NCBI GenBank assembly: GCA_017504945.1
Contig: JAFVQJ010000005.1
Location: 1-64,000 of the forward strand
Reading direction: 5' to 3'
Length of the DNA: 64,000 nucleotides
Source: Clostridia bacterium
GTDB lineage: Bacteria; Bacillota; Clostridia; Oscillospirales; RGIG5299
How positions within the stretch are numbered: position 1 is the stretch's first letter; each line of letters starts with the position of its first letter. Shown piece after piece: positions 1-64,000 of the stretch. The notes beneath the pieces are model-generated. The model was not told the DNA's origin, did not search any database, and saw nothing but the letters and a program-made list of their open reading frames with translations. The translations under genes and the position numbers were made by a program.

Positions 1-2
1 AG

Positions 3-767
3 TTTATCTCCGGCAAAGAGGGAACGCAAGAGGAATTTTTCCATACCTTCAACACCCTTTATGAAAATCACCAGCAGATCGTCATGACCTCCGACCGGAA
101 GCCCGGCGATATGCAGACTCTGCAGGATCGGTTAAGAGGCCGCTTTGAATGGGGCTTGCTGGCCGATGTGCAGCCGCCGGACTATGAAACCAGAATGGCG
201 ATCATTAAAAATAAGGCCATTTCCCTTGGACTGGAGCATGCAACATCCTTCAGTCTCGTTGTTTATATTGCAAAAAAATTCGATAACACCGGAATAAACA
301 TCGAGGACCTCATCTCTATAGGCACTATCGGTCTTATAAAAGCGGTAAATACCTTTAAGGCAGATAAAAGCATCAAGCTTGCTACCTACGCCTCGCGCTG
401 TATTGAAAACGAGATCCTGATGTATTTGAGAAAAAATTCCTCTCACAGAATGGATATTTCCATTGACGAGCCGCTCAACACAGACGGTGACGGAAATGAG
501 CTCTTGCTTGCAGATATTTTACAAAGCGACGAGGGGGACCTCGGAAAAAGGCTTGAAAACGAATTGGAATCAGAGCTTCTCAAAAGAGCCCTTGATTCTC
601 TTTCACCGCGAGAAAAGCAGATAATGGAGCTGCGCTTCGGCTTTTGCGGCAGGGAGTTTACTCAAAAAGAGGTAGCCGATATGCTCAATATCTCGCAATC
701 CTATATTTCAAGGCTTGAAAAGAAGATATTCTCAAAGCTGAAAAAGGAGCTTTTGAGAATTTCCTGA
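3..767 (+). CDS. sigE: In-frame DnaA fragment fused to sporulation sigma factor SigE (5' partial)
   Basis: The frame is open from the window edge. Codons from 3 to about 230 encode a central piece of the DnaA AAA+ domain (motifs '[14 protein letters not shown]', 'MTSDRKP', '[11 protein letters not shown]', '[11 protein letters not shown]'). From about 250 the product becomes SigE, the mother-cell sigma factor: '[13 protein letters not shown]', '[18 protein letters not shown]', '[14 protein letters not shown]' (region 2) and '[15 protein letters not shown]', '[13 protein letters not shown]' (region 4 helix-turn-helix). The SigE N-terminus (pro-sequence and region 1.2) and the usual upstream spoIIGA are missing. 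The DnaA part uses CTG, CGG and GGC codons more than the rest of the window. The likeliest explanation is a chimeric contig end, with a real gene fusion as the less likely alternative. The SigE and DnaA identities are secure; the native start is not present. Confidence 0.85.
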
Positions 768-793
768 TTTTGCCTTTCTAAAATTCAATTCTT

Positions 794-827
794 CCGTCAA
801 TAATCGTTATATCGATTGTTACGGAGG
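794..827 (+). promoter_or_regulatory. Leader hairpin overlapping the sigG ribosome binding site
   Basis: Arms 794-806 and 813-824 form a 12-bp helix with one bulged C and a 6-base loop. The last two G of the 3' arm are the first bases of the GGAGG SD at 823-827. A run of seven T follows (831-836 plus the TTG start). The hairpin could dampen translation of sigG or act as a weak terminator after sigE. Confidence 0.6.
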
Positions 828-834
828 AATTTTT

Positions 835-1605
835 TTGTATAATAAAGTTGAGCTTACCGGCGTAAATACCTCAAAGCTTCCCGTTTTGACCGAAGAGGAG
901 AAAAGAGAGCTATTGGTCAAAATACGGCAGGGCGATATGAATGCCCGCGAGAAGTTTATAAACGGAAATTTGAAGCTTGTTTTAAGTGTTATCCAAAAGT
1001 TTTCAAACAGAGGAAAAAGCGCTGACGATCTGTTTCAGGTAGGTTGCATCGGACTGATAAAATCCGTTGATAATTTCGATATATCACTCGATGTTCGCTT
1101 CTCTACCTACGCAGTTCCGATGATAATCGGAGAGATACGGCGATATTTAAGAGATAATAATGCTATACGAGTATCCCGTTCGGTAAGAGATATTGCATAC
1201 CGAGCGCTCTCGGCGAAGGAACAGCTTATGAGAACGGCAGGCAAGGAGCCAACGGTTCAAGAGCTTGCAAGAGCTGTAGGGGTAACTCCCGAAGAAATAA
1301 CCGATGCGCTTGACGCGATAGCCGACCCGATCTCGCTTAACGAGCCCATCTCGGGCAATAACGAGGAAAATCTTTGCGTAATGGACGCGATACGGGATGA
1401 AAGCTCGACAGACAGCAACTGGATAGACGAATTGACTTTAAAGGAAACGATAAAAAAGCTTTCCGACAGAGAAAAAAAGATAATTGCCATGAGATTTTTT
1501 ATAGGAAGGACTCAAACTGAGGTAGCGAAGGAGATAGGTATATCGCAGGCACAGGTCTCACGGCTTGAAAAGGGAGCGCTTGATAAAATCAAAAAAGAAC
1601 TGTAA
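835..1605 (+). CDS. sigG: Forespore sporulation sigma factor SigG
   Basis: This 256-residue protein matches SigG (SpoIIIG) along its length. It has the family N-terminal signature 'NKVELTGVNTSKLPVLTEEE', region 2 with 'NGNLKLVLSVIQKF', 'DDLFQVGCIGLIKSVDNFD' and 'STYAVPMIIGEIRRYLRDN', a region 3 segment, and a region 4 helix-turn-helix 'EIGISQAQVSRLEKGALDKI'. SigG directs late forespore transcription after engulfment. The start is TTG at 835, chosen because GGAGG lies 7 bases upstream and the family signature begins right after it. It follows sigE by 67 bases, the conserved sigE-sigG order. A leader hairpin overlaps the SD. Confidence 0.96.
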   Translation: MYNKVELTGVNTSKLPVLTEEEKRELLVKIRQGDMNAREKFINGNLKLVLSVIQKFSNRGKSADDLFQVGCIGLIKSVDNFDISLDVRFSTYAVPMIIGEIRRYLRDNNAIRVSRSVRDIAYRALSAKEQLMRTAGKEPTVQELARAVGVTPEEITDALDAIADPISLNEPISGNNEENLCVMDAIRDESSTDSNWIDELTLKETIKKLSDREKKIIAMRFFIGRTQTEVAKEIGISQAQVSRLEKGALDKIKKEL

Positions 1606-1638
1606 AAAAATAAACCCGATGGTATTCCATCGGGTTTA
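1603..1638. terminator. Terminator between sigG and the convergent small gene
   Basis: A 12-bp perfect stem (1611-1622 with 1627-1638, loop TATT) is flanked on the left by seven A. On the minus strand this gives a stem plus T-run right after the stop of the gene at 1642. It may also end the sigG transcript. Confidence 0.8.
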
Positions 1639-1641
1639 TCG

Positions 1642-1935
1642 TTATATTTTACCGTTTTTTGCTCTTGTGAGCCATATATCAGCAATATCCATAGCTGCAT
1701 AGAAATTGCTCTTCTCGGATTTCTTGATTATTCTGTCGGTAAGCTTGATGTCGGGATCGGTAAGCTGAAGCATTACCGTTATTTTCTTGGCAAGTGTTAT
1801 ATCTTTACACTTTGCTTTATCGGTCACCTGAAGCATTATTATATATTTGTCGGTAGGATTTCCGTAATAAACGGTATCGCCGCAGCGTGCCAAAGGCAGT
1901 CCCTTATATGTAAGTATTTCCTTGGTTTCTTCCAT
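1642..1935 (-). CDS. Small conserved-looking protein of unknown function
   Basis: A 97-residue protein with no signal peptide or membrane segment. It begins 'MEETKEILTYKGLPLARCG' and contains 'YYGNPTDKYIIMLQV' and a 'TVMLQLTDP' segment, suggesting a small alpha/beta fold. I place the start at the second ATG (1935), since AAAGGA lies about 10 bases before it, whereas the upstream ATG at 1953 overlaps that site. I have the impression of similar short proteins in Oscillospirales but cannot name a family or function. It stands alone between convergent sigG and the nucleosidase operon. Confidence 0.7.
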   Translation of the reverse strand: MEETKEILTYKGLPLARCGDTVYYGNPTDKYIIMLQVTDKAKCKDITLAKKITVMLQLTDPDIKLTDRIIKKSEKSNFYAAMDIADIWLTRAKNGKI

Positions 1936-1985
1936 CGTACTGTTTCCTTTCATTTATTGAAAATCTTTCGGTCTGTTATATTATA

Positions 1986-2642
1986 TCACACTTTTGCCGA
2001 ACTATCAAGATAATCGGCAAACATTTTGTTAATATATTCGTCCATTCCCATAAGAGCGCCGTCAAGTTTGTCATCGTACTGCTGTCTGTCGGTGTTTTCC
2101 TCGGTGCTGTCGCAGACAGATTTAAACAGATAGCAATCTACTCCGTGTCTTCTGCAGGCAAATGCGACGGCATAGCCCTCCATATCGACCAAAACGTCAC
2201 TTTCCACCTTGCTGTCGGGTCCAACAAACTCATCGGATGTAAAGAGAGTGCATTGCGGCAATACAATGTCGGTCTTAAGCGAAATAAAAGCCGTATCGTG
2301 CGGCAATGCATATTTTTCATAGCCCAAAAGGCAGCAGTCAACGTCACGCTTATACGCTTTATCTACCGAGAACAGCCCGCCGTGAAGGTTTTTCTTTCCC
2401 GTATATCCGCAAACGCCGAAGTTGACAATACAATCGCAGCTATATTTTTCAATAAGGTATTGCGTTGCCAATGCGGCGTTCAAGGTGCCGTATCCGCTGC
2501 TTACGATATACAGATCTTTAAGATTGTATATCTCAAACGGCGTTTTCTCTATCAGCTTAAACGGCTGCGATGCAAGAAGCGATTCGGACTCGCTCGCCAT
2601 AGCTATTGCAACGCCTACACGCTTATAATTTTTTAAATCCAT
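1986..2642 (-). CDS. MTA/SAH nucleosidase-family protein
   Basis: This 218-residue protein belongs to the nucleoside phosphorylase (PNP_UDP_1) superfamily and most resembles 5'-methylthioadenosine/S-adenosylhomocysteine nucleosidase. That enzyme splits MTA or SAH into adenine and a thioribose or ribosyl-homocysteine. Visible motifs are 'GVAIAMASESE' (10-20), 'SSGYGTLNAALATQYL', 'NFGVCGYTG', the late 'VDMEGYAVAFAC' with Glu155 in the nucleoside-binding position, and 'KSVCDST' with Asp178 as the expected general acid. The start at 2642 has GGAGG 6-7 bases upstream. It is the last gene of a tight operon, 13 bases after cysK. Exact substrate is uncertain (futalosine or other purine nucleosides are possible). 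Confidence 0.82.
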   Translation of the reverse strand: MDLKNYKRVGVAIAMASESESLLASQPFKLIEKTPFEIYNLKDLYIVSSGYGTLNAALATQYLIEKYSCDCIVNFGVCGYTGKKNLHGGLFSVDKAYKRDVDCCLLGYEKYALPHDTAFISLKTDIVLPQCTLFTSDEFVGPDSKVESDVLVDMEGYAVAFACRRHGVDCYLFKSVCDSTEENTDRQQYDDKLDGALMGMDEYINKMFADYLDSSAKV

Positions 2643-2655
2643 TTTACATCCTCCG

Positions 2656-3573
2656 TTAATCAAAAAGTCCGGTTGAGAGATATTTTTCTCCGCCGTCAGG
2701 CAATATTGCAAGATAAGGAAGCATACTTCCCTCTTTTTGCATTTTTACTGCGGCAACGAGAGCCGCACCCGATGAAATTCCGCAAAGTATTCCCTCAGTC
2801 TTAACAAGCATTCTCACTGCATCCGCCGCTTCGTCACCCGTGACGGTAATAACGCAATCAACGACGGTGTGATCGTAATTTTCGGGAACGAAGTTTGCGC
2901 CTATTCCCTGCAAGGTGTGAGCGCCCGCCTCTCCTTTGGAAATAAGAGGGCTGTCGGCAGGTTCAACAGCGATCACTTTAATATCACCGTTAAATGCTTT
3001 CAAGACTCTTCCGGTGCCGCAAAGCGTGCCGCCGGTCCCCACGCCGGCAACTATTCCGGCAATTCGACCGTCTGTATCTTCAATTATCTCTTTTGCTGTC
3101 GTTTTTTCGTGAGCAATGGGATTTGCGGGGTTAGAAAACTGCGAAGGAATAAACGAATCAGGGTATTTTGATGCAAGCTCGCTTGCTTTTTTAACCGCGC
3201 CCTGCATTCCTTCAGACGCAGGCGTCAAAACAAGCTCGGCGCCGTATGCTTTAAGAAGATCGCGGCGCTCCTTGCTCATAGAATCGGGCATCGTAAGTAT
3301 CAAGCGATATCCCTTTACAGTTGCCGCCATGGCTAGCCCGATGCCTGTATTTCCGCTTGTAGGCTCGATTATTACGCTTCCCTGCTTTAAGATTCCTTTC
3401 TTCTCGGCATCGCAGATCATTTCATAACCGACTCTGTCCTTCACGCTGCCCGCAGGATTAAAACGCTCCGCTTTTACAAGCAACGGAACGTCAAGACCGT
3501 ATGCCTTTGAAAATTTTTCCACTCTTATTATCGGGGTATTTCCGATAAGCTCTGTTATATTATTATAAATCAT
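2656..3573 (-). CDS. cysK: Cysteine synthase (O-acetylserine sulfhydrylase)
   Basis: A 305-residue fold-type II PLP enzyme that makes cysteine from O-acetylserine and sulfide. It shows 'ELIGNTPIIRV' near the N-terminus, the Schiff-base lysine Lys45 in 'NPAGSVKDR', the substrate loop 'TSGNTGIGLA' (72-81), a glycine-rich phosphate loop 'GVGTGGTLCG', and a C-terminal 'CGISSGAALVAA'. Length is normal for CysK/CysM. The ATG at 3573 overlaps the TGA of the upstream gene (ATGA), so translation is probably coupled. CysK versus CysM cannot be separated by eye. Confidence 0.93.
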   Translation of the reverse strand: MIYNNITELIGNTPIIRVEKFSKAYGLDVPLLVKAERFNPAGSVKDRVGYEMICDAEKKGILKQGSVIIEPTSGNTGIGLAMAATVKGYRLILTMPDSMSKERRDLLKAYGAELVLTPASEGMQGAVKKASELASKYPDSFIPSQFSNPANPIAHEKTTAKEIIEDTDGRIAGIVAGVGTGGTLCGTGRVLKAFNGDIKVIAVEPADSPLISKGEAGAHTLQGIGANFVPENYDHTVVDCVITVTGDEAADAVRMLVKTEGILCGISSGAALVAAVKMQKEGSMLPYLAILPDGGEKYLSTGLFD

Positions 3574-4436
3574 TTTTCCTCCAACGCCTTTTCCGCAGAC
3601 AGTAACAGCATTTTTTCGTTTACCGTATGCTTGACCTCGTCGTGCCAATCAAGCGGTACGAAGCCCGTTACCTTTTTGAATTTTTCTATCGACAGTCTGA
3701 AATTGTCGGGATAATTCTTTGAATTTTTGAATTTACCCTCTTCGTCGGCGTAGGTGTGGACCTCGGCATCATAATGTCTGAACACCTCGTTTGCAAATTC
3801 GAACCAAGAGGCGTGCCCTGAGGAAGCAATATTGAATACGCCGTATTCGCCGCTGTCAAGAAGCTTATCCGTCATTTTGGCAGCCGTATCGGAGCAAACG
3901 AAGCTTCCCTTTTTAACGTCGCTTATTTTTACGATCCCCTCACTGCCGATAAGGCTCTCAAACGATGCAAGCATTCCGTTATCGCGCTCAAATGCTTCGC
4001 CAAGACGCAAAACAAGGCTTTTTTCGTTGATCAGAGCGAGTTTTTCAGCCTCAAGGAGCGTTTTGCCGTAAAGCGTTTCGGGCAATAGAGGAGTATCCTC
4101 TGTGATAACGTCCTTTGTATTTCCGTAGACCTTATAGCTTGAGAAAAGCACGAAGCTTGCATTTACCCTCGCCGCAGCAACTGCGGCAAGTCCTGCCGCA
4201 TAGGCGTTATGCTTAAAAGCTCTGTCGGCATCCTTTTCGCATTCAGCCTCGTCGATTATCGGCGGAAAGAAAAGAACTGCATTGGGAGAAAAAGCTTCTA
4301 TTTCGTCAAATACCTCTTCCTTTGACGTTATATCCATATATTCACTTGACGGGGCAAATACCTCGTATTTTAGATTAAAAAAACGGGCGATATTTTTAGA
4401 AAAATTGTCGTTCGTTCCCAAAATGAGCAGTTTCAT
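3570..4436 (-). CDS. RmlD-like NAD(P)-binding sugar-nucleotide reductase/epimerase
   Basis: A 288-residue extended short-chain dehydrogenase of the RmlD/dTDP-4-dehydrorhamnose reductase type. The N-terminus 'MKLLILGTNDNFSKNIARFF' is a Rossmann strand-loop-helix. 'VLFSSYKVYGN' and 'LYGKTLLEAEKL' supply the expected Ser/Tyr/Lys positions (catalytic YxxxK as 'YGKTL'). No rhamnose genes are nearby. It is the first gene of an operon with cysK and an MTA/SAH nucleosidase-like gene. The animal MAT2B subunit of methionine adenosyltransferase belongs to the same superfamily, so a role near sulfur or SAM metabolism is conceivable, but this is only inference. Confidence 0.8.
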   Translation of the reverse strand: MKLLILGTNDNFSKNIARFFNLKYEVFAPSSEYMDITSKEEVFDEIEAFSPNAVLFFPPIIDEAECEKDADRAFKHNAYAAGLAAVAAARVNASFVLFSSYKVYGNTKDVITEDTPLLPETLYGKTLLEAEKLALINEKSLVLRLGEAFERDNGMLASFESLIGSEGIVKISDVKKGSFVCSDTAAKMTDKLLDSGEYGVFNIASSGHASWFEFANEVFRHYDAEVHTYADEEGKFKNSKNYPDNFRLSIEKFKKVTGFVPLDWHDEVKHTVNEKMLLLSAEKALEEK

Positions 4437-4464
4437 AGCATTCTCCGTTGAAAATAATATATTT

Positions 4465-4494
4465 ATTATATAACTTATTTCGCTTTTATGTCAA
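4465..4494 (-). promoter_or_regulatory. Promoter of the RmlD-like/cysK/nucleosidase operon
   Basis: On the minus strand TTGACA (4494-4489) and TATAAT (4470-4465) are 18 bases apart, upstream of the ATG at 4436. Confidence 0.8.
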
Positions 4495-4511
4495 TAGATT
4501 TAAAATAAAGA

Positions 4512-4540
4512 TTGAATTTTAGTCTTTACGGTGATATAAT
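4512..4540 (+). promoter_or_regulatory. Promoter of the DUF2156 gene
   Basis: TTGAAT (4512-4517), 17 bases, TATAAT (4535-4540), 28 bases before the ATG at 4568. It is divergent from the preceding promoter. Confidence 0.75.
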
Positions 4541-4567
4541 ATTTAAAGTTTTTGCAAAGGATTTTTT

Positions 4568-5443
4568 ATGGATTTTAAAAAACTTTCCGTTGATGACGTC
4601 AATATAATATGTCCGTTTTTCGAATCATCCGGTCTTACCGCCTGCGACTATTCTGTCGGAGGCGTTTTTCTGTGGCGCGATTTCTTCGATACCCATTACG
4701 CGATAACCGACGACACTCTCGTTTTCCGTTATAAATATTTCGGCGGAATAGATTCATTTTCCGTTCCTATCGGTAAAAGCTGCAGCTCGGTCTACTCTGC
4801 TATTTCAAAGCTCGGCAACGAAACCGTTAATTTTTGCGCCGTTCCGAGCGAGCGTATAGACTGCATTAAAAAGGCATATTCGAATTTTGAAATATCTGCC
4901 ACCGCTTCTCGCGATTGGTTTGACTATTTATACGAGCCTCAAAGCTTTATTACCTTTTCCGGTAAAAAATTCTCGGCAAAGAGAAATCACATAAACAAAT
5001 TCCGTTCTCTTTACTCCGATTGGAGTGTAAAAGAAATGACTGAGGACGATATTCCCAATATACGCGATTTTCTTTCCACACTTCCCTCAAATGATGAGAG
5101 CGAGCTTTCGGTTGCCGAAAGCAGCGCGTTAAACGAGCTTCTTTATAATTGGTCCATCTACCGTTTTAAAGGACTTATTCTCTTTGTTAACGGGAAGATC
5201 GCCGCCTTTTCCGTGGGAGATATTATAGGCGACGTGCTTTTTGTTCATTTTGAAAAGGCAAACACGGAAATTACGGGCAGCTACACGGTAATTGCAAACG
5301 AATTTGCAAGAGCTTATGCAAACGGAGTAAAATTTATTAACCGCGAGGAAGATATGGGGCTTTTGGGATTGCGACAATCAAAGCTTTCATATAATCCCGT
5401 AGCTTTTTCGGAAAAATACGATATTACGGTAAAACTCAAATAA
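4568..5443 (+). CDS. DUF2156 (LPG synthase C-like, GNAT fold) protein
   Basis: This 291-residue soluble protein matches the DUF2156 family, related to the catalytic domain of lysyl-phosphatidylglycerol synthase MprF. Features include an N-terminal 'SGLTACDYSVGGVFLWRDFF' segment, 'KRNHINKFRSLY' (the conserved KRN..N/K stretch), and the C-terminal acyltransferase-like half with 'LFVNGKIAAFSVGDIIG', 'VHFEKAN' and 'INREEDMGLLGLRQSK'. Such stand-alone proteins lack the MprF membrane domain, and their substrate is generally unknown. It is a single gene with its own promoter, AAAGGA SD and terminator. Confidence 0.88.
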   Translation: MDFKKLSVDDVNIICPFFESSGLTACDYSVGGVFLWRDFFDTHYAITDDTLVFRYKYFGGIDSFSVPIGKSCSSVYSAISKLGNETVNFCAVPSERIDCIKKAYSNFEISATASRDWFDYLYEPQSFITFSGKKFSAKRNHINKFRSLYSDWSVKEMTEDDIPNIRDFLSTLPSNDESELSVAESSALNELLYNWSIYRFKGLILFVNGKIAAFSVGDIIGDVLFVHFEKANTEITGSYTVIANEFARAYANGVKFINREEDMGLLGLRQSKLSYNPVAFSEKYDITVKLK

Positions 5444-5445
5444 AA

Positions 5446-5472
5446 ATCCGCCCGTTTCCGAGCGGATATTTT
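5446..5472 (+). terminator. Terminator after the DUF2156 gene
   Basis: Stem ATCCGC/GCGGAT (5446-5451 with 5462-5467), about 10-base loop, then ATTTTTA. Confidence 0.7.
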
Positions 5473-5503
5473 TATGCCAAAACGACCTTTACGTTCTTTG
5501 CTT

Positions 5504-6229
5504 TTATCTTTTTATCTCATTGTCGTCAGCCTTGGTGTCGGTAATAAGCATATCTACCTTTTCGATATCACCCATATTGATAAAGCGGGTAACGCCTACT
5601 TTGGTGTGGTCGGCAACGACGATAACGTTTTTGCTCTTATTTATCATTGCACGGTTGATATCGGTCTCATAGGGCTGATCGTTTGTAATGCCGGTGTCGG
5701 CGTTTATGCCGTCAACCGCAAGAAACAGCTTATCTATATTATAATCATTTAGCTGACGTATGGCCTGAATTCCGTAGGTTGCGCCGGTATCGGGATTAAA
5801 GTTTCCGCCAATAACGACAGTTTTTACGTTGGGATATTTTTTAAGCTCGTATGCAATGTAAATGGAGTTGGTAACGGCTATAACGTTAAGCTGTGAAGGA
5901 AGATATTTCGCTATCTGCAAGGTAGTTGTGCCTGTGTAAAGCATAACCGATTCGTTTGGATTGATTATTGATGCAGCGTATTTTCCTATTTTCTCTTTTT
6001 CGTCGATCTGCTTGACGGAATGGACGTCAAATGCGGACGAGAGACGCTCATCTCTCAGCACGGCCTTGCCGAAAAGACGCTTTATAACGCCCTTTCTTTC
6101 AAGAAATATAAGGTCGTTTCTTACGGTTACGCTTGAAACGCCGAATTTTTCTTTTATAACGCTTACCTCTATTTCATTGTTTTCACGTATCATTTCCTCA
6201 ATGATATCTCTGCGCTCTGCAGTAGTCAT
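5504..6229 (-). CDS. DeoR-family transcriptional regulator
   Basis: A 241-residue repressor with the DeoR layout: an N-terminal winged helix-turn-helix ('SVIKEKFGVSSVTVRNDLIF', about residues 22-41) and a C-terminal DeoRC sugar-phosphate sensor domain ('MLYTGTTTLQIAKYL', 'VTNSIYIAYEL', 'VIGGNFN', 'DKLFLAVDGIN', 'VVADHTKVG'). The annotated start is the ATG at 6229: the SD AAAGGTGA ends 6 bases before it, while the in-frame GTG at 6238 lies inside that SD. No sugar phosphotransferase, kinase or aldolase genes are adjacent, so the regulated pathway cannot be read from context. Confidence 0.93.
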   Translation of the reverse strand: MTTAERRDIIEEMIRENNEIEVSVIKEKFGVSSVTVRNDLIFLERKGVIKRLFGKAVLRDERLSSAFDVHSVKQIDEKEKIGKYAASIINPNESVMLYTGTTTLQIAKYLPSQLNVIAVTNSIYIAYELKKYPNVKTVVIGGNFNPDTGATYGIQAIRQLNDYNIDKLFLAVDGINADTGITNDQPYETDINRAMINKSKNVIVVADHTKVGVTRFINMGDIEKVDMLITDTKADDNEIKR

Positions 6230-6416
6230 TTCATTCACCTTTAATTTATATTACATTTTATTTATTCTTTTATTTTATTTTACATCATTTTTAATTAAAA
6301 GTCAACAATTAAAACATTTTAATAACGTAAAAAAACATTTATTATGCTTACACCGTAAACCTAAAAAGCTTTTTGGCAGCAGAAAAAAATATTTTTAAAA
6401 TTTTTTCAAAAAAGCA

Positions 6417-6445
6417 TTGACAAATCGGCAATTTGCCGTTATAAT
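6417..6445 (+). promoter_or_regulatory. Strong consensus promoter for tRNA-Leu
   Basis: TTGACA (6417-6422), exactly 17 bases, TATAAT (6440-6445), 35 bases before the tRNA. Both hexamers are perfect. It may also supply read-through into pnuC. Confidence 0.9.
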
Positions 6446-6480
6446 ATTAAGGCACTTTGAAAGTGCGAACAAAATAAATG

Positions 6481-6567
6481 CGAAGATGGCGGAACTGGCA
6501 GACGCGCTACTTTGAGGGGGTAGTGAAGGTTTCTTCGTGAGGGTTCAAGTCCCTTTCTTCGCACCAA
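6481..6567 (+). tRNA. tRNA-Leu (anticodon GAG)
   Basis: The acceptor arm GCGAAGA pairs with TCTTCGC, followed by A and an encoded CCA. The D-arm has GGCGGAACTGGCAGAC. The anticodon stem CTACT/GGTAG holds a loop TTGAGGG with anticodon GAG. A long variable arm (GAAG/CTTC) marks a class II leucine tRNA. The T-arm GAGGG-TTCAAGT-CCCTT is intact. It reads CTC codons (and CTT by wobble). Confidence 0.97.
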
Positions 6568-6568
6568 A

Positions 6569-6597
6569 CGATATGTTTTTACATATCGTTTTTTATT
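6569..6597 (+). terminator. Terminator after tRNA-Leu
   Basis: Perfect 9-bp stem ACGATATGT/ACATATCGT (6569-6577, 6582-6590) with TTTT loop and a T-rich tail, starting one base after the CCA. Confidence 0.85.
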
Positions 6598-6605
6598 TAT
6601 AGATC

Positions 6606-6690
6606 GCTGCCACCGGGTAGCAAAATGCATTGGGCATTCGATATATACCGTTAGGTCTCAGAAGGTATATTTAGCGAATGCCGATTTTTT
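6606..6690 (+). promoter_or_regulatory. Structured pnuC leader: candidate attenuator or riboswitch
   Basis: Three elements are seen. First, a 6-bp stem-loop GCTGCC-ACCG-GGTAGC (6606-6621). Second, a small hairpin AATGC/GCATT (6624-6628, 6634-6638). Third, a two-part terminator: GGCATTCG (6633-6640) with CGAATGCC (6675-6682), enclosing ATATACC/GGTATAT (6643-6649, 6664-6670), then GATTTTTTT. The second and third elements share bases 6634-6638, so they exclude each other, as in an antiterminator/terminator switch. The SD AGGTGA begins just after the T-run. No known riboswitch consensus was recognised. No separate promoter is visible between the tRNA terminator and this leader. Confidence 0.6.
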
Positions 6691-6701
6691 TAGGTGATAT
6701 T

Positions 6702-7391
6702 ATGAAGTTTAGCAATCCTTTTAAGGATCTCAAAAAATTCGATATTATTCTTTGGCTTACGTCGGTGGCTGTTATAATCGTTTCCTTTGCACTTTCGGGC
6801 GGAAGCGATATAGTTAATATGATAACATCCGTAATAGGTGTTACTGCACTTATATTCGTTGCTAACGGCTTGGTATTCGGTCAGGCATTGCTTATTCTCT
6901 TTGCCCTTCTTTACGGTCTTATTTCGCTCTATTTCAGCTATTACGGAGAGATGATCACCTACGTATTTATGAGTCTTCCCTGCGCCGTTATCGCCCTTTT
7001 TTCGTGGTTAAAGCATCCGTACAAGGATACCAACCGAGTTACCGTCAACAAGCTCAAAGCAATTCATTTTATTTTGGTTGCAATCGTATCTCTTGTAGGA
7101 GCCTTCATCTTTTACTTTATTCTCAAGGCTCTTAATACGGAAAACCTGTATATAAGCACCTTCTCAGTTGCAACGAGCTTTTTTGCCGCAACGCTTACCT
7201 ATTTAAGAAGCCCTTATTACGCGATAGGATATGCGGTGAACGATATAGTACTTATTATTCTTTGGGTCTACGCCTCGGTAAGCGATATATCTTATCTCCC
7301 GATGGTCGCCTGCTTCGTAACCTTTCTTGCTAACGACAGCTACGGCTTTTACAACTGGAAAAAGATGCAGAAAATGCAAAATGAAAATTAA
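6702..7391 (+). CDS. pnuC: PnuC-family nicotinamide riboside/NMN (vitamin B) transporter
   Basis: A 229-residue integral membrane protein with seven to eight hydrophobic helices, the size and layout of PnuC. PnuC proteins carry nicotinamide riboside by facilitated diffusion, with trapping by phosphorylation inside. Late motifs typical of the family are 'YYAIGYAVNDIVLIILWVYA' and 'FLANDSYGFYNWKKMQK' at the C-terminus. The ATG at 6702 has AGGTGA 6 bases upstream; the earlier ATG at 6678 lies inside the leader terminator stem and is unlikely. No nadR or other NAD gene is adjacent. A thiamine- or riboflavin-specific PnuT/PnuX cannot be excluded from sequence alone. Confidence 0.9.
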   Translation: MKFSNPFKDLKKFDIILWLTSVAVIIVSFALSGGSDIVNMITSVIGVTALIFVANGLVFGQALLILFALLYGLISLYFSYYGEMITYVFMSLPCAVIALFSWLKHPYKDTNRVTVNKLKAIHFILVAIVSLVGAFIFYFILKALNTENLYISTFSVATSFFAATLTYLRSPYYAIGYAVNDIVLIILWVYASVSDISYLPMVACFVTFLANDSYGFYNWKKMQKMQNEN

Positions 7392-7420
7392 AAAGACAGC
7401 GGATATTCCGCTGTCTTTTT
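7390..7420. terminator. Bidirectional terminator between pnuC and argS
   Basis: 13-bp stem AAAAAGACAGCGG/CCGCTGTCTTTTT with 5-base loop, serving both convergent genes. Confidence 0.93.
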
Positions 7421-7422
7421 AA

Positions 7423-9174
7423 TTACATTTTTTCTACAGTTTCTATGCCAAGCACGTTAAGCTGCATCTTCAAATAATCGTTTACCGCTTTGCAAAGCGC
7501 AAGTCTTGACGATTTCTTGTTTTCATCAGCCTCGTCGATTATTCTGCAATCGTGATAAAATCTTGAGAAGTCGCAAGCCGCAAAGTAGGCGTTCTCAGCT
7601 ATTACGTTTGGTGCCTTCTCGTTTATTGCCCGCTGGAAAACGTCGCAGGTGAGGAGCATTCTGATAATTATATCACGCTCCGCATCCGACCAAATACCGC
7701 TTATTTTTTCGCCGCACTCCCCCGCTTTCCTCATTATTGAGTTTATGCGAGTTACGGTGTAGAGCAGATAGCTGCCCGTTTTACCCTCAAACGAAATAAA
7801 TTTATCAATATCGAAAACGTAGTCCTTCGTGGGCTGATTTATCATATCACCGAATTTTATCGCCGCCATTGCGATCTTATTTGCCGCATCAAGCTTTTCC
7901 TCTTCGGATGCATAGGCGTTTTCGGAAAGCTTTTCCATAACCGCGGAAACAACCGAATTCAAAAGCTCCTCGAGGCGCATAACGCCGCCGTCACGGGTCT
8001 TGAAGGGCTTTCCGTCCGATCCGTTCATTGTGCCGTTTCCGAGGTGATACATATCGCAATCTGCATTTACTATTTCAGATTTCTTTGCGGCGCGGAACAC
8101 CTGCTTGAAATGAAGCGCCTGACGCTTATCCACAACGTACCAGATAGCAGCGGGAGCGTAATCCTGCTCACGCTGTAAGATCGTTGCGAGATCGGTGGTG
8201 GCGTAGTTGCTTGAGCCGTCCGATTTCTTTACGATCACGGGAGGCATGGGAGATTTATCGTCATCATCGGCAACGTCGACTACCAAGGCGCCGTCGTCAA
8301 CTCTCGAAAGTCCCTTATTATCGAGAATTTCAAGAAGCTCGGGTATGTATTTATCGGAGTCGCTCTCGCCGTACCAAAGCTCGAAGGAAACGCCTAACTT
8401 GCCGTAGTTTTTCTTAAGATCTGCAACGGAAATGCGCATTATCTCCTGCCATACGGCAAATATGTTTGGCTTTCTGTCCTGCAGGTCGCAGGTCATTTTG
8501 TGGGCAAGTTCCTTAAATTCCTCGTCCTCCTTCGATTTTTTGGAGGCAAAGGGATAGATTTCATTCAGGTCGTCAACAGTTATGCCTTCGACCTTGTCAA
8601 CCGCCGGATCGAATTCGTCACAGAAGCATTTCCACTCGGGATGACGGACGTAAAGCTCGGCAATAACAAGACCGAGCGGCATTCCCCAGTCACCCATATG
8701 AACGTCGCCTATCGCATTATAACCGCATATTCTCGCCATACGCTTGAGTGCTTCGCCGAGTATTGCGGGACGGAGATGACCTATGTGAAGAGGCTTTGCA
8801 ACGTTTGCGCCGCCGTAGTCAACGATGAGATTTTTGCCTGCACCCACCTGCTTTATTCCGAAATTTCCGTTGGAAATAAGCTCGTTTACACAGGAAACAA
8901 GATATTCGTCGGTCACCGTGATATTTACAAATCCGGGACGGACCGCTTCGACCTTTGTAAATATTTCCTGCTTTGAGGCAGCCTCTGCAACCTCGGCGGC
9001 AATATCAAAGGGCGCTTTTCTTGCTTCCTTTGCCGCGGCAAAGCAGCTGTTGCACTGAAATTGGCAAAGATCGGGACGGGCGGATACCGAAACCGCACCG
9101 TATTCTCTTTTATAACCGAGCGATTCAAAAACGTCGGCAATTTTTTCTGAAATGTTCTCAATTACGGTTAACAT
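7423..9174 (-). CDS. argS: Arginyl-tRNA synthetase
   Basis: A 583-residue class I synthetase that charges tRNA-Arg. It has an N-terminal Add-1 domain, the 'HIGH' signature in 'NVAKPLHIGHLRPAILGEAL', the connecting catalytic core ('HMGDWGMPLGL', 'YATTDLATI', 'IWYVVDKRQALHF', 'HLGNGTMNGSDGKPFKTRDG') and the C-terminal DALR anticodon-binding helices ('SYLLYTVTRINSIMRKA'). As in many ArgS, no canonical KMSKS is seen. The start ATG at 9174 has AGGAGA 8 bases upstream. It is monocistronic with its own promoter and terminator; no T-box leader is present. Confidence 0.96.
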   Translation of the reverse strand: MLTVIENISEKIADVFESLGYKREYGAVSVSARPDLCQFQCNSCFAAAKEARKAPFDIAAEVAEAASKQEIFTKVEAVRPGFVNITVTDEYLVSCVNELISNGNFGIKQVGAGKNLIVDYGGANVAKPLHIGHLRPAILGEALKRMARICGYNAIGDVHMGDWGMPLGLVIAELYVRHPEWKCFCDEFDPAVDKVEGITVDDLNEIYPFASKKSKEDEEFKELAHKMTCDLQDRKPNIFAVWQEIMRISVADLKKNYGKLGVSFELWYGESDSDKYIPELLEILDNKGLSRVDDGALVVDVADDDDKSPMPPVIVKKSDGSSNYATTDLATILQREQDYAPAAIWYVVDKRQALHFKQVFRAAKKSEIVNADCDMYHLGNGTMNGSDGKPFKTRDGGVMRLEELLNSVVSAVMEKLSENAYASEEEKLDAANKIAMAAIKFGDMINQPTKDYVFDIDKFISFEGKTGSYLLYTVTRINSIMRKAGECGEKISGIWSDAERDIIIRMLLTCDVFQRAINEKAPNVIAENAYFAACDFSRFYHDCRIIDEADENKKSSRLALCKAVNDYLKMQLNVLGIETVEKM

Positions 9175-9204
9175 TTGATTATCTCCTAAAATATATTGTA
9201 TATA

Positions 9205-9233
9205 ATTATAACACAAATATGTTTTTTTGTCGA
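9205..9233 (-). promoter_or_regulatory. argS promoter
   Basis: Minus strand TCGACA (9233-9228), 17 bases, TATAAT (9210-9205), 30 bases before the argS ATG. Confidence 0.7.
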
Positions 9234-9323
9234 GGGAGATGAGTAAATTTAAACATACATCGTCATTTTGCACAAATTCGATTTTATTTTTTTGTTAAAA
9301 TTAACGATATTTTAAAAAGCTAC

Positions 9324-9351
9324 TTGACAAGCGACAAATTTATGTTATAAT
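9324..9351 (+). promoter_or_regulatory. Promoter of the CBM9-like secreted protein gene
   Basis: TTGACA (9324-9329), 16 bases, TATAAT (9346-9351), 29 bases before the ATG. Both hexamers are perfect, suggesting strong vegetative expression. Confidence 0.85.
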
Positions 9352-9380
9352 TTAACTATACTTTGAAAGGAATGATCATT

Positions 9381-10214
9381 ATGAAAAAAACACTGTCAAT
9401 CATCTTGGCACTCTCCCTCGTCATCTCTGCATTTGCGGCATTTACCTTTGCAGGCTCTTCCGCAGCGGCAGAAGCTGAAATCCCCTACATCGCTCCCGCA
9501 AGCGCACCCACCATCGACGGCACCATCGCTGACGGCGAGTGGGCAAACGCAAAGAAATTTACCATTGATCAAAACACATCCGGTTTTAAGACAGGAAGCG
9601 TTCCTTTTGCAACCGATTACTACTATTTTTGGAATGAAAACGGACTTTACGTTTACGTTGATGCAAAGGATACCGATATCGACCCCAACGTTTATACCAA
9701 CACCCAGGTTCTTAACGGAACCGACGGTATTCAGATCGAAATCGATCCTATGAACAAGAAGAACGCAGGCTACAGCGATTCTTACATTTTCGACTTCGTA
9801 CCTCAGTCAAACACCACCGACAGCCACGCTATCTGGTATGAGCACTTCCAGTATGCTACCGGAGCAGTAGAAGGCATTATCGACGTTCAGGGCAAGATAG
9901 ATGCAAACGGCTACGTTATGGAAATCCTCATCAAATGGGACGCTTTGAGAAAGAACAATGAGGATTTCGTTGTTAAGACCGGTCTTAAGATGGGCTTCGG
10001 CAACATCATAATGAACGTTGAAGGCGGCGGTCTTTACGCTGACTACTCCACCATTTGCGACGCACAGTTCTTTAACACATTGGTTCTCGTAGGCGGTGAA
10101 GGTGTTGAGGTAAATCCTCCCTCATCGAGTGAGCCCGCTCCCTCCGAGCCCGACTCTTCTATCACCGTAAATCCCCCTGCCGAAAACAAAGGCGGTTGCG
10201 GAAACAAGGCATAA
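9381..10214 (+). CDS. Secreted CBM9-like (family 9 carbohydrate-binding) protein with GGCGN tail
   Basis: A 277-residue exported protein. The signal peptide is 'MKKTLSIILALSLVISAFAA' followed by an Ala-rich cleavage region. The body is a DOMON/CBM9-type beta-sandwich: 'PTIDGTIADGEWANAKKF' is the classic opening of this family, followed by 'FWNENGLYVYVDAKDTDID', 'NGTDGIQIEIDPMN' and 'YVMEILIKWDAL'. A Pro/Ser/Glu linker precedes the terminal 'NKGGCGNKA'. There is no membrane anchor after it. Role inferred: binding carbohydrate or another ligand at or outside the cell surface. The first ATG-like codon at 9363 is ignored because AAAGG lies 10 bases before 9381. The lone gene has a strong promoter. 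Confidence 0.85.
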   Translation: MKKTLSIILALSLVISAFAAFTFAGSSAAAEAEIPYIAPASAPTIDGTIADGEWANAKKFTIDQNTSGFKTGSVPFATDYYYFWNENGLYVYVDAKDTDIDPNVYTNTQVLNGTDGIQIEIDPMNKKNAGYSDSYIFDFVPQSNTTDSHAIWYEHFQYATGAVEGIIDVQGKIDANGYVMEILIKWDALRKNNEDFVVKTGLKMGFGNIIMNVEGGGLYADYSTICDAQFFNTLVLVGGEGVEVNPPSSSEPAPSEPDSSITVNPPAENKGGCGNKA

Positions 10215-10225
10215 ACAAGAATGAT

Positions 10226-10256
10226 AAAAGCCGATGCGAAATGCATCGGCTTTTTT
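10226..10256. terminator. Bidirectional terminator between CBM9-like gene and spoVT
   Basis: 12-bp stem AAAAGCCGATGC/GCATCGGCTTTT (10226-10237, 10243-10254), loop GAAAT, followed by more T. Confidence 0.92.
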
Positions 10257-10797
10257 ATTGTTGTAATTCCTTTGATAAAAGCTTGGCGGCAAGTTCAAGA
10301 CATTTTACCGTTTCATCACTCAAAACGGAGCCGTTATCGGAAACGACTGCTACTATCGCGCCAACGGGTATCCCTTCGCACGATACGGTAAAAATTGCAT
10401 TGACTCTTATATCATCATTGTCTTTTACAAGGATAATTCCGCGTTCCCCGGGTATTCGCAATAGACTTTTTCCGTTTTTTACAAACCCTGCAGTGTCGGC
10501 GCTTATTTCTTTTCCGAGAAGCTCTTTTTTACCCATTCCCGATACTGCAATTACTTTCTCATCGGTAATCACGGCAACGGTTGCATTTATTTCAAAATGA
10601 ATCACCGTGGCGTATTTTTCGGCAATATCGGCAATACTGCTTATTATATCGTATTTTTTGAAGATCACTTCTCCGCCGTCACCTACGAATATCTCAAGGC
10701 TGTCGCCCTCGGTTATTCGCATCGTTCTGCGAAGCTCCTTGGGAATTACCACTCTGCCAAGGTCGTCTATTCGGCGGACTATACCGGTTGATTTCAT
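10255..10797 (-). CDS. spoVT: Stage V sporulation protein T (AbrB-type regulator)
   Basis: A 180-residue transcription factor of the SpoVT family. The N-terminal AbrB swapped-hairpin DNA-binding domain is 'MKSTGIVRRIDDLGRVVIPK' continuing 'ELRRTMRITEGDSLEIF' (1-37), and the C-terminal part is a GAF-like domain. SpoVT modulates SigG-dependent genes in the forespore. Length and both domains are complete. SD AGGAG lies 8 bases before the ATG. A SigG-like promoter with an inverted repeat lies upstream. The first ten codons plus leader are duplicated 3.5 kb away (14300-14338). Confidence 0.95.
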   Translation of the reverse strand: MKSTGIVRRIDDLGRVVIPKELRRTMRITEGDSLEIFVGDGGEVIFKKYDIISSIADIAEKYATVIHFEINATVAVITDEKVIAVSGMGKKELLGKEISADTAGFVKNGKSLLRIPGERGIILVKDNDDIRVNAIFTVSCEGIPVGAIVAVVSDNGSVLSDETVKCLELAAKLLSKELQQ

Positions 10798-10804
10798 ATA
10801 TAAA
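10766..10804 (+). repeat. 39-bp perfect direct repeat, copy A (intact spoVT 5' end)
   Basis: These 39 bases, covering the spoVT leader, start codon and first ten codons, recur identically and in the same orientation at 14300-14338. The copies diverge at once at the spoVT-coding side and retain only the SD on the other side. Confidence 0.95.
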
Positions 10805-10825
10805 TCTCCTCTTTTTTACAAATTT

Positions 10826-10865
10826 AGTGTGATATTAGTATCACACTTTTTGTAGAAATTATGAG
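10826..10865 (-). promoter_or_regulatory. spoVT upstream inverted repeat and SigG-like promoter
   Basis: A perfect inverted repeat AGTGTGATA-ttag-TATCACACT spans 10826-10847. On the minus strand CTCATA (10865-10860), 17 bases, GATACTA (10842-10836) resembles the SigG consensus (TGNATA, 17, CATACTA), with the -10 inside the repeat. The repeat could be an operator or an mRNA hairpin. Confidence 0.5.
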
Positions 10866-10899
10866 TAGATTTTCCAATCGTTTTTTAATTTTTAAATCG

Positions 10900-10938
10900 A
10901 TATATGAAAAGGGCGATGACTTAATTTGTCATCGCCCT
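10900..10938 (-). terminator. Terminator after the SipW operon
   Basis: Stem GGGCGATGAC/GTCATCGCCC (10911-10920, 10928-10937), 7-base loop. On the minus strand it is followed by TTTTCATATATC. Confidence 0.85.
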
Positions 10939-10977
10939 AATTGAACAACTATAAGAAGTTTGCGTGATAAAATATCC

Positions 10978-11598
10978 TTATTGAGCCCACGTGCTGACAT
11001 CAACGGAATACTCAAGTGTTCCGGGGGTATTTTCTGCCCCAAAAGCACGTAATAATTTGGTTTGCGCATAACCGAAGTAGCTTCTTGGCGCACGCCAAAT
11101 GTCCGTCTTTTCAAGGACCGTTCGATACACCGGCATCACTGTAGCCGTACCTTTTACCGAGTTCAAATCACTAAAGGAAAAAGTATAGGCATAATACATA
11201 GTGTCGCTTATTTTTTCCACACAATAATACAGTTGATTTGTTTCGTCAGAAACAAATTTTAAGTTTCCTCCTGAAACCTTTTGGTTAGAAAAAATAAGAC
11301 CATACTTGTCCAAATATTCTTCAAGCACGTGTTTATTGTCGTAATTTAAGCCATATCCTTTGTTATTTTCATTCAGAATAAGTTCAATCAAAGCCAAGTG
11401 ATTTTCGCCGATTTCCGATTCTGTCGGAAGTATTTCTTCCGGTTTCCACTCAAAATCTGACAGAGAAACACTCAAATTTTCTTGCGCGTTTAGTGTGGTT
11501 TCATAGGTGTAATACCACGTGGCGAAAACTCCGCCTACAGAGGCAAGAACAAACAAGCTGCACAGAAACGCCGTATATCGCACTATACTTCTGCCCAT
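10978..11598 (-). CDS. Exported protein with SipW-type signal peptide (second substrate)
   Basis: A 206-residue protein of unknown function. The N-terminus 'RYTAFLCSLFVLASVGGVFA' followed by 'TWYYT' is the SipW-dependent signal type (hydrophobic stretch, Gly-Gly-x-Tyr/Phe-Ala, then aromatic residues). The mature part is mixed alpha/beta with two long predicted helices around 'ENHLALIELILNENNKGYG' and 'KHVLEEYLDKYGLIF', unlike the usual TasA beta-fold. Its first 16 bases overlap the end of the signal peptidase gene in another frame, so the two are co-translated. Probably cleaved by the neighbouring SipW; the biological role is unknown. Confidence 0.8.
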   Translation of the reverse strand: MGRSIVRYTAFLCSLFVLASVGGVFATWYYTYETTLNAQENLSVSLSDFEWKPEEILPTESEIGENHLALIELILNENNKGYGLNYDNKHVLEEYLDKYGLIFSNQKVSGGNLKFVSDETNQLYYCVEKISDTMYYAYTFSFSDLNSVKGTATVMPVYRTVLEKTDIWRAPRSYFGYAQTKLLRAFGAENTPGTLEYSVDVSTWAQ

Positions 11599-12404
11599 TC
11601 GTGTTCCTCCTCTTTTGCCTCCTCGGATACGTTGTCTGCAAAAGTTGATGTGCGTTTATCGGTTGCTTCCTTAATCTTCTTTTCCACAATGGGAGTTGCA
11701 ATCATAGCAAAAATTACAAGCAGAACGCAAAGCCAACCCGCAGGAGACTGCAAGAATAACACAAAACTACCGACAAAGGGGATACGAGTACCTTCATAAA
11801 TTCCTTGCATCTGACTGTATAGCACAGGGAATTTGTCCGGATTCTCCACGGCGTCACCCTGAAGCAAAAAATGTCTTGCGCTTGGATGGTTTTCATTCGG
11901 CTCTTCAATGCCAACGATACGGTGAATGACATATATATCGTCTTTTTTATAAACTACGATATCATATAATTCAAGCTTATCCTCAGCAGGAAGGTGATTG
12001 CAAACCACGACATCAAACATCCGGAATTGATCGTTAAGATCATTGTCGGTCAGATATTTGTTCTCCGGATGTTTCTTTGACATAGACTCGCTTTTGACCA
12101 CCTTAATAGATGGAATACCGTTAGCAGGGCGGTCTTCCGCCAAGTGAATATACACAGCAAAAGCGAATGTTGTTACAAAAACAGCGCACAACAAAAGCGA
12201 GACGATTCTGTTAACCCAAAGGAAAACTCGGCTTTCTTTTCTCTTTTTATTCAGTTCTTTTTTGATTGCTTCATCTCTGTGTCCGTGCCGAATCAGCTCC
12301 AACTCCATTTTGGTGATGGATGTGATTAAATAGGTAAACATCGCCGTCAAAAGCGAAAACACAATAAAACACAGAATAAAGACGTAAATGTCATACGATG
12401 TCAT
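11583..12404 (-). CDS. sipW: SipW-type (ER-type) signal peptidase I
   Basis: A 273-residue membrane peptidase. It has an N-terminal helix (about 8-31), a charged cytoplasmic stretch, a second helix (65-85), then the catalytic domain with Ser107 in 'VVKSESMSK' and His161 in 'IYVIHRIVG'. A histidine in place of the bacterial lysine marks the ER/SipW subtype. A 'LQGDAVENPD' box follows. A third helix (225-245) and an acidic tail close it; the tail is longer than in Bacillus SipW. SipW enzymes process TasA/TapA-like matrix or pilus proteins. It sits between two genes with SipW-type leaders, 88 bases after the first and overlapping the second by 16 bases. SD AGGTG is 6 bases before ATG. Confidence 0.92.
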   Translation of the reverse strand: MTSYDIYVFILCFIVFSLLTAMFTYLITSITKMELELIRHGHRDEAIKKELNKKRKESRVFLWVNRIVSLLLCAVFVTTFAFAVYIHLAEDRPANGIPSIKVVKSESMSKKHPENKYLTDNDLNDQFRMFDVVVCNHLPAEDKLELYDIVVYKKDDIYVIHRIVGIEEPNENHPSARHFLLQGDAVENPDKFPVLYSQMQGIYEGTRIPFVGSFVLFLQSPAGWLCVLLVIFAMIATPIVEKKIKEATDKRTSTFADNVSEEAKEEEHEWAEV

Positions 12405-12427
12405 TTCCGCACCTGAATTTCTAAAAC

Positions 12428-12472
12428 AAAAGATAAAACACCGATATAGCTATTTGACGGCTATATCGGTGT
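12428..12472 (-). terminator. Intra-operon terminator between TasA-like gene and sipW
   Basis: A perfect 13-bp stem (12460-12472 with 12438-12450, 9-base loop), followed on the minus strand by TTTATCTTTTGTTTT. It should lower sipW expression relative to the abundant substrate. Confidence 0.9.
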
Positions 12473-12492
12473 TAGATTTATACTTAGTATAC

Positions 12493-13125
12493 TTAGTTAA
12501 CAGTACCGTCAGTTACTCTGGCAACTATATTTCCTTTGAGGGCAGTACGGAAAGCATCATGCTCTGCCTTGATATCCAAAACGAAAGTCTGAGAGAGGGA
12601 AATCTGTTCCTTCAATGCATCCTCATTCAAAGTATATGTAAAGGTGCCATCGGCATTCTTTGTCCATGTAAACGTATTATCAAGATTTCCGTTTCCGGAA
12701 TTCTTAAATTTAAAAATATCAACAGCTGTTCCGCTTTCGGAATAATTGCCATCGGCATCTATTTTATACTGCATAGGTGTTGTAACACCGAAATAAAGTT
12801 CGGAATTAACGGCATTGTCCTTAATAGCCTTAGGTGCATTTACACTCGGTGTGAAAGTTACCGTTAAATAAACAGGTTGGTCGTTGTTAGAACCAAAAAC
12901 AAGTTCTGCCTCGTGGTTATCGTTTGCCTGGTCTACAGTAAGAATAAGATTGCTATCGATTTTGTAAATACCGTAAGTACCTTCAATAACAGCATCGGCA
13001 ATCGTTACTTTGCTTTCTGCAAAGGCATCAATAATATCTGTTGAGCCAACATAGGACCAGGTTGCATACACACCACCAATAGTGAGCAACATACAAAGTG
13101 CAATTAAAAGACTAAGTTTTTTCAT
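12493..13125 (-). CDS. TasA-like exported protein with SipW-type signal peptide
   Basis: A 210-residue protein beginning 'MKKLSLLIALCMLLTIGGVY' followed by 'ATWSYV', the SipW-dependent leader. The mature chain is rich in beta-prone stretches and Asn/Asp/Thr ('AELVFGSNNDQPVYLTVTF', 'FKFKNSGNGNLDNTFTWTK'), compatible with the TasA/camelysin jelly-roll that forms matrix fibres by donor-strand exchange. It is the first and probably most expressed gene of the operon, with its own promoter, strong SD (AAGGAGA), and terminator. Sequence divergence means the fibre role is inferred from leader and neighbours. Confidence 0.82.
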   Translation of the reverse strand: MKKLSLLIALCMLLTIGGVYATWSYVGSTDIIDAFAESKVTIADAVIEGTYGIYKIDSNLILTVDQANDNHEAELVFGSNNDQPVYLTVTFTPSVNAPKAIKDNAVNSELYFGVTTPMQYKIDADGNYSESGTAVDIFKFKNSGNGNLDNTFTWTKNADGTFTYTLNEDALKEQISLSQTFVLDIKAEHDAFRTALKGNIVARVTDGTVN

Positions 13126-13179
13126 AAATAAGCATCTCCTTATCTTCCCGGAAACAGTTTAATCTTACCGGGTAACTTT

Positions 13180-13208
13180 ATTATACTACTTATTTATGCG
13201 TAAATCAA
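13180..13208 (-). promoter_or_regulatory. Promoter of the TasA-like/sipW operon
   Basis: Minus strand TTGATT (13208-13203), 17 bases, TATAAT (13185-13180). The leader carries a CCCGG/CCGGG hairpin (around 13147-13172) just before the SD. Confidence 0.75.
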
Positions 13209-13250
13209 GATGAAAATCAAGAAGATTAGAAATTTTTTACAAAACATAAC

Positions 13251-13285
13251 GCCGAATGATTTTGAACGCTCATTCGGCTTTTCTT
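13251..13285 (+). terminator. Orphan plus-strand terminator in a 352-base geneless stretch
   Basis: Stem GCCGAATGA/TCATTCGGC (13251-13259, 13270-13278) then TTTTCTT on the plus strand. No plus-strand gene precedes it. The rest of 13126-13477 holds only the operon promoter and leader on one side and, on the other, TATAAT at 13452-13457 for the next gene. Confidence 0.7.
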
Positions 13286-13477
13286 GTGACAGTTTGAATA
13301 TTTAGTTTGACTGCTCAGAGAATGTATTTCTGACGCATATTTAGAATATCATTTTACTCCTTTTTAAACCGCCAAAACCTTATTTTGACACCAATATTTG
13401 TGATTAAACGAATTTTATACTGTGAGAATTTACTTTTAAAATAAAATGTGATATAATGAATTAAAGGCGGTGATTTT

Positions 13478-14167
13478 ATGAAAAAATTCTGGGGATATGT
13501 GAACAATGGGAAATATTCAATTGGTTGTACAGGTCAAACGGTGTATCTGTACGATAAGGATAATAATGAAATCAAAAAATACAAAGACATTATTTACGCA
13601 TATTCTCCAATGTTTTCTCCCGACGGAAAGATTTTTATTGTTAAATCAACCAATGGTTTCCTTGCCGTTTATTCTCTTGAATCCTTTGCATTGATCAAGA
13701 AAATACGCTATACAAAATTTGGTGATGACAACGGCTTCTGTTTTTCCCCCGACGGGCAGTTATTTATTAATATTGGATGTGGAGAGGATGTGTTGCACTC
13801 GGCTATATATATCTATAATACATCGGATTTTTCTTTAGCAAATAGAATTGATATAGATAACAAAATGATGGTTCACTATATTGAATTTGATAAAAACACA
13901 AATACGTATTATGTTTTAGGTTTTGTTCGCGGTGATGACGGAGTTTTAAAAAACGGTTTTGTTGCTAGATTTGAAAATCAACAAATAAATAACATGCTTC
14001 TGCTTTCTAAAGAAGAGTATACTTTTTTCCGTTCTTATAAATCGTTAGAAATGCTCGGTTTTACCGAAAAGAAATATCAGTGGACGTATATTGATTATGA
14101 GCTTCACAAACTTAAGTCTATGAATTATACGCTTGCAAACCTATACGCGCAAAAGAAAGCGGAGTGA
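13478..14167 (+). CDS. WD40/PD40-like beta-propeller repeat protein, unknown function
   Basis: A 229-residue cytosolic protein without signal peptide or membrane segment. It has at least three propeller-blade signatures: 'PMFSPDGKIFIVKS', 'CFSPDGQLFINIG' and 'HYIEFDKNTNTYYVLG', each preceded by a strand ending in a display of the type 'TVYLYDKDN' or 'FLAVYSLESF'. With about 4 blades it is short for a closed propeller. The C-terminus is helical ('SKEEYTFFRSYKSLEMLGF'). It lies inside the repeat-bounded segment, is AT-richer than its neighbours, and has TATAAT 20 bases before its SD. Function unknown. Confidence 0.72.
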   Translation: MKKFWGYVNNGKYSIGCTGQTVYLYDKDNNEIKKYKDIIYAYSPMFSPDGKIFIVKSTNGFLAVYSLESFALIKKIRYTKFGDDNGFCFSPDGQLFINIGCGEDVLHSAIYIYNTSDFSLANRIDIDNKMMVHYIEFDKNTNTYYVLGFVRGDDGVLKNGFVARFENQQINNMLLLSKEEYTFFRSYKSLEMLGFTEKKYQWTYIDYELHKLKSMNYTLANLYAQKKAE

Positions 14168-14184
14168 AATTCACTCCGCTTTTT
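14157..14184 (+). terminator. Terminator after the propeller-like gene
   Basis: Stem GCGGAGTG/CACTCCGC (14159-14166, 14172-14179) followed by five T. It overlaps the stop codon. Confidence 0.85.
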
Positions 14185-14265
14185 GCTATGTATCGGTCAA
14201 AATGTGCTGTTTTTCGCCAAAAATTTTTCATAAAAAATCACCCGAAAGCCTAGTAATTATAAGGC

Positions 14266-14331
14266 TTAATTGCACTTTTGTGTTATTATAACACGAGCCT
14301 CTATTCGGCGGACTATACCGGTTGATTTCAT
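14266..14331 (-). pseudogene. Remnant 5' end of a spoVT copy
   Basis: From the ATG at 14331 the minus strand reads MKSTGIVRRI, identical to spoVT codons 1-10, then 'EARVIITQKCN' and a stop. An AGGAG SD lies upstream. Only the start of the gene survives, so it is a broken duplicate. It is the main content of the geneless stretch 14168-14478, together with a palindrome GTGTTATTATAACAC at 14279-14293 and a SigG-like promoter at 14401-14430. Confidence 0.85.
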
Positions 14332-14338
14332 ATATAAA
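14300..14338 (+). repeat. 39-bp perfect direct repeat, copy B
   Basis: Identical in sequence and orientation to 10766-10804. The two copies are 3534 bases apart and bracket the SipW operon and the propeller-like gene. Confidence 0.95.
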
Positions 14339-14400
14339 AACTCCTTTTAAAATTAAAATACAACGCGCATCACAGCGCAGATTACTTTTCTATTTTCAGT

Positions 14401-14430
14401 TAGTATTTATCTTCTTCGGAGTTTTATACT
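14401..14430 (-). promoter_or_regulatory. SigG-like promoter upstream of the spoVT remnant
   Basis: Minus strand AGTATA (14430-14425), 17 bases, AATACTA (14407-14401), close to the SigG consensus. This may be the original spoVT promoter left behind by the rearrangement. Confidence 0.5.
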
Positions 14431-14478
14431 TGAAAATCACTTATTTATATGCTAAGATAATTGTATTGAGGTGATAAT

Positions 14479-15210
14479 ATGGATAAAGAAATCGAGGTAC
14501 GCATAAAAAAGCTTTATAGACGGGCAATATTTCTTATAATAACCGCCCCGTTCGGTTTTATATTTTTAATTTTTGCAATCGCTTTGTTATTCGCCGGATA
14601 TTTTTTCGCTTCCGCTATATTCTTTACAATAGCGGCAATTCCGGCGGCACATCTTATATATTTGATCCGCGAGGCAAAGCGTGAAGAAAAGGAAGGAGGC
14701 TTTAAACCCGTTGTGTTAAATGCCGATAAAAGCTTTTCCTTTGATGACGTTGTAAGCATTTTCGAAGGGCTTACCGATGAAGAAAACAGGCTTTCCATCT
14801 CCGAAAGCGTTCGGTTTTACCGTTTTAATTTTAGCAAGTTTCTCAGATTACGCATAGTGCTATACGGAACAGACGATTTCAACAAGAAGGATTTCAACAA
14901 CGCAAAGGACCGCATAAATAAAAAGGCAAACAAGGAATTTGAAATTTCGCAGTGGGGTTCAAGATATGACGACAGCAAAATGCGGTATAATGTTATTTAT
15001 TCAAAATGTCTTACTGCCGATCTATATAGCTTTCTTTCCCAAAACGCAGAGCATAATTTAAGAAGAGTTGAAGGAATTATCAATTTTGCCGTGGTGGGAA
15101 ACAAAATCATACTCCCGCCGCTGTTTGGCGATTGCTATGACGGTCAGATATTCAGATACAAAGAAGTTATAAAATTTATAAATCAAGTCTTTTTGAATTG
15201 TAAATCATAG
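14479..15210 (+). CDS. Membrane protein of unknown function with C-terminal soluble domain
   Basis: A 243-residue protein. Two adjacent hydrophobic helices (about 15-40 and 42-63, 'FAGYFFASAIFFTIAAIPAA') are followed by a basic/acidic stop-transfer region and a roughly 170-residue cytoplasmic domain with alternating strands and helices ('RFYRFNFSKFLRLRIVLYG', 'DDFNKKDFNNAKDRINKKA', 'VIYSKCLTADLYSFL'). I do not recognise a family. SD GAGGTG is 7 bases before the ATG. It is followed after 14 bases by an esterase gene and may be co-transcribed with it. Confidence 0.75.
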   Translation: MDKEIEVRIKKLYRRAIFLIITAPFGFIFLIFAIALLFAGYFFASAIFFTIAAIPAAHLIYLIREAKREEKEGGFKPVVLNADKSFSFDDVVSIFEGLTDEENRLSISESVRFYRFNFSKFLRLRIVLYGTDDFNKKDFNNAKDRINKKANKEFEISQWGSRYDDSKMRYNVIYSKCLTADLYSFLSQNAEHNLRRVEGIINFAVVGNKIILPPLFGDCYDGQIFRYKEVIKFINQVFLNCKS

Positions 15211-15224
15211 CATGAGGTAATTGA

Positions 15225-15851
15225 ATGAAAATATTACAAATAAACGACAGCGTTTTCCCTTACGTTGCTTATATTCCCGATGAGATAGGAGAAAAACCCG
15301 CTTTGCTTGTTCAGCTTCACGGCGCGGGAGAGAGAGGCAACGGCGGCAAGGAGCTTATGAAGGTCACGCTTCACGGTTTTTCAAAGGTTGTAAACGACGG
15401 GAACTTCAAAAACGCCATTCTTATTATGCCGCAGTGTCCCGATGACAGCACCTGGCTTGCGCGTATTGAGAGCATTAAACGGTTCATTGATGAGATGATC
15501 GAAAAATTCAATGCCGATACCAACAGGCTCTATCTTTGCGGATTGAGCATGGGCGGCTACGGCACATGGAACACCGCTACCGCATACCCCGAGCTTTTTG
15601 CGGCGATCCTTCCCTGCTGCGGCGGTGGGCAGGCGTGGGCGGCAAGCGCTTTGACTATGCCCGTGTGGGCGTTTCACGGAGAAATCGACCCCATCGTTCC
15701 GGTCAGTCACACTCTTGAAATGGCGGCCCGGTTAAAGGATAACCCCAATTTCAAAATGACGGTTTTAGAGGGCGTTGGGCATAACGCATGGGACTATGCT
15801 TTTACGGAAGAAACATTGAATTGGATATTATCACACAAAAAGAATATGTGA
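15225..15851 (+). CDS. Alpha/beta-hydrolase, predicted esterase or peptidase
   Basis: A 208-residue serine hydrolase. The oxyanion-hole segment 'LLVQLHGAGERGNGG' is typical of the phospholipase/carboxylesterase and COG4099 group. The nucleophile elbow is 'LCGLSMGGYGTWNTA', the acid is Asp in 'FHGEIDPIVPV', and the base is His in 'LEGVGHNAWDYAF', so the triad is complete. No signal peptide, so it acts in the cytosol. Substrate unknown (small acyl esters, acetylated or feruloylated sugars are typical for relatives). Confidence 0.9.
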   Translation: MKILQINDSVFPYVAYIPDEIGEKPALLVQLHGAGERGNGGKELMKVTLHGFSKVVNDGNFKNAILIMPQCPDDSTWLARIESIKRFIDEMIEKFNADTNRLYLCGLSMGGYGTWNTATAYPELFAAILPCCGGGQAWAASALTMPVWAFHGEIDPIVPVSHTLEMAARLKDNPNFKMTVLEGVGHNAWDYAFTEETLNWILSHKKNM

Positions 15852-15957
15852 AATTCGCCTTGTTTTTATGTCTTTAATTATAAAATATCCGTCTTATTCT
15901 GCAAATACCTGATATCAACTGTATGTTATAATATTTAAAAAACAAGGATGTTTTATT

Positions 15958-16704
15958 ATGAAAAAAACAATTTCGGCAATTATCTCTTTGGCAATTATTT
16001 TTTCCGTAGTTTTCTCTTTTGGCATTATCGGCAATGCTGACAACGGCACCATCGAGGGTTGGCAGGTAACCGGCGGCAAATGGACCGTTGCAGACGACGG
16101 TTCTCTTCAGGTCGTTACAAACGACAAGGGCGCTGCGATGAATTACTGCATTGCACTTAACGACCCCGCACTTTCTCTTACAGGCGATTATGAGATCACA
16201 TTCGAGATGAATGCAATTCAATCGGGCGGACGTGCGCTTGTAAACTTTAACAGCGCAAAAAAGGAAAGCTTCTCCGGATATTTAATGGAATTAGGTTCTT
16301 ACGGTGCGGTTTATTACGACATTGATGCAGATATTAAAAGTTCCATTCAACTTGCCGGCAGCAATACAATGGCAGGCGTAAAATACGAAGATAACAAAGG
16401 AAAACCCGCCTTTAACGAGGTCAAGTTCGTAAGGAAAAACGGAGTTGCTTCCGTTTATATAAACGGCACGGCAAATTATACCGATTATACCTTGGTAAAG
16501 GCCACTCACGACGGCACGTTGGTTTTAGGTCTTGAAAGCGACGGATCCATTGAGTGCGCATTCAGAAACGTCGTTATTAAAATAGGTGACAACGAGTATA
16601 AATACTTTACGGTGACCGAGCTTCCCGACAATTCGTCGGACACCCAAAAGCCCATCGTTTCGGTTTCTCAGGGCAACGAGGGCGGTTGCGGAAATAACGG
16701 CTGA
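15958..16704 (+). CDS. Secreted concanavalin/LamG-like protein with GGCGN tail
   Basis: A 248-residue exported protein. The signal peptide 'MKKTISAIISLAIIFSVVFS' is followed by a beta-rich body resembling the LamG/3-keto-disaccharide hydrolase-like jelly-roll ('GGKWTVADDGSLQV', 'GDYEITFEMNAIQSGGRAL', 'VKFVRKNGVASVYINGTA', 'LVLGLESDGSIECAFRNVVI'). After a Ser/Thr/Pro linker it ends '...GNEGGCGNNG', nearly the same tail as the CBM9-like protein 6 kb away. No membrane anchor follows the cysteine. TATAAT at 15927-15932 and SD AAGGA precede it. Ligand unknown; a surface sugar-binding role is plausible. Confidence 0.82.
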   Translation: MKKTISAIISLAIIFSVVFSFGIIGNADNGTIEGWQVTGGKWTVADDGSLQVVTNDKGAAMNYCIALNDPALSLTGDYEITFEMNAIQSGGRALVNFNSAKKESFSGYLMELGSYGAVYYDIDADIKSSIQLAGSNTMAGVKYEDNKGKPAFNEVKFVRKNGVASVYINGTANYTDYTLVKATHDGTLVLGLESDGSIECAFRNVVIKIGDNEYKYFTVTELPDNSSDTQKPIVSVSQGNEGGCGNNG

Positions 16705-16717
16705 TAACAAAAAATCA

Positions 16718-16749
16718 AAAACGGCGATGATGTCTGTCATCGCCGTTTT
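16718..16749 (+). terminator. Terminator after the LamG-like gene
   Basis: 13-bp stem AAAACGGCGATGA/TCATCGCCGTTTT, 6-base loop. Confidence 0.92.
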
Positions 16750-16765
16750 ATTCTATTTTACAAAC

Positions 16766-16793
16766 AAAAATCCCCGAAAATTCGGGGATTTTT
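16766..16793. terminator. Terminator after the Ldh2 gene (symmetric)
   Basis: 13-bp stem AAAAATCCCCGAA/TTCGGGGATTTTT with a 2-base nominal loop; it serves the minus-strand gene ending at 16806. Confidence 0.9.
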
Positions 16794-16805
16794 ACATATT
16801 TTCTG

Positions 16806-17927
16806 TTATTTATAAGAGCTCTGCTTTGCGCTGGAGAAATCAACGTTACCGAGATATTCAACGCTGTCCATTCCGAGATAATCGCAAAGGTCCTTCATTT
16901 CGGCAACGGTATTGATATTTACGTTTATGCCGTTTTTAAGTCGGTCAGAGTATGCAAGAATTTCTTTTTCGCCGTGAGTATAGATCCTCTCGGCACCCTC
17001 TGCCTTAGGTGCGTCACGAAGCTCCTGAAGGAAGGTGGAGAAATGCTCCTTGATAGCTGCGGGATCGCCGAATACCTTGGGATCTATCGCCATAAAGCCG
17101 TGGCATGTGCCGCCCTTGCCGCCGATATGAGTATGGTTTGAGGTAATACCCATTGAGAATATAGAGCAGAATATCTCGCAAAGCATACCGTAACCGTAGC
17201 CCTTGTGGCTTCCGAGAAGCTCGGTGTCGCCGCCCAAAGGAACGATACCGCCGCCGTTCTTTCCTACTATATTCTTAAGTACTCTCTGTGCATCGGTGCA
17301 GAGTTTACCGTTTTCGTCAAGCGCCCAGCCGTCAGGAAGAGGCTTTGAGAGCTTATTGTATATTTCGAGCTTTCCTCTGGTAACTACAGTGGTAGATGCA
17401 TCGAAGAAGAAGGGATAAGGCTCTGCGGGAACGCTCATTGCAATGGGGTTAGAGCCAAGCATCGCAAGACGGGCGTAGGTGGGAACCATTATTGCCTCGG
17501 AGTTAGTCATTGCAAAGCCGACAAGACCCTGATCGCAAGCCATTTTTGCATAGTAGCCGGCAATACCGAAATGGTTGGAATTTCTTACGCTGACTATTGC
17601 CATACCGGTGGTCTTTGCCTTTTCAATAGCCATATTCATAGCCTTGATCGATACGAGCTGACCCATACCGTCGTGAGCGTCGATTACTGCGGAAACGGGA
17701 GTTTCAAAAACTACCTCGGGCTTTGCATCAACGTGGATAAGCCCCTTTTCAATGCCCTTGTGATAGCGAACAAGTCTCTGCATACCGTGCGATTCGATAC
17801 CGTAAAGATCGGAAAGCAAAAGTACGTCGGTTATCTGGTTTGCTTCGTCGACAGTAAAGCCGAATTTCACAAAAGCGTCGTTACAAAATCTTTTAAGCTG
17901 TTCATAAGAATATTTTACGTTGCTCAT
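16806..17927 (-). CDS. Ldh2/YlbC-family NAD(P)-dependent malate/lactate-type dehydrogenase
   Basis: A 373-residue member of the malate/L-lactate dehydrogenase family 2, which includes ureidoglycolate dehydrogenase AllD, and is unrelated to Rossmann LDH. Motifs: 'LSDLYGIESHGMQRLVRY' with the family His, 'DAHDGMGQLVSIKAM', 'VRNSNHFGIAGYYAKMA' with the catalytic His, 'NPIAMSVPAEPYPFFFDAST', and 'LLGSHKGYGYGMLCEIF'. Full length. SD GAGGAAA before ATG 17927. The true 2-hydroxy acid substrate (malate, sulfolactate, ureidoglycolate and others) cannot be read here, and no pathway neighbours are present. Confidence 0.92.
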   Translation of the reverse strand: MSNVKYSYEQLKRFCNDAFVKFGFTVDEANQITDVLLLSDLYGIESHGMQRLVRYHKGIEKGLIHVDAKPEVVFETPVSAVIDAHDGMGQLVSIKAMNMAIEKAKTTGMAIVSVRNSNHFGIAGYYAKMACDQGLVGFAMTNSEAIMVPTYARLAMLGSNPIAMSVPAEPYPFFFDASTTVVTRGKLEIYNKLSKPLPDGWALDENGKLCTDAQRVLKNIVGKNGGGIVPLGGDTELLGSHKGYGYGMLCEIFCSIFSMGITSNHTHIGGKGGTCHGFMAIDPKVFGDPAAIKEHFSTFLQELRDAPKAEGAERIYTHGEKEILAYSDRLKNGINVNINTVAEMKDLCDYLGMDSVEYLGNVDFSSAKQSSYK

Positions 17928-18136
17928 TTTTTCCTCCGAAAATTTATTATTAAATATATTATAACGCTTAATCTTTTAAATTGCAACAAAAATGTCAATT
18001 TTTGATATATTAATTTTATATCGATTCCAAATAAAAAAGTTTCAATAATTTTGTTAAATTTACAAATTGTTTAATATTTTCGTATTTAAAAGTGCTATAA
18101 TTATATTTAACTATTTATAAACCGCGGAGGCTTATT

Positions 18137-19366
18137 ATGAAACTCAAAAAAATTGCGGTTTTGGTCGTGGCTTTCATTCTTATGATCACTGCTTTTGCAG
18201 GCTGCGCAAAACCCGAAACTATGGCAACAGTTAAAGATGCGGACGGCAACGTTGTCGGCACCGTTTCCTTTGACGAATATCTTTTCTGGGCGTATTACAA
18301 CTATGCATATTACGATGCATACTATGAGAACTATTATTACTATTTCCAAACCTATTTTAAGGATACTCTCGACGACATCTACGATCCCGATGCCGAAGAG
18401 CCCATTACCGTAAATCAGTTCCTTACCGACAGCCTTGTTGGCGATCTCAAGCAGCAGTTCGTTATTCTTAAGTTATTTAACGAATACGGTCTTACCTTCG
18501 GTGCGGACGAGATTACCGACGTTGCAAGCTATTATAATTCTATGGTTTCCAACTACGGCGAGACTACCGTTAAGAAGATACGCGCTCGTCTTGGCATGAA
18601 CGAAACTCAGTTCAAGGAAATGCTTCGTTCTCTCGTTAAGATCTCCTGCGTTCAGGAGCATCTCTTCGGCGAAGGCGGCAGCATGGCTGTTACCTCCGAG
18701 CAGGCAAAGGCCCATCTTCTTGAGAACTATTTACAGGTAAAGCACATTTATATCGGCACCTCCTATACCGTTACCGAGGACGAAAAAAAGGTTACCAAGA
18801 CACGTACCGAGCAAGAGGTCCAGGAGCTTGTTGATAAGATAAAGAGCGAATATGAAGCAAATCCCACTCTCGAAAATTTCCTAAGTCTCGTTGAGAAATA
18901 TTCGGAGGATACCGGTTCTATTAAGACCACCACTACCGATAACGTAACTACTCACGACAAGACCTATTGCTCCGCCACCTACAATTCTTCCTTCGGTGCT
19001 CTCTCCGTTACCGAATACGGCGGATACGTTTTCGACAAAGAGTACAATAACTTTTACAGCGAGTTTACCGATCTTGCAAAGGAGCTTAAAGAAAACGAGA
19101 TAGGCACCTGCAAGGTCACCTCACAGTCTACCGACAATAAGGTTACCGGTATGCATATCATCCTCAAGCTCGACTTGGCAAAATCGGAAAGCACTGTAAA
19201 CAAGATGATGGAGGTAAAGGACGATTATGAAACTCCTTACATCAACATCATCACCGAGAACAAGGTATTTACCGACCTACTCGATGCAGAGATAGCAAAG
19301 CTCACCTTCGAGTTTGACGAGGCTCTTCTCGAAAAATACAGTATGAAAAACTTAAAGAGCATATAA
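18137..19366 (+). CDS. PrsA/SurA-like foldase lipoprotein with tyrosine cluster
   Basis: A 409-residue lipoprotein. The lipobox 'ITAFAGC' gives Cys23. An N-terminal SurA-like helical chaperone region is followed by a parvulin-type peptidyl-prolyl isomerase domain ('QVKHIYIG', 'ENFLSLVEKYSEDTGS', 'YGGYVFDKEY', 'FTDLAKELKENEIGTCKVT', 'GMHIILKLDL') and a C-terminal helix. It should fold exported proteins on the outer membrane face. Odd points: residues 48-73 contain 13 tyrosines, and the parvulin core carries a Thr-rich insertion near 'SIKTTTTDNVTTHDK'. SD GGAGG; TATAAT at 18096-18101. Confidence 0.85.
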   Translation: MKLKKIAVLVVAFILMITAFAGCAKPETMATVKDADGNVVGTVSFDEYLFWAYYNYAYYDAYYENYYYYFQTYFKDTLDDIYDPDAEEPITVNQFLTDSLVGDLKQQFVILKLFNEYGLTFGADEITDVASYYNSMVSNYGETTVKKIRARLGMNETQFKEMLRSLVKISCVQEHLFGEGGSMAVTSEQAKAHLLENYLQVKHIYIGTSYTVTEDEKKVTKTRTEQEVQELVDKIKSEYEANPTLENFLSLVEKYSEDTGSIKTTTTDNVTTHDKTYCSATYNSSFGALSVTEYGGYVFDKEYNNFYSEFTDLAKELKENEIGTCKVTSQSTDNKVTGMHIILKLDLAKSESTVNKMMEVKDDYETPYINIITENKVFTDLLDAEIAKLTFEFDEALLEKYSMKNLKSI

Positions 19367-19379
19367 CTTACCGTTTCAG

Positions 19380-19410
19380 AGTCCGGAATTGAAAAATTCC
19401 GGACTTTTTT
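19380..19410 (+). terminator. Terminator after the foldase gene
   Basis: 11-bp stem AGTCCGGAATT/AATTCCGGACT, GAAA loop, then TTTTTT. Confidence 0.95.
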
Positions 19411-19433
19411 CTTTATTTTTTTAATAAAGTATC

Positions 19434-19463
19434 TTGTTAAACCAGATATTTATATGTTATAAT
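19434..19463 (+). promoter_or_regulatory. cdaA-cdaR promoter
   Basis: TTGTTA (19434-19439), 18 bases, TATAAT (19458-19463), 32 bases before the cdaA ATG. Confidence 0.7.
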
Positions 19464-19495
19464 ATTAATATAATAGCGTAACTATGGAGAAAATT

Positions 19496-20350
19496 ATGTT
19501 GGAAGCGATTTACAATCTGTGGAATTTCATCGTCAGCACCGTTATGCTGATAAGGCTTCAGGATATTATCGATATCCTTGCGGTAACATTTATTTTTTAT
19601 CAATTAGCGAAATTCTTCAAGAATACCAAGTCAACACAGCTGTTGAAGGGTATTCTCATTGTGATGCTTTTAGTCGGACTGTCGACAGTGCTCGGTCTTA
19701 ATACGCTTAATTTTCTTCTTTCCTCCACACTTCAGTTCGGTGTTTTGGCGCTTATTATTCTTTTCCAGCCCGAGATACGCAGAATACTCGAGCAGTTTGG
19801 CAAAAAGGGCGTAAATATCTTAAAGTTTATGAGCGATGACAGCAAGGACTCGTTATACACCGAAGAATTGATCGACAACGTTACCAAGGCGGTATTCAAT
19901 CTTTCGGCAAACCGTACCGGCGCACTTATCGCTTTTGAAAGAGAGATATATCTCAAGGAGATATGCGACACCGGAACATATATAAATTCCGATTGCGCTC
20001 AGCTCTTGCTTGAAAACATATTCTTCCACAATTCGCCTCTTCACGACGGCGGCGTGGTCGTTTCAAAGGGCAAGGTTGCAGCAGCAGGCTGTCTCTTCCC
20101 TCTTTCCGAAAATAAAGATATTTCCGCAGAGCTCGGAACAAGGCATCGCGCAGGATTGGGACTTTCCGAGGCAACAGACAGCGTGATCATTATCGTTTCA
20201 GAAGAAACCGGCGCGATCTCCGTTGCAATTAACGGCGTGTTAAAAAGAGGCTTTACCCGAGAAATGCTCCATGAGCAGCTTTCACAGTGCTTGTTACCCG
20301 CCACTGAAAAGAAAGAAAAGAAATTCTTCAAAGGCAGGGCTAAAAAATGA
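19496..20350 (+). CDS. cdaA: Diadenylate cyclase CdaA
   Basis: A 284-residue membrane enzyme that joins two ATP into cyclic di-AMP. Three N-terminal helices (about 25-90) precede a DisA_N (DAC) domain with 'SPLHDGGVVVSKGKV' (Asp184; the usual DGA reads DGG here) and 'GTRHRAGLGLSEATDSV' (Arg216-His217-Arg218). The ATG at 19496 has GGAG 6-7 bases upstream; the ATG at 19484 overlaps that SD. The stop overlaps the cdaR start as ATGA. In most Firmicutes glmM follows cdaR; here it does not. c-di-AMP controls potassium, osmolyte and wall homeostasis. Confidence 0.95.
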   Translation: MLEAIYNLWNFIVSTVMLIRLQDIIDILAVTFIFYQLAKFFKNTKSTQLLKGILIVMLLVGLSTVLGLNTLNFLLSSTLQFGVLALIILFQPEIRRILEQFGKKGVNILKFMSDDSKDSLYTEELIDNVTKAVFNLSANRTGALIAFEREIYLKEICDTGTYINSDCAQLLLENIFFHNSPLHDGGVVVSKGKVAAAGCLFPLSENKDISAELGTRHRAGLGLSEATDSVIIIVSEETGAISVAINGVLKRGFTREMLHEQLSQCLLPATEKKEKKFFKGRAKK

Positions 20351-21594
20351 GTAAGGTAAAAGAATTTTTCAACAGCTTTCTTAATAACAACGGCGTTCTT
20401 AAGCTCATTTCCTTTATTATCGCCTTTATATTCTGGTTTATCGTTGTAGGAATCGAGTCTCCCGAGATCGAAAAGGAATACAGAAATATTCCCGTTTCAA
20501 TATCGCTTGACGGCACTGTTGCAGAAGAAAATAATCTTATGCTGACAAACAACATCAACGCGACTGTTACTGTTACTCTGGTCGGTGAGCGCTCGGTAAT
20601 TGCGTCTATCGACCGTTCAAGCATCAAGGCATCGCTTGATCTCTCGCAGGTAATAGGCGCGGGACAGTACGATTGCAATATCATTATTGATTGCGATAAT
20701 ATCGAAATGCTTTCAAACGTCAAGTCCAACATAAAGTTCTTAACGATAAATTTGGACAATAAGGTTTCAAAGAGCGTTGATATCAGCGTTATCACAAACG
20801 GCTCCGTTGCAGAAGGATATATTCTCGATTCGGTAAAGCCCTACCCCACCTCGCTGTTGGTCACCGGTCCCGAAAGCATAGTAAATTCCGTTGTTTCGGC
20901 GGCGGTCAGCCTCGACGTGAGCGATATAAGCTCTACCGCAGTTAAAAACCTTCCCTTTACCCTCTATGACGCCGACGGTAACGTTATTTCCAGCCCGTTG
21001 CTCTCGTTTGATACCAATCAGATAATGGTTACGGCAAACGTCTATAAGACCAAAGAAATAACCTTAAATTATAATATCATCAACACCTCCGGCGGAAATG
21101 ATGCCGATTTTATCACAAAAATAATCTCACCTCAAACGCTTCTTATCTCCGGTGCGGAGGACGTTATTTCAAGAATAAGTTCACTCGATATCGGAACGCT
21201 TGATGCCTGCGGCGTTGCCGATGCCGGCTTCAGCGAGGATATAAAGCTTGTGCTTCCCAACGGAGTCAAGGTGGTTGACAATACCTCGTCGGTAAACGTA
21301 TCGGTAAGCTACGACGACGTTGAAACAAGAGAACTCAGCATTGCCGTTACCTCTGATGACATAATCAAACCCGACGGCAGAAACGTTACCACAAAAACCA
21401 AGTATATTACCGTTGCAATTCGCGGCAGATCATCAGACCTTGACAAGCTCGTGCTTGATGATATCAGTCCCGTTATCGACGCTTCACAGCAAACTGTTAA
21501 AGGCAACGTTAAGATACCCGTTACCTTCGATCTTCCCGAGGACCTTTATATAGGCGTTAAGGGCGAGTACGAAATAGCGGTAACAATAAAGTAA
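20347..21594 (+). CDS. cdaR: CdaA regulator CdaR (YbbR domains)
   Basis: A 415-residue protein with one N-terminal membrane helix ('LKLISFIIAFIFWFIVVGIE') and then four YbbR-like beta domains facing outside. The repeated pattern is seen at 'VPVSISLDG'-like openings, 'GYILDSVKPYPTSLLVTGPE', 'ADFITKIISPQTLLISGAED' and the final 'YIGVKGEYEIAVTIK'. CdaR binds CdaA through the membrane and tunes c-di-AMP output. Translation is coupled to cdaA by the ATGA overlap. Followed by a hairpin at 21599-21626. Confidence 0.92.
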   Translation: MSKVKEFFNSFLNNNGVLKLISFIIAFIFWFIVVGIESPEIEKEYRNIPVSISLDGTVAEENNLMLTNNINATVTVTLVGERSVIASIDRSSIKASLDLSQVIGAGQYDCNIIIDCDNIEMLSNVKSNIKFLTINLDNKVSKSVDISVITNGSVAEGYILDSVKPYPTSLLVTGPESIVNSVVSAAVSLDVSDISSTAVKNLPFTLYDADGNVISSPLLSFDTNQIMVTANVYKTKEITLNYNIINTSGGNDADFITKIISPQTLLISGAEDVISRISSLDIGTLDACGVADAGFSEDIKLVLPNGVKVVDNTSSVNVSVSYDDVETRELSIAVTSDDIIKPDGRNVTTKTKYITVAIRGRSSDLDKLVLDDISPVIDASQQTVKGNVKIPVTFDLPEDLYIGVKGEYEIAVTIK

Positions 21595-21598
21595 TTTC

Positions 21599-21626
21599 AA
21601 GGCAGTATGTATTTGCATACTGCCTT
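21599..21626 (+). terminator. Hairpin after cdaR, weak terminator
   Basis: 11-bp stem AAGGCAGTATG/CATACTGCCTT with 6-base loop, but only a short T-run follows, so read-through into the U32 genes is likely. Confidence 0.6.
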
Positions 21627-21660
21627 ATTTAGATTAACTTTTCGGAAAGGAGCTTAAAAG

Positions 21661-23685
21661 GTGAAAAGAGAAATACTTGCACCCGCAGGTGCATTTGAAC
21701 AGCTCGAAGCGGCGGTGCGCTCGGGTGCAGATGCGGTTTATTTGGGTTACGGCAGCTTTAATGCAAGACGAAACGCAAAGAATTTTACCTTTGACGAGCT
21801 CTGCAAGGCGGTTGATTACTGTCACGTAAGAGGAGTAAAAGTACACGCGGCACTCAATACCCTCGTCACCGAAAAGGAGCTGAGATCGGCTTACGACGAT
21901 ATAGTTTCGGTTGCAAAGGCGGGTGTAGACGCGGTCATAGTACAAGACCTCGGCGTTGCAAAAATGGTAAAGCAATTTGTGCCCGAGCTTGAAATGCACG
22001 CTTCCACTCAGCTCTCCGTTCACAATGTGAGCGGCGTTAAGCAACTTGAGGAGTTTGGCTTTAAGCGCGCCGTGCTTGCAAGGGAGCTTTCGCTTTCGGA
22101 AATAGAGGAGATATGCAAAAGCACCGATATTGAAATCGAGGTCTTTATTCACGGCGCCCTTTGTATGTCGTTTTCAGGCTGTTGCTATCTTTCGTCGGTA
22201 TTGGGTCAGCGAAGCGGAAACAGAGGTCTTTGCGCACAGCCCTGCCGTCTTGATTTCAAGCTTGAAAACAAAAATTACGCCCTTTCTCTCAAGGATATGT
22301 CGCATATAAAATACATTCACAGGCTCGCGGAGGCAGGCGTATGCTCATTCAAAATTGAGGGACGAATGAAGCGTCCCGAATACGTTGCCGCAGCGGTTTC
22401 GGCGTGCAAAGCAACAATAGACGGGAAAGAGCCCGATTTGAAAACTCTTCAAGCCGTTTTTTCACGCTCCGGATTTACCGACGGATATATAACGGCAAGC
22501 AGAAACTCCGATATGTTCGGCCACAGAAGCAAGGAGGACGTAACAGCCGCCGCATCCGTTTTAAAAGAAATTGCCGCCGGATACAGAAACGAAGCGAAAC
22601 GCGTGGCAATAGACATTAACATATCTGTTAAAAAAGAGAGCGAGGTCTCACTTCTTGTTTCCGACGGAAGCAATTTTGTTTCGGTAAAAGGTGATATACC
22701 CGAAGATGCCGTTACGAGAGCGATTACTCAAGATGACGTAGTTAAGCAAATAGGCAAAACAGGCGGAACTCCGTATTTTGTAAACAGTATTGACGTTTCG
22801 GTTGATGACGGTTTGACTCTTTCCCTTTCACATTTAAACGCTTTACGAAGAGACGCATTGGAGCGCTTATCGGCCTTAAGATGCAAGAAAAAGGATTATA
22901 AAATATTACCGTTTTATTTACCGGAAAGGCAAAAGCGCGTATTTTCGCAAACGAAATACGTTATAAGGGTACTAAAGTATTCCCAGCTCGAGTTAATTGA
23001 CGGCAACGCCGCAATCGTTTTACCGCTTAAAGAAATTACGCGCGAGGCATTAGACAGATTTAAATTCATCTGTGCCGAATTACCCGCTCTTATTTTCGGC
23101 GAGGACGAAAGCAAAATTTCGGCGCTTATTGAAGAGAAAAAGGCATTGGGACTTAAATATTTATGGTGCGAAAACGTCGGTGCAGTCTATCTTGCGAAAA
23201 AAGCAGGGCTTACCGCAATTGGCGGATACGGCTTAAATTTGATAAACTCAAGCGCCGTCGAGGTTGCCTCCGAAATGGGCATTAAAGCCGCCGTCGTTTC
23301 ATTTGAAACAAGTGCTTCAAATTTAAATTTGCTTAAATCCGATATTCCCTTGGGCATTATTGGCTACGGACATTTACCGCTTATGAAAATGCGCGCCTGC
23401 CCTAAAAGGAGCAAAAACGGTTGCGGCGATTGCAAGGGACACGGTGCCGTTACCGACAGAATGAATATTCGCTTCCCTCTTTTATGCAATGAAAGGCGAT
23501 TTACAACTCTGTTGAATTCCGTTCCTCTATACGTTGCCGACAAAGGCATTGATGCCGAATTCACTCTTTTATATTTCAATACGGAATCGCCCAAAAGAGT
23601 TGCCGAAATATATAAAATGTATAGGCAAAACGCTCTTCCCGATTTTGACAGAACCACCGGGCTTTATTTCAAAAGCCTTAAGTAA
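21661..23685 (+). CDS. Large U32-family protein (RlhA-like)
   Basis: A 674-residue protein starting with GTG (SD GGAG 12 bases upstream). The N-terminal U32 TIM-barrel has 'ILAPAGAFEQLEAAVRSGAD', 'HASTQLSVHN', and the U32 signature 'EVFIHGALCMSFSGCCYLSS' followed by 'GNRGLCAQPCR', with cysteines that bind an iron-sulfur cluster in studied relatives. A long C-terminal extension (DUF3656-like and beyond) ends with a further Cys cluster 'MRACPKRSKNGCGDCKGHG'. This length fits the RlhA/YdcP group, which hydroxylates 23S rRNA C2501 in E. coli. The older peptidase/collagenase label is doubtful. Paired with a second U32 gene. Confidence 0.85.
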   Translation: MKREILAPAGAFEQLEAAVRSGADAVYLGYGSFNARRNAKNFTFDELCKAVDYCHVRGVKVHAALNTLVTEKELRSAYDDIVSVAKAGVDAVIVQDLGVAKMVKQFVPELEMHASTQLSVHNVSGVKQLEEFGFKRAVLARELSLSEIEEICKSTDIEIEVFIHGALCMSFSGCCYLSSVLGQRSGNRGLCAQPCRLDFKLENKNYALSLKDMSHIKYIHRLAEAGVCSFKIEGRMKRPEYVAAAVSACKATIDGKEPDLKTLQAVFSRSGFTDGYITASRNSDMFGHRSKEDVTAAASVLKEIAAGYRNEAKRVAIDINISVKKESEVSLLVSDGSNFVSVKGDIPEDAVTRAITQDDVVKQIGKTGGTPYFVNSIDVSVDDGLTLSLSHLNALRRDALERLSALRCKKKDYKILPFYLPERQKRVFSQTKYVIRVLKYSQLELIDGNAAIVLPLKEITREALDRFKFICAELPALIFGEDESKISALIEEKKALGLKYLWCENVGAVYLAKKAGLTAIGGYGLNLINSSAVEVASEMGIKAAVVSFETSASNLNLLKSDIPLGIIGYGHLPLMKMRACPKRSKNGCGDCKGHGAVTDRMNIRFPLLCNERRFTTLLNSVPLYVADKGIDAEFTLLYFNTESPKRVAEIYKMYRQNALPDFDRTTGLYFKSLK

Positions 23686-23697
23686 AGGACAAAAATT

Positions 23698-24888
23698 ATG
23701 AAAAAGATAGAATTACTCGCTCCTGCGGGAGATATGGAATGCTTGAAAGCCGCGTTCAAATTCGGAGCCGATGCGGTTTATATCGGCGGTCCGTTTATGC
23801 AGCTTCGCGCCGCTGTTAAGGGTTTTTCCTTGACAGGTATAAAGGAAGCCGTTGAATATGCGCACTCGCTTAATAAGAAGCTTTACGTTACCGTAAACTC
23901 CTACGCAAAGGGTTATGAGTTTGCAGATATTGGTAATTACGCCAAAGAGCTTTATTCCGTTGGCGTTGATGCAATAATCGTTTCAGATCTCGGAGTTATC
24001 TCTTATCTTCGTAAAGAGGTTCCCGACCTTGAAATACACGTTTCAACCCAGGCAAACTGCCAAAACTCCGAGGCGGCAAGGGTGTATTATTCCATGGGCG
24101 TTAAAAGAGTCGTGCTTGCCCGTGAAATGACGCTAAATGAAATTAAAAGCTTTGCAAAGGAAATTCCAAATGACCTAGAAATTGAGGCATTTGTGCACGG
24201 TGCAATGTGTATGTCTTACTCGGGAAGATGCTTTATAAGCTCGTATCTTACCGGAAAGAGCGGCAACAGAGGTGAGTGCACACAGCCTTGCAGATGGCAG
24301 TATCATTTAGTCGAGCAAACGCGTCCAAATGAGTTTTTCCCGATTGAAGAAAGTGAAAAAGGCACCACCATTCTCTCCTCTCGCGATATGAAATGCATTG
24401 ATTTTATTGACGAGCTTATCGATGCGGGAATAACCTCATTCAAAATTGAGGGCAGAATGAAGTCGCCATATTACGTTGCAACGGTCGTAAACGCTTACAG
24501 ACACGCCATTGACAAGACCGCGCCGATCGAGTTGCTTTCTGCTGAGCTTGACTGTGTAAGCCACAGGCCTTATTCGAGCGGCTTTTATTTCGGTGAGCTT
24601 GAAAGATACACGCCCGACGACGATATGGCTTACAAGCAGGATAAAATATTTGCGGGCATTGTTAAATCTTACGAAAACGGAAGAGCAACACTTGAGCTTC
24701 GCAACTTTTTCTCCGAAGGCGACGTATTCGAGATAGTTTCGCCTAATTCGATAGGTCTTTCCTTTACCGTTACAAATATGGCAGACTCAAAGGGTGAGCG
24801 CATAACCTATGCTCCCCATCCCACCGAGCTAATTACGATAGACTGTCCTTACCCGCTTACAGAGGGCGATATTTTAAGAAAACGGTAA
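23698..24888 (+). CDS. Short U32-family protein (TrhP/YegQ-YrrO-like)
   Basis: A 396-residue U32 protein 12 bases downstream of the larger one, SD AAAGGA. It has 'LLAPAGDMECLKAAFKFGAD', 'HVSTQANCQNSEAA', 'IEAFVHGAMCMSYSGRCFIS' and 'GNRGECTQPCRWQYHLVE', then 'FKIEGRMKSPYYVATVVNAY'. The ending 'ITIDCPYPLTEGDILRKR' belongs to the YegQ/YrrO subgroup, which performs prephenate-dependent hydroxylation of tRNA U34 (ho5U). The two-gene layout resembles B. subtilis yrrN-yrrO, except that the partner here is longer. Likely RNA-modification enzymes rather than proteases. Confidence 0.85.
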   Translation: MKKIELLAPAGDMECLKAAFKFGADAVYIGGPFMQLRAAVKGFSLTGIKEAVEYAHSLNKKLYVTVNSYAKGYEFADIGNYAKELYSVGVDAIIVSDLGVISYLRKEVPDLEIHVSTQANCQNSEAARVYYSMGVKRVVLAREMTLNEIKSFAKEIPNDLEIEAFVHGAMCMSYSGRCFISSYLTGKSGNRGECTQPCRWQYHLVEQTRPNEFFPIEESEKGTTILSSRDMKCIDFIDELIDAGITSFKIEGRMKSPYYVATVVNAYRHAIDKTAPIELLSAELDCVSHRPYSSGFYFGELERYTPDDDMAYKQDKIFAGIVKSYENGRATLELRNFFSEGDVFEIVSPNSIGLSFTVTNMADSKGERITYAPHPTELITIDCPYPLTEGDILRKR

Positions 24889-24897
24889 CCGTATAAA

Positions 24898-24936
24898 CAA
24901 AAAATGTGCAGAACCGAGGTTCTGCACATTTTTTAT
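24898..24936. terminator. Bidirectional terminator between U32 and alr operons
   Basis: 15-bp stem AAAATGTGCAGAACC/GGTTCTGCACATTTT with flanking A and T runs. Confidence 0.93.
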
Positions 24937-26132
24937 ACCTTATTTAAAATATAGTTAAGTCTGCCTACCAGCTTATCATCCTTGAAATAAAGACGCGGAA
25001 CACGTTTTCCGATAACACAGCAGATCTCATATTTAATAGTATCAGCAGTCTTTGCCATTTTTTCCAATGTGGGAGCCTTATCGCTTCCGTCACCGAAAAT
25101 AACCGCCTCATCGCCCTCGCAGACGTCGGGAATTCCCGTTATATCTATAATACACTGATCCATACATATCTTTCCGAGTATTTTGGCAGGTCTGCCGTTT
25201 ACGGTTACCTTATATTTTCCCGAAAGACGTCTTACAAGTCCGTCGGCGTAGCCTATTGGGAGAATTGCTATTTTGCTGTCGCGTTCGACCGTTTCGCTCC
25301 TGCCGTAACTTATCTCTGCCCCTTCCTTCACATTTTTTATCTGCGATACCGCAGATTTAAGTATCATTGCCGGAGTGAGCTTCAATTCGCATTTCATTTT
25401 GTCGTTCGGGAGTAATCCGTAAAGAATAAGGCCGGGGCGAACCATATCGAGTGCATACTCGGGATAATTTATTATTCCTGCGCTGTTTAAGCAGTGCCTT
25501 ATTCCGCAGCTTACGCCCTCGCGGTTTAGCGCGCCGAGCATTTCTGAAAAGCGAAGGTACTGCATACGGGTATATCCCTCATCCTCGCCGTCGGCATCCG
25601 AAAAGTGAGTGTAGGTTCCCTCTATTTCAATGCCCTGCATTTTGCTTACTTTTTTTATCTTTTCAACGCTTTCGGCTTTTTCGGCGGCGGTCGACGCGGT
25701 AAAGCCGAGTCGGTTCATACCGGTATCTATCTTTATATGCACCTTCGCCGTTTTGCCGTATTTAACGCTCTCCTCCGATATCCTCTCGGCATTGTAGATA
25801 TTGTAGACCGTAAGAGAAATATCGTTTTCGAGTGCAACGGGAATAAACTCCGCAGGAGTATAGCCGGTTATCATGATCGGAAGGTCGATCTTCGCATTTC
25901 GAAGCTGCATAGCCTCGTCTATGCTTGAAACGCCGAAGAAATCGGCGCCGCACTCTTTAAGCGCAGAAGCAACCATAGGCGCACCGTGTCCGTAGGCATC
26001 GGCTTTTATCATTGCCATAATTTTGACACTTTTGCCTGCAGAAGCTTCAATGTTCTTTCTTATTTCATTGAAATTTTTTGCTACCGCGTCAAGCGATATC
26101 TCCGCCCACGCTCTTTTCAGTATGCTTTTCAT
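24933..26132 (-). CDS. alr: Alanine racemase
   Basis: A 399-residue fold-type III PLP enzyme supplying D-alanine for peptidoglycan. The Schiff-base lysine is Lys43 in 'IMAMIKADAYGHGAP'. Other marks are 'FFGVSSIDEAMQLR', 'VHIKIDTGMNRLGF', 'YTHFSDADGED', 'MVRPGLILYGLLP', and the second-site tyrosine in 'EISYGRSETVERD', with 'GKICMDQCIIDIT' for substrate binding. The ATG at 26132 has GGGAG 7 bases upstream. Last gene of an operon of four (DUF6106-like, nnrD, lipoprotein, alr). Confidence 0.96.
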   Translation of the reverse strand: MKSILKRAWAEISLDAVAKNFNEIRKNIEASAGKSVKIMAMIKADAYGHGAPMVASALKECGADFFGVSSIDEAMQLRNAKIDLPIMITGYTPAEFIPVALENDISLTVYNIYNAERISEESVKYGKTAKVHIKIDTGMNRLGFTASTAAEKAESVEKIKKVSKMQGIEIEGTYTHFSDADGEDEGYTRMQYLRFSEMLGALNREGVSCGIRHCLNSAGIINYPEYALDMVRPGLILYGLLPNDKMKCELKLTPAMILKSAVSQIKNVKEGAEISYGRSETVERDSKIAILPIGYADGLVRRLSGKYKVTVNGRPAKILGKICMDQCIIDITGIPDVCEGDEAVIFGDGSDKAPTLEKMAKTADTIKYEICCVIGKRVPRLYFKDDKLVGRLNYILNKV

Positions 26133-26151
26133 ACAATACTCCCTACATCCG

Positions 26152-26724
26152 TTACCGTGTGCTGTCACTGTTTTCATTTTGCGAAGCTTCGGGTATAAGT
26201 AATTTGAAGTTTTTGACCGTTATATAATAGCTGTCTCCGTTGTCGAGCGATATCTCAAACGATATCGGAAGAAGACTGTCGGGCGACAGAGTAACGTTAA
26301 AGCCTTCGCCGTCGTATATTATCATTCCGCTTTCGTCCGCTCGCAGTTCAAGTGACTCGAAGCCGTTATCGACTGTTTTAAGCACCTCTATTATCTTGCT
26401 GATGCCGCCCTCTATGGGAATCGGAAAGCGGTTTAATGAAAGCTCGAAGCCGTAGTACTTAAGCTTTACGTCGTTGCCGTTGAATATAACGGTAAAGTTC
26501 TTAAGCAGCTCGGGCTCGGTAAAATTAAGCTCAAAATAGTCGGGCTTTAAGCGAGATACCGTAAAATCGAAGGTTGAATCTTTTGTTTTTACCGAAAGCT
26601 CCGCCTCAAATCCGTCGGCATTTTTGTAAACGTCCTCAGGCTTGGCGGGCTCATTCGTACAAGCCGACAAAATGACCGAAAAGGTCAACAGTAATGCGGC
26701 GATCACCGCAGCGGTCTTTTTCAT
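26152..26724 (-). CDS. Lipoprotein, possible LolA-like fold
   Basis: A 190-residue lipoprotein. The leader ends in the lipobox 'VILSAC' with Cys22. The mature part alternates short beta strands ('AELSVKTKDSTFDFTVSRLK', 'YFELNFTEPELLKNFTVIF', 'YYITVKNFKLLIPE'), suggesting a half-barrel like LolA or DUF4292-type proteins, but without a diagnostic motif. It lies between nnrD (30 bases) and alr (19 bases) in the same operon. Function unknown. Confidence 0.8.
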   Translation of the reverse strand: MKKTAAVIAALLLTFSVILSACTNEPAKPEDVYKNADGFEAELSVKTKDSTFDFTVSRLKPDYFELNFTEPELLKNFTVIFNGNDVKLKYYGFELSLNRFPIPIEGGISKIIEVLKTVDNGFESLELRADESGMIIYDGEGFNVTLSPDSLLPISFEISLDNGDSYYITVKNFKLLIPEASQNENSDSTR

Positions 26725-26754
26725 ACCCTTTTCTCCTTAAAGAAGGAAAAGGCA

Positions 26755-27630
26755 TTATTCCCTCTCCTCCAGATATTTCACCGTGCCCGCAAGCTCCGCC
26801 AAAATATCGGAAGGTAAAAAGCATCTTTGCGGTATTCTTTCAGACGCTCTTTCGGCAGTAAGTCCGTGAAGATATACTCCAAGCTCTGCGGCTTCAAGCA
26901 GATCGACCTTTTGAGCGGCAAAGCCGGCTATCAGACCTGCAAGAACGTCCCCGCTTCCGCCTTTTGAAAGGGCGGACGTGGCAAAGGGTGCTGTTACCGT
27001 TTTTCCGTCGGGCGCGGCTATTACTGTATATGCGCCCTTAAGCACCGTTATGACTCCGTTTTTCCTTGAATATTCCGATGCCGCGGCTTCTCTGTTTTTT
27101 TCAATATCCGAAACGGATATTTTCAAGAGCCTTGAAAATTCAAGAGGATGCGGTGTTATTACCGCGTTTTTACAATTTTTAAATGGCTCATTTTCTTTTG
27201 AAAGAAGATTTAATGCGTCGGCATCTATTATTTTCGGAATATCTGTATTTTCAATTACGCGTTTAACGACACTCTGCACCTCGTCGTTTACGCCCAAGCC
27301 GCAACCGATAACAAGTGCGGTCTTGTTTTTTGAAAGAATCTCTATTTCCGATGCGGCTTCTATTGAAAGCTTTCCGTCCTTTTCCGAAAGAGGTGCAAAT
27401 ATCGGCTCGTTTAGCTTGCACTGCAATATTTTAAGCGCCGATCTCGGCGCGGCAACGGTCAAAAGTCCGACACCGCTGCGAAGCGCCGCCATTGCGGCAA
27501 AATAAGCCGCTCCCGTCATATATTCGGAGCCGCAAACTGAAATAAGAGAACCGAAGGTTCCCTTATTACCGTTATTCGTTCTTTTGGGTAATATCGAAGC
27601 GATATATTCCTTGCAAAGTGTTTTGCTCAT
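26755..27630 (-). CDS. nnrD: ADP-dependent NAD(P)H-hydrate dehydratase
   Basis: A 291-residue ribokinase-fold protein, the stand-alone C-terminal domain of the YjeF/Nnr system. It repairs S-NAD(P)HX to NAD(P)H using ADP (bacterial type). Motifs: 'GTFGSLISVCGSEYMTGAAY', 'ALRSGVGLLTVAAP', 'LVIGCGLGVND', 'IIDADALNLLSKE', 'AVITPHPLEFSRLL' and 'SKGGSGDVLAGLIAGFAAQ' with the catalytic Asp. The epimerase half (NnrE) is absent here. The ATG at 27630 overlaps the upstream stop (TGATG). Confidence 0.93.
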   Translation of the reverse strand: MSKTLCKEYIASILPKRTNNGNKGTFGSLISVCGSEYMTGAAYFAAMAALRSGVGLLTVAAPRSALKILQCKLNEPIFAPLSEKDGKLSIEAASEIEILSKNKTALVIGCGLGVNDEVQSVVKRVIENTDIPKIIDADALNLLSKENEPFKNCKNAVITPHPLEFSRLLKISVSDIEKNREAAASEYSRKNGVITVLKGAYTVIAAPDGKTVTAPFATSALSKGGSGDVLAGLIAGFAAQKVDLLEAAELGVYLHGLTAERASERIPQRCFLPSDILAELAGTVKYLEERE

Positions 27631-28142
27631 CACTTCACGAATACGCTTCTTGCGCGAAACGCCATATCCTTAACTACGTCCTCGTCTGCCTCGAATACTA
27701 CCATCGTTTTGGTGCCGTTGTTGTTAAAAACGGCGTAATAGGCATTTTTCGTTTCCTTTGAAGAAACTATATAATGCTTTCTTCTTATCGAACCGTTGGT
27801 TGCAGACGGGTCAGAAGCGGCGTTAAATGCCGCTATCTTCTCACAGGCGGAAACGTCGAAGGTGATTATATCCTTGCGGTTTTTCTGACCGTAGATAACG
27901 TCGATATCAAATTCGCCGTTGCAGTATGAATATTCGTATTCAACGTTTGTGTATTTGAAAAAGTACCAAGCGCCGTATGCCGAGAGAGATGAGATAAAAA
28001 ATGCAAGCGCGAGGCTGTATATCGCGATAAAGCTGAAGCAGAAATAGACCACTATTCCGCACAGCGCTATGATAAGCGATTTTATCGCAAGGTCTTTATT
28101 ATCCATCTTCTTTTTAATGAGCTTTTCAGTATATAGTTCCAT
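27630..28142 (-). CDS. Membrane protein resembling DUF6106
   Basis: A 170-residue protein with two hydrophobic helices in the first third (about 17-36 and 38-58) and then a cytoplasmic beta-rich domain: 'VEYEYSYCNGEFDIDVIYG', 'KDIITFDVSACEKIAAFN', 'NAYYAVFNNNGTKTMVVFEA'. This layout matches small Clostridia proteins labelled DUF6106, from memory. First gene of the nnrD-alr operon; its stop overlaps the nnrD start. Function unknown. Confidence 0.8.
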   Translation of the reverse strand: MELYTEKLIKKKMDNKDLAIKSLIIALCGIVVYFCFSFIAIYSLALAFFISSLSAYGAWYFFKYTNVEYEYSYCNGEFDIDVIYGQKNRKDIITFDVSACEKIAAFNAASDPSATNGSIRRKHYIVSSKETKNAYYAVFNNNGTKTMVVFEADEDVVKDMAFRARSVFVK

Positions 28143-28237
28143 TTTAACTTCTCCAAATAAATGTTTTTTATATTATAATCTATTTTTCGGTTAATTACAA
28201 TATTAAAAAAACTTTTTAAAATTTGTTTATAAATAGC

Positions 28238-29608
28238 TTACTTTTTAATACTCTTATCTTTTGGCTTTACAAGACAGAGAATCAAAAGCAAAACGGCAAG
28301 GCACACCGCAGTTATAATTACGGCATATTTTACCGTGTTGTTTTCGGAGTTATCCGACTCCGACGAGGCAGGCGGTTCGGAGGGTACAACGCTTGATTCC
28401 GGCTCCGAGGGAATTGGCGGAGTGGGCTCTACCCAAGTTGTAAGGCATTGCTCGGGAATATTTTCAAGAAAATCGTTCTTCAAAACATCGGGACCAACCG
28501 TTGTGGAAAACAAGCCGAAAAGCCCGTTTCCGTAAGCCTTGCGATCGTCAAGCGACATAGTGAAATACGCCACCTGCGATTTATGCTCCTCATATCCCTT
28601 TTGAGCCATATCGTAGGCGTTCATTCCGCCGAAGGCTGAAAGCTCTTTTTCCTTCCAGTTTATAAATATCTCGTTTTGCTGATAAAGGTGCAAATAGCAC
28701 TTTTTGGTTTCCCATACGCCGTATTTCTCAAAGCTTTCTTGGAAGCGGGTTGCGTTGTTTGCAACGGTAAGCGCCTGCTCCGACAGCACCTTGGCGTTAA
28801 GAATATGGGCACCGTGACCGTATTCGCCGTCAAGATCATGCCCTATAATTACCTCGGGCTTGAAGCGGCGGATATTCTCAACGAGAAATTCCAATACCTC
28901 TTCCTCGGGGTAATAGGACAGCGCTTTTGCAAGATTTTTGCAGTATTTATCAATGAACTCGGAAATTACGGGATAATTCGTAACGCCTACCTTCCACAGA
29001 CCGTTTACAAGCTCGTGATGTCTGTCATAGGTGTGTTTCATAAGATAGACGACCTGTATCTTGTAGCCAAGCTCGCCCGCATAGTAAGGCATCGTACCGC
29101 CAAACCAGAGATGCTCGTCGTCGGCATGGGTGGGAAGTAAAAGAAAGTCCGCTTTTTCGCAGGGCGGCTCCCACACCTGAACGAAATCGGGCAAGGTGCC
29201 CTCACTCAAAATATAAACGTCGGCAAGATGACCTTCACCCGACCAACTGAGTGTGTATTCCGTTCCGCCCGAAAGTGCCTTATACTCGTGCCAGAAGCCG
29301 TATTCTCCGCCTTCGACCGTTTCGCTCTCGCCTTCCATTTTCCACATGGGCGGCGTGTGGTTCCAGATAAGGTAAACGCCGTAAATAGCGGTATCGGAGG
29401 TGATCTTAAGCTCGAAGCTTTCCTTGGTCGAGCATTCGGTGCTTACCTTGCCGTCTTTAAGCCTAGATATCTTGCCGCTTCCCTTTATAAGCTGGATCTC
29501 ACAGCTATCAGTTATATCCTTTGCAACGCCCTCTTCGCTTGCAGAGGTCGAAACTGAAAAGGAGAGCAAGACCGATATTATCATTAAAAAACATATTATA
29601 CGCTTCAT
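28238..29608 (-). CDS. Cell-surface PIG-L/LmbE-type deacetylase
   Basis: A 456-residue exported protein. A signal peptide (1-23) leads into a beta-rich N-terminal region (about 30-140) and then a PIG-L/LmbE domain: metal motif 'LLPTHADDEHLWFGGTMPYY' (His161, Asp163, Asp164, Glu165) and 'IIGHDLDGEYGHGAHI' with the second metal histidines. The usual HPDDE reads HADDE. A Pro/Ser linker and one C-terminal membrane helix followed by KPKDKSIKK anchor it outside. Family members remove N-acetyl groups from GlcNAc-containing molecules with zinc. The surface location suggests a wall, glycan or mucin substrate, which is inference. Confidence 0.88.
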   Translation of the reverse strand: MKRIICFLMIISVLLSFSVSTSASEEGVAKDITDSCEIQLIKGSGKISRLKDGKVSTECSTKESFELKITSDTAIYGVYLIWNHTPPMWKMEGESETVEGGEYGFWHEYKALSGGTEYTLSWSGEGHLADVYILSEGTLPDFVQVWEPPCEKADFLLLPTHADDEHLWFGGTMPYYAGELGYKIQVVYLMKHTYDRHHELVNGLWKVGVTNYPVISEFIDKYCKNLAKALSYYPEEEVLEFLVENIRRFKPEVIIGHDLDGEYGHGAHILNAKVLSEQALTVANNATRFQESFEKYGVWETKKCYLHLYQQNEIFINWKEKELSAFGGMNAYDMAQKGYEEHKSQVAYFTMSLDDRKAYGNGLFGLFSTTVGPDVLKNDFLENIPEQCLTTWVEPTPPIPSEPESSVVPSEPPASSESDNSENNTVKYAVIITAVCLAVLLLILCLVKPKDKSIKK

Positions 29609-29717
29609 AAAGCACCCCAAAGGATTGATATTCAAAGTATAACATTATTGTTATATTTTGTCAAGTTGAGGGAGCCTTAAGGTGCTGTTTATGCTCAATT
29701 TAAAAGCAACGGTTTGC

Positions 29718-29756
29718 ACAAAAGGTCAGTTTTTGTCGTTTATTATGACCTTTTGT
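29718..29756 (+). promoter_or_regulatory. 11-bp inverted repeat upstream of the anchored surface protein gene
   Basis: Perfect arms ACAAAAGGTCA (29718-29728) and TGACCTTTTGT (29746-29756), 17-base spacer. It lies just upstream of a TATAAT at 29783-29788. No T-run follows, so an operator is more likely than a terminator. Confidence 0.55.
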
Positions 29757-29816
29757 CCAAAGATTAAAAGAGTGAGATATTATATAATGTTATGGATTTT
29801 GAAAGAGAGGTGCGGT

Positions 29817-30659
29817 ATGAAAAGGCTGTTTTTACTCTTCACAGTAGCTTTCTTTGCGGTATTTTCGGCTTTCGTGTATGCCGCAAAGATAAATAAATCG
29901 GATATTATTAACGGAAAGTGGTCTTACGACGGCAATAGCTACTCCACCGTTGCGATAGCTGACAGTGAGCACTCACTCGTCAGGCACACCCTGAGATACG
30001 GAAGCTATAACGGAGATATACGCTTTAACTTCAGCACCTTTGCCTTGAACGGCAGCAACGAGTATTCCGCAGTATATTTCGGAAGCTTCAATAAAGACGT
30101 TTTTACCGGAATTGCCATAAAGCTCAACGCCAGCGGTATTACCGTTTCAGAATACGACGGCGACTCGTCGCTTGACATAACTCCTACCCTTCCCAAAAAC
30201 ACCGTAAATACCGTAGCGGATAACGGCAGCTATATGTTGAATTCCGTAACGGTAACGTTTAAAGACGGTTTGCTTTCCGTTTCGGTAAACGGAAAAGACA
30301 TAATTTCCGATTATTTCACCGATGCCTTCGTCGACAGCGGAAATATATATTTGGATTGCAACGTAAACAGCAATATTTCCGTTACCTTCACCGATATATC
30401 GGAAACTGCGCTTTATCCCGCACCCGTTATTCCGTCGGTGCCGGAATCAGGCGAGGCTGAAAGCATTCCCTCCGATTACGGCAACGATTCCTCGCAGTCG
30501 GATATGAGCGGTATTGGCGGCGGTGAGGATCTTATCATAGGCGATTACGATAACGGCTTAAAAAGCGTTGCCTTCTTTTCTCTTTTGCTTATATCGATCG
30601 CCGCGGTGCTGTTTTTCGTGTTTTCCGTTGCCGATCTGGTCAAAAGAGGTAAAAATTGA
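29817..30659 (+). CDS. Exported membrane-anchored beta-sandwich protein
   Basis: A 280-residue protein with signal peptide 'MKRLFLLFTVAFFAVFSAFV', a beta-rich ectodomain ('IINGKWSYDGNSYSTVAI', 'NGDIRFNFSTFALNGSNEY', 'GIAIKLNASGITVSEYDGD', 'MLNSVTVTFKDGLLSVSVNG') resembling a LamG-like jelly-roll, a Ser/Pro/Gly linker and one C-terminal helix (about 250-272) with a KRGKN tail. The architecture is close to the secreted protein at 15958 but anchored by a helix rather than ending in GGCGN. Divergently transcribed from the deacetylase. Start chosen by the AGAGAGG SD. Confidence 0.8.
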   Translation: MKRLFLLFTVAFFAVFSAFVYAAKINKSDIINGKWSYDGNSYSTVAIADSEHSLVRHTLRYGSYNGDIRFNFSTFALNGSNEYSAVYFGSFNKDVFTGIAIKLNASGITVSEYDGDSSLDITPTLPKNTVNTVADNGSYMLNSVTVTFKDGLLSVSVNGKDIISDYFTDAFVDSGNIYLDCNVNSNISVTFTDISETALYPAPVIPSVPESGEAESIPSDYGNDSSQSDMSGIGGGEDLIIGDYDNGLKSVAFFSLLLISIAAVLFFVFSVADLVKRGKN

Positions 30660-30664
30660 ATTTC

Positions 30665-30699
30665 AAAAGGATAAAGGATTTTTTCCTTTATCCTTTTTT
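30665..30699. terminator. Bidirectional terminator
   Basis: 14-bp stem AAAAGGATAAAGGA/TCCTTTATCCTTTT between convergent genes. Confidence 0.9.
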
Positions 30700-31033
30700 A
30701 TTTGAAAATTTCGCATTTGTTTTTTAGCTTTATAAAATCGTAGTCCTTTGACAACAGCTCGCACACCTCTCGCTCTTCCTTACTCATTCCGTTATCCACA
30801 ATTACCGTTTCAACGGCGTTGCCGTTATCGCGGTAGTTTGCCGCAACAAAAGACAACTCACGGATCGCCATCTCGGCGTTTTTTGTCTGCTCTCCTATTT
30901 CAATATAGAGCTTTACGCCGTCTAAACGGTATTTTTTTGCCGTAATGAGCTTATCAAGTAAAATTAAGATCAAAAAGTTAAACAGCATTGCGCAAAAGAT
31001 GCAACCGAGCAATTTAAAGAGAGCTTCTGTCAT
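30698..31033 (-). CDS. Small single-pass membrane protein, unknown function
   Basis: A 111-residue protein with one N-terminal helix ('LLGCIFCAMLFNFLILILL') and a small cytoplasmic domain 'KLYIEIGEQTKNAEMAIREL' ending 'YDFIKLKNKCEIFK'. The domain contains 'VETVIVDNGMSKEE', a strand-loop of the type seen in glycosyltransferase or receiver folds, but too little to assign. ATG 31033 preferred because AAAGGA abuts the ATG at 31042. Confidence 0.7.
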   Translation of the reverse strand: MTEALFKLLGCIFCAMLFNFLILILLDKLITAKKYRLDGVKLYIEIGEQTKNAEMAIRELSFVAANYRDNGNAVETVIVDNGMSKEEREVCELLSKDYDFIKLKNKCEIFK

Positions 31034-31090
31034 ATAAACCATTCCTTTCTTAATTTATCTTATGCTTTTTAAAGATATTTTGATAAACTC

Positions 31091-31119
31091 TTTTCAAAAC
31101 GCTATTTTTATGTTATAAT
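31091..31119 (+). promoter_or_regulatory. lepA promoter
   Basis: TTTTCA (31091-31096), 17 bases, TATAAT (31114-31119). Confidence 0.6.
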
Positions 31120-31163
31120 TTTATCTATATATTCGATTTTATATCAGAAAGGCTACTCCCGAT

Positions 31164-32966
31164 ATGAGTGATAAGTCCAAAATCCGAAATTTCTCAATAA
31201 TTGCACATATAGACCACGGCAAGTCTACCCTCGCCGACCGTTTGCTTGAGGCAACGAGCGCCGTTTCGAGCCGCGAGGTCGACGAGCAGATGCTTGATAA
31301 TATGGAGCTTGAAAAGGAACGCGGCATTACAATAAAGGCGCGTGCCGTAAGGCTCGACTATAAGACTGCCTCCGGTGAAGCCTATGAGCTCAATCTTATC
31401 GATACTCCCGGTCACGTCGACTTTAACTACGAGGTCTCTCGCTCTCTTGCCGCCTGCGAGGGTGCACTGTTGGTAGTTGACGCATCACAGGGAATCGAGG
31501 CGCAGACTCTTGCAAACACTTATCTTGCAATAGAGCACGATCTCGAGATAGTTCCCGTTATAAATAAGATAGATCTTCCTGCCGCCGAGCCCGAGAGAGT
31601 CGCTTCCGAGATAGAAACGGTCATAGGCATTCCTGCGATGGATGCGCCGAAGATATCGGCAAAGACAGGTCTTAACATTCAAGCGGTGCTTGATAAGATA
31701 GTTGAAAGCGTTCCCGCTCCGAAGGGCGACGAGAAAAAGCCCTTAAAGGCTCTTATCTTCGACTCATATTACGACAGCTACAGAGGCGTTATCGTTTACA
31801 TAAGACTTATGGAGGGTACCATAAAGAAGGGCGACAGAGTCAAGCTTATGGCTACCGGCTCCTATTTTGACGTAGTTGAAGTAGGCTGTATGAGACCGTT
31901 TGGATTAGAGGAAAGACCCGAGGGACTTTCTGCAGGCGACGTTGGCTACTTCACCGCAAGCATTAAGGACGTTAATGAAACTGCCGTCGGTGACACCGTT
32001 ACAAACGCCGACGATCCCGCAGAGAAGCCGCTTCCCGGTTACAAAAAGGTAAATTCCATGGTATTTTGCGGCATTTATCCGCAGGACGGCGCAAAATACG
32101 ATGCTCTTCGCGACGCGCTTGAAAAGCTAAAATTAAACGACGCCGCTCTCAATTTCGAGCCCGAGACATCTACTGCTTTGGGCTTTGGATTCCGTTGCGG
32201 CTTCCTCGGACTTTTGCATCTTGACGTTATTCAGGAGCGTCTTGAGCGCGAATTTATGTTGGACCTTATTACCACATCTCCGAGCGTTATTTACAAGGTC
32301 GTTATGACAGACGGCTCCGAAAGACTTATTTACAATCCCGTCGATTACCCGAAGGACAGCATCTTGTGTGCATACGAGCCCTTCGTTAAGGCTGATATAA
32401 TCGTTCCGACAGAATACGTGGGCAACATTATGGAGCTTTGTCAGGACAGGCGCGGAGTTTTCAAGAATATGACTTATATCGACACCGACAGAGCCAATCT
32501 TCACTACGAGCTTCCTCTTAATGAAATAGTTTACGACTTTTTCGATGCCCTTAAATCGAGAACGAGAGGCTATGCTTCTTTTGACTACGAGCTTTCGGAA
32601 TATAAGGAATCGAAGCTCGTTAAGCTCGATCTTCTCTTAAACGGCGATATAGTCGACGCCTTCTCTATGATAGTTCACGAGGAAAAGGCATATGCAAGAG
32701 GCAGACGAATTGCCGAAAAGCTTAAGGAGAGTATTCCCCGTCAGCTCTTTGAGATTCCCATTCAGGCGGCTATCGGCGGAAAGATAATTGCACGTGAGAC
32801 CGTTAAGGCAATGCGAAAGGACGTTTTGGCAAAATGCTACGGCGGTGATATAACCAGAAAGAAAAAGCTTTTGGAAAAACAAAAGGAAGGTAAAAAGAAA
32901 ATGCGTCAGATCGGCTCCGTTGAGGTGCCGAAGGAGGCATTTTTATCGGTACTCAAGCTTGATTAA
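31164..32966 (+). CDS. lepA: Elongation factor 4 (LepA)
   Basis: A 600-residue translational GTPase of normal LepA length. G1 '[16 protein letters not shown]', G2 '[13 protein letters not shown]', G3 '[10 protein letters not shown]', G4 '[10 protein letters not shown]', G5 'ISAKTGLN', followed by '[20 protein letters not shown]' (domain III) and the LepA-specific C-terminal domain ending '[19 protein letters not shown]'. It acts on ribosomes (back-translocation or 30S biogenesis have been proposed). Overlaps the hemW start, the common lepA-hemW order. Confidence 0.97.
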
Positions 32967-34077
32967 AGGAAATGCGGGGCTTTATTTGCATTTTCCCTTT
33001 TGTAACGGCAAATGCGATTATTGCTCGTTTTACTCGGTCGTTCCGTCAAATTCGCTTGTTGACAGCTATACCGACGCGCTTTTAAACGAGATAGCAAAAT
33101 GCTCAAAGGAATTTGATGGCAAAAAATTCGACACCGTCTTTATAGGCGGCGGAACTCCCTCTTTAATAAGCGATAGCAATGCGGAAAAAATATTTTCCGC
33201 ATTGTTTAGTCATTTCGATATTTCGGAAAATGCGGAATTTACAACCGAGGCAAATCCCGAAAGCCTTACGGACGGATACTTAAGCACCTTTGTGAAATAC
33301 GGCGGAAACAGACTGAGTCTCGGAGTTCAAAGCCTTTGCGACAAGGAGTGTCTTGCCGTCGGAAGAAGGACCGATAAGGAAAAGGTCTTTTCAGCAATAG
33401 AGCTTGCGAAAATGCACGGAATCAAAAACATTTCCTGCGATCTTATTTTAGGGCTTCCCGATCAAACGATAGAGAGTCTTTTTTACAGTATTGACACCTT
33501 GCTCGATCAGGATATCAAGCATTTATCGCTCTATAGCCTTAAGATAGATAAAGGTACTCCGCTTTACACTAAAAAAGACATTCTCTCTTTCCCCGATGAC
33601 GATGCTGAATTTGAGCTGTACCACAGCGCGGTTATCCATTTGGCGTCTCGCGGGCTTAAAAGATATGAAATATCGAATTTTGCCCTACCCGACTTTGAGT
33701 CAAAGCACAATTTGAAATATTGGAATCAGGATGAATATTTGGGGCTCGGTCCCGCGGCGCACTCGTTTATGAACGGAAGACGCTTTTATAATGAAAGCGA
33801 CCTGAAAAAGTACGTTGGCGGCAGCTGCAGAGTTTATGATAACGACGGAGATATTGAGGCAAATTCGGTTGAAGAAAGACTTATGCTCTCTTTAAGAACA
33901 CAAAAGGGCTTTCCCGTTTGCGATTTTCCAAAGCATTCGGTTCACAGCGTTTCCCTTCTTCACAAACAGCTTATCTCGCACGGGCTTGCCGAAAACAACG
34001 GTGAATACGTTATTTTGACCGATTCGGGTCTTTGGGTAATGAACGAGATAATTTTAAGGTTCATTGAGTTGATATAA
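32959..34077 (+). CDS. hemW: HemW-like radical SAM protein (heme chaperone family)
   Basis: A 372-residue radical SAM protein. Counting from TTG at 32959, Cys15, Cys19 and Cys22 form 'CNGKCDYC', binding [4Fe-4S] with SAM. '[13 protein letters not shown]', '[12 protein letters not shown]', 'RLSLGVQSL', '[14 protein letters not shown]' and '[19 protein letters not shown]' are HemW/HemN landmarks, and the C-terminal HemN_C '[14 protein letters not shown]' is present. HemW inserts heme; it is not a coproporphyrinogen oxidase. The start is uncertain: no ATG fits, TTG 32959 overlaps the lepA stop, and the nearest AAGGAGG lies 22 bases upstream. Confidence 0.9.
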
Positions 34078-34152
34078 TTACTTACAGTTTTTTCCAATTT
34101 GTGTATTTTACACATATTTTCGACATTTTTATTGTAAATTTTAAAATAAGGC

Positions 34153-34181
34153 TTGCAAAATGTTGCACAAAATTGTATAAT
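34153..34181 (+). promoter_or_regulatory. Promoter of the PucR-type regulator
   Basis: TTGCAA (34153-34158), 17 bases, TATAAT (34176-34181). Confidence 0.75.
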
Positions 34182-34232
34182 AGTTATTGGTAATATTGAA
34201 CAAAAAAGGTACCTTTGAAAGGATATGTAGTC

Positions 34233-35318
34233 ATGTCTAACAGATTGTTCCAATCAATAGTTTTTCAGCTTAAAAATGCCGTTGACAGAGTTATCGGCGT
34301 TCTCGACGAGAACGGTACGATAATATCCTGTACCGAGCTTTCCTATATCGGCGAGCAGCGCTCCGGAATTATTGAGGAGCTTTCATACGGTATGGAGCAG
34401 CCCGTATTTGAAGGCTATACATATAAAGTAATAGGCATTTCCGCAAGACCCGACTACGCCGTTTTCGTTGAGGGTGAGGACAGATTTGCTTCTGAAATTG
34501 CCGGTATCCTTTCAATTTCTCTCGGCTCTGTTAAAGAGTTTTCAGACGAGAGATTTGACCGTTCAAGCTTTGTAAAGAACATTCTTCTCGATAATATTTT
34601 GCCCGGCGAGATAACTCTTAAGGCAAGAGAGCTTCATTTTGCCATCGAAATCGAGCGTTGCGTTTTGGTCATACGTCTTATGGACAAGAGCGACGTTTCA
34701 GCATACGACGTGCTTCAGAGCATCTTCCCCGACAAAAACAAGGACTTTATTATAAACATCAGCGAGACCGATATTGCGCTTGTTAAGGAAGTTAAAGTCG
34801 GCACCGAGCCCGAGGATCTTGAAAAGCTTGCAAGATCTATCGTTGACACTCTTCACAGTGAGTTCTACACCAAATCGGTCGTCGGTATCGGCACCGTCGT
34901 TAAGAACCTCAACGATCTTTCGCACTCCTTCAAGGAGGCGCAGGTCTCACTTGAGGTCGGCAAGGTATTCGACACCGATAAGAGCATAATCTCTTATAAC
35001 AACCTCGGTATCGGAAGACTTATTTATCAGCTTCCCATCACCCTTTGCGAAATGTATTTGAACGAGGTATTCAAGCGCGGTACCATCGATTCGCTTGACT
35101 ATGAAACGTTATACACCATTCAGAAATTCTTCGAGAACAGCCTGAACGTTTCGGAAACCTCAAGAAAGCTGTTCGTTCACAGAAACACGCTTGTTTACAG
35201 GCTCGAAAAGATACGCAGAATTACAGGTCTTGACTTGCGCGAATTTGACCACGCTATCGTTTTCAAGGTAGCGTTAATGGTCAAGAAATATCTTGAGTCC
35301 GACGTTGTTAAGTTTTAA
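34233..35318 (+). CDS. PucR/CdaR-type (sugar-diacid regulator-like) transcription factor
   Basis: A 361-residue regulator. The N-terminal third is sensor-like ('VIGVLDENGTIISCTELSYI'), the middle resembles the degenerate GGDEF-like CdaR domain ('SVVGIGTVVKNLNDLSHSFK', 'EAQVSLEVGKVF'), and the C-terminus is a PucR helix-turn-helix: 'FFENSLNVSETSRKLFVHRN' then 'TLVYRLEKIRRITGLDLREF'. Despite the family nickname it is unrelated to the c-di-AMP regulator CdaR. It precedes ftsEX by 88 bases across a terminator. Inducer unknown. SD GAAAGG sets the start. Confidence 0.88.
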   Translation: MSNRLFQSIVFQLKNAVDRVIGVLDENGTIISCTELSYIGEQRSGIIEELSYGMEQPVFEGYTYKVIGISARPDYAVFVEGEDRFASEIAGILSISLGSVKEFSDERFDRSSFVKNILLDNILPGEITLKARELHFAIEIERCVLVIRLMDKSDVSAYDVLQSIFPDKNKDFIINISETDIALVKEVKVGTEPEDLEKLARSIVDTLHSEFYTKSVVGIGTVVKNLNDLSHSFKEAQVSLEVGKVFDTDKSIISYNNLGIGRLIYQLPITLCEMYLNEVFKRGTIDSLDYETLYTIQKFFENSLNVSETSRKLFVHRNTLVYRLEKIRRITGLDLREFDHAIVFKVALMVKKYLESDVVKF

Positions 35319-35328
35319 CCGTCTTTTC

Positions 35329-35352
35329 AAAAGAGCCGTATCAGGCTCTTTT
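35329..35352 (+). terminator. Terminator before ftsE
   Basis: 9-bp stem AAAAGAGCC/GGCTCTTTT, 6-base loop. Confidence 0.85.
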
Positions 35353-35406
35353 GCTGTTTATTAAGCAAAAGTGATAGTTAATTGAAAAACCTTTGGGAGA
35401 GTTTCT

Positions 35407-36093
35407 ATGATAGAATTTTGCAACGTAGAAAAGCAATATTCCACCGGCGTTTTGGCGCTTTACGATATAAATTTGAAGATCAAGGACGGCGAATTCGTTT
35501 TCATCGTCGGTGCTTCGGGTGCGGGAAAGAGCACCCTTATTAAGCTACTGATGTGTGAGGAGCATCCCACATCGGGAAAGATCGTAATCGACGGAATTGA
35601 CCTTTCTCAGCTTCGTCACAAGGACATTCCGATATACAGACGTCAGCTCGGTATAGTTTTTCAGGATTTCAGACTCTTACCTAACAAGACCGTTTTTGAA
35701 AACGTTGCATTTGCAATGAGAGTTACGGGAAAATCCAACAAAGAGATCAGACAGAAGGTTCCCAAGCTTTTGAATATGGTCGATCTTGCCCATAGAGCAA
35801 AAAATTATCCCAATCAGCTCTCGGGCGGCGAAATGCAGCGCGTTGCCTTGGCAAGAGCGCTTGCAAACAACCCCAAGGTAATTATTGCCGACGAGCCTAC
35901 CGGTAACATCGACCCTTCCCTTTCGCATGAGATCATGAGCTTGCTCGCGGGCATCAGTAAAAGAGGCAATATAACCGTTATCGTCGTTACGCACGAAAAG
36001 GAGCTTGTTGATAAGTTTAACAAGCGCGTCGTTTATATCAGCGACGGTACCGTTGCCGCCGATCACGAAGGAGGCTACAGCGATGCGCAATAA
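35407..36093 (+). CDS. ftsE: Cell division ATPase FtsE
   Basis: A 228-residue ABC ATPase. Walker A 'GASGAGKSTLIKLL', Q-loop 'IVFQDFRLLPNKTVFENVAF' (the FtsE hallmark), signature 'LSGGEMQRVALARAL', Walker B 'VIIADEPTGNIDP', H-loop 'VVTHEKELVDKF'. With FtsX it transmits ATP hydrolysis through the membrane to switch on a wall hydrolase at the septum. The end overlaps ftsX by 11 bases. Confidence 0.97.
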   Translation: MIEFCNVEKQYSTGVLALYDINLKIKDGEFVFIVGASGAGKSTLIKLLMCEEHPTSGKIVIDGIDLSQLRHKDIPIYRRQLGIVFQDFRLLPNKTVFENVAFAMRVTGKSNKEIRQKVPKLLNMVDLAHRAKNYPNQLSGGEMQRVALARALANNPKVIIADEPTGNIDPSLSHEIMSLLAGISKRGNITVIVVTHEKELVDKFNKRVVYISDGTVAADHEGGYSDAQ

Positions 36094-36979
36094 CTACGGT
36101 TCTTCCAATTTTTTGAGCGACGCCTTTGAGAATATTCGCTTAAACAAGCTGCTTAGCACCGCTACCGTTTTTATTTTCGTTGCCTGCTTTATCGTCACCA
36201 CCTCTTTCAGTATGCTTATTCTGAACATTAACAGGCTTGTTGACGAGATCGCGAACAACAACGAAATAGTTCTTTTCCTTGATGACGACAGCGAGGAAAC
36301 GCTTGACAATATTAACGAGATAATTGCAAGTAATTCCTTTATTGACCGTAATAATTGCCAATATATCACGGCTGACGAGGGATTGAAAAATCTTATAGAG
36401 GCACTCGGTCCCGAGTATTCACAGCTTTACGATGAGTTTAAGAACGATAATCCCATACGTGCTTCCTACGAGATAAAGCTTAACGATATAAGCTACACCG
36501 ATGATATTGCTTTGCTCTTTCGCAATATCGACGGCGTCGGTGAGGTAAGAACTCAACAGATTCGTATTGACGAGTTTATAAACATTAAAAACGTTATTTC
36601 GCTTTTGTCGCTCTGGCTTATCATCATTTTGATAATCGTTTCGATATTTATTATTTCAAATACTATCAAAATGACCATTTACGCCAGAAAGACCGAAATA
36701 AATATAATGAAATTCGTCGGTGCGACCGATGCATTTATTCGTATTCCTTATATTATAGAGGGTATTATTTTGGGGCTTATTGCCTCTGTAGTTGCCTTCT
36801 TTGCACAGTGGCTGATATACGAAACTCTTATTCTCAACGGTCTTTCAAAGCTCGCTGTATTTACTCCCTACGATTTTGCATACTTTGCACCCGCAATGAT
36901 CATTTTATACGTAATTGCCGCAGTTTTGTTCGGCGTTTTCGGAAGTCTTCTCCCCATGAGGAAATATCTAAACGTTTAA
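36083..36979 (+). CDS. ftsX: Cell division permease FtsX
   Basis: A 298-residue membrane protein with the FtsX layout: first helix (about 22-44, 'STATVFIFVACFIVTTSFSM'), an extracellular domain (50-165; 'ITADEGLKNLIEAL'), then three helices ending 'AVLFGVFGSLLPMRKYLNV'. The cytoplasmic loop 'ARKTEINIMKFVGATDAFIR' is the classic coupling segment. Start at 36083 from GAAGGAGG 9 bases upstream, inside ftsE. Confidence 0.96.
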   Translation: MRNNYGSSNFLSDAFENIRLNKLLSTATVFIFVACFIVTTSFSMLILNINRLVDEIANNNEIVLFLDDDSEETLDNINEIIASNSFIDRNNCQYITADEGLKNLIEALGPEYSQLYDEFKNDNPIRASYEIKLNDISYTDDIALLFRNIDGVGEVRTQQIRIDEFINIKNVISLLSLWLIIILIIVSIFIISNTIKMTIYARKTEINIMKFVGATDAFIRIPYIIEGIILGLIASVVAFFAQWLIYETLILNGLSKLAVFTPYDFAYFAPAMIILYVIAAVLFGVFGSLLPMRKYLNV

Positions 36980-36997
36980 ATTGAAAGGAACGATACT

Positions 36998-38332
36998 ATG
37001 AAGAAACGATTATTTATACTCGTTATTGTAACCGTGCTCTTATCTACCGTTCTTACACCCTTTACCGCTTATGCGGTCACCGAAGAGGAGCTTCAGCAGC
37101 AGATAGCCGAAAAGGATAACGCAATGAAGAAGCTCCGCGCAAGCATTGAGACCTTGAACGCCGAGTTAAAGGACGCCAAGGCTGAAAGCGCGGCTTTAAA
37201 AAGCGATATTGATAATCTAAAGAAGGATATTGCCGAATTAAACAAACTTATTGAGCCGGCGGAGGAAAAAATTACCGAGCTTCAGGCAACGATAACCGTC
37301 CTTGAAGGTAAGATATCCGAATATAACGACAAAAAGACCGAGCTTGAACAACAGATAAGCGACTGTGAGGATGCTATAAACAACGCCGAAGGCACATACA
37401 ACGACAAGCGTGAAATGCTCAAGATGATAATGCGAACGGCTTATGAAAACGGTTTTCACGAATCGGTAAGCGGCATTTCGATATTGCTCGATGCAAACTC
37501 ACTTTCCGACTACGTTGAGAAGATGGAGGCAGTTGACAAGATCGTTGACGCTACCAAAAGCTCGATGAGTGAGTATTTGAACGCGATAAACGATAAAACA
37601 AAATATAAAGAAACGCTTGAAGCTTCCAAGACCGAGCTTTCGGTGCTTTTGGATTCACTCGAAGCCGATACGAAGAGCTACAACGATACTCTTGCAACGG
37701 TTGAAAGCGAAAGAGATAAGCTCGAGGACAACAAAAACAGCCTGTTAAAATCGCAAAACGAGCTTAACAAAAAGCTCTCCGACAGCCAGGATCTTGAGGA
37801 CAGTATAAACGATAAGCTTGCAACTCAAAAGGCGCAGCTTACGAAATATCAAAAAGAGATGGCACAGCTCGAAAAAGAGCTTGAGGATATACAGAGCGTC
37901 AATACCACCGGTGCGGAAAAGTATTTTCTGTGGCCGCTTTCAAAGAAATACACTATCACCTCTTATTACGACGATCCCGAATATTACGAGGTCTTCGGCG
38001 TTCACCACTATGCAATCGACGTTGGCGGATATAAAATATCCGGCACGCCTATTTACGCAACAAAGAGCGGAACGGTTACCAAGTCGGCTTATCAGGCCGG
38101 AGGCGCCGGCAACTACGTTATTCTTGACCACGGAAACGGCGAGCTCTCTTATTACTATCATATGACCGAACGTTCTGTTAAAAAGGGCGATACCGTTAAG
38201 CAGGGTCAGACTATCGGTACGGTAGGTACAACGGGTAATTCAACAGGACCGCATCTTCATTTTGCAATTAAAATCAACGGAAAATGGGTTGATCCCCTGC
38301 CCCTTGTAAAGGACAGCCGTCCGAGCAAGTGA
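36998..38332 (+). CDS. Murein hydrolase activator/M23 endopeptidase (EnvC/PcsB-like)
   Basis: A 444-residue exported protein. Signal peptide (1-27), a long coiled coil (about 28-300, heptad-rich 'ELQQQIAEKDNAMKKLRASI'), then a LytM/M23 domain: 'GVHHYAIDVGG' carries the HxxxD zinc motif and 'STGPHLHFAIKING' the HxH motif, so the catalytic metal site looks intact. It is the expected FtsEX-controlled hydrolase or activator at division sites. 18 bases after ftsX, SD GAAAGGA. Confidence 0.94.
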   Translation: MKKRLFILVIVTVLLSTVLTPFTAYAVTEEELQQQIAEKDNAMKKLRASIETLNAELKDAKAESAALKSDIDNLKKDIAELNKLIEPAEEKITELQATITVLEGKISEYNDKKTELEQQISDCEDAINNAEGTYNDKREMLKMIMRTAYENGFHESVSGISILLDANSLSDYVEKMEAVDKIVDATKSSMSEYLNAINDKTKYKETLEASKTELSVLLDSLEADTKSYNDTLATVESERDKLEDNKNSLLKSQNELNKKLSDSQDLEDSINDKLATQKAQLTKYQKEMAQLEKELEDIQSVNTTGAEKYFLWPLSKKYTITSYYDDPEYYEVFGVHHYAIDVGGYKISGTPIYATKSGTVTKSAYQAGGAGNYVILDHGNGELSYYYHMTERSVKKGDTVKQGQTIGTVGTTGNSTGPHLHFAIKINGKWVDPLPLVKDSRPSK

Positions 38333-38354
38333 TTACACAAAGGATTTGATCTGT

Positions 38355-39647
38355 ATGAAAAATACTTTTTTGAGAATAAGCACCGTAGTTTTCGTGGCTA
38401 TAATTTCGGCTTTTCTCGGACTTATTATCTCTTACAATTATCTTAACTCCAAATTTATTTCAACGGGAAATAATATCCAGAACAATCAGGAGTTTATTAC
38501 AAAGATCCTGAAGGTCGATGAACTGATGAAAAACAGATTTTTCGGTTCTTTGACCGATGCCACCGTTATTGACGGTATGATAGACGGTTATATCAAATCG
38601 ACGGGCGATTTATTCGCAAGCTATATTCATAAGTCTGATTACAAGAATTACCTCAAATATGCGACCGACGGCACCGTTAACACCGTTGGAATAATCGCTT
38701 CTCCCGACAAGGACGGAAATCTTTCGGTAAAAACGGTTTTAAGCGGTTCTCCCGCTTACAAGGCAAAGCTTCAGACGGGCGACGTTATTACCGAGATAAA
38801 CGGTTCCTCCGTAAATAAGATGAGCTATCTTGCCGCGCTCGGAAAGCTTGTGCTTTCTGCCGACGCCACCGTTGATATCACTTGGCTGCGTAACGGTATG
38901 TCCTTCAGCGCAACTCTTGAATTCAATTCGGATTACAGCGGAAAATCGGTTGTTTACGGAATATTTTCAAGCGAAAACAGCAATTTTGTAAATGCTGACA
39001 GCTCCGAGGATATAAAAAGAGTTTTATACGTTTCAATAAAATATTTCGATGCAACCACACCCGATATGCTCTTAGAAATAGTTTCAAAGGAAAGCGTTGC
39101 GGGGCTTCCGATAATTATTGACCTTAGAAACAATTTCGGCGGTGATATCGACAGTCTGCAAAAAAGCGCCGATATTTTCGTCCCTGCGGGAATACTCTTT
39201 AACGTGGTTACAACGGCAGAGCCTGCCAACGACGATAACAGCACTCCTTATTATTCCGATCAGAATGAGGTCTCGGTTCCTATCGCTGTATTGGTCAACG
39301 AAAACACTGCCAAGGAAGCAGAGGTCTTTGCCCTTATTATTAAAGAATATGAAAAAGGAAGCATTATCGGCACGAAGACCGCAGGTATCGCTTCGATTCA
39401 GTCTTTAATTGACCTCGGCGACGAAACCGCTCTTTGCATTACCACACGCTGCTATTCTCTTCCCAAGAACGGCAGCTTTAGCGAAGCGGGTATTACCCCA
39501 ACCTACGAGGTCGCGTCATCAAGTGTAAACTTCGAGAAGCTTGCAACGAAGGACGATGCCCAGCTTCTCGCCGCACTTCTGAATTTCGGGCTTAAATATG
39601 AGGAGCAGCCCGCTGATCCCAACCTACCAGAAGTTCCCACAACGTAA
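38355..39647 (+). CDS. S41 C-terminal-processing-protease-like protein, catalytic residues lost
   Basis: A 430-residue protein with an N-terminal membrane helix, a PDZ domain ('VLSGSPAYKAKLQTGDVITE' and 'INGSSVNKM') and a peptidase S41 domain ('IIIDLRNNFGGDIDSLQKSA', 'VLVNENTAKEAEVFAL', 'IIGTKTAGIASIQSLIDLGD', 'GITPTYEV'). Aligned with CtpA/Prc, the catalytic serine position of SASASE is Lys320 and the catalytic lysine of TFGKG is Ile345, 25 residues apart as in active enzymes. It is therefore predicted to be inactive and to act by binding. It follows ftsE-ftsX-M23, where B. subtilis has active CtpB. Confidence 0.88.
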   Translation: MKNTFLRISTVVFVAIISAFLGLIISYNYLNSKFISTGNNIQNNQEFITKILKVDELMKNRFFGSLTDATVIDGMIDGYIKSTGDLFASYIHKSDYKNYLKYATDGTVNTVGIIASPDKDGNLSVKTVLSGSPAYKAKLQTGDVITEINGSSVNKMSYLAALGKLVLSADATVDITWLRNGMSFSATLEFNSDYSGKSVVYGIFSSENSNFVNADSSEDIKRVLYVSIKYFDATTPDMLLEIVSKESVAGLPIIIDLRNNFGGDIDSLQKSADIFVPAGILFNVVTTAEPANDDNSTPYYSDQNEVSVPIAVLVNENTAKEAEVFALIIKEYEKGSIIGTKTAGIASIQSLIDLGDETALCITTRCYSLPKNGSFSEAGITPTYEVASSSVNFEKLATKDDAQLLAALLNFGLKYEEQPADPNLPEVPTT

Positions 39648-39650
39648 ATT

Positions 39651-39684
39651 AAGATCCCGTAATACTCATGTATTACGGGATCTT
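39651..39684. terminator. Terminator after the ftsEX cluster
   Basis: 15-bp stem AAGATCCCGTAATAC/GTATTACGGGATCTT, TCAT loop, then TT. Confidence 0.93.
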
Positions 39685-40305
39685 TTATATATTTGCAATT
39701 TCAAATTCTTTTACTCCGAAGCTGTAACTCATAAGGTCGTACTGATCGTAAAAAACTATCAGTTTATTTTCCTTTAAATAAAAGCTTTGCGGTTTAAAAA
39801 GCCTGCTTACTCTCTCCCTCCAATCAGGCAAGTAGCTTTCGTTTCCGTCTTTTATTTCTCTTTCTATCTGCTCCGTTACCGAGCTTATTACATCTTCCTT
39901 GCTTTTAAAATAATCGTTTACAAAAAACCTGTTTCCGTTGCTCATATTTCGGTTAAACGCTTTATAATACAGGCGACTTCCCTCGTCACCCGTGTCCTCA
40001 TCGTATTTTACCAACACGGAAAGCTTGCCGTTTTCCTCACTCATAACAACGGCGTTATAGCTTATATAAAAGCCCGAAAAGTTATCCTCTCCGTTATTTG
40101 TACTGTCAAACGCAACAGCCGCCTTCGGATAAAAGCTATCCTTTATTTTTTTAACGTAAAGCTCGGCATCTGCTTTCAGCTCTTCATTTATTTTCGATAT
40201 GCCGTTTTCGGTACCCGTTATCACCGGATATACTGCCTTATATTCGACTATCGGCTCATTTTTGTAATAAAGCTTTTCGGCAATGGTTTCGTAATTGTAT
40301 GCCAT
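39685..40305 (-). CDS. DUF3298 (RsiV C-terminal-like) protein
   Basis: A 206-residue protein with no signal peptide or membrane helix. The N-terminal half resembles DUF4163 ('VEYKAVYPVITGTENGISKI', 'INEELKADAELYVKKIK') and the C-terminal half DUF3298 ('NRFFVNDYFKSKEDVISSV', 'SFYLKENKLIVFYDQYDLM', 'SYSFGVKEFEI'). In RsiV this domain binds lysozyme outside the cell; this protein seems cytosolic, which is odd, so the ligand is unknown. SD AGGTGA, 6 bases from ATG, lies in the 3' arm of a terminator-like hairpin. Confidence 0.85.
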   Translation of the reverse strand: MAYNYETIAEKLYYKNEPIVEYKAVYPVITGTENGISKINEELKADAELYVKKIKDSFYPKAAVAFDSTNNGEDNFSGFYISYNAVVMSEENGKLSVLVKYDEDTGDEGSRLYYKAFNRNMSNGNRFFVNDYFKSKEDVISSVTEQIEREIKDGNESYLPDWRERVSRLFKPQSFYLKENKLIVFYDQYDLMSYSFGVKEFEIANI

Positions 40306-40338
40306 AAAAAATCACCTCATAGCATTATATGAGGTGAT
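40306..40338 (-). terminator. Terminator-like hairpin whose 3' arm holds the DUF3298 SD
   Basis: Minus strand: 10-bp perfect stem (40338-40329 with 40320-40311), 8-base loop, then six T, then ATG at 40305. The AGGTGA SD is in the 3' arm and the T-run is the spacer. Confidence 0.75.
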
Positions 40339-40347
40339 CTTTATTTG

Positions 40348-41427
40348 TTACATACAAATTTCCGAAACTATTCTGTTCATTTCGGGAAGCTTTTTATAAA
40401 CGTCCTCCGCAAAGGCAAGCTGTGAACGTGCTCTCACGAGATTGTGCATTCCGTAATCCTTTGTAAAATATACGTCGCCGAGTATGTAATCGGTCAAAAA
40501 CCTTGCAGAAAGCTCACAGGCAAGGGTGTAAACGCCCAAGGCAAGACTGTTTTTCTCCTTTTCGCTTAAAAAGTTGCCTGCTTTTTTGATGTATCCCTTT
40601 GTAAAGGCTTTAAACTTGTCAAGATCGAGAGAGACGAGTGAATAGTCCTTTTCATCTTCCTTACAGCTGTTGCAGGCAGAACGGACGGCGTCGCCGAAAT
40701 CGTGAGCGGCAAGACCCGGCATAACGGTATCAAGGTCTATAAGCGCAAGTATCTCGTTGCTTTGCTCGTCAAAAAGGACGTTATTGCATTTGGGATCGTT
40801 ATGCACTACCCTGCTTGGAAGATCAAGAGAGGAAAGCTTCAATATTTCCGATTCGTTTTTTCTGAACTTCAGAACGTCATCCATAGCCTTTTGTGCTCTT
40901 CCGAAGGGATCCTTTTCTACGGCTGCATACAGGTCGGAAAGACGCTTTTCGGTGTTGTGGAAGTCAGGTATGGTTTCATTTAGCTGTTTTGTGTTGAAAT
41001 CGGAGAGCATATAATGAAAATTGCCTATTGCATAGCCTAAATTTTCAAGAAGCTCGTTGCTGTCGGGCAATTCGTAGGTTACAGATCTGTCGACGAATTT
41101 ATAGCAACGGTAATAATTATCATCATCGTAATAACAGCTTTCGCCGTTTTCCGATTTTAAAAATTCGAGCACCTTTCTGTCGGGATCGACCGACATTGAA
41201 AGGTATTTTTCCTTAATGAATTCCGTAACGGAGGTTACGTTTTTCATAAGCACCTTCGGATCCTTGAATACATATTTATTGATCCTTTGAACAATATATA
41301 ATTGCTCACCGCCGTTTTCCTCAACCGTTAACTTATATGTGGCGTTTATATGGCCGTTATTCAGTTTTTTGATCTCGCCGACGTCGCCGTCTATGCCGAA
41401 AAAGCGGCACAGCTTAATAAAGTTCAT
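40348..41427 (-). CDS. APH-family sugar kinase-like protein (NahK-like)
   Basis: A 359-residue aminoglycoside-phosphotransferase-fold kinase. 'RVVHNDPKCNNVLFDEQSNE' is the Brenner-type catalytic loop (HND) and 'LALIDLDTVMPGLAAHDFGD' the metal-binding DLD segment, continued by 'AVRSACNSCK'. 'NGHINATYKLTVEENGGEQL' forms the nucleotide loop. The 'DLDTVMPG...DFGD' pattern is seen in N-acetylhexosamine 1-kinase, which phosphorylates GlcNAc or GalNAc from mucin or milk sugars. No lacto-N-biose phosphorylase is nearby, so the substrate is inferred only. Its gene ends 10 bases before the hairpin preceding DUF3298. Confidence 0.85.
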   Translation of the reverse strand: MNFIKLCRFFGIDGDVGEIKKLNNGHINATYKLTVEENGGEQLYIVQRINKYVFKDPKVLMKNVTSVTEFIKEKYLSMSVDPDRKVLEFLKSENGESCYYDDDNYYRCYKFVDRSVTYELPDSNELLENLGYAIGNFHYMLSDFNTKQLNETIPDFHNTEKRLSDLYAAVEKDPFGRAQKAMDDVLKFRKNESEILKLSSLDLPSRVVHNDPKCNNVLFDEQSNEILALIDLDTVMPGLAAHDFGDAVRSACNSCKEDEKDYSLVSLDLDKFKAFTKGYIKKAGNFLSEKEKNSLALGVYTLACELSARFLTDYILGDVYFTKDYGMHNLVRARSQLAFAEDVYKKLPEMNRIVSEICM

Positions 41428-41533
41428 CTGTAACACCCGTAAAAATTTATATTTAATATTTTAACATATATTTTTCAACCTTACAAGTATATTTTAATAT
41501 TTATATATATTTGTTTGTTAATTATTTTTTTAC

Positions 41534-41562
41534 TTGACGAAATACAAAAAACAAAATATAAT
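41534..41562 (+). promoter_or_regulatory. Promoter of the beta-CASP RNase gene
   Basis: TTGACG (41534-41539), 17 bases, TATAAT (41557-41562), then SD AGGAG and ATG 41583. Confidence 0.8.
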
Positions 41563-41582
41563 TAAAATAAAGGAGTGATTTT

Positions 41583-43064
41583 ATGAAGATCATTTTTTCA
41601 GGTGCCGCAAGAGAGGTCACGGGCAGCTGCCATCTTATCGAGGCAGCGGGACATAAAATTATGATAGACTGCGGCATGGAGCAGGGTGAGGATCAATTTG
41701 AAAATCAGCGTTTGGAGGCACATCCCAACCAAATCGACTGCGTGCTTCTAACTCACGCACACATTGACCATTCGGGAAATCTGCCGTTGCTCACGAAATA
41801 CGGATTTCGCGGAAAAATAATTTCTACACGCGCCACCGCAAAGCTCTGTTCTATAATGCTTCGCGACAGTGCGCATATCCAGACCTTTGAGGCAGAATGG
41901 AAGAACAGAAAGGCAAAAAGAAACGGCGACGGTGAAATAAAGCCTCTTTACGATATGAATGATGCCGAGGATGCGATCAAGCTCTTCGAAACGGTTGAAT
42001 ACAACACCGTTGTTGAGCTTTTTGACGGCATTAAAATAAGATATACAGATGCGGGTCATTTACTCGGTTCTGCAATAATCGAGATCTTTATTACAGAGGA
42101 CGGCAAGGATAGAAAGATCGTTTTTACGGGCGACCTCGGAAATACCGATCAGCCGCTTTTAAACGATCCGAGCCGCGTTGCCGATGCCGACTATCTCGTT
42201 ATTGAATCGACCTACGGCACACGTCTTCACGACAAGCCGATAGACTCCGTTACTGCGCTTGCCGCGATCATTGAGCGCACCTTTGACAGAGGCGGAAACG
42301 TCGTTATTCCCTCCTTTGCCGTTGGCAGAACACAGGAGATACTCTATTTTATAAGAAAGATAAAGGAGCAAAAGCTCGTTAGAAATCACGGTGATTTCCC
42401 CGTTTACGTTGACAGTCCGCTCGCGGCGGAGGCAACCAACATCTACGGCCCCGATTTTTCTGATTTCTACGACAAAGAGGCTTACGAGCTTGTCAGCAGG
42501 GGAATAAATCCCATTGGTTTTTCAAACCTTCACATTTCTGTAACGAGTGACGATTCAAAGCTTATCAACGCCGACGTTGAGCCGAAGGTGATTATTTCGG
42601 CAAGCGGTATGTGCGAGGCAGGAAGAATCAGACACCATTTGAAGCACAATCTGTGGAGGAGCGAATCGACCGTTTTGTTTGTAGGCTATCAGGGAGTGGG
42701 AACGCTTGGCAGAGCGCTCGTTGACGGTATTTCAAAGGTAAAGCTCTTTGGAGAAGAAATTGCCGTGAAAGCGGAAATTGCGGTTTTACCCGGAACCTCT
42801 TCGCACGCCGACAAAAAAGGTCTTATCAGCTTTGTAAACGCCTTTAAGAGTAAGCCGCGTATTTTCGCCGTCCACGGTGACGAGGCGTCTTGTGTTGCAA
42901 TGACGGAGGAATTTATTTCCTTGGGGCTTGTTGCAAGTGCTCCTTATTCAGGAGAGGAATACGACCTTATCAGCGGCAGCAAGCTTAAAGAGGGCGAAAC
43001 GAGAAGATGTAAGAAGTCAACAGCCCTTCTTAAAGCCCAAGAAGCTAAATCCCCTCTTTGTTAA
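41583..43064 (+). CDS. Beta-CASP metallo-beta-lactamase RNase, frameshifted near the 3' end
   Basis: A 493-residue product. Metal motif 2 is 'LLTHAHIDHSGNLPLL'; 'FSGAAREVTGSCHLIEAAG' opens the fold; 'TDAGHLLGSAIIEI', 'VFTGDLGNTDQPLL' and 'VIESTYGTRLHDK' are the next motifs; beta-CASP 'VVIPSFAVGRTQEILYFI' and RMMBL 'ISASGMCEAGRIRHHLKHNL', 'PGTSSHADKKGL' complete it. It is predicted to cut or trim RNA. The frame stops at 43064 after 'AKSPLC', while the family C-terminus continues in the +1 frame (43051-43185). Confidence 0.92.
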   Translation: MKIIFSGAAREVTGSCHLIEAAGHKIMIDCGMEQGEDQFENQRLEAHPNQIDCVLLTHAHIDHSGNLPLLTKYGFRGKIISTRATAKLCSIMLRDSAHIQTFEAEWKNRKAKRNGDGEIKPLYDMNDAEDAIKLFETVEYNTVVELFDGIKIRYTDAGHLLGSAIIEIFITEDGKDRKIVFTGDLGNTDQPLLNDPSRVADADYLVIESTYGTRLHDKPIDSVTALAAIIERTFDRGGNVVIPSFAVGRTQEILYFIRKIKEQKLVRNHGDFPVYVDSPLAAEATNIYGPDFSDFYDKEAYELVSRGINPIGFSNLHISVTSDDSKLINADVEPKVIISASGMCEAGRIRHHLKHNLWRSESTVLFVGYQGVGTLGRALVDGISKVKLFGEEIAVKAEIAVLPGTSSHADKKGLISFVNAFKSKPRIFAVHGDEASCVAMTEEFISLGLVASAPYSGEEYDLISGSKLKEGETRRCKKSTALLKAQEAKSPLC

Positions 43065-43185
43065 GCTTCAAAAAACTGCTGCTCGTCTTATGGCAATAAT
43101 TGCAAAGAGCGAAGGAATTCCCAACAAGGAGCTTCGCCAATTCGAAAACGAATTGGATACGATATGTAACAAATTTGAAAGATAA
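43051..43185 (+). other. Out-of-frame C-terminus of the beta-CASP RNase
   Basis: In the +1 frame the sequence reads 'PLFVKLQKTAARLMAIIAKS' then 'EGIPNKELRQFENELDTICN', a helical tail expected at the end of this RNase family. Joining it would give about 533 residues. The switch lies in TCCCCTCTTTG (43050-43060). A sequencing indel, a real mutation or a programmed +1 shift are all possible. Confidence 0.75.
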
Positions 43186-43224
43186 AAAACAGCCGTGAAG
43201 TTAAAAACTTCACGGCTGTTTTTT
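43184..43224. terminator. Bidirectional terminator
   Basis: 19-bp stem around AACAGCCGTGAAGTT/AACTTCACGGCTGTT, AAA loop, flanked by A and T runs. Confidence 0.95.
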
Positions 43225-43474
43225 AAATGCTTCCCGTGTGAAAGTTTTCGTATTTTTCAACACGTCTGCCTTCATTCTCGTCGAGCGAATAGAAGAGCAA
43301 GGAAATGCACCATACACCCGAAATACCTACTAGGGTGTATATTATTCTTGCAATAAATCCGAGATTTCCGCTAAACAGCCATTCAACGAGATTGAAGTTG
43401 AAGAGTCCTACCATGCCCCAGACGAGCGCACCGATTATTACGAGCGCAAGGGCGATCTTGTTGATTACTCTCAT
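43223..43474 (-). CDS. DUF378 small membrane protein
   Basis: An 83-residue protein with two helices. 'MRVINKIALALVIIGALVWG' and 'VGLFNFNLVEWLF' then 'ARIIYTLVGISGVWCISLLF' match DUF378 (YuzA type). The C-terminal tail is charged. Function unknown; lies 43 bases after spmB on the same strand and may be co-transcribed. Confidence 0.88.
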   Translation of the reverse strand: MRVINKIALALVIIGALVWGMVGLFNFNLVEWLFSGNLGFIARIIYTLVGISGVWCISLLFYSLDENEGRRVEKYENFHTGSI

Positions 43475-43517
43475 TCAAACAACTCCTTTACGGTTATTCT
43501 TTGCCAAACCGCTCTAT

Positions 43518-44030
43518 TTATGCAAAGAAATTGTTTACCGCCATTACGCTGAAGATAACTGCCGCGGCGTCAGCCGTAAGTGCCGCTGTAATTATTTTCC
43601 ACATACCCTTTACCCTTCTCCCTTGGGTATAGACCGAAACGGTGTAAAAGGTGGTTTCCGTTGAAGTGGTCATTATTGCCGCCATAAGTCCGATGTTGCT
43701 GTCGGCTCCGTATTGCGATATAAGATCGCTCATATAGGCGATCGAGCCGCCTCCCGAAAAGGGTCTTAATATCGCAAGCGGCAGTAGCTCTGCAGGCATT
43801 TTGATGATATTACATATCGGCGACAACGCCCTTGAAAGCAGCTCTACCGCACCGCTTGCCATAAAGAACGATGTTGCCGATATTACAATTATCAGCGTTG
43901 GTAATATTCTCATCACGGTTTTTATTCCGTCGCTTGCACCGTCGGCAAAGTCGGACATAACTCCTCTGCCCTTTATTTTTCCCATTATGAGAATTATTGC
44001 CGTAATTATCGGCACTATAAGATTCAGCAT
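43518..44030 (-). CDS. spmB: Spore maturation protein B
   Basis: A 170-residue membrane protein with the Gate (nucleoside-transporter-gate) fold: 'IKTVMRILPTLIIVISATSF', 'PICNIIKMPAELLPLAILRP' and 'FSGGGSIAYMSDLISQYGAD'; 'AIMTTSTETTFYTVSVYTQG' is the SpmB signature. SpmA and SpmB are needed for full dehydration of the spore core. The start overlaps the end of spmA by 7 bases. Confidence 0.95.
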   Translation of the reverse strand: MLNLIVPIITAIILIMGKIKGRGVMSDFADGASDGIKTVMRILPTLIIVISATSFFMASGAVELLSRALSPICNIIKMPAELLPLAILRPFSGGGSIAYMSDLISQYGADSNIGLMAAIMTTSTETTFYTVSVYTQGRRVKGMWKIITAALTADAAAVIFSVMAVNNFFA

Positions 44031-44602
44031 TTTTCTTTTTTTCCTTGTATCTTACTTAAAAGGAAAAATACCGAAAGACCGACAATGAGAGACAGCGCCG
44101 AAACTGTCCACACCGAAAAAATGATAGAGAACGGCTCGCTTGCTCCGTTTGCCGCACGGACAGCCGCTACCGTTATGGGAAAAAGCTGGAGTGAGGCGGT
44201 ATTAAAGAGCATAAAATAGCCAAACTCCCTATAATTTTTTCCGTTTAATAATTTGTCGGAGGCGGCAATGCCGGAGGGAGTTGCCGCATTGCCGAGTCCA
44301 AGTAAATTAGCCGATATATTTTGGGATATTTTGTCTGCCGTATCCTCATCTTTTGATGCTCTTTTGAAAAAAAGCTTTAATACGGGGCTTAATATACGCT
44401 TCAGCTTTTGCGTCAAGTTACTTCTTTCCGCCACCTTCAGCAAGCCCGACCAGAGTATTATAAGTCCCGATATCGAGATAACGAGCTCTACTGCTCTTTC
44501 GGCTCCTCCCAAAAACGCCGACGCCGCCTCGGCGGAGCTTCCGTTTAATATTGCCGTTACGGTTGAAATAATAATGAGTGAAATTATCAGCGCTTCAAGC
44601 AT
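44024..44602 (-). CDS. spmA: Spore maturation protein A
   Basis: A 192-residue membrane protein, the SpmB partner, with 'GGAERAVELVISISGLIILW', 'SGLLKVAERSNLTQKL', and 'NISANLLGLGNAATPSGIAA', a strong SpmA signature. First gene of spmA-spmB. SD AAAGGGG. A possible SigE-like element (minus strand TACATATA, 14 bases, CATATTTA, about 50 bases upstream) would fit mother-cell expression but is weak. Confidence 0.95.
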   Translation of the reverse strand: MLEALIISLIIISTVTAILNGSSAEAASAFLGGAERAVELVISISGLIILWSGLLKVAERSNLTQKLKRILSPVLKLFFKRASKDEDTADKISQNISANLLGLGNAATPSGIAASDKLLNGKNYREFGYFMLFNTASLQLFPITVAAVRAANGASEPFSIIFSVWTVSALSLIVGLSVFFLLSKIQGKKEKC

Positions 44603-44692
44603 ATTTTTTGCCCCTTTCTTACTATTAAATATGCCGACAGCGCTTTTTATATGTAATTAAAATGAAAATGCCGTGAATTATTGTTCTTTGTC

Positions 44693-44721
44693 TTGATAAT
44701 TTGTATTTAATTTGTTATAAT
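44693..44721 (+). promoter_or_regulatory. Sortase gene promoter
   Basis: TTGATA (44693-44698), 17 bases, TATAAT (44716-44721). Confidence 0.8.
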
Positions 44722-44753
44722 ACTATATATATTTAAATGAGGAGGCATCTTTA

Positions 44754-45815
44754 ATGAGCAATGAAAAAAAAATATTGGCAAAGCGCTTCTTTTTGGATGC
44801 GATCCTTTGCGTTTTTATCTTCGTCTTTTTAATAAACGGCTATAAGCTTCTCGGTTGGGCTTATGACAATTATGAAACGGACCGCATAATCGAGGATATC
44901 TACGGCGACAACGGCAATAACAGCAATAACGGTCAGGTAATTATTAAGCCAAATCCTCCCACAGTTTCTTCGCAGCCGAGCGATTCGTCTGTAACAAGCT
45001 CCGACACTACCGATGCTTCTACAGAAAGCTCGCAGACCTCGTCGCTCAGCGATTACGAAATAATTTATCAAACGATGTATAAAGACCTCACAAGTCTTAA
45101 GGCGAAAAACAAGGATACGAAGGGCTGGATAAAGGTTGCGGGACTTCCAAAGCTCGACTATCCCTTCGTTCAGCACAAAAAGAACAATCAGTATTATCTG
45201 CTTTACGATTTTAACAAAAAGCGTAACGATGCAGGCTGGGTTTTTGCTCACACCGAGGTAAATTTCGAGCATCCCAACCCCAATAATATGTTTACGGGAC
45301 ACGCCCGTCTTGACGGCTCTATGTTCGGTTCTCTTCGCAACATATTCAAAAAGAGCTGGTACAGTAATTCGAGCAATCACTACGTTTTTATCACCACGGA
45401 AACCGACGAGCTTGTTTTTCAGATCTTTTCAGCCTATCACACCGATATTTACAGCGGTTATGACAGGCAGATATTTACCTATGAAAAGCAGTTTGACAAT
45501 TGGGTAAAGAACGTTGTTCAGAGCAACGAGGTCGCGGCGCTTGATTACGGTGCCACCACCGAGGACATTATTATAACTCTCAACACCTGTAACGGCGCCT
45601 TCGGAACGATAGAAAGGATCGCAGTTCACGCAAAGCTCGTATATTCCAAAAACGACCCCACCCTTGAGAGCTATAAATATGAATTTAAAGAGCTTCCCGA
45701 TTACAGCTCGTGGCCGAGCTTGCCAACCCCCTCTTTCCCCACGATAAGCACTCCGAATGAGGAAGCAGCCTCGTCTGACGTGGCTGACAGCTCGTCGAAT
45801 ACCGCTTCGGTATAA
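44754..45815 (+). CDS. srtB: Class B sortase with long linker and C-terminal tail
   Basis: A 353-residue membrane-anchored transpeptidase. A signal-anchor helix (13-35) is followed by a Ser/Thr linker (65-100) and a class B sortase domain: catalytic His183 in 'MFTGHARLDGSMFGSL', Cys279 in 'IITLNTCNGAFG' and Arg288 in 'TIERIAVHA'. It attaches surface proteins to peptidoglycan. Unusual: about 40 residues of Ser/Pro/Thr-rich tail follow the domain. No obvious sortase B substrate was seen in the window. SD GGAGG. Confidence 0.93.
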   Translation: MSNEKKILAKRFFLDAILCVFIFVFLINGYKLLGWAYDNYETDRIIEDIYGDNGNNSNNGQVIIKPNPPTVSSQPSDSSVTSSDTTDASTESSQTSSLSDYEIIYQTMYKDLTSLKAKNKDTKGWIKVAGLPKLDYPFVQHKKNNQYYLLYDFNKKRNDAGWVFAHTEVNFEHPNPNNMFTGHARLDGSMFGSLRNIFKKSWYSNSSNHYVFITTETDELVFQIFSAYHTDIYSGYDRQIFTYEKQFDNWVKNVVQSNEVAALDYGATTEDIIITLNTCNGAFGTIERIAVHAKLVYSKNDPTLESYKYEFKELPDYSSWPSLPTPSFPTISTPNEEAASSDVADSSSNTASV

Positions 45816-45829
45816 ATGAGGTAAATATT

Positions 45830-46048
45830 ATGAAATTTTTAGCACTTGCTTTAACTGCGGTATCGGTAGTTTTGATGATAGTTTTTTTCAAGCTCTCTGC
45901 CGCAATAAACAGAATGAGAAGTAATGCAAATCTCGGCGATGCAGAAAGAGCCGCAATTTACAAAAAGATCACGGCTCTCGTTTTGGTAGGCATTGGCATT
46001 GCTGTCTGCTCTGCTACCTCGGTATTGCTTTTGCTTCCGCAGGGCTGA
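45830..46048 (+). CDS. Small two-helix membrane protein
   Basis: A 72-residue protein, two hydrophobic helices (3-22 and 47-68) joined by a charged loop 'NRMRSNANLGDAERAAIYKK'. 14 bases after the sortase with an appropriate SD (GAGGT), so likely co-transcribed. Its TGA abuts the convergent spoVAD stop. No family recognised. Confidence 0.7.
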   Translation: MKFLALALTAVSVVLMIVFFKLSAAINRMRSNANLGDAERAAIYKKITALVLVGIGIAVCSATSVLLLLPQG

Positions 46049-47065
46049 TCATTCGCAAGACAGCTCAACCAAATGGGCAATCGATGCAATTGATTCCTTT
46101 TGAAGAAGCATCATGGGTGACATAAGTGCTCCCGTGCCTATAAATAACGCTCTTTTTATCCTTCCCGATATCATTTCGGGAAGGATTTTTGCGCACAAAA
46201 CGGTTGCCGAGCAGCCGCAACCCGAGCCGCCCGAATGAACGTCCTGACCGTTCATATCGTAGATAAGAAGTCCGCAGTCGGTATAGCTTTCACCAAGCTC
46301 GATTCCCTCTCTTAAAAACAGGTCGCGCGCAATGTCGGAGCCTATTTTCCCCAAATCTCCCGACAGAATGACATCGAAATCATCAGGCTTGGTATTTGTA
46401 TCCTTAAAATAGTTATAGAGTGTATCAAAAAATGCAGGAGCCATTGCCGCACCCATATTATTGGCGTCGGTTATTTGCAGATCGACTATTTTTCCAACGG
46501 TGGCACGCTTAACGCTTATCGGATAGCTTCCCTTTTTATTCGAAAGAGTTACGGCACCGCTTCCGGTTACCGTCCATTGTGCAGAGGGCGGACGCTGTCC
46601 GCCGTATTCGAGCGGAAAACGAAACTGACGTTCTGCCGTGCAAAAATGAGATGATGCCGCAGACACCGTGTTATTTGCAAATCCGCCGTCGATCAGCATT
46701 GAGGCGAGCGCCATTCCCTCCGCCATAGTAGCACAGGCGTTAAACAGACCTATAAAAGCAAGCCCCAATTCTCGCATACAGTAGGACGTTGCTGTGCATT
46801 GATTTAAAAGATCTCCGCCAAGAGATAGCTCGAATTCGCTTTTATCAAGACCGCTTCGCTCCATTGCGTATTTTATTGCCATTGACATAAATTCCGTTTC
46901 GGCAAGCTCGTAGCTTGGCTTGCCTGCAAAATCGTCGTTTGTTTTGAAGTCAAACAGCTTACCGAGCGGTCCGCGCGCTTCCTTTGAGCCTACGGCAGAG
47001 CCAAATCCGGTTATATAGACGGGCGACGAAAATTCCACCGTTCTTTTTCCTACTCTTTTTGTCAT
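46049..47065 (-). CDS. spoVAD: Stage V sporulation protein AD
   Basis: A 338-residue thiolase-fold protein. 'VYITGFGSAVGSKEARGPLG', 'MSMAIKYAMERSGL', 'CMRELGLAFIGLFNACATMA' and 'SSHFCTAERQFRFPLEYGGQ' match SpoVAD throughout, ending 'FIGTGALMSPMMLLQKESIA'. SpoVAD binds dipicolinic acid and helps load it into the spore. Usually in a spoVAC-D-E set; here it stands alone, with spoVAC about 5 kb away and no spoVAE seen. Confidence 0.96.
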   Translation of the reverse strand: MTKRVGKRTVEFSSPVYITGFGSAVGSKEARGPLGKLFDFKTNDDFAGKPSYELAETEFMSMAIKYAMERSGLDKSEFELSLGGDLLNQCTATSYCMRELGLAFIGLFNACATMAEGMALASMLIDGGFANNTVSAASSHFCTAERQFRFPLEYGGQRPPSAQWTVTGSGAVTLSNKKGSYPISVKRATVGKIVDLQITDANNMGAAMAPAFFDTLYNYFKDTNTKPDDFDVILSGDLGKIGSDIARDLFLREGIELGESYTDCGLLIYDMNGQDVHSGGSGCGCSATVLCAKILPEMISGRIKRALFIGTGALMSPMMLLQKESIASIAHLVELSCE

Positions 47066-47151
47066 TTTTTCATCCTCTTTTCTACTATTATTTTGACTTT
47101 AATAAATAAAAATATTCTATTAAAAAATAATAATTATTTTCATTTTTGTGA

Positions 47152-47180
47152 TTGACAAATTTTATTTTGTATTGTATAAT
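47152..47180 (+). promoter_or_regulatory. pflBA promoter
   Basis: TTGACA (47152-47157), exactly 17 bases, TATAAT (47175-47180); the riboswitch begins about 10 bases later. Confidence 0.92.
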
Positions 47181-47190
47181 ATATACAAGG

Positions 47191-47289
47191 TTTACACGAC
47201 TGACGGAGCCAGCAGATAACTGCGATGGAGTGTAAATGATAAACAGCCGACCGTCTGGGCAAATCGGAGTAATACCGGTTTGCCTTTTT
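47191..47289 (+). promoter_or_regulatory. ZTP (pfl-motif) riboswitch with terminator
   Basis: P1 pairs TTTACAC (47191-47197) with GTGTAAA (47230-47236). The conserved GACTGACGG segment and the pfl hallmark CCGACCGTCTGGGC (47247-47260) are present. The expression platform is a 10-bp terminator (47258-47267 with 47275-47284) followed by TTTTT, sharing GGGC with the aptamer. ZTP or ZMP binding, which signals 10-formyl-THF shortage, should prevent termination and allow pflB expression. Confidence 0.95.
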
Positions 47290-47313
47290 ATATTCACCAC
47301 GGAGGTAAAAGCA

Positions 47314-49545
47314 ATGGAACACAAAAATTGGAACGGTTTTGTAAAAAACACATGGCAGGATGAGATCAACGTAAGAGATTTCATTCAGTCTAACTATACA
47401 GAATATCTCGGTGACAGCAGCTTTCTTTCGGGAGCTACCGAGCGTACCGACGCTCTAATGGAAAAGGTGCGCGCACTTTTTGCAGAGGAGAGAAAGCGCG
47501 GCGGTGTTTTGGATATTGATACCGAAACGGTATCGTCGCTTACCGCATATGCACCCGGATATATTGATAAAGACAATGAAATAATCGTGGGCATGCAGAC
47601 CGACAGCCCCTTAAGGCGCGGTGTTAACCCTTTTGGCGGCATAAGAATGGCGCGTCAGGCATGCGAGGCGTACGGCTATAAGCTGAGCGACAAGATCGAA
47701 AAAGAATTTGAATTCCGCACCACACACAACGACGGCGTTTTCCGCGCCTACACCGACGAGATGCGCGCCGCAAGAAAGAGTCACGTTATTACCGGTCTTC
47801 CCGACGCCTACGGCAGAGGAAGAATTATAGGCGACTACCGCAGAGTTGCTCTCTACGGTGTTGACAGACTTATTGAAGAAAAGAAGAAAGATAAGAAAAA
47901 CCTCGCAAACGGCGATTTCAGCGAGGAAACGGTTCGCCTCAGCGAAGAGCTCCATAAGCAAATATCCTTCCTCGGTTATTTAAAGGAAATGGCGGCAATG
48001 TACGGCTTTGACATAAGCGAGCCCGCTTCAAATGCGCGCGAGGCTATTCAGTGGACCTATTTTGCCTACCTCGGCGCAATAAAGGAGCAAAACGGTGCCG
48101 CAATGTCGCTTGGCAGAGTTTCCACCTTCTTCGATATTTATTTTGAGCGAGATATCAAAGCGGGAATCCTCACCGAAGAGGGCGCACAGGAGCTTATGGA
48201 CGATTTCGTTATCAAGCTCCGTATTGCAAGACATCTTCGCACTCCCGAATACAACGAGTTATTCGGTGGCGACCCCATGTGGATAACCGAGGCTGTCGGC
48301 GGAATGGGCAAGGACGGCAGAACGCTCGTTACCAAAAGCAGCTTCCGTATGCTGAACACGCTTTATACTCTCGGTTCTTCTCCCGAGCCCAACATTACTA
48401 TTCTCTGGTCGACCTCTCTCCCCGAGAATTTCAAGAGATTTTGCGCAAAGGTCTCGGCAGATACCGACTCTATTCAGTATGAAAACGATGACGTTATGCG
48501 TCCCCTTCACGGCGACGATTACGCTATCGCCTGCTGCGTTTCCGCAATGGAGATAGGCAAGCAGATGCAGTTCTTCGGAGCACGTTGCAATCTTGCAAAG
48601 CTTCTCCTTATTGCTCTTAACGGCGGATACGACACCTCGAGCGGAATTCATATAGGTCCGCAAATGGAGGTAATTAACGGCGATACTCTTGATTACTACG
48701 TCGTAATTGAACGTTTTAACGTATATATCAACTGGCTTGCCCGCCTTTACGTAAATACCATGAACGTTATCCACTTTATGCACGATAAGTATGCCTACGA
48801 GAAAACTCAGATGGCTCTTCACGATACCAACGTAACGCGTTTTATGGCGTTTGGTATTGCAGGTCTTTCCGTTGTTGCCGACTCGCTTTCGGCAATCAAA
48901 TTTGCCGCAGTTCATCCCATTAAGAACGATGAGGGCTTTATCACCGAGTTTGACACTGTTGGTGATTTTCCCAAATACGGCAACGATGATGACAGGGTTG
49001 ACTTTATGGCAAGAGATATAGCTCACACCTTTATCAGTGAGCTCAGAAAGACTCCCACTTACAGAAATGCCATTCACACTCTCTCGGTGCTCACAATAAC
49101 CTCAAACGTTGCATACGGTAAGCACACCGCTGCAACGCCCGACGGCAGAAAGAACGCCGAACCCTTTGCTCCCGGTGCAAATCCGATGCATAACCGCGAG
49201 GAAAACGGTGCTCTTGCATCGCTTAACTCCGTTTCGAAAATTTGCTATGCCGATTGCCGCGACGGAATATCCAACACCTTCTCGATCACTCCCGACGCTC
49301 TCGGAAAGAATGAGGATGAGCGCATTTCCAATCTCGTTACCGTACTCGACGGCTATTTCTCAAGAAAAGCTCATCACTTAAACGTTAACGTTCTTAACCG
49401 TGAAACACTTATTAAGGCGTATGAGAATCCCGACGATTACCCCAATCTCACCATAAGAGTTTCGGGCTATGCAGTTAACTTCAACAAGCTTTCGCGTGAG
49501 CAGCAGCGTGAGGTAATCAGCCGCACCTTCCACGAAAGAGTTTGA
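47314..49545 (+). CDS. pflB: Formate C-acetyltransferase (pyruvate formate-lyase)
   Basis: A 743-residue glycyl-radical enzyme converting pyruvate and CoA to formate and acetyl-CoA. The catalytic pair is Cys407-Cys408 in '[20 protein letters not shown]', and the radical glycine is Gly718 in '[11 protein letters not shown]'. '[20 protein letters not shown]' and 'GGVLDIDT' are typical of the N-terminus. Full length. Start 47314 follows GGAGG. Strict anaerobic metabolism is implied. Formate feeds 10-formyl-THF, which fits ZTP control. pflA follows at once. Confidence 0.97.
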
Positions 49546-49550
49546 GCGTT

Positions 49551-50255
49551 ATGATAAGCGGAAGAATCCACTCCTTTCAAAGTCTTGGCACCGTCGACGG
49601 TCCCGGAGTGCGCTTTGTGGTCTTCTTTCAGGGCTGCAATCTGCGTTGTAAGTGCTGCCACAATCCCGACAGCTGGGATTGTAACGGCGGTGAGCTTTAC
49701 AGTGCCGACGAGGTCGTGGCAAAGGCTTTAAGATTTAAAGGCTATTTCGGCGACAAGGGCGGAATTACCCTTTCGGGCGGCGAGCCGCTTTTGCAGTCGG
49801 ATTTCGCAGCCGAGATCTTCAGGCTTTGCAAAAAGGAAGGAATAAACACCTGCCTCGATACGTCGGGAAGCATTTTAAACGATTCCGTTAAAGAGCTTTT
49901 AAGTGTTTGCGACAGAGTTTTGCTCGATATTAAATATACCGACAGCGAAAGCTACAGGCAAAACGTCGGTTGCGAGCTTGAAGCGGTGATAGAATTTCTC
50001 GATTATCTCAATGCGAAAAAAATTCCCGTTACTGTGCGTCAGGTAATAATTCCCACAGTGAACGACAGCAGAGAAAATATTTTGAAGCTGAAAGAGATAG
50101 TTTCTGCGCGTCCCGTTGTTGATAAGATCGAGCTTTTGCCCTTCAGAAAGATCTGTCAGGTAAAATACGATAATATGTCGATACCCTTCCCTTTCGGATC
50201 TCTGCCCGAGCCAGATGCAAAGATGATGGCTGAATTGAACGAAATCATAAAATAA
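49551..50255 (+). CDS. pflA: Pyruvate formate-lyase activating enzyme
   Basis: A 234-residue radical SAM enzyme that creates the glycyl radical on PflB. Cluster cysteines are Cys29, Cys33 and Cys36 in 'FFQGCNLRCKCCHNPDSW'; 'GGITLSGGEPLLQ', 'CLDTSGSI' and 'VLLDIKYTDSESYRQNVG' are PflA landmarks. The ATG at 49551 lies 5 bases after the pflB stop, with a weak GAAAGAG SD, suggesting coupling to pflB. Confidence 0.96.
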   Translation: MISGRIHSFQSLGTVDGPGVRFVVFFQGCNLRCKCCHNPDSWDCNGGELYSADEVVAKALRFKGYFGDKGGITLSGGEPLLQSDFAAEIFRLCKKEGINTCLDTSGSILNDSVKELLSVCDRVLLDIKYTDSESYRQNVGCELEAVIEFLDYLNAKKIPVTVRQVIIPTVNDSRENILKLKEIVSARPVVDKIELLPFRKICQVKYDNMSIPFPFGSLPEPDAKMMAELNEIIK

Positions 50256-50262
50256 ATTAGAG

Positions 50263-50287
50263 GCTCTGCTTTTGCAGGGCTTTTATT
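50263..50287 (+). terminator. Terminator after pflA
   Basis: 7-bp stem GCTCTGC/GCAGGGC (one G-U pair), TTTT loop, then TTTTATTT. Confidence 0.8.
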
Positions 50288-50351
50288 TACAATTTGTTGA
50301 TTTACTCACTGTCTTTTTTGTGTTATAATTAAATATAGGAGATGAATTTAT

Positions 50352-51158
50352 ATGTGGGAAAAAATATTGAATTTTCTTATTGATCTTGCAACGTCGTTTG
50401 GCATCAAGCTCGTTGGAGCTATCTTTGTTTTGGTTGTTGGCTCTAAGATAATAAACGTGTTTGTCAAGTGGCTCAGAAGGTCGCACAAGCTCGACAAAAT
50501 GGATTCGAGCCTGCGCTCTTTTATTTCGAGCTTTTCGCGCATCGGTCTTTATATTCTTCTCGTTATCACCGTTGCGATGATACTCGGTATTCCTACCACC
50601 TCGTTTATTACTGCGCTTGCATCCTGCGGTGTTGCAATAGGTCTTGCCATGCAGGGATTTTTGAGCAATTTCGCAGGCGGTCTTATGATACTGATCTTCA
50701 AGCCCTTTAAGGTCGGCGACTATATCGAAACGGTTGAGGAATCGGGTACCGTTGAGGACATTTCGGTAGTCTACACCGTTTTGGTAACGCCCGACAACAA
50801 GCGCGTTACCGTTCCGAACGGCTCACTTACAAATATGGCTATCACCAATTACTCTGTCAAGGATACGAGGCGCGTTGACCTCAAATTTACCGCATCCTAC
50901 GATAACGATGTTGAAGCGGTTAAAAAGGTCATATTTGATACCGTTTCGGCTCATCCTCTTATTTTAAAGGAAAAGGAGCCGTTTGTAAGGCTTAACGAGC
51001 ATTCCGACAGCGCCCTTACCTACAGCGTTAAGGTTTGGTGCAATAACGCCGATTACTGGACCGTTTATTTTGATCTCGTGGAAGGTGTTAAAGCTGCCTT
51101 TGACAAAAACGGAATTGAAATACCCTATCCCCAGATCGACGTGCATCTTGATAAATAA
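50352..51158 (+). CDS. mscS: MscS-type mechanosensitive channel
   Basis: A 268-residue small-conductance mechanosensitive channel. Three N-terminal helices (about 20-40, 60-82, 88-110), the pore helix 'FITALASCGVAIGLAMQGFL' with the Gly/Ala packing pattern, then 'SNFAGGLMILIFKPFKVGDY' and the beta domain 'VEDISVVYTVLVTPDNKRVT'. It releases solutes on hypo-osmotic shock. A TATAAT lies at 50324-50329 without a clear -35. Confidence 0.95.
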   Translation: MWEKILNFLIDLATSFGIKLVGAIFVLVVGSKIINVFVKWLRRSHKLDKMDSSLRSFISSFSRIGLYILLVITVAMILGIPTTSFITALASCGVAIGLAMQGFLSNFAGGLMILIFKPFKVGDYIETVEESGTVEDISVVYTVLVTPDNKRVTVPNGSLTNMAITNYSVKDTRRVDLKFTASYDNDVEAVKKVIFDTVSAHPLILKEKEPFVRLNEHSDSALTYSVKVWCNNADYWTVYFDLVEGVKAAFDKNGIEIPYPQIDVHLDK

Positions 51159-51194
51159 AAAAATCCTGCCCGATATTTTCGGGCAGGATTTTTG
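51157..51194 (+). terminator. Terminator after mscS
   Basis: 15-bp stem AAAAATCCTGCCCGA/TCGGGCAGGATTTTT, 5-base loop. Confidence 0.95.
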
Positions 51195-51247
51195 TTTACA
51201 TTTATATTACGGTGTGGTATAATGGAAGAAAAGGAGCGTGATATTAG

Positions 51248-51538
51248 GTGTTTGATAAGTTTTTCAGGAAACACAATAAATTCAAAGAATCTAAAAATCA
51301 AGCAGTTTTTACCTGTTTACATATTATCGAAGAAAACAAACCTATTCTATATGTTAAGCACGATGATGAGGGTGATTGGCAATTTCTATGCGGAGGCAAG
51401 CACACAACAGAAAATGCTCGAATAATCGCTCTGCAAGAGATTATCAATATTGATCCAAGTGTTAGCAAAGTATCAAATCTCAAATGCGGACAAACTGCTG
51501 TTAGAGAAAGCAAAGAAAGCGAATGGCAGTTATTATGA
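51248..51538 (+). CDS. Small protein with DDEGDWQFLCGG motif, unknown function
   Basis: A 96-residue soluble protein starting with GTG (GGAG 12 bases upstream). It shows 'ACLHI'-like strand 'VFTCLHIIEENKPILYVKHD', the motif 'DDEGDWQFLCGGKHTTENA', and 'ALQEIINIDPSVSKVSNLKC'. I recall similar short proteins spread across bacteria, some annotated near DUF2185 or as polymorphic-toxin immunity proteins, but cannot assign it. No toxin gene is adjacent. It has its own terminator; AT content is higher than the neighbours. Confidence 0.7.
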   Translation: MFDKFFRKHNKFKESKNQAVFTCLHIIEENKPILYVKHDDEGDWQFLCGGKHTTENARIIALQEIINIDPSVSKVSNLKCGQTAVRESKESEWQLL

Positions 51539-51545
51539 AAACAGT

Positions 51546-51574
51546 AAAAGGCTCGCCTGTTGGCGAGCCTTTTT
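51546..51574. terminator. Terminator between the small gene and spoVAC
   Basis: 12-bp stem AAAAGGCTCGCC/GGCGAGCCTTTT, TGTT loop. Confidence 0.93.
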
Positions 51575-51575
51575 G

Positions 51576-52013
51576 CTAAAATAATGTGGTTATCCAGTAA
51601 ATAATCCCATACACAACACTTGCCACCGTACCGAAGACGATGACGGGGCCCGCGATGGTGAAAATTTTGGTGCCGAGTCCCAAGACGATGCCCTCGCTTT
51701 TAAACTCCATTGCCGCCGCGGTTACAGCGTTTGAAAAACCCGTTATCGGCACAACCGTGCCGGCGCCCGCATGCTTCGCAATTTTATCGAATACTCCGAG
51801 AGCGGTGAGAAAGGACGCTAAAAATATAAGCGTTACCGATACCCACGTCCTTGCGGCTTCCTCCTCAGTAAAGTTGGAATATAGAGTAAAGAGAAGCTCT
51901 CCTACAACGCATATCATACCGCCGAAGACAAATGCCTTGGGAATATTTTTATAGCTGTGGGTCGAAATATCGTATTTTGATGCTATTTTTTTATATTCTT
52001 CTTTTGTTACCAT
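51576..52013 (-). CDS. spoVAC: Stage V sporulation protein AC
   Basis: A 145-residue membrane protein. 'IPKAFVFGGMICVVGELLF', 'HAGAGTVVPITGFSNAVTAA', 'AMEFKSEGIVLGLGTKIFTI' and 'AGPVIVFGTVASVVYG' match SpoVAC, the mechanosensitive-type channel for dipicolinate during spore formation and germination. Here it is the distal gene behind spoIIIAH instead of being beside spoVAD. Its SD GGGAG lies in the 3' arm of a terminator hairpin, 8 bases from the ATG. Confidence 0.95.
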   Translation of the reverse strand: MVTKEEYKKIASKYDISTHSYKNIPKAFVFGGMICVVGELLFTLYSNFTEEEAARTWVSVTLIFLASFLTALGVFDKIAKHAGAGTVVPITGFSNAVTAAAMEFKSEGIVLGLGTKIFTIAGPVIVFGTVASVVYGIIYWITTLF

Positions 52014-52054
52014 TTAAAAAACTCCCTTTACCGTTATTATTTCGGCAAAGGGAG
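52014..52054 (-). terminator. spoIIIAH-spoVAC terminator whose 3' arm is the spoVAC SD
   Basis: Minus strand: CTCCCTTTGCCG (52054-52043) pairs with CGGTAAAGGGAG (52033-52022), one mismatch, 9-base loop, then six T, two A and the spoVAC ATG. GGGAG at the end of the stem is the only SD. Confidence 0.85.
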
Positions 52055-52061
52055 CTTTTAT

Positions 52062-52610
52062 TCATATTGCGGTGGAATTGCCGTTCGTTTCCGGAGAAAC
52101 GGTGAGTATTCGCACGTCGGATGCCGATTGCTCGGTGGTTCTGATAACTATATCCTTTATGGCGTTTGCATCGGCGGAGCTTAACGTTTCACAATCGACG
52201 ATAACGGTGGTATTGTTTTTATCCACGAAGGCTATGCAGTCCTTATAGCCCTTGGCTACAACGAGCTGCTCGATCTTCACCTGCTGATTGTTTGAAAGAG
52301 CAAGTCGGGTAAGTTCCTCGGTCGCGGACGCCTTGCTTTTGCTGTCGGCGTTACCGTTTATTATTGAGTTCAATTCAGAAACTGCGGTGTCGTATGCAGC
52401 TTTTCTGTCAATTCTGGCATTTATGAAATACTGTTCGTTGGGATCCTCTTCCACGTTGCTGCCGTCAACGAGAATTGATTCTCCGAGCGTTTTGCCGCTT
52501 TCCTCGCTATCGCCGAAATACCAGTTCAAATAGATCGAGCCGCACAGGCAAAGTGCCAGCACTATGAAAAATCCTGCCGATCTAAAGCTTTTCTTTTTCT
52601 TTTTTACCAT
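52062..52610 (-). CDS. spoIIIAH: Stage III sporulation protein AH
   Basis: A 182-residue protein: basic N-terminus, one membrane helix ('AGFFIVLALCLCGSIYLNWY'), then a YscJ/FliF-like ring-building domain ('EQLVVAKGYKDCIAFVDKNN', 'TTVIVDCETLSSADANAIKD'). In the mother cell membrane it pairs across the septum with forespore SpoIIQ to form the channel. The 'NGNADSKSKASATEELTRLA' helix is typical. Last of the A-H genes. Confidence 0.94.
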   Translation of the reverse strand: MVKKKKKSFRSAGFFIVLALCLCGSIYLNWYFGDSEESGKTLGESILVDGSNVEEDPNEQYFINARIDRKAAYDTAVSELNSIINGNADSKSKASATEELTRLALSNNQQVKIEQLVVAKGYKDCIAFVDKNNTTVIVDCETLSSADANAIKDIVIRTTEQSASDVRILTVSPETNGNSTAI

Positions 52611-52623
52611 ATCGATTATCCCC

Positions 52624-53193
52624 TTACGATTTTTTTATTACGCATATATTGTTGCTCGAAACTCCCAAGAGTGCCGATGCCGCCGTTATTACCGAGCTTT
52701 TTACAGACGGTATATCGGCGCCGTCGCAGACTATTACCACGCCCTGTATCTGCGGCAAGAGCTCCGTTACCGTGAGCGCCGATTCGCCGCCGTTTCCGTC
52801 ATCAATTATTATGTATTTATATTCATTGCCGTCCTTTATCTCCGATTTATTACCCGCCGTGTCGGAATCGTTTACCGTTATTTGCGAGCTTTTCAATTCG
52901 GTGGCGTAAACGTATTCTATGCCGCTTTTAAGGGTTATCATAATTTCGCAGTCCCCTGCCCCTTTTATGCTTTTAACAATTCTTTTTAACTGCTTTTCGA
53001 GGTCCTCACGGTAGTTTTCGGCAGAAACGTTTACTTTTGCGTCGGTTTTAGTTTTTGCCGTCGGAGTCGCCTCTGAAAGAAGGATAAGCAACACTCCCAC
53101 GGCAATCAAAATCACCGCTGCTTTTTTATTAAATAACTTGTTTTTTATTGCTTTTATATCAAATTTTAGGTTTCTGAACATTTTTCTCACCAA
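52624..53193 (-). CDS. spoIIIAG: Stage III sporulation protein AG
   Basis: A 189-residue protein with one helix ('AAVILIAVGVLLILLSEA') and an extracytoplasmic ring domain: 'EDLEKQLKRIVKSIKGAGDC', 'EIMITLKSGIEYVYATE', 'IQGVVIVCDGADIPSVKSSV' and the C-terminal 'ASALLGVSSNNICVIKKS'. SpoIIIAG forms a large ring in the feeding-tube complex. Starts 7 bases inside spoIIIAF. Confidence 0.94.
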   Translation of the reverse strand: MVRKMFRNLKFDIKAIKNKLFNKKAAVILIAVGVLLILLSEATPTAKTKTDAKVNVSAENYREDLEKQLKRIVKSIKGAGDCEIMITLKSGIEYVYATELKSSQITVNDSDTAGNKSEIKDGNEYKYIIIDDGNGGESALTVTELLPQIQGVVIVCDGADIPSVKSSVITAASALLGVSSNNICVIKKS

Positions 53194-53648
53194 AAAATTA
53201 TTATATCTTCGGAAATTTCAAGTTCGTCGCACAGAATACGCCGTGCCGCTTCTTCGTTACTGCAGTTTAATTTTACTGCAATAAGATTATATTCTCCGTT
53301 TTTTTGCGATATGACAGTTTCGAGCGAATATACCGAAATTTTTTTACTTAAAAGCCTTTCTTTAAGCTCCGCTTCGACTGCAAGCTTTGCGGCAGATAAT
53401 CCCTTTTCGTTTGATGTAATCTCGTCAGATGATGAAAAATCGAAGCTTGAAAGTGTCTTTTTAAAGCTTGACAGCTCAAATCCGAGGTCACCGTTTATTA
53501 TAGGTGAAAAGATCAATACGGCAAGATATACCGACGCCGCTGCTCTTATAAGCCTTGCCGTTTTTTCCGACGGCGTTATAATATTCAATATGCCGAGAAG
53601 CAAGGAGGAAACCGCTATTGCGGATATCCAGTTTTTTAAGAAGTCCAC
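53187..53648 (-). CDS. spoIIIAF: Stage III sporulation protein AF
   Basis: A 153-residue protein with two helices near the N-terminus ('WISAIAVSSLLLGILNII' and 'AAASVYLAVLIFSPII') and a soluble domain ending 'CSNEEAARRILCDELEISED'. The start is GTG at 53648, two bases after the spoIIIAE stop, with GAGAGG 6 bases upstream. The frame extends further upstream but that part only shadows spoIIIAE. Confidence 0.92.
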   Translation of the reverse strand: MDFLKNWISAIAVSSLLLGILNIITPSEKTARLIRAAASVYLAVLIFSPIINGDLGFELSSFKKTLSSFDFSSSDEITSNEKGLSAAKLAVEAELKERLLSKKISVYSLETVISQKNGEYNLIAVKLNCSNEEAARRILCDELEISEDIIIFW

Positions 53649-53650
53649 CG

Positions 53651-54745
53651 TTATCCTCTCCAAACTATCATCAAAACGGTAATGCAGGTGACAAGGCACG
53701 CCGCAGTGCCTGCCGTGAGGGCAATTATCATTGAAAAGCCTCCTGCAACGTCCTTGAGGCAACCTGAAATGCGGTTGTTTCCGCAGATATCGGAAAAATA
53801 CGCGCACAGTCGCATAATTGCATAGCGCACCAGTACCGACAATGTCGGAGCAAGAGTTATTGACGCTATTATCACTACTCCGAACACTCCCGTAAGCGTC
53901 TTTGCCGACGTGGCGCACGCCAGAAAGGTATCTACCGTTTCACCTATCTGACCGCCGATTGCCGGAATTATATTTATAATTGCTGTCTTTATTCCGCTTT
54001 TTGCCACGCTGTCACCCGTCATTGCAATAACCCCCTGAAAAGACATTACCGCCGTAAATACGGTGAGCATTACCGCAATGACCGCCAAGACCGACTTTTT
54101 AAAGAATTCGCATACGCCGCTGAGATCGACCGCCGTGCAAAGCGCTTTTGAAACACAGAGTGCAAAATAGAGGTTTATTGCAGGCATTATTACCTTTGAC
54201 GAAATAAAAACTATTATTTCCGCCGCTGCAATCAAAACTGCTTCGGAAAGAACCGCTCCGCCGGCTTGTCCCGACGCGGCAAGCAACGCCGTTGAGACCG
54301 GCATTAAAAGCTTTGAGAAATCGGAGATGCAATTGATGGCAACATCGGCATTTATACAGCTTTCGGACAGCTTTGAGGAAACAAAGAGCAACACCGATAC
54401 CGTTGCCGCAGTATTGACAGTCGACTCTATTCCCCTTGAAAAATAGCTGCCGCCGAGCATATTGAATATTGACGCCGCAACCGTTATTGCGCTGATAACA
54501 CCGAGTGTATTGAACTCATCTTTAACTGCTTTAAGAGCAATATCGGATATGTATTCGAAAACAGAAGAAAACGATATTTTTTCGGTCATATTATCGGGAG
54601 TGATTCCCGTTTCGTTATCGTAAAGACCGTTTGCGCCGCTTTCTTCAAGAACATCGGAAACAGAAAAGCCGTTTGCAGTTGCCGTTATGCCAAACATAAA
54701 AGCGGCAACAAACAGCGCAAATACAAAAAGAATAGGTCTTTTCAT
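53651..54745 (-). CDS. spoIIIAE: Stage III sporulation protein AE
   Basis: A 364-residue polytopic membrane protein with a cleavable-looking leader ('FVFALFVAAFMFGITATANG') and about eight helices. 'LLMPVSTALLAASGQAGGAV', 'SFQGVIAMTGDSVAKSGIKT' and 'IINIIPAIGGQIGETVDTFL' are the conserved core of SpoIIIAE, the presumed membrane base of the channel. 14 bases after spoIIIAD. Confidence 0.96.
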   Translation of the reverse strand: MKRPILFVFALFVAAFMFGITATANGFSVSDVLEESGANGLYDNETGITPDNMTEKISFSSVFEYISDIALKAVKDEFNTLGVISAITVAASIFNMLGGSYFSRGIESTVNTAATVSVLLFVSSKLSESCINADVAINCISDFSKLLMPVSTALLAASGQAGGAVLSEAVLIAAAEIIVFISSKVIMPAINLYFALCVSKALCTAVDLSGVCEFFKKSVLAVIAVMLTVFTAVMSFQGVIAMTGDSVAKSGIKTAIINIIPAIGGQIGETVDTFLACATSAKTLTGVFGVVIIASITLAPTLSVLVRYAIMRLCAYFSDICGNNRISGCLKDVAGGFSMIIALTAGTAACLVTCITVLMIVWRG

Positions 54746-54759
54746 TTTAACACATCCAA

Positions 54760-55152
54760 TTATTCGGTAACGTTTACAATAAGGTCGAGTGCCGTTTTAA
54801 AGAGCGGCAACGACGTTATTACGATTGCCGCCTTACCGACCAGCTCAACCTTTGTCGCGATTGCATTTTCTCCCGCATCGCGACAGCTATCGGCTATGAG
54901 TTGAACGATAAAGGCTATTGACATAAGCTTGATTATTATTGCAAAGCCCTCGGGATAGGCTATGCTATCGGAAATATTATCAAGAAATCCGATTACTGTT
55001 TCTAACCGCTTTATTACAAATAAAAATATCGCCGTTGCACCTGCAAGAGAAACCGCCAATGAAAGCTCCGGTCTTATTTTCTTTAGCCATACGGCTATAA
55101 TTACCGTAAATACCGATGCAACGAGAACGGATACTATCTCACCGTAGCTCAT
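54760..55152 (-). CDS. spoIIIAD: Stage III sporulation protein AD
   Basis: A 130-residue protein with four helices, including 'VLVASVFTVIIAVWLKKIRP', 'IKLMSIAFIVQLIADSCRDA' and a C-terminal 'AIVITSLPLFKTALDLIVN', as in SpoIIIAD. The start overlaps the spoIIIAC stop by 4 bases (ATGA). Confidence 0.95.
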   Translation of the reverse strand: MSYGEIVSVLVASVFTVIIAVWLKKIRPELSLAVSLAGATAIFLFVIKRLETVIGFLDNISDSIAYPEGFAIIIKLMSIAFIVQLIADSCRDAGENAIATKVELVGKAAIVITSLPLFKTALDLIVNVTE

Positions 55153-55343
55153 AATCCGAACATCGACCTTACCGTGTCAAACAGCAGCTTTATCTCGTCA
55201 ACAACGGCAAGCAAAACTATTATCAGTCCCGCAATGGTTACCATCATCGCGTGTTCTTCTCTGCCGCTTTTTATCAAAAGCTGATTAAGCACGGCAACTA
55301 TTATGCCTATTGCCGCTATTTTGAAAATTACGTCGATCTCCAT
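55149..55343 (-). CDS. spoIIIAC: Stage III sporulation protein AC
   Basis: A 64-residue, two-helix protein: 'MEIDVIFKIAAIGIIVAVLN', 'QLLIKSGREEHAMMVTIAGL', ending in 'DTVRSMFGL'. The central 'KSGREEHA' loop is the family signature. Like SpoIIIAD it is a small membrane component of the complex. Confidence 0.95.
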   Translation of the reverse strand: MEIDVIFKIAAIGIIVAVLNQLLIKSGREEHAMMVTIAGLIIVLLAVVDEIKLLFDTVRSMFGL

Positions 55344-55361
55344 TTTTTCCTCCGCGCAATA

Positions 55362-55871
55362 TCATATAAGCAGTATGTAGAGTGAGAGTCCTGCCGCAGC
55401 TCCGAGCATTTTGTAAAGTTTTTTACCTTTATATGCTTTTTCTCTGACTGTTTCGGTGGTTTTTCGGTAATTTAACAAAAAATCGTCGATAACCGTTTTT
55501 TGTTCGGCAACGCCTCCGTTTCCGAGCCTTTGAAACAGCTCTTTTATCAAGCGCGTTTGATCGCTATCGGTCTTTTTTGTAAATTCTGCCATTTCAAGCG
55601 CTTGTCTTACAGAGCTTTGAACGGTTCTTTTATCTGACATATTGCAGTAAAGCTCCTTAAAAAAGCTTCCGCCCGTTTGCGATATCCTTTCAACCGTTTC
55701 GGGAAGCGGTGCCCTGAATTGCTCTATCTCGTCGCGCAAGCGCTCAACGTCGGATATTATTTCCTCGTTATATTCAAGCCGCCTTTTAAGCTTTTCCGAC
55801 TCTGTCGAACCGATAATTACCGTTCCCGCAACAGTAAATAGTGCCGCCAGTGCTTTAACAAATAAGCTCAT
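55362..55871 (-). CDS. spoIIIAB: Stage III sporulation protein AB
   Basis: A 169-residue protein related to GspF-type platform proteins. N-terminal helix, then a helical domain ('RLEYNEEIISDVERLRDEIE', 'LIKELFQRLGNGGVAEQKTV') and a C-terminal helix ('LYKMLGAAAGLSLYILLI'). The 'LGNGG...Q' segment is typical. Overlaps spoIIIAA by 17 bases. Confidence 0.94.
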   Translation of the reverse strand: MSLFVKALAALFTVAGTVIIGSTESEKLKRRLEYNEEIISDVERLRDEIEQFRAPLPETVERISQTGGSFFKELYCNMSDKRTVQSSVRQALEMAEFTKKTDSDQTRLIKELFQRLGNGGVAEQKTVIDDFLLNYRKTTETVREKAYKGKKLYKMLGAAAGLSLYILLI

Positions 55872-56733
55872 CTCTGTTCACCGTTTCCTTTATCTTCCCC
55901 GCTCTTTCGGGGCCTTCTAAAAATATTATCTTCTTAACGTTGCTTATCCTTATCATATCCAAGAGTGCCTTGCGGTTCATAATGTCTTCTCTACTGTCGG
56001 CGTGTGCGGTGAGGATTACCGCTGCTCCGAGGCGCAGGCAATCGTTTATGGCGGATAATTCCGAACGATCACCTATTTCGTCGCAGATTACTACGTCGGG
56101 CGTGAGGTTTCTCACGGCTACCGTTATACCGTCTGTTTTTTTGTAGTATGAGAGGATATCTGTATTGGTGCCAAGGTCAAAGCCCTGCATCTCGCCGCGC
56201 TCGTCTATTACCGAAACGCGCTTGCCGCGCTCTGAAAGCTTTTTTGCAAGGGCTTTTAATACTGTCGTTTTTCCGCCGCCCGCCTTTGATGCAATAAGAA
56301 GCGACGGCAGGTTATCCGACAGATCTATAATTTTTAATATCTCGTCGGCTGCGTTATCTATAAAACGCGGTATTCTTATATTTATTGAAGTTATTTCCCT
56401 TACCGATGATATTTTGCCGTTTTCATATACTGCGGTGCCGCAGACGCCCGCACGGTATCCCCTGCCGAAGGTGATAAAGCCGCTGTTTATTGCTTCGGAA
56501 TATGAGTATTCCGATTGGTTACATATTAAACGTATTACATTTCTGACAGTTTCCCTTGAAACTATATAGTCAAGTGATATGCTTCTGCCGTTTTGGGTAA
56601 GGCAAAGCGGTTTGTTTGCTCTTATTCGTATTTCGCTCGTTATTTGCTTTTTCTCCGCTGAGACGGCATCCAATACCTGCCGAAGCTCTGCCGGCATATA
56701 GCTTAAAACGCCGTTGTAATCGCTGACGTCCAT
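55855..56733 (-). CDS. spoIIIAA: Stage III sporulation protein AA (ATPase)
   Basis: A 292-residue AAA-type ATPase, the motor of the SpoIIIA-SpoIIQ complex. 'SGFITFGRGYRAGVCGTAVY' precedes the Walker A 'LIASKAGGGKTTVLKALAKK'; 'VSVIDERGEMQGF' and Walker B 'DVVICDEIGD' follow, with 'VILTAHADSREDIMNRKAL' as the histidine switch. First gene of the operon; SD AAGGAG. A SigE-type promoter lies upstream. Confidence 0.96.
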   Translation of the reverse strand: MDVSDYNGVLSYMPAELRQVLDAVSAEKKQITSEIRIRANKPLCLTQNGRSISLDYIVSRETVRNVIRLICNQSEYSYSEAINSGFITFGRGYRAGVCGTAVYENGKISSVREITSINIRIPRFIDNAADEILKIIDLSDNLPSLLIASKAGGGKTTVLKALAKKLSERGKRVSVIDERGEMQGFDLGTNTDILSYYKKTDGITVAVRNLTPDVVICDEIGDRSELSAINDCLRLGAAVILTAHADSREDIMNRKALLDMIRISNVKKIIFLEGPERAGKIKETVNRDELIC

Positions 56734-56757
56734 ATATTTTGCATCTCCTTTTTTCTA

Positions 56758-56787
56758 AATATATGGCGCACCTTTTTGAAATATAAC
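56758..56787 (-). promoter_or_regulatory. SigE-type promoter of the spoIIIA operon
   Basis: Minus strand GTTATATT (56787-56780), 14 bases, CATATATT (56765-56758), close to the SigE consensus (-35 KMATATT, -10 CATACAHT, 14 apart). spoIIIA is a SigE regulon operon in B. subtilis. Confidence 0.65.
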
Positions 56788-56823
56788 AAAAAATATCCCA
56801 ACAGAAATTTCTGTTGGGATATT
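56785..56823 (-). terminator. Terminator after the DUF4340 gene
   Basis: 13-bp stem AATATCCCAACAG/CTGTTGGGATATT with AAATTT loop, followed on the minus strand by TTTTTGTT. Its tail overlaps the SigE-like -35. Confidence 0.85.
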
Positions 56824-56835
56824 CACTGTTTTTCT

Positions 56836-58272
56836 TTATACTACCGTGATTATCTCGCCGTTTAATATTCTTTCGCAGTCGGCAAGCACCTTTTCCACCA
56901 TATCGCCTCTTACGGTGAAAATTCCTTCACCGTTTACCTCGGCGTAGTAGCGTGAGGAATCCACCTTATAATATTCGATAACGACCTTAGTGCCGTCCTT
57001 CTTATTATAGGTGATTCTGGCGTGAAGCTCCTTGCTGTGGCTTCCGTCCGCCAAGCCGTTTTGGGTTGCCGAGAATATCTGCTGATATAGCTTTTTGAAT
57101 TCCTCGGGAGGAAGCTCGGTGGTGCCGTGAAATACCTCGAGATTATCGAAATCGTCGCCGCAGGTAAATTCGTAGCTCTTTCCGCCACCTTCAATTTTAA
57201 GGCTCGCAACGTTTTTAAGAGCAACTATGCCTACCATTGAATAGGCAAATTTATTTGCGCCTTCTTCTACGAAGTAAAGAGAATCTGCCGAAACGGTGTA
57301 GATAAGATCTCTTCCCTCAAGCATTACGTAATAGACGTTTGCCATACTGTCCTTTTTGCCGATAAATATAGTTACGTTACCGTTTTTGACGGTGAAGGTC
57401 ATCGGCTTATCAAGACCGTATTTTTTGAGGTTGGCTTCAGAGGTATCGTCGCTTATTACCTCGGTTGCATTAAGCTCGGATATTGCTTTTACGAGGTTTT
57501 CAATATAAACGCCGTTTACGTCGTATTTAAAAGGAGTTTTCAGCTCGAGCTGAGTTTTTATGTTTGCCTCGGCTTTGTTGGTTGCCTCCTCATACTCCTC
57601 GTTGCTCAGCTTTATTATATCGATATCGTGAGAATCGGGGCGCAAAAGAGTAAATCCGTTAAAGCTTGCAATTTCAAGCTTTCCGAATATATCGGTGGGA
57701 TAAAGCTCGGTTCTCTTTACAGTGAAATACTCGATGGCGTAGGTTGAAACAACATAAACGTCGGCACTATCGGAGGTGTTGGCGTAATAGCTGCCGTCGG
57801 GCGTTTTTCCGCCGACGTAAAGACTGTGCTCGCTTCCGTCGTTAAGCACGGCGGTAACGGTTATTACGGGAGCATCAAGTCCGTAAACGGAGAGCTTTTC
57901 ACTATCTGACGAAACGAATTTTGCACTCGTCATGTTTGCAATATAATTAAACGACGAGGACGCCGCAGAGGAGTTGAGCTTTTCCTTTTCATTTCCCTTT
58001 AAAACGAGATATGATGACGACTCCTCTTTGATTCGCTCAAGAATAAAGCTGCCGTGTTCGTTTTTGATCTCAACCGTTTTGAGATCGTCCTTTGAAAATT
58101 CGAAGAATTTATGTCTTGCGGCAGAGGAGGCAGAGTCGGATGACACCGCGCTCGAGCCGCCGCCTTCGTTGTTATTTATTCCCGTAAGCACTACCGTTGC
58201 AACTGTCATTACAACGAGGACTAACACGGTTACTATTAACGTTACGGTATTCTTTTTTATGGTGAACACCAA
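56836..58272 (-). CDS. DUF4340 protein of a Gld-like ABC system
   Basis: A 478-residue protein with one N-terminal helix (10-31) and a long outside-facing region holding DUF4340 repeats ('YGLDAPVITVTAVLNDGSEH', 'SLYVGGKTPDGSYYANTSDS', later 'YGLDKPMTFTVKNGNVTIFI', 'GKKDSMANVYYVMLEGRDLI'), so two copies of the module. DUF4340 proteins regularly follow GldG. Role unknown, perhaps a substrate or wall-facing component. 21 bases after the GldG-like gene. Confidence 0.92.
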   Translation of the reverse strand: MVFTIKKNTVTLIVTVLVLVVMTVATVVLTGINNNEGGGSSAVSSDSASSAARHKFFEFSKDDLKTVEIKNEHGSFILERIKEESSSYLVLKGNEKEKLNSSAASSSFNYIANMTSAKFVSSDSEKLSVYGLDAPVITVTAVLNDGSEHSLYVGGKTPDGSYYANTSDSADVYVVSTYAIEYFTVKRTELYPTDIFGKLEIASFNGFTLLRPDSHDIDIIKLSNEEYEEATNKAEANIKTQLELKTPFKYDVNGVYIENLVKAISELNATEVISDDTSEANLKKYGLDKPMTFTVKNGNVTIFIGKKDSMANVYYVMLEGRDLIYTVSADSLYFVEEGANKFAYSMVGIVALKNVASLKIEGGGKSYEFTCGDDFDNLEVFHGTTELPPEEFKKLYQQIFSATQNGLADGSHSKELHARITYNKKDGTKVVIEYYKVDSSRYYAEVNGEGIFTVRGDMVEKVLADCERILNGEIITVV

Positions 58273-58293
58273 CCTTTCGGGGAAAATGATAAA

Positions 58294-59883
58294 TTACATA
58301 TGCTTTCTCTTAACGTAAACGACTACCGCCGCAACGCCCAATGCCAAGGGTACAAGAGCCAGCATCGCTAAAATGAGAGTGTAGACTGTGGTTGAGGTGA
58401 TATTGAGAACGTTTGACGAGAGGTTCTTGGGCATAACGCTTATCTCAATTGAATCGTCGCCTATCGTGTAGTTGATAAGGTCCTTGACGTATTCGCCGTT
58501 TGAGAAGTTGGGGCTTCCCATAAAGGGCTGGCTTATCATTGAGGTGCTGCCGAGTACCGCAACGTGACCTACGTATCTCTGCTGCTCTTCAACGTCCCAG
58601 AAATATCTGGTGGAAACTGCGCCGAGGACCTTTTCGCCCTTTACGTCGGTATCCTTGTTAAATGCGAGATAGCTGCTGTCGACCTCGGTGCCGTCAGTGG
58701 GAATTGGCTTGGTGTATGCCTCATCGTGAGTCGAAAGGATCTTTTCAACGCTCAAAATATCGCCCTTTGCCTCGAGAAGCTCGAACGATTTTGTTACCTG
58801 CTCAAACATTACCACCTTCTGCGCAATGCTCTTGCCTATCGTCTCGTGCACCATCTTTGCATTCAACACGCGAATAGACTGTGCGGTTCCGTTTGAGGTA
58901 TATGAATAGTATGCGGAGCCCTTGGAGGAGGTATCAACAACGTATTCGTCAACGGGAACGATGCAATATTCCTCAAGGAATTTATAGAAATTGGGCATAT
59001 TGGGCGCGTTGTTATCGAGAAATACGTAGAGAGTTCTGCCAAGGTGATATTCGCTTATCTTATCGGAGTTTTGCATAAACGCCTTTAAGAGAAGTATCTC
59101 CGACTCGCTGAAATCCTTTTTCGGGTTGATTATTACGAGTGCGGCGGAGTTTTCGGAGAAGGCGTCGGTCTGGTCAAGTGTAACGGTGTTGACACCGAAG
59201 CCGTTAGTTTTGAAGAATTCCTGCAAATAGCTGCCCGAATCCTCCTCGTGACCAGTGAGGAAATGAATATCTCTTATCTCCTCCTGCGTTACGTAGATGA
59301 TCGCGGCAATTACCGCTCTCTCTGCATCGAACTCGGCGGATTTGTTATCGTCATCGGTTACGATAATATCGTTTATGCCGATAAGCTTATGGCGGTTGGT
59401 ATCCTTACAGTAAACTACCATGATCGAGGAGGAGCTTACCGTTATATTTCTCTCTGTGAAGAAGGTGGGGTTTACCGTGGGATCAACGTAATCAAGTCCG
59501 ACCTTGCCGCTGTGCTTTTCAAAGTTTTTGAAAAGCTCGGTAAGATAATCGGTCTTATAATAGCTGCCCATATAGTTTTGCATAAGGCTTTCGACCTTAT
59601 CCATTTCCTGAACGAGAATTAGCTCAACTTCCTTATCTACCTCTGAAAGATAGGCAGTGGTATCGCCCGAGAGATTATAAAGCTGCTCGGTGGTGAGGTC
59701 TGCCTTTAAGGGATACATCTCTACGATGACGTTTAAAAATACGTTTGCAACGATTATCGCAACGATTACGCCGACGGTGATAAGGGTGGAGACGGTGCCG
59801 ATCCTGTATTTTCTGTATTTGAGAGCCTTCTCATCGTAGCCGCTCTCAATATCTTTTTTGGTAAATATATCAAATAGTTTCAT
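58294..59883 (-). CDS. GldG-like ABC-associated protein
   Basis: A 529-residue membrane protein: first helix (about 32-55), a large ectodomain with the ABC_transp_aux pattern ('LTTEQLYNLSGDTTAYLSEV', 'KVGLDYVDPTVNPTFFTERN', 'IHFLTGHEEDSGSYLQEFFK', 'AALVIINPKKDFSESEILLL'), and a C-terminal helix followed by 'VVVYVKRKHM'. Named after the Flavobacterium gliding protein, but widespread in non-gliding Clostridia. 14 bases after the permease. Confidence 0.92.
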   Translation of the reverse strand: MKLFDIFTKKDIESGYDEKALKYRKYRIGTVSTLITVGVIVAIIVANVFLNVIVEMYPLKADLTTEQLYNLSGDTTAYLSEVDKEVELILVQEMDKVESLMQNYMGSYYKTDYLTELFKNFEKHSGKVGLDYVDPTVNPTFFTERNITVSSSSIMVVYCKDTNRHKLIGINDIIVTDDDNKSAEFDAERAVIAAIIYVTQEEIRDIHFLTGHEEDSGSYLQEFFKTNGFGVNTVTLDQTDAFSENSAALVIINPKKDFSESEILLLKAFMQNSDKISEYHLGRTLYVFLDNNAPNMPNFYKFLEEYCIVPVDEYVVDTSSKGSAYYSYTSNGTAQSIRVLNAKMVHETIGKSIAQKVVMFEQVTKSFELLEAKGDILSVEKILSTHDEAYTKPIPTDGTEVDSSYLAFNKDTDVKGEKVLGAVSTRYFWDVEEQQRYVGHVAVLGSTSMISQPFMGSPNFSNGEYVKDLINYTIGDDSIEISVMPKNLSSNVLNITSTTVYTLILAMLALVPLALGVAAVVVYVKRKHM

Positions 59884-59897
59884 TTTTGCACCTCACG

Positions 59898-60623
59898 TCA
59901 GCTCCATCTGCGTTTTTCCAGCACGCGAGCGGTGAGGAAAAGGAAGACGGCGGTTACACTCAAATAATAAAAGACCGTTGAAACGTTTATTACGCCGTAT
60001 GCAAACTCGTAATAACGCTCAAAGATGGGAATAACGTAGATTATTGCAGTAAGCACGCTCTGCCAGAAGGAGCTTATTGCCGTCATCATTCCGATAACTA
60101 TCGAGATGATGCTGCTTGAAAGCATAAGGCCTACAAAGGTAAGGAAGGTTACTATTGCGGCAACTATCTGATTCTGGGTTATTGAGGAGAAGAAGGTGCC
60201 GATTGCAATGAGAGCCGCTCCCAAAAGGAGATAGCCTACGTAGCTTGTGAAGATAACGCCCCAGTCGGGTGCGCCGGTAAAGCCGACTACCATTACAACG
60301 AGAAGCGTTTCGGCAAGGCAAAGGCAAAATACCGCAAAGGCGGCAAAGAATTTGCCGAGCACTATTTCAAAAAGACTTACGGGAGCGGTTAACAGAAGCT
60401 GCTCCGTTTTGGTCTTTCTCTCCTCGGAGAAAAGGCGCATACAGAGTATTGCGATTATGAAGGCCACAAACATCGTAAGTCCGTTAAAATAGCCGGTGAG
60501 GTCATCGGTGCTGACCTGCATCATAAACATAACCTCTGAAAGCAGGCCGAATACCAGCATAATGATATAGCCCATAGGAGAAAGAAACCACGAGCGGAAT
60601 TCTTTTTTAAATATTGCACTCAT
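59898..60623 (-). CDS. ABC-2 type permease (GldF-like)
   Basis: A 241-residue permease with six helices. 'MSAIFKKEFRSWFLSPMGYI' is the typical opening, 'MRLFSEERKTKTEQLLLTAP' the coupling loop, and 'FFSSITQNQIVAAIVTFLTF' a later motif. It partners the ATPase upstream, with which it overlaps by four bases (ATGA). Confidence 0.94.
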   Translation of the reverse strand: MSAIFKKEFRSWFLSPMGYIIMLVFGLLSEVMFMMQVSTDDLTGYFNGLTMFVAFIIAILCMRLFSEERKTKTEQLLLTAPVSLFEIVLGKFFAAFAVFCLCLAETLLVVMVVGFTGAPDWGVIFTSYVGYLLLGAALIAIGTFFSSITQNQIVAAIVTFLTFVGLMLSSSIISIVIGMMTAISSFWQSVLTAIIYVIPIFERYYEFAYGVINVSTVFYYLSVTAVFLFLTARVLEKRRWS

Positions 60624-61579
60624 CTCTTTTTACCTCCTACCTTGTTGTTGGGGCTGTCGACCAAGCGAATAAAGGCGTCCTCAAGGGTTGCATCAAGGGG
60701 CTTTGAGCTTAAAAGCGGCCAGTTTTTCTTGGCAAGCTCGTTAAACAACATTCTTCTTACGTCAATATTAGGCTCAGATTCAATTATGAAATCGTGTGCG
60801 TCGCTCTCTATCTTGGTGGTCTCCTCGCAATAGCGGATACCGTTTATAGATTTAATAAGCTTCTTTACGTCGGATGCGGGACCCGCAACTCTTATTGAAA
60901 GACGGTGCGCGATGGTTGAATCGTTTGAAAGGTCGTTGGGGGTTCCGTCGGCTACCAGCTTACCGTCGGCAATAACGAGAAGTCTTTCACATACTGCCTG
61001 TACCTCGGGAAGAATATGCGAGCTTAAAATTACCGTGCGGCTTTTTCCGAGTCGCTTGATAAGCGAACGGATCTCGATTATCTCTTTGGGGTCAAGACCT
61101 ACGGTGGGCTCGTCGAGTATAAGCACAGAGGGATTTCCGATAAGTGCCTGCGCCAAACCGACGCGCTGTTTATAACCTTTTGAGAGGTTTCCTATTATGC
61201 GGTTATAAACGTCCTTTATCTTGACGACCTCCATTATCTCGGCAAGATGCTCGTTTCGCTTCTGATCGCATTTTTTGAGATCGTAAACAAAGTCGAGATA
61301 ATCCTTAACGGTCATATCGAAATAGACAGGAGGCTGCTCGGGGAGATAACCTATCTGCTTTTTGCACTCGTTGGCATTATCGTAGATGTCAAAGCCGTTG
61401 AATGAAGCGGTTCCCGAAGTGGGCGAAAGGTAGCCGGTGAGAATATTCATTGTTGTGGACTTTCCCGCACCGTTGGGGCCGAGGAAGCCGACTATTTCAC
61501 CGTCGGGTATGGTAAAGGATACGTCGTTAACGGCGATCTTCTGGCCGTATTTTTTAGTAAGATGGCTTACTTCGATCAT
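60620..61579 (-). CDS. ABC transporter ATPase (GldA-like)
   Basis: A 319-residue ABC ATPase. Walker A 'GPNGAGKSTTMNILTG', Q-loop 'IGYLPEQPPVYFDMTVKDYL', signature 'LSKGYKQRVGLAQAL', Walker B 'VLILDEPTVGLDP', H-loop 'ILSSHILPEVQAVC', then a C-terminal extension as in GldA/NatA. Starts 12 bases after aspS on the same strand. Confidence 0.95.
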   Translation of the reverse strand: MIEVSHLTKKYGQKIAVNDVSFTIPDGEIVGFLGPNGAGKSTTMNILTGYLSPTSGTASFNGFDIYDNANECKKQIGYLPEQPPVYFDMTVKDYLDFVYDLKKCDQKRNEHLAEIMEVVKIKDVYNRIIGNLSKGYKQRVGLAQALIGNPSVLILDEPTVGLDPKEIIEIRSLIKRLGKSRTVILSSHILPEVQAVCERLLVIADGKLVADGTPNDLSNDSTIAHRLSIRVAGPASDVKKLIKSINGIRYCEETTKIESDAHDFIIESEPNIDVRRMLFNELAKKNWPLLSSKPLDATLEDAFIRLVDSPNNKVGGKKR

Positions 61580-61591
61580 TTCTTTTCTCCT

Positions 61592-63376
61592 TTATTCTTC
61601 CTTTTTGGATATTTCTATTCCAAGCTCAACAAGGCTCTTTTCGGGAACCTCGGAGGGACATTCAGTCATAAGCTCGGACGCGTTTTGCACCTTGGGGAAT
61701 GCGATAACGTCTCTTATCGAGGGCTTATCTGCGAGAAGCATTACGAATCTGTCGAGTCCGTACGCCATTCCGCCGTGAGGAGGAACGCCGAAGGTAAATG
61801 CATCAAGCAGATAACCGAACTTTGCTCTTGCTTCCTCTTCGCTTATTCCGATCGCCTTGAACATTCTCTTCTGAAGGTCTTCATCGGAAATTCTTATGCT
61901 TCCGCCGCCGAGCTCAACGCCGTTTAGAATTATATCGTATGCTTTGGCTCTTACCTTATCGGGTGCAGACTCGATAAAATCGGCATCCTCATCCATGGGT
62001 GAGGTGAAGGGGTGATGCATTGCAACGTAGCGGTTTTCCTCGTCGTCGTATTCAAACAGGGGGAATTCCGTTACCCACAAAAGTTTGAAATCGTTTTTCT
62101 TTATAACTCCGAGCCTTTTCGCTATCTCACAACGGAGTGCGCCGAGAGAAGCGAAAACGGTCTTGGGCTTATCGGCTACGATGAGGATAAGGTCGTTATC
62201 CTTGGCGTCGAAAGCGGAGATGATCGCGTTTTTCTCATCTTCGGTTATGAATTTAACGAAGGAGCTTAATATCTCGCCGTTTGCAAGCTTTAACCAGGCA
62301 ACGCCCTTTGCGCGATAGGTTTTTGCAAATTCGTTTAAGCTGTCGATCTCTTTTCTGGATATCTTGTCGGCATATCCGTCGACCTTTATACCTCTTACGG
62401 TGTTTCCGCAGGCAACTGCCTCGGCAAATACCTTGAAGGTGGAGTTCTTGACAACGTCGGTAATATCCTTTATCTCGAAGCCGAAGCGAAGGTCGGGCTT
62501 ATCGGAGCCGAAGCGGTCCATTGCCTCGCGATATGGCATTCTCAAAAAGGGTGCTTCTATCTCAACGTTTAAAACGTCCTTGAATATCTTCTTAATAAAG
62601 CCCTCGTTTACAGAAATTACGTCATCAACGTCGACAAAGCTCATTTCAAGGTCTATCTGAGTGAATTCGGGCTGACGGTCGGCTCGAAGATCCTCGTCTC
62701 TGAAGCAACGGGCGATCTGCATATAGCGGTCGTAGCCCGATACCATAAGAAGCTGCTTATAAAGCTGCGGCGACTGAGGGAGCGCATAAAAGGAGCCGTT
62801 GTGAACGCGGCTGGGAACGAGATAATCTCTTGCTCCCTCGGGAGTGCTTTTGCAAAGTATTGGAGTTTCTATTTCCAAAAAGCCGTTTTCATCGTAATAA
62901 TCTCTTGCGAGCTTGCAAACTCTGTGACGCATTACGAGAGCTTCCTTAAGCTCTGCCCTTCTCAAATCGAGATAGCGGTATTTCAAGCGAAGCTCCTCGT
63001 TTGCATTGCATTCGCCCGTTATCTCGAAGGGAGGAGTTTCCGCCTTTGAGAGTATGCTCAAATTGCTTGCAAGTACCTCGACGGCACCGGTTGCCATTTT
63101 GGTGTTGGCGTCGCTTCCTCTTTCGCGGACGGTGCCGCTTACGCAGAGGACGTATTCTCCTCTTACGCTGTTTGCTTTTTCAAAGAGAGCCTTATCGACG
63201 GTATCGTCAAAGGTTATCTGACATACACCCGATACGTCTCTTAAATCTATGAACAAAAGACTGCCGAGATTGCGGCGCTTTGCGACCCAGCCGCAAAGAG
63301 TTACCTCATTGCCTACGTCGCTCTTTCGTAAAGCTCCGCATTTTGCAGTTCTTTTTGCATGCATTTTTTCTGCCAT
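61592..63376 (-). CDS. aspS: Aspartyl-tRNA synthetase
   Basis: A 594-residue class IIb synthetase with the bacterial GAD insertion. OB-fold anticodon domain ('EVTLCGWVAKRRNLGSLLFI'), motif 2 'CFRDEDLRADRQPEFTQIDL', the GAD domain (about 300-420), and motif 3 'AYGLDRFVMLLADKPSIRDV'. The 'HPFTSPMDED' segment is typical. It may be discriminating or not; this cannot be read with certainty. Starts 5 bases after hisS, whose end holds the SD AAAGGA. Confidence 0.97.
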   Translation of the reverse strand: MAEKMHAKRTAKCGALRKSDVGNEVTLCGWVAKRRNLGSLLFIDLRDVSGVCQITFDDTVDKALFEKANSVRGEYVLCVSGTVRERGSDANTKMATGAVEVLASNLSILSKAETPPFEITGECNANEELRLKYRYLDLRRAELKEALVMRHRVCKLARDYYDENGFLEIETPILCKSTPEGARDYLVPSRVHNGSFYALPQSPQLYKQLLMVSGYDRYMQIARCFRDEDLRADRQPEFTQIDLEMSFVDVDDVISVNEGFIKKIFKDVLNVEIEAPFLRMPYREAMDRFGSDKPDLRFGFEIKDITDVVKNSTFKVFAEAVACGNTVRGIKVDGYADKISRKEIDSLNEFAKTYRAKGVAWLKLANGEILSSFVKFITEDEKNAIISAFDAKDNDLILIVADKPKTVFASLGALRCEIAKRLGVIKKNDFKLLWVTEFPLFEYDDEENRYVAMHHPFTSPMDEDADFIESAPDKVRAKAYDIILNGVELGGGSIRISDEDLQKRMFKAIGISEEEARAKFGYLLDAFTFGVPPHGGMAYGLDRFVMLLADKPSIRDVIAFPKVQNASELMTECPSEVPEKSLVELGIEISKKEE

Positions 63377-63381
63377 TTTTA

Positions 63382-64000
63382 TTACCGTCCTTTAACCACC
63401 GCGTCGTAAATACCGTCAAACGTTATTTCTTCCGACTCGCCGGTCTCCATATTTTTAAGCCTTAAGGTATTGGTCTTTATCTCGTTATCGCCTATTACCG
63501 CGGTATATCTGTAACCGTTTTTGTCGGCGTAGCGAAGCTGTGCCTTCATTCCCTTTCCGCAGATATCGAATTCTGCCGAAAGTCCTTTATTTCGAAGCTC
63601 GAAAACGAGCTTTGCGGCGGTATCCAAACCTTTTTCGCCCATATTGGCAAGGAAAATATCCTTTTTCTCGGAAATATCCTCGAATAAGCCCTGCTTTTCC
63701 ATAACCATTATTATTCGCTCAATGCCCATTCCGAAGCCGAGTCCCGCAAGCTCCTCGCCGCCTATCTCGGAGGCAAGTCCGTCATATCTGCCGCCCGCAA
63801 GAAGCTGGGACTGAGCGCCGATCTCTTTGCTCGAAAACTCAAAAACTATACCGTTGTAATAGTCAAGTCCTCTAACTATCCTGTCGTCGACCACGTAGTC
63901 TATTCCGATAAGGTCGAGCTTCTCACGAAGCTCATCAAAATCACTTTTGCATCCGTCGCAAAGGTAATCGAGGATCGAGGGAGCGTCTTTATTTACCGAC
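63382..64000 (-). CDS. hisS: Histidyl-tRNA synthetase (5' partial, cut by the window)
   Basis: The frame is open to the right edge, giving the C-terminal 205 residues. 'LVRGLDYY'-type HisA motif appears as 'RIVRGLDYYNGIVFEFSS', followed by 'LLAGGRYDGLASEIGGEELA' and 'GLGFGMGIERIIMVME' (class II motif 3), and the anticodon-binding domain ending 'ITFDGIYDAVVKGR'. The N-terminal catalytic motifs lie beyond 64000. Confidence 0.95.
   Translation of the reverse strand, partial: SVNKDAPSILDYLCDGCKSDFDELREKLDLIGIDYVVDDRIVRGLDYYNGIVFEFSSKEIGAQSQLLAGGRYDGLASEIGGEELAGLGFGMGIERIIMVMEKQGLFEDISEKKDIFLANMGEKGLDTAAKLVFELRNKGLSAEFDICGKGMKAQLRYADKNGYRYTAVIGDNEIKTNTLRLKNMETGESEEITFDGIYDAVVKGR

Follow-up and report, generated by a model that had tools for sequence, protein, structure and literature searches.

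An S41/PDZ protein encoded in an FtsEX operon of a Clostridia bacterium lacks the catalytic serine and lysine of C-terminal processing proteases and is a putative non-cleaving partner of the adjacent M23 hydrolase

The last gene of an FtsEX operon in a Clostridia bacterium encodes an S41/PDZ protein of the C-terminal processing protease (CTP) type that appears to have lost catalysis. CTPs are known as proteases that restrain cell-wall hydrolases. We consider it fairly probable that this pseudo-CTP has been retained as a putative non-cleaving partner that binds or regulates the FtsEX-linked M23 hydrolase encoded beside it. The DNA analysed, here called the window, comprises 64,000 nucleotides (positions 1 to 64,000, forward strand) of contig JAFVQJ010000005.1 from assembly GCA_017504945.1; all features described below lie on its plus strand.

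The reading frame, at 38355-39647, is intact and encodes 430 residues; it starts 22 bp past the stop codon of the M23 gene, and its ATG is preceded by a good ribosome-binding site, AAAGGA. An earlier note on this DNA had called the membrane anchor and PDZ domain intact, and both descriptions hold. The anchor, at about residues 7-29 (38373-38441), is evident by inspection of the N-terminus, MKNTFLRISTVVFVAIISAFLGLIISYNYLNSK, and the PDZ domain, at residues 118-188 (38706-38918), lies N-terminal to the protease domain and is recognised by PF13180, PF00595 and PF17820, each above its cut-off. The S41 domain follows at residues 223-386 (39021-39512), with a Peptidase_S41 (PF03572) match of 96.5 bits against a Pfam cut-off of 24, and the protein as a whole falls below the threshold of the curated CTP model TIGR00225 (145.1 bits, cut-off 218.6). 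The carboxylate loop of the PDZ domain is weakened, reading TVGII compared with the usual GIG[IV], both in the window's family, f1, and in family f11, and binding of C-terminal peptides may also be altered. A structure prediction computed from a two-row alignment gave a pLDDT of 39.8, too low for the model to be used.

Residues 58-391 align to CtpA with an E-value of 4e-26 (phmmer against the PDB). Alignment to solved CTPs, together with a check of the triad across the order, places Lys320 (codon AAG, 39312-39314) at the catalytic serine site and Ile345 (ATC, 39387-39389) at the catalytic lysine site, just as first proposed, and the third triad residue, Gln349 (CAG, 39399-39401), is retained. 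The 25/29 spacing of residues 320, 345 and 349 is identical to that of the triads of CtpA (302/327/331) and CtpB (309/334/338) (PMC8764530). One matched PDB chain has alanine at all three triad positions, opposite K320, I345 and Q349, which fits a triple mutant of H. pylori CtpA, S300A/K325A/Q329A (PMC12749690). Could another alignment bring back the dyad, as the earlier note had allowed? The two sites are bounded by VNENTA-K-EAEVF and IGTKTAG-I-ASIQ, both gap-free in the alignment, which rules this out. Sequencing error was also rejected: there is no frameshift, and either substitution requires multi-base changes from a serine or lysine codon, making error unlikely, and convergent loss is found elsewhere. 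Loss of catalysis in the window protein is strongly supported, as judged from these positions.

The S41/PDZ gene is the final gene of a compact ftsE-ftsX-M23-S41 unit, since a strong terminator follows it and a hairpin separates ftsE from the PucR-type gene upstream. The unit opens with ftsE (35407-36093; TIGR02673, 285.6 bits, cut-off 264.85) and continues with ftsX (36083-36979; PF18075 FtsX_ECD and PF02687; NF038347 at 216.6 bits, slightly below its cut-off of 225) and a gene for a secreted murein hydrolase that combines a coiled coil with an M23 (LytM) domain (36998-38332; PF01551, 105.6 bits; CC_PcsB, 32.5 bits), so that the proposed adjacency to FtsEX and an M23 protein is borne out by Pfam and TIGR domain matches. 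A motif check found the M23 motif, H337-D341 and H419-H421, intact. The terminator hairpin at the end of the operon (39651-39684) has a 15-bp stem and a T-rich tail (-24.8 kcal/mol, z -8.0), and the terminator-like hairpin at 35328-35353 lies between ftsE and the PucR-type regulator (34215-35318; PF13556 HTH_30 and PF17853), whose synteny is conserved. This gene order, ftsE-ftsX-M23-S41 preceded by PucR, has been conserved throughout the order and the class.

Some variation around this arrangement was also seen. Directly 5' of ftsE, the PucR-type regulator recurs in most of the order's genomes (for example at loci L034, L054, L175 and L205) and in many of the other orders sampled, a very stable, unexplained neighbour of the FtsEX operon. 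Two loci of family f17 (L062 and L106) have the order ftsE-ftsX-S41-M23, and at five loci of family f21 (L221, L224, L230, L234 and L236) long S41 genes come straight after PucR, with no FtsEX or M23 gene recognised between.

The earlier note held that the pseudoprotease replaces CtpB. This part of its account does not stand: the window gene is the syntenic orthologue of an active CTP in the same operon of other orders, and it therefore lost catalysis in place, with no replacement. In other orders of the class, both serine and lysine are kept in all 70 of the S41 proteins sampled, from a control list ranked by S41 score and thus favouring active members, and the S41 gene lies downstream of FtsX in 33 of the 40 loci fetched with long flanks. 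The ancestral S41 protein of the FtsEX operon was most likely an active CTP, to judge from these sequences.

Loss of the serine is wider than first suggested, and is convergent within one order. Among 106 syntenic S41 proteins of the order, 35 lack the serine when the three triad positions are checked, and these are spread over eight families; because proteins were ranked for sampling by their similarity to that of the window, with enrichment for family f24, the fraction is not a prevalence. The triad is K/I/Q in the window's family f1 and G/K/Q in the single genome of f11. In f10, which carries tandem copies, the first copy has Asp or Gly paired with K, I, M or V, and the second is S/K/Q. Family f24 lacks the serine in 19 of 21 members, with Gly paired with Y, H, N, A, V or E; single members of f19, f20 and f26 are each G/K/Q, and a single member of f4, L/K/Q by one substitution, is treated cautiously. 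S/K/Q is kept in CTP-like proteins of f14 and of additional f21 members. Two loci of the f24 genus g90 (L074 and L076) have an intact S/K/Q S41 gene after M23 that groups with the second copies of f10 and not with the remaining f24 proteins, possibly through replacement by transfer.

How often was the serine lost? An S41 tree computed without the active-site columns requires at least seven changes at the serine site, an independent tree of FtsE, FtsX and PucR requires at least five, and a single clade of Ser-less proteins is rejected (p-AU 5.3e-6). The FtsE, FtsX and PucR tree joins f1 and f11 (support 96) and places both with f10 (98), and the window gene falls among Ser-less copies, those of f11 and f10. 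The S41 branch of the window protein is long, at 1.72 changes per site, and long-branch attraction between it and f11 was checked by omitting each in turn; alone, the window protein joins the Ser-less copies of f10 weakly (58%), and f11 alone joins them well (96). The simplest history has one loss of serine before f1, f10 and f11 split, followed by loss of lysine in f1 and part of f10, with separate serine losses in f24, f19, f20 and f26. The existence of G/K/Q and D/K/Q members suggests that the serine went first and the lysine afterwards.

Whether the double substitution is clade-wide, which the earlier note had raised, has a divided answer. The serine is absent from a syntenic copy in the nearest families, f11 and f10. 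The exact Lys/Ile pair is not shown to be clade-wide, because the sole same-genus orthologue, which shares the operon and 53% identity, lies on a contig that ends before the S41 domain. A scan of genome contigs for close relatives returned only this truncated orthologue, from MAG Tb.RUG.148, and the only other S41 match in that genome is remote and does not resemble a CTP. The second, intact CTP that the earlier note had suggested looking for did not appear: a PF03572 search of the assembled window genome (1.38 Mb, 86% complete) found no other S41 protein. Beyond this genus, in 18 f24 genomes that are 98-100% complete, a Ser-less protein is the sole S41, which suggests that CTP proteolysis is dispensable in these genomes, where no catalytic S41 is recognised.

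The Ser-less genes nevertheless remain intact, and purifying selection acts on them with about the strength seen for their M23 neighbours. Reading frames are open in the sampled Ser-less copies, which are spread over many genera, and close pairs in f24 and f10 give dN/dS values of about 0.03-0.3, similar to those of M23, FtsX and active S41, although dS is often saturated and the ratios are rough. For the window's genus, pN/pS is 0.38 for S41, over its N-terminal 209 codons only, and 0.40 for M23. The two halves of the protein, split at fixed fractions of the alignment, are constrained differently in active and Ser-less copies. The N-terminal/PDZ half is the faster of the two in most active copies, by up to about five times, and in the active copies of f10 the ratio of dN in the S41 half to that in the N-terminal/PDZ half is 0.45-0.72, the S41 half being slower; in Ser-less copies the halves keep a nearly equal pace, with ratios of 0.8-1.3. 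The catalytic constraint is gone from the Ser-less copies, and the S41 domain is still constrained.

Why should a CTP that has lost cleavage be kept? In P. aeruginosa, active CtpA degrades M23 hydrolases (PMC8764530), among them MepM, and the serine-dead mutant CtpA-S302A still captures this M23 peptidase (PMC6050968). Outside f10, nearly every Ser-less S41 protein has beside it an M23 protein with the H-D-H-H motif intact, and this, taken with capture by CtpA-S302A, leads us to expect binding without cutting; loss of the serine at least five times in related bacteria likewise suggests that binding, not cutting, is the present role. On this reading an active CTP linked to FtsEX gave rise, at its own locus, to a membrane-anchored, extracytoplasmic protein that has lost cleavage but whose fold and PDZ domain are held by selection, and this protein would most likely still bind the ligands of its active ancestor. 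CTP substrates include proteins other than M23 enzymes. The first candidate ligand would be the M23 hydrolase from the same operon, by way of its C-terminus, with other FtsEX partners also eligible, and the hydrolase might be tethered, sequestered or positioned at FtsEX rather than destroyed, with a possible link to FtsEX activity. Much more tentatively, the order may have repeatedly turned its FtsEX-linked CTP from a hydrolase-destroying protease into a putative non-catalytic subunit of FtsEX-M23, which would cage or present the hydrolase as a safety control on wall cutting in dividing cells, in place of proteolysis.

The M23 gene itself varies at a few loci. Beside the Ser-less S41 genes of two f24 loci (L139 and L093, in genomes G321 and G392), the first zinc-binding His of M23 is replaced by Thr, and both proteins may be inactive there, judging by these residues. 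At six f10 loci (L042, L047, L057, L105, L107 and L108) a Ser-less S41 gene has an intact one before or after it in a single unit, and M23 reads HLD where HLH is usual, so that this operon shows a further recurrent change.

Retention of the PDZ domain could also mean that the pseudo-CTP is a sensor of C-terminal peptides that signals to FtsEX or other envelope proteins, with no direct control of M23. The relative rates fit such a role, the N-terminal/PDZ half being no faster than the S41 half in Ser-less copies and faster in most active ones. However, f1 and f11 have a degraded PDZ loop, and the S41 gene lies directly behind M23 in nearly all operons, and we regard this explanation as unlikely, if still worth weighing. 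We see a poorer case for hetero-oligomers in which the pseudo-CTP regulates an active CTP by poisoning or assembly of its subunits. CTPs are hexamers (PMC8764530) and f10 has Ser-less and intact copies in tandem, but neither the window genome nor the 18 f24 genomes hold another S41 protein with which such oligomers could form. Equally doubtful, and already disfavoured, is a relic under relaxed selection that is heading for loss. Seven f24 genomes are without any detected S41 (G043, G117, G144, G167, G178, G271 and G357) and the branch of the window protein is long, but the open frames, low dN/dS and persistence over many genera speak against decay, as does the N-terminal half of the f1 S41 protein, which is constrained as much as M23. 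An enzyme of altered chemistry, with Lys320 or another residue as the catalytic group, is very improbable: a lysine is an unusual residue at the nucleophile site and Gln349 has been retained, but the position varies by lineage between Gly, Asp, Lys and Leu, and we know of no S41 enzyme that uses any of these as its nucleophile.

We conclude that a non-cleaving CTP that binds or regulates the FtsEX-linked M23 hydrolase is the likely explanation. The finding extends past a single genome, to an order in which the CTP linked to FtsEX has lost catalysis convergently, and with at least five losses of the nucleophile in which the gene, the PDZ domain and the M23 neighbour have been kept, a cleavage-independent binding role for CTPs becomes directly testable. 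In a limited search of the open-access literature we found no description of natural bacterial S41 pseudoproteases.

The window protein has in common with CtpB and CtpA of B. subtilis, P. aeruginosa and H. pylori the anchor, the PDZ domain, the S41 fold, the triad glutamine and its spacing, and its gene sits where the other orders of the class have an S41 gene in the operon; it differs from them in lacking the catalytic serine and lysine and in its score (145 bits) below the TIGR00225 threshold of 218.6. Another S41-like fold without protease function is that of IRBP, or retinol-binding protein 3, which uses S41-fold modules for binding and which we take to be the protein in PDB entry 9frx, found among the phmmer matches of the window protein. 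IRBP, however, is eukaryotic, serves ligand transport and has no FtsEX context. Also comparable is the engineered P. aeruginosa CtpA-S302A (PMC6050968), a CTP without its nucleophile that captures MepM, although there the loss is engineered and the protein works with a partner, LbcA, whereas in the window the loss is natural and the lysine has gone too. Lastly, EnvC and DipM are described as catalytically dead proteins of protease fold that regulate murein hydrolases in division (DipM, PMC10336132; EnvC, PMC11870482). Their fold is that of M23, whereas in the window the M23 motif is intact and it is the S41 protein that is dead; the role proposed here, if true, would parallel that of these dead-enzyme regulators in another protein fold.
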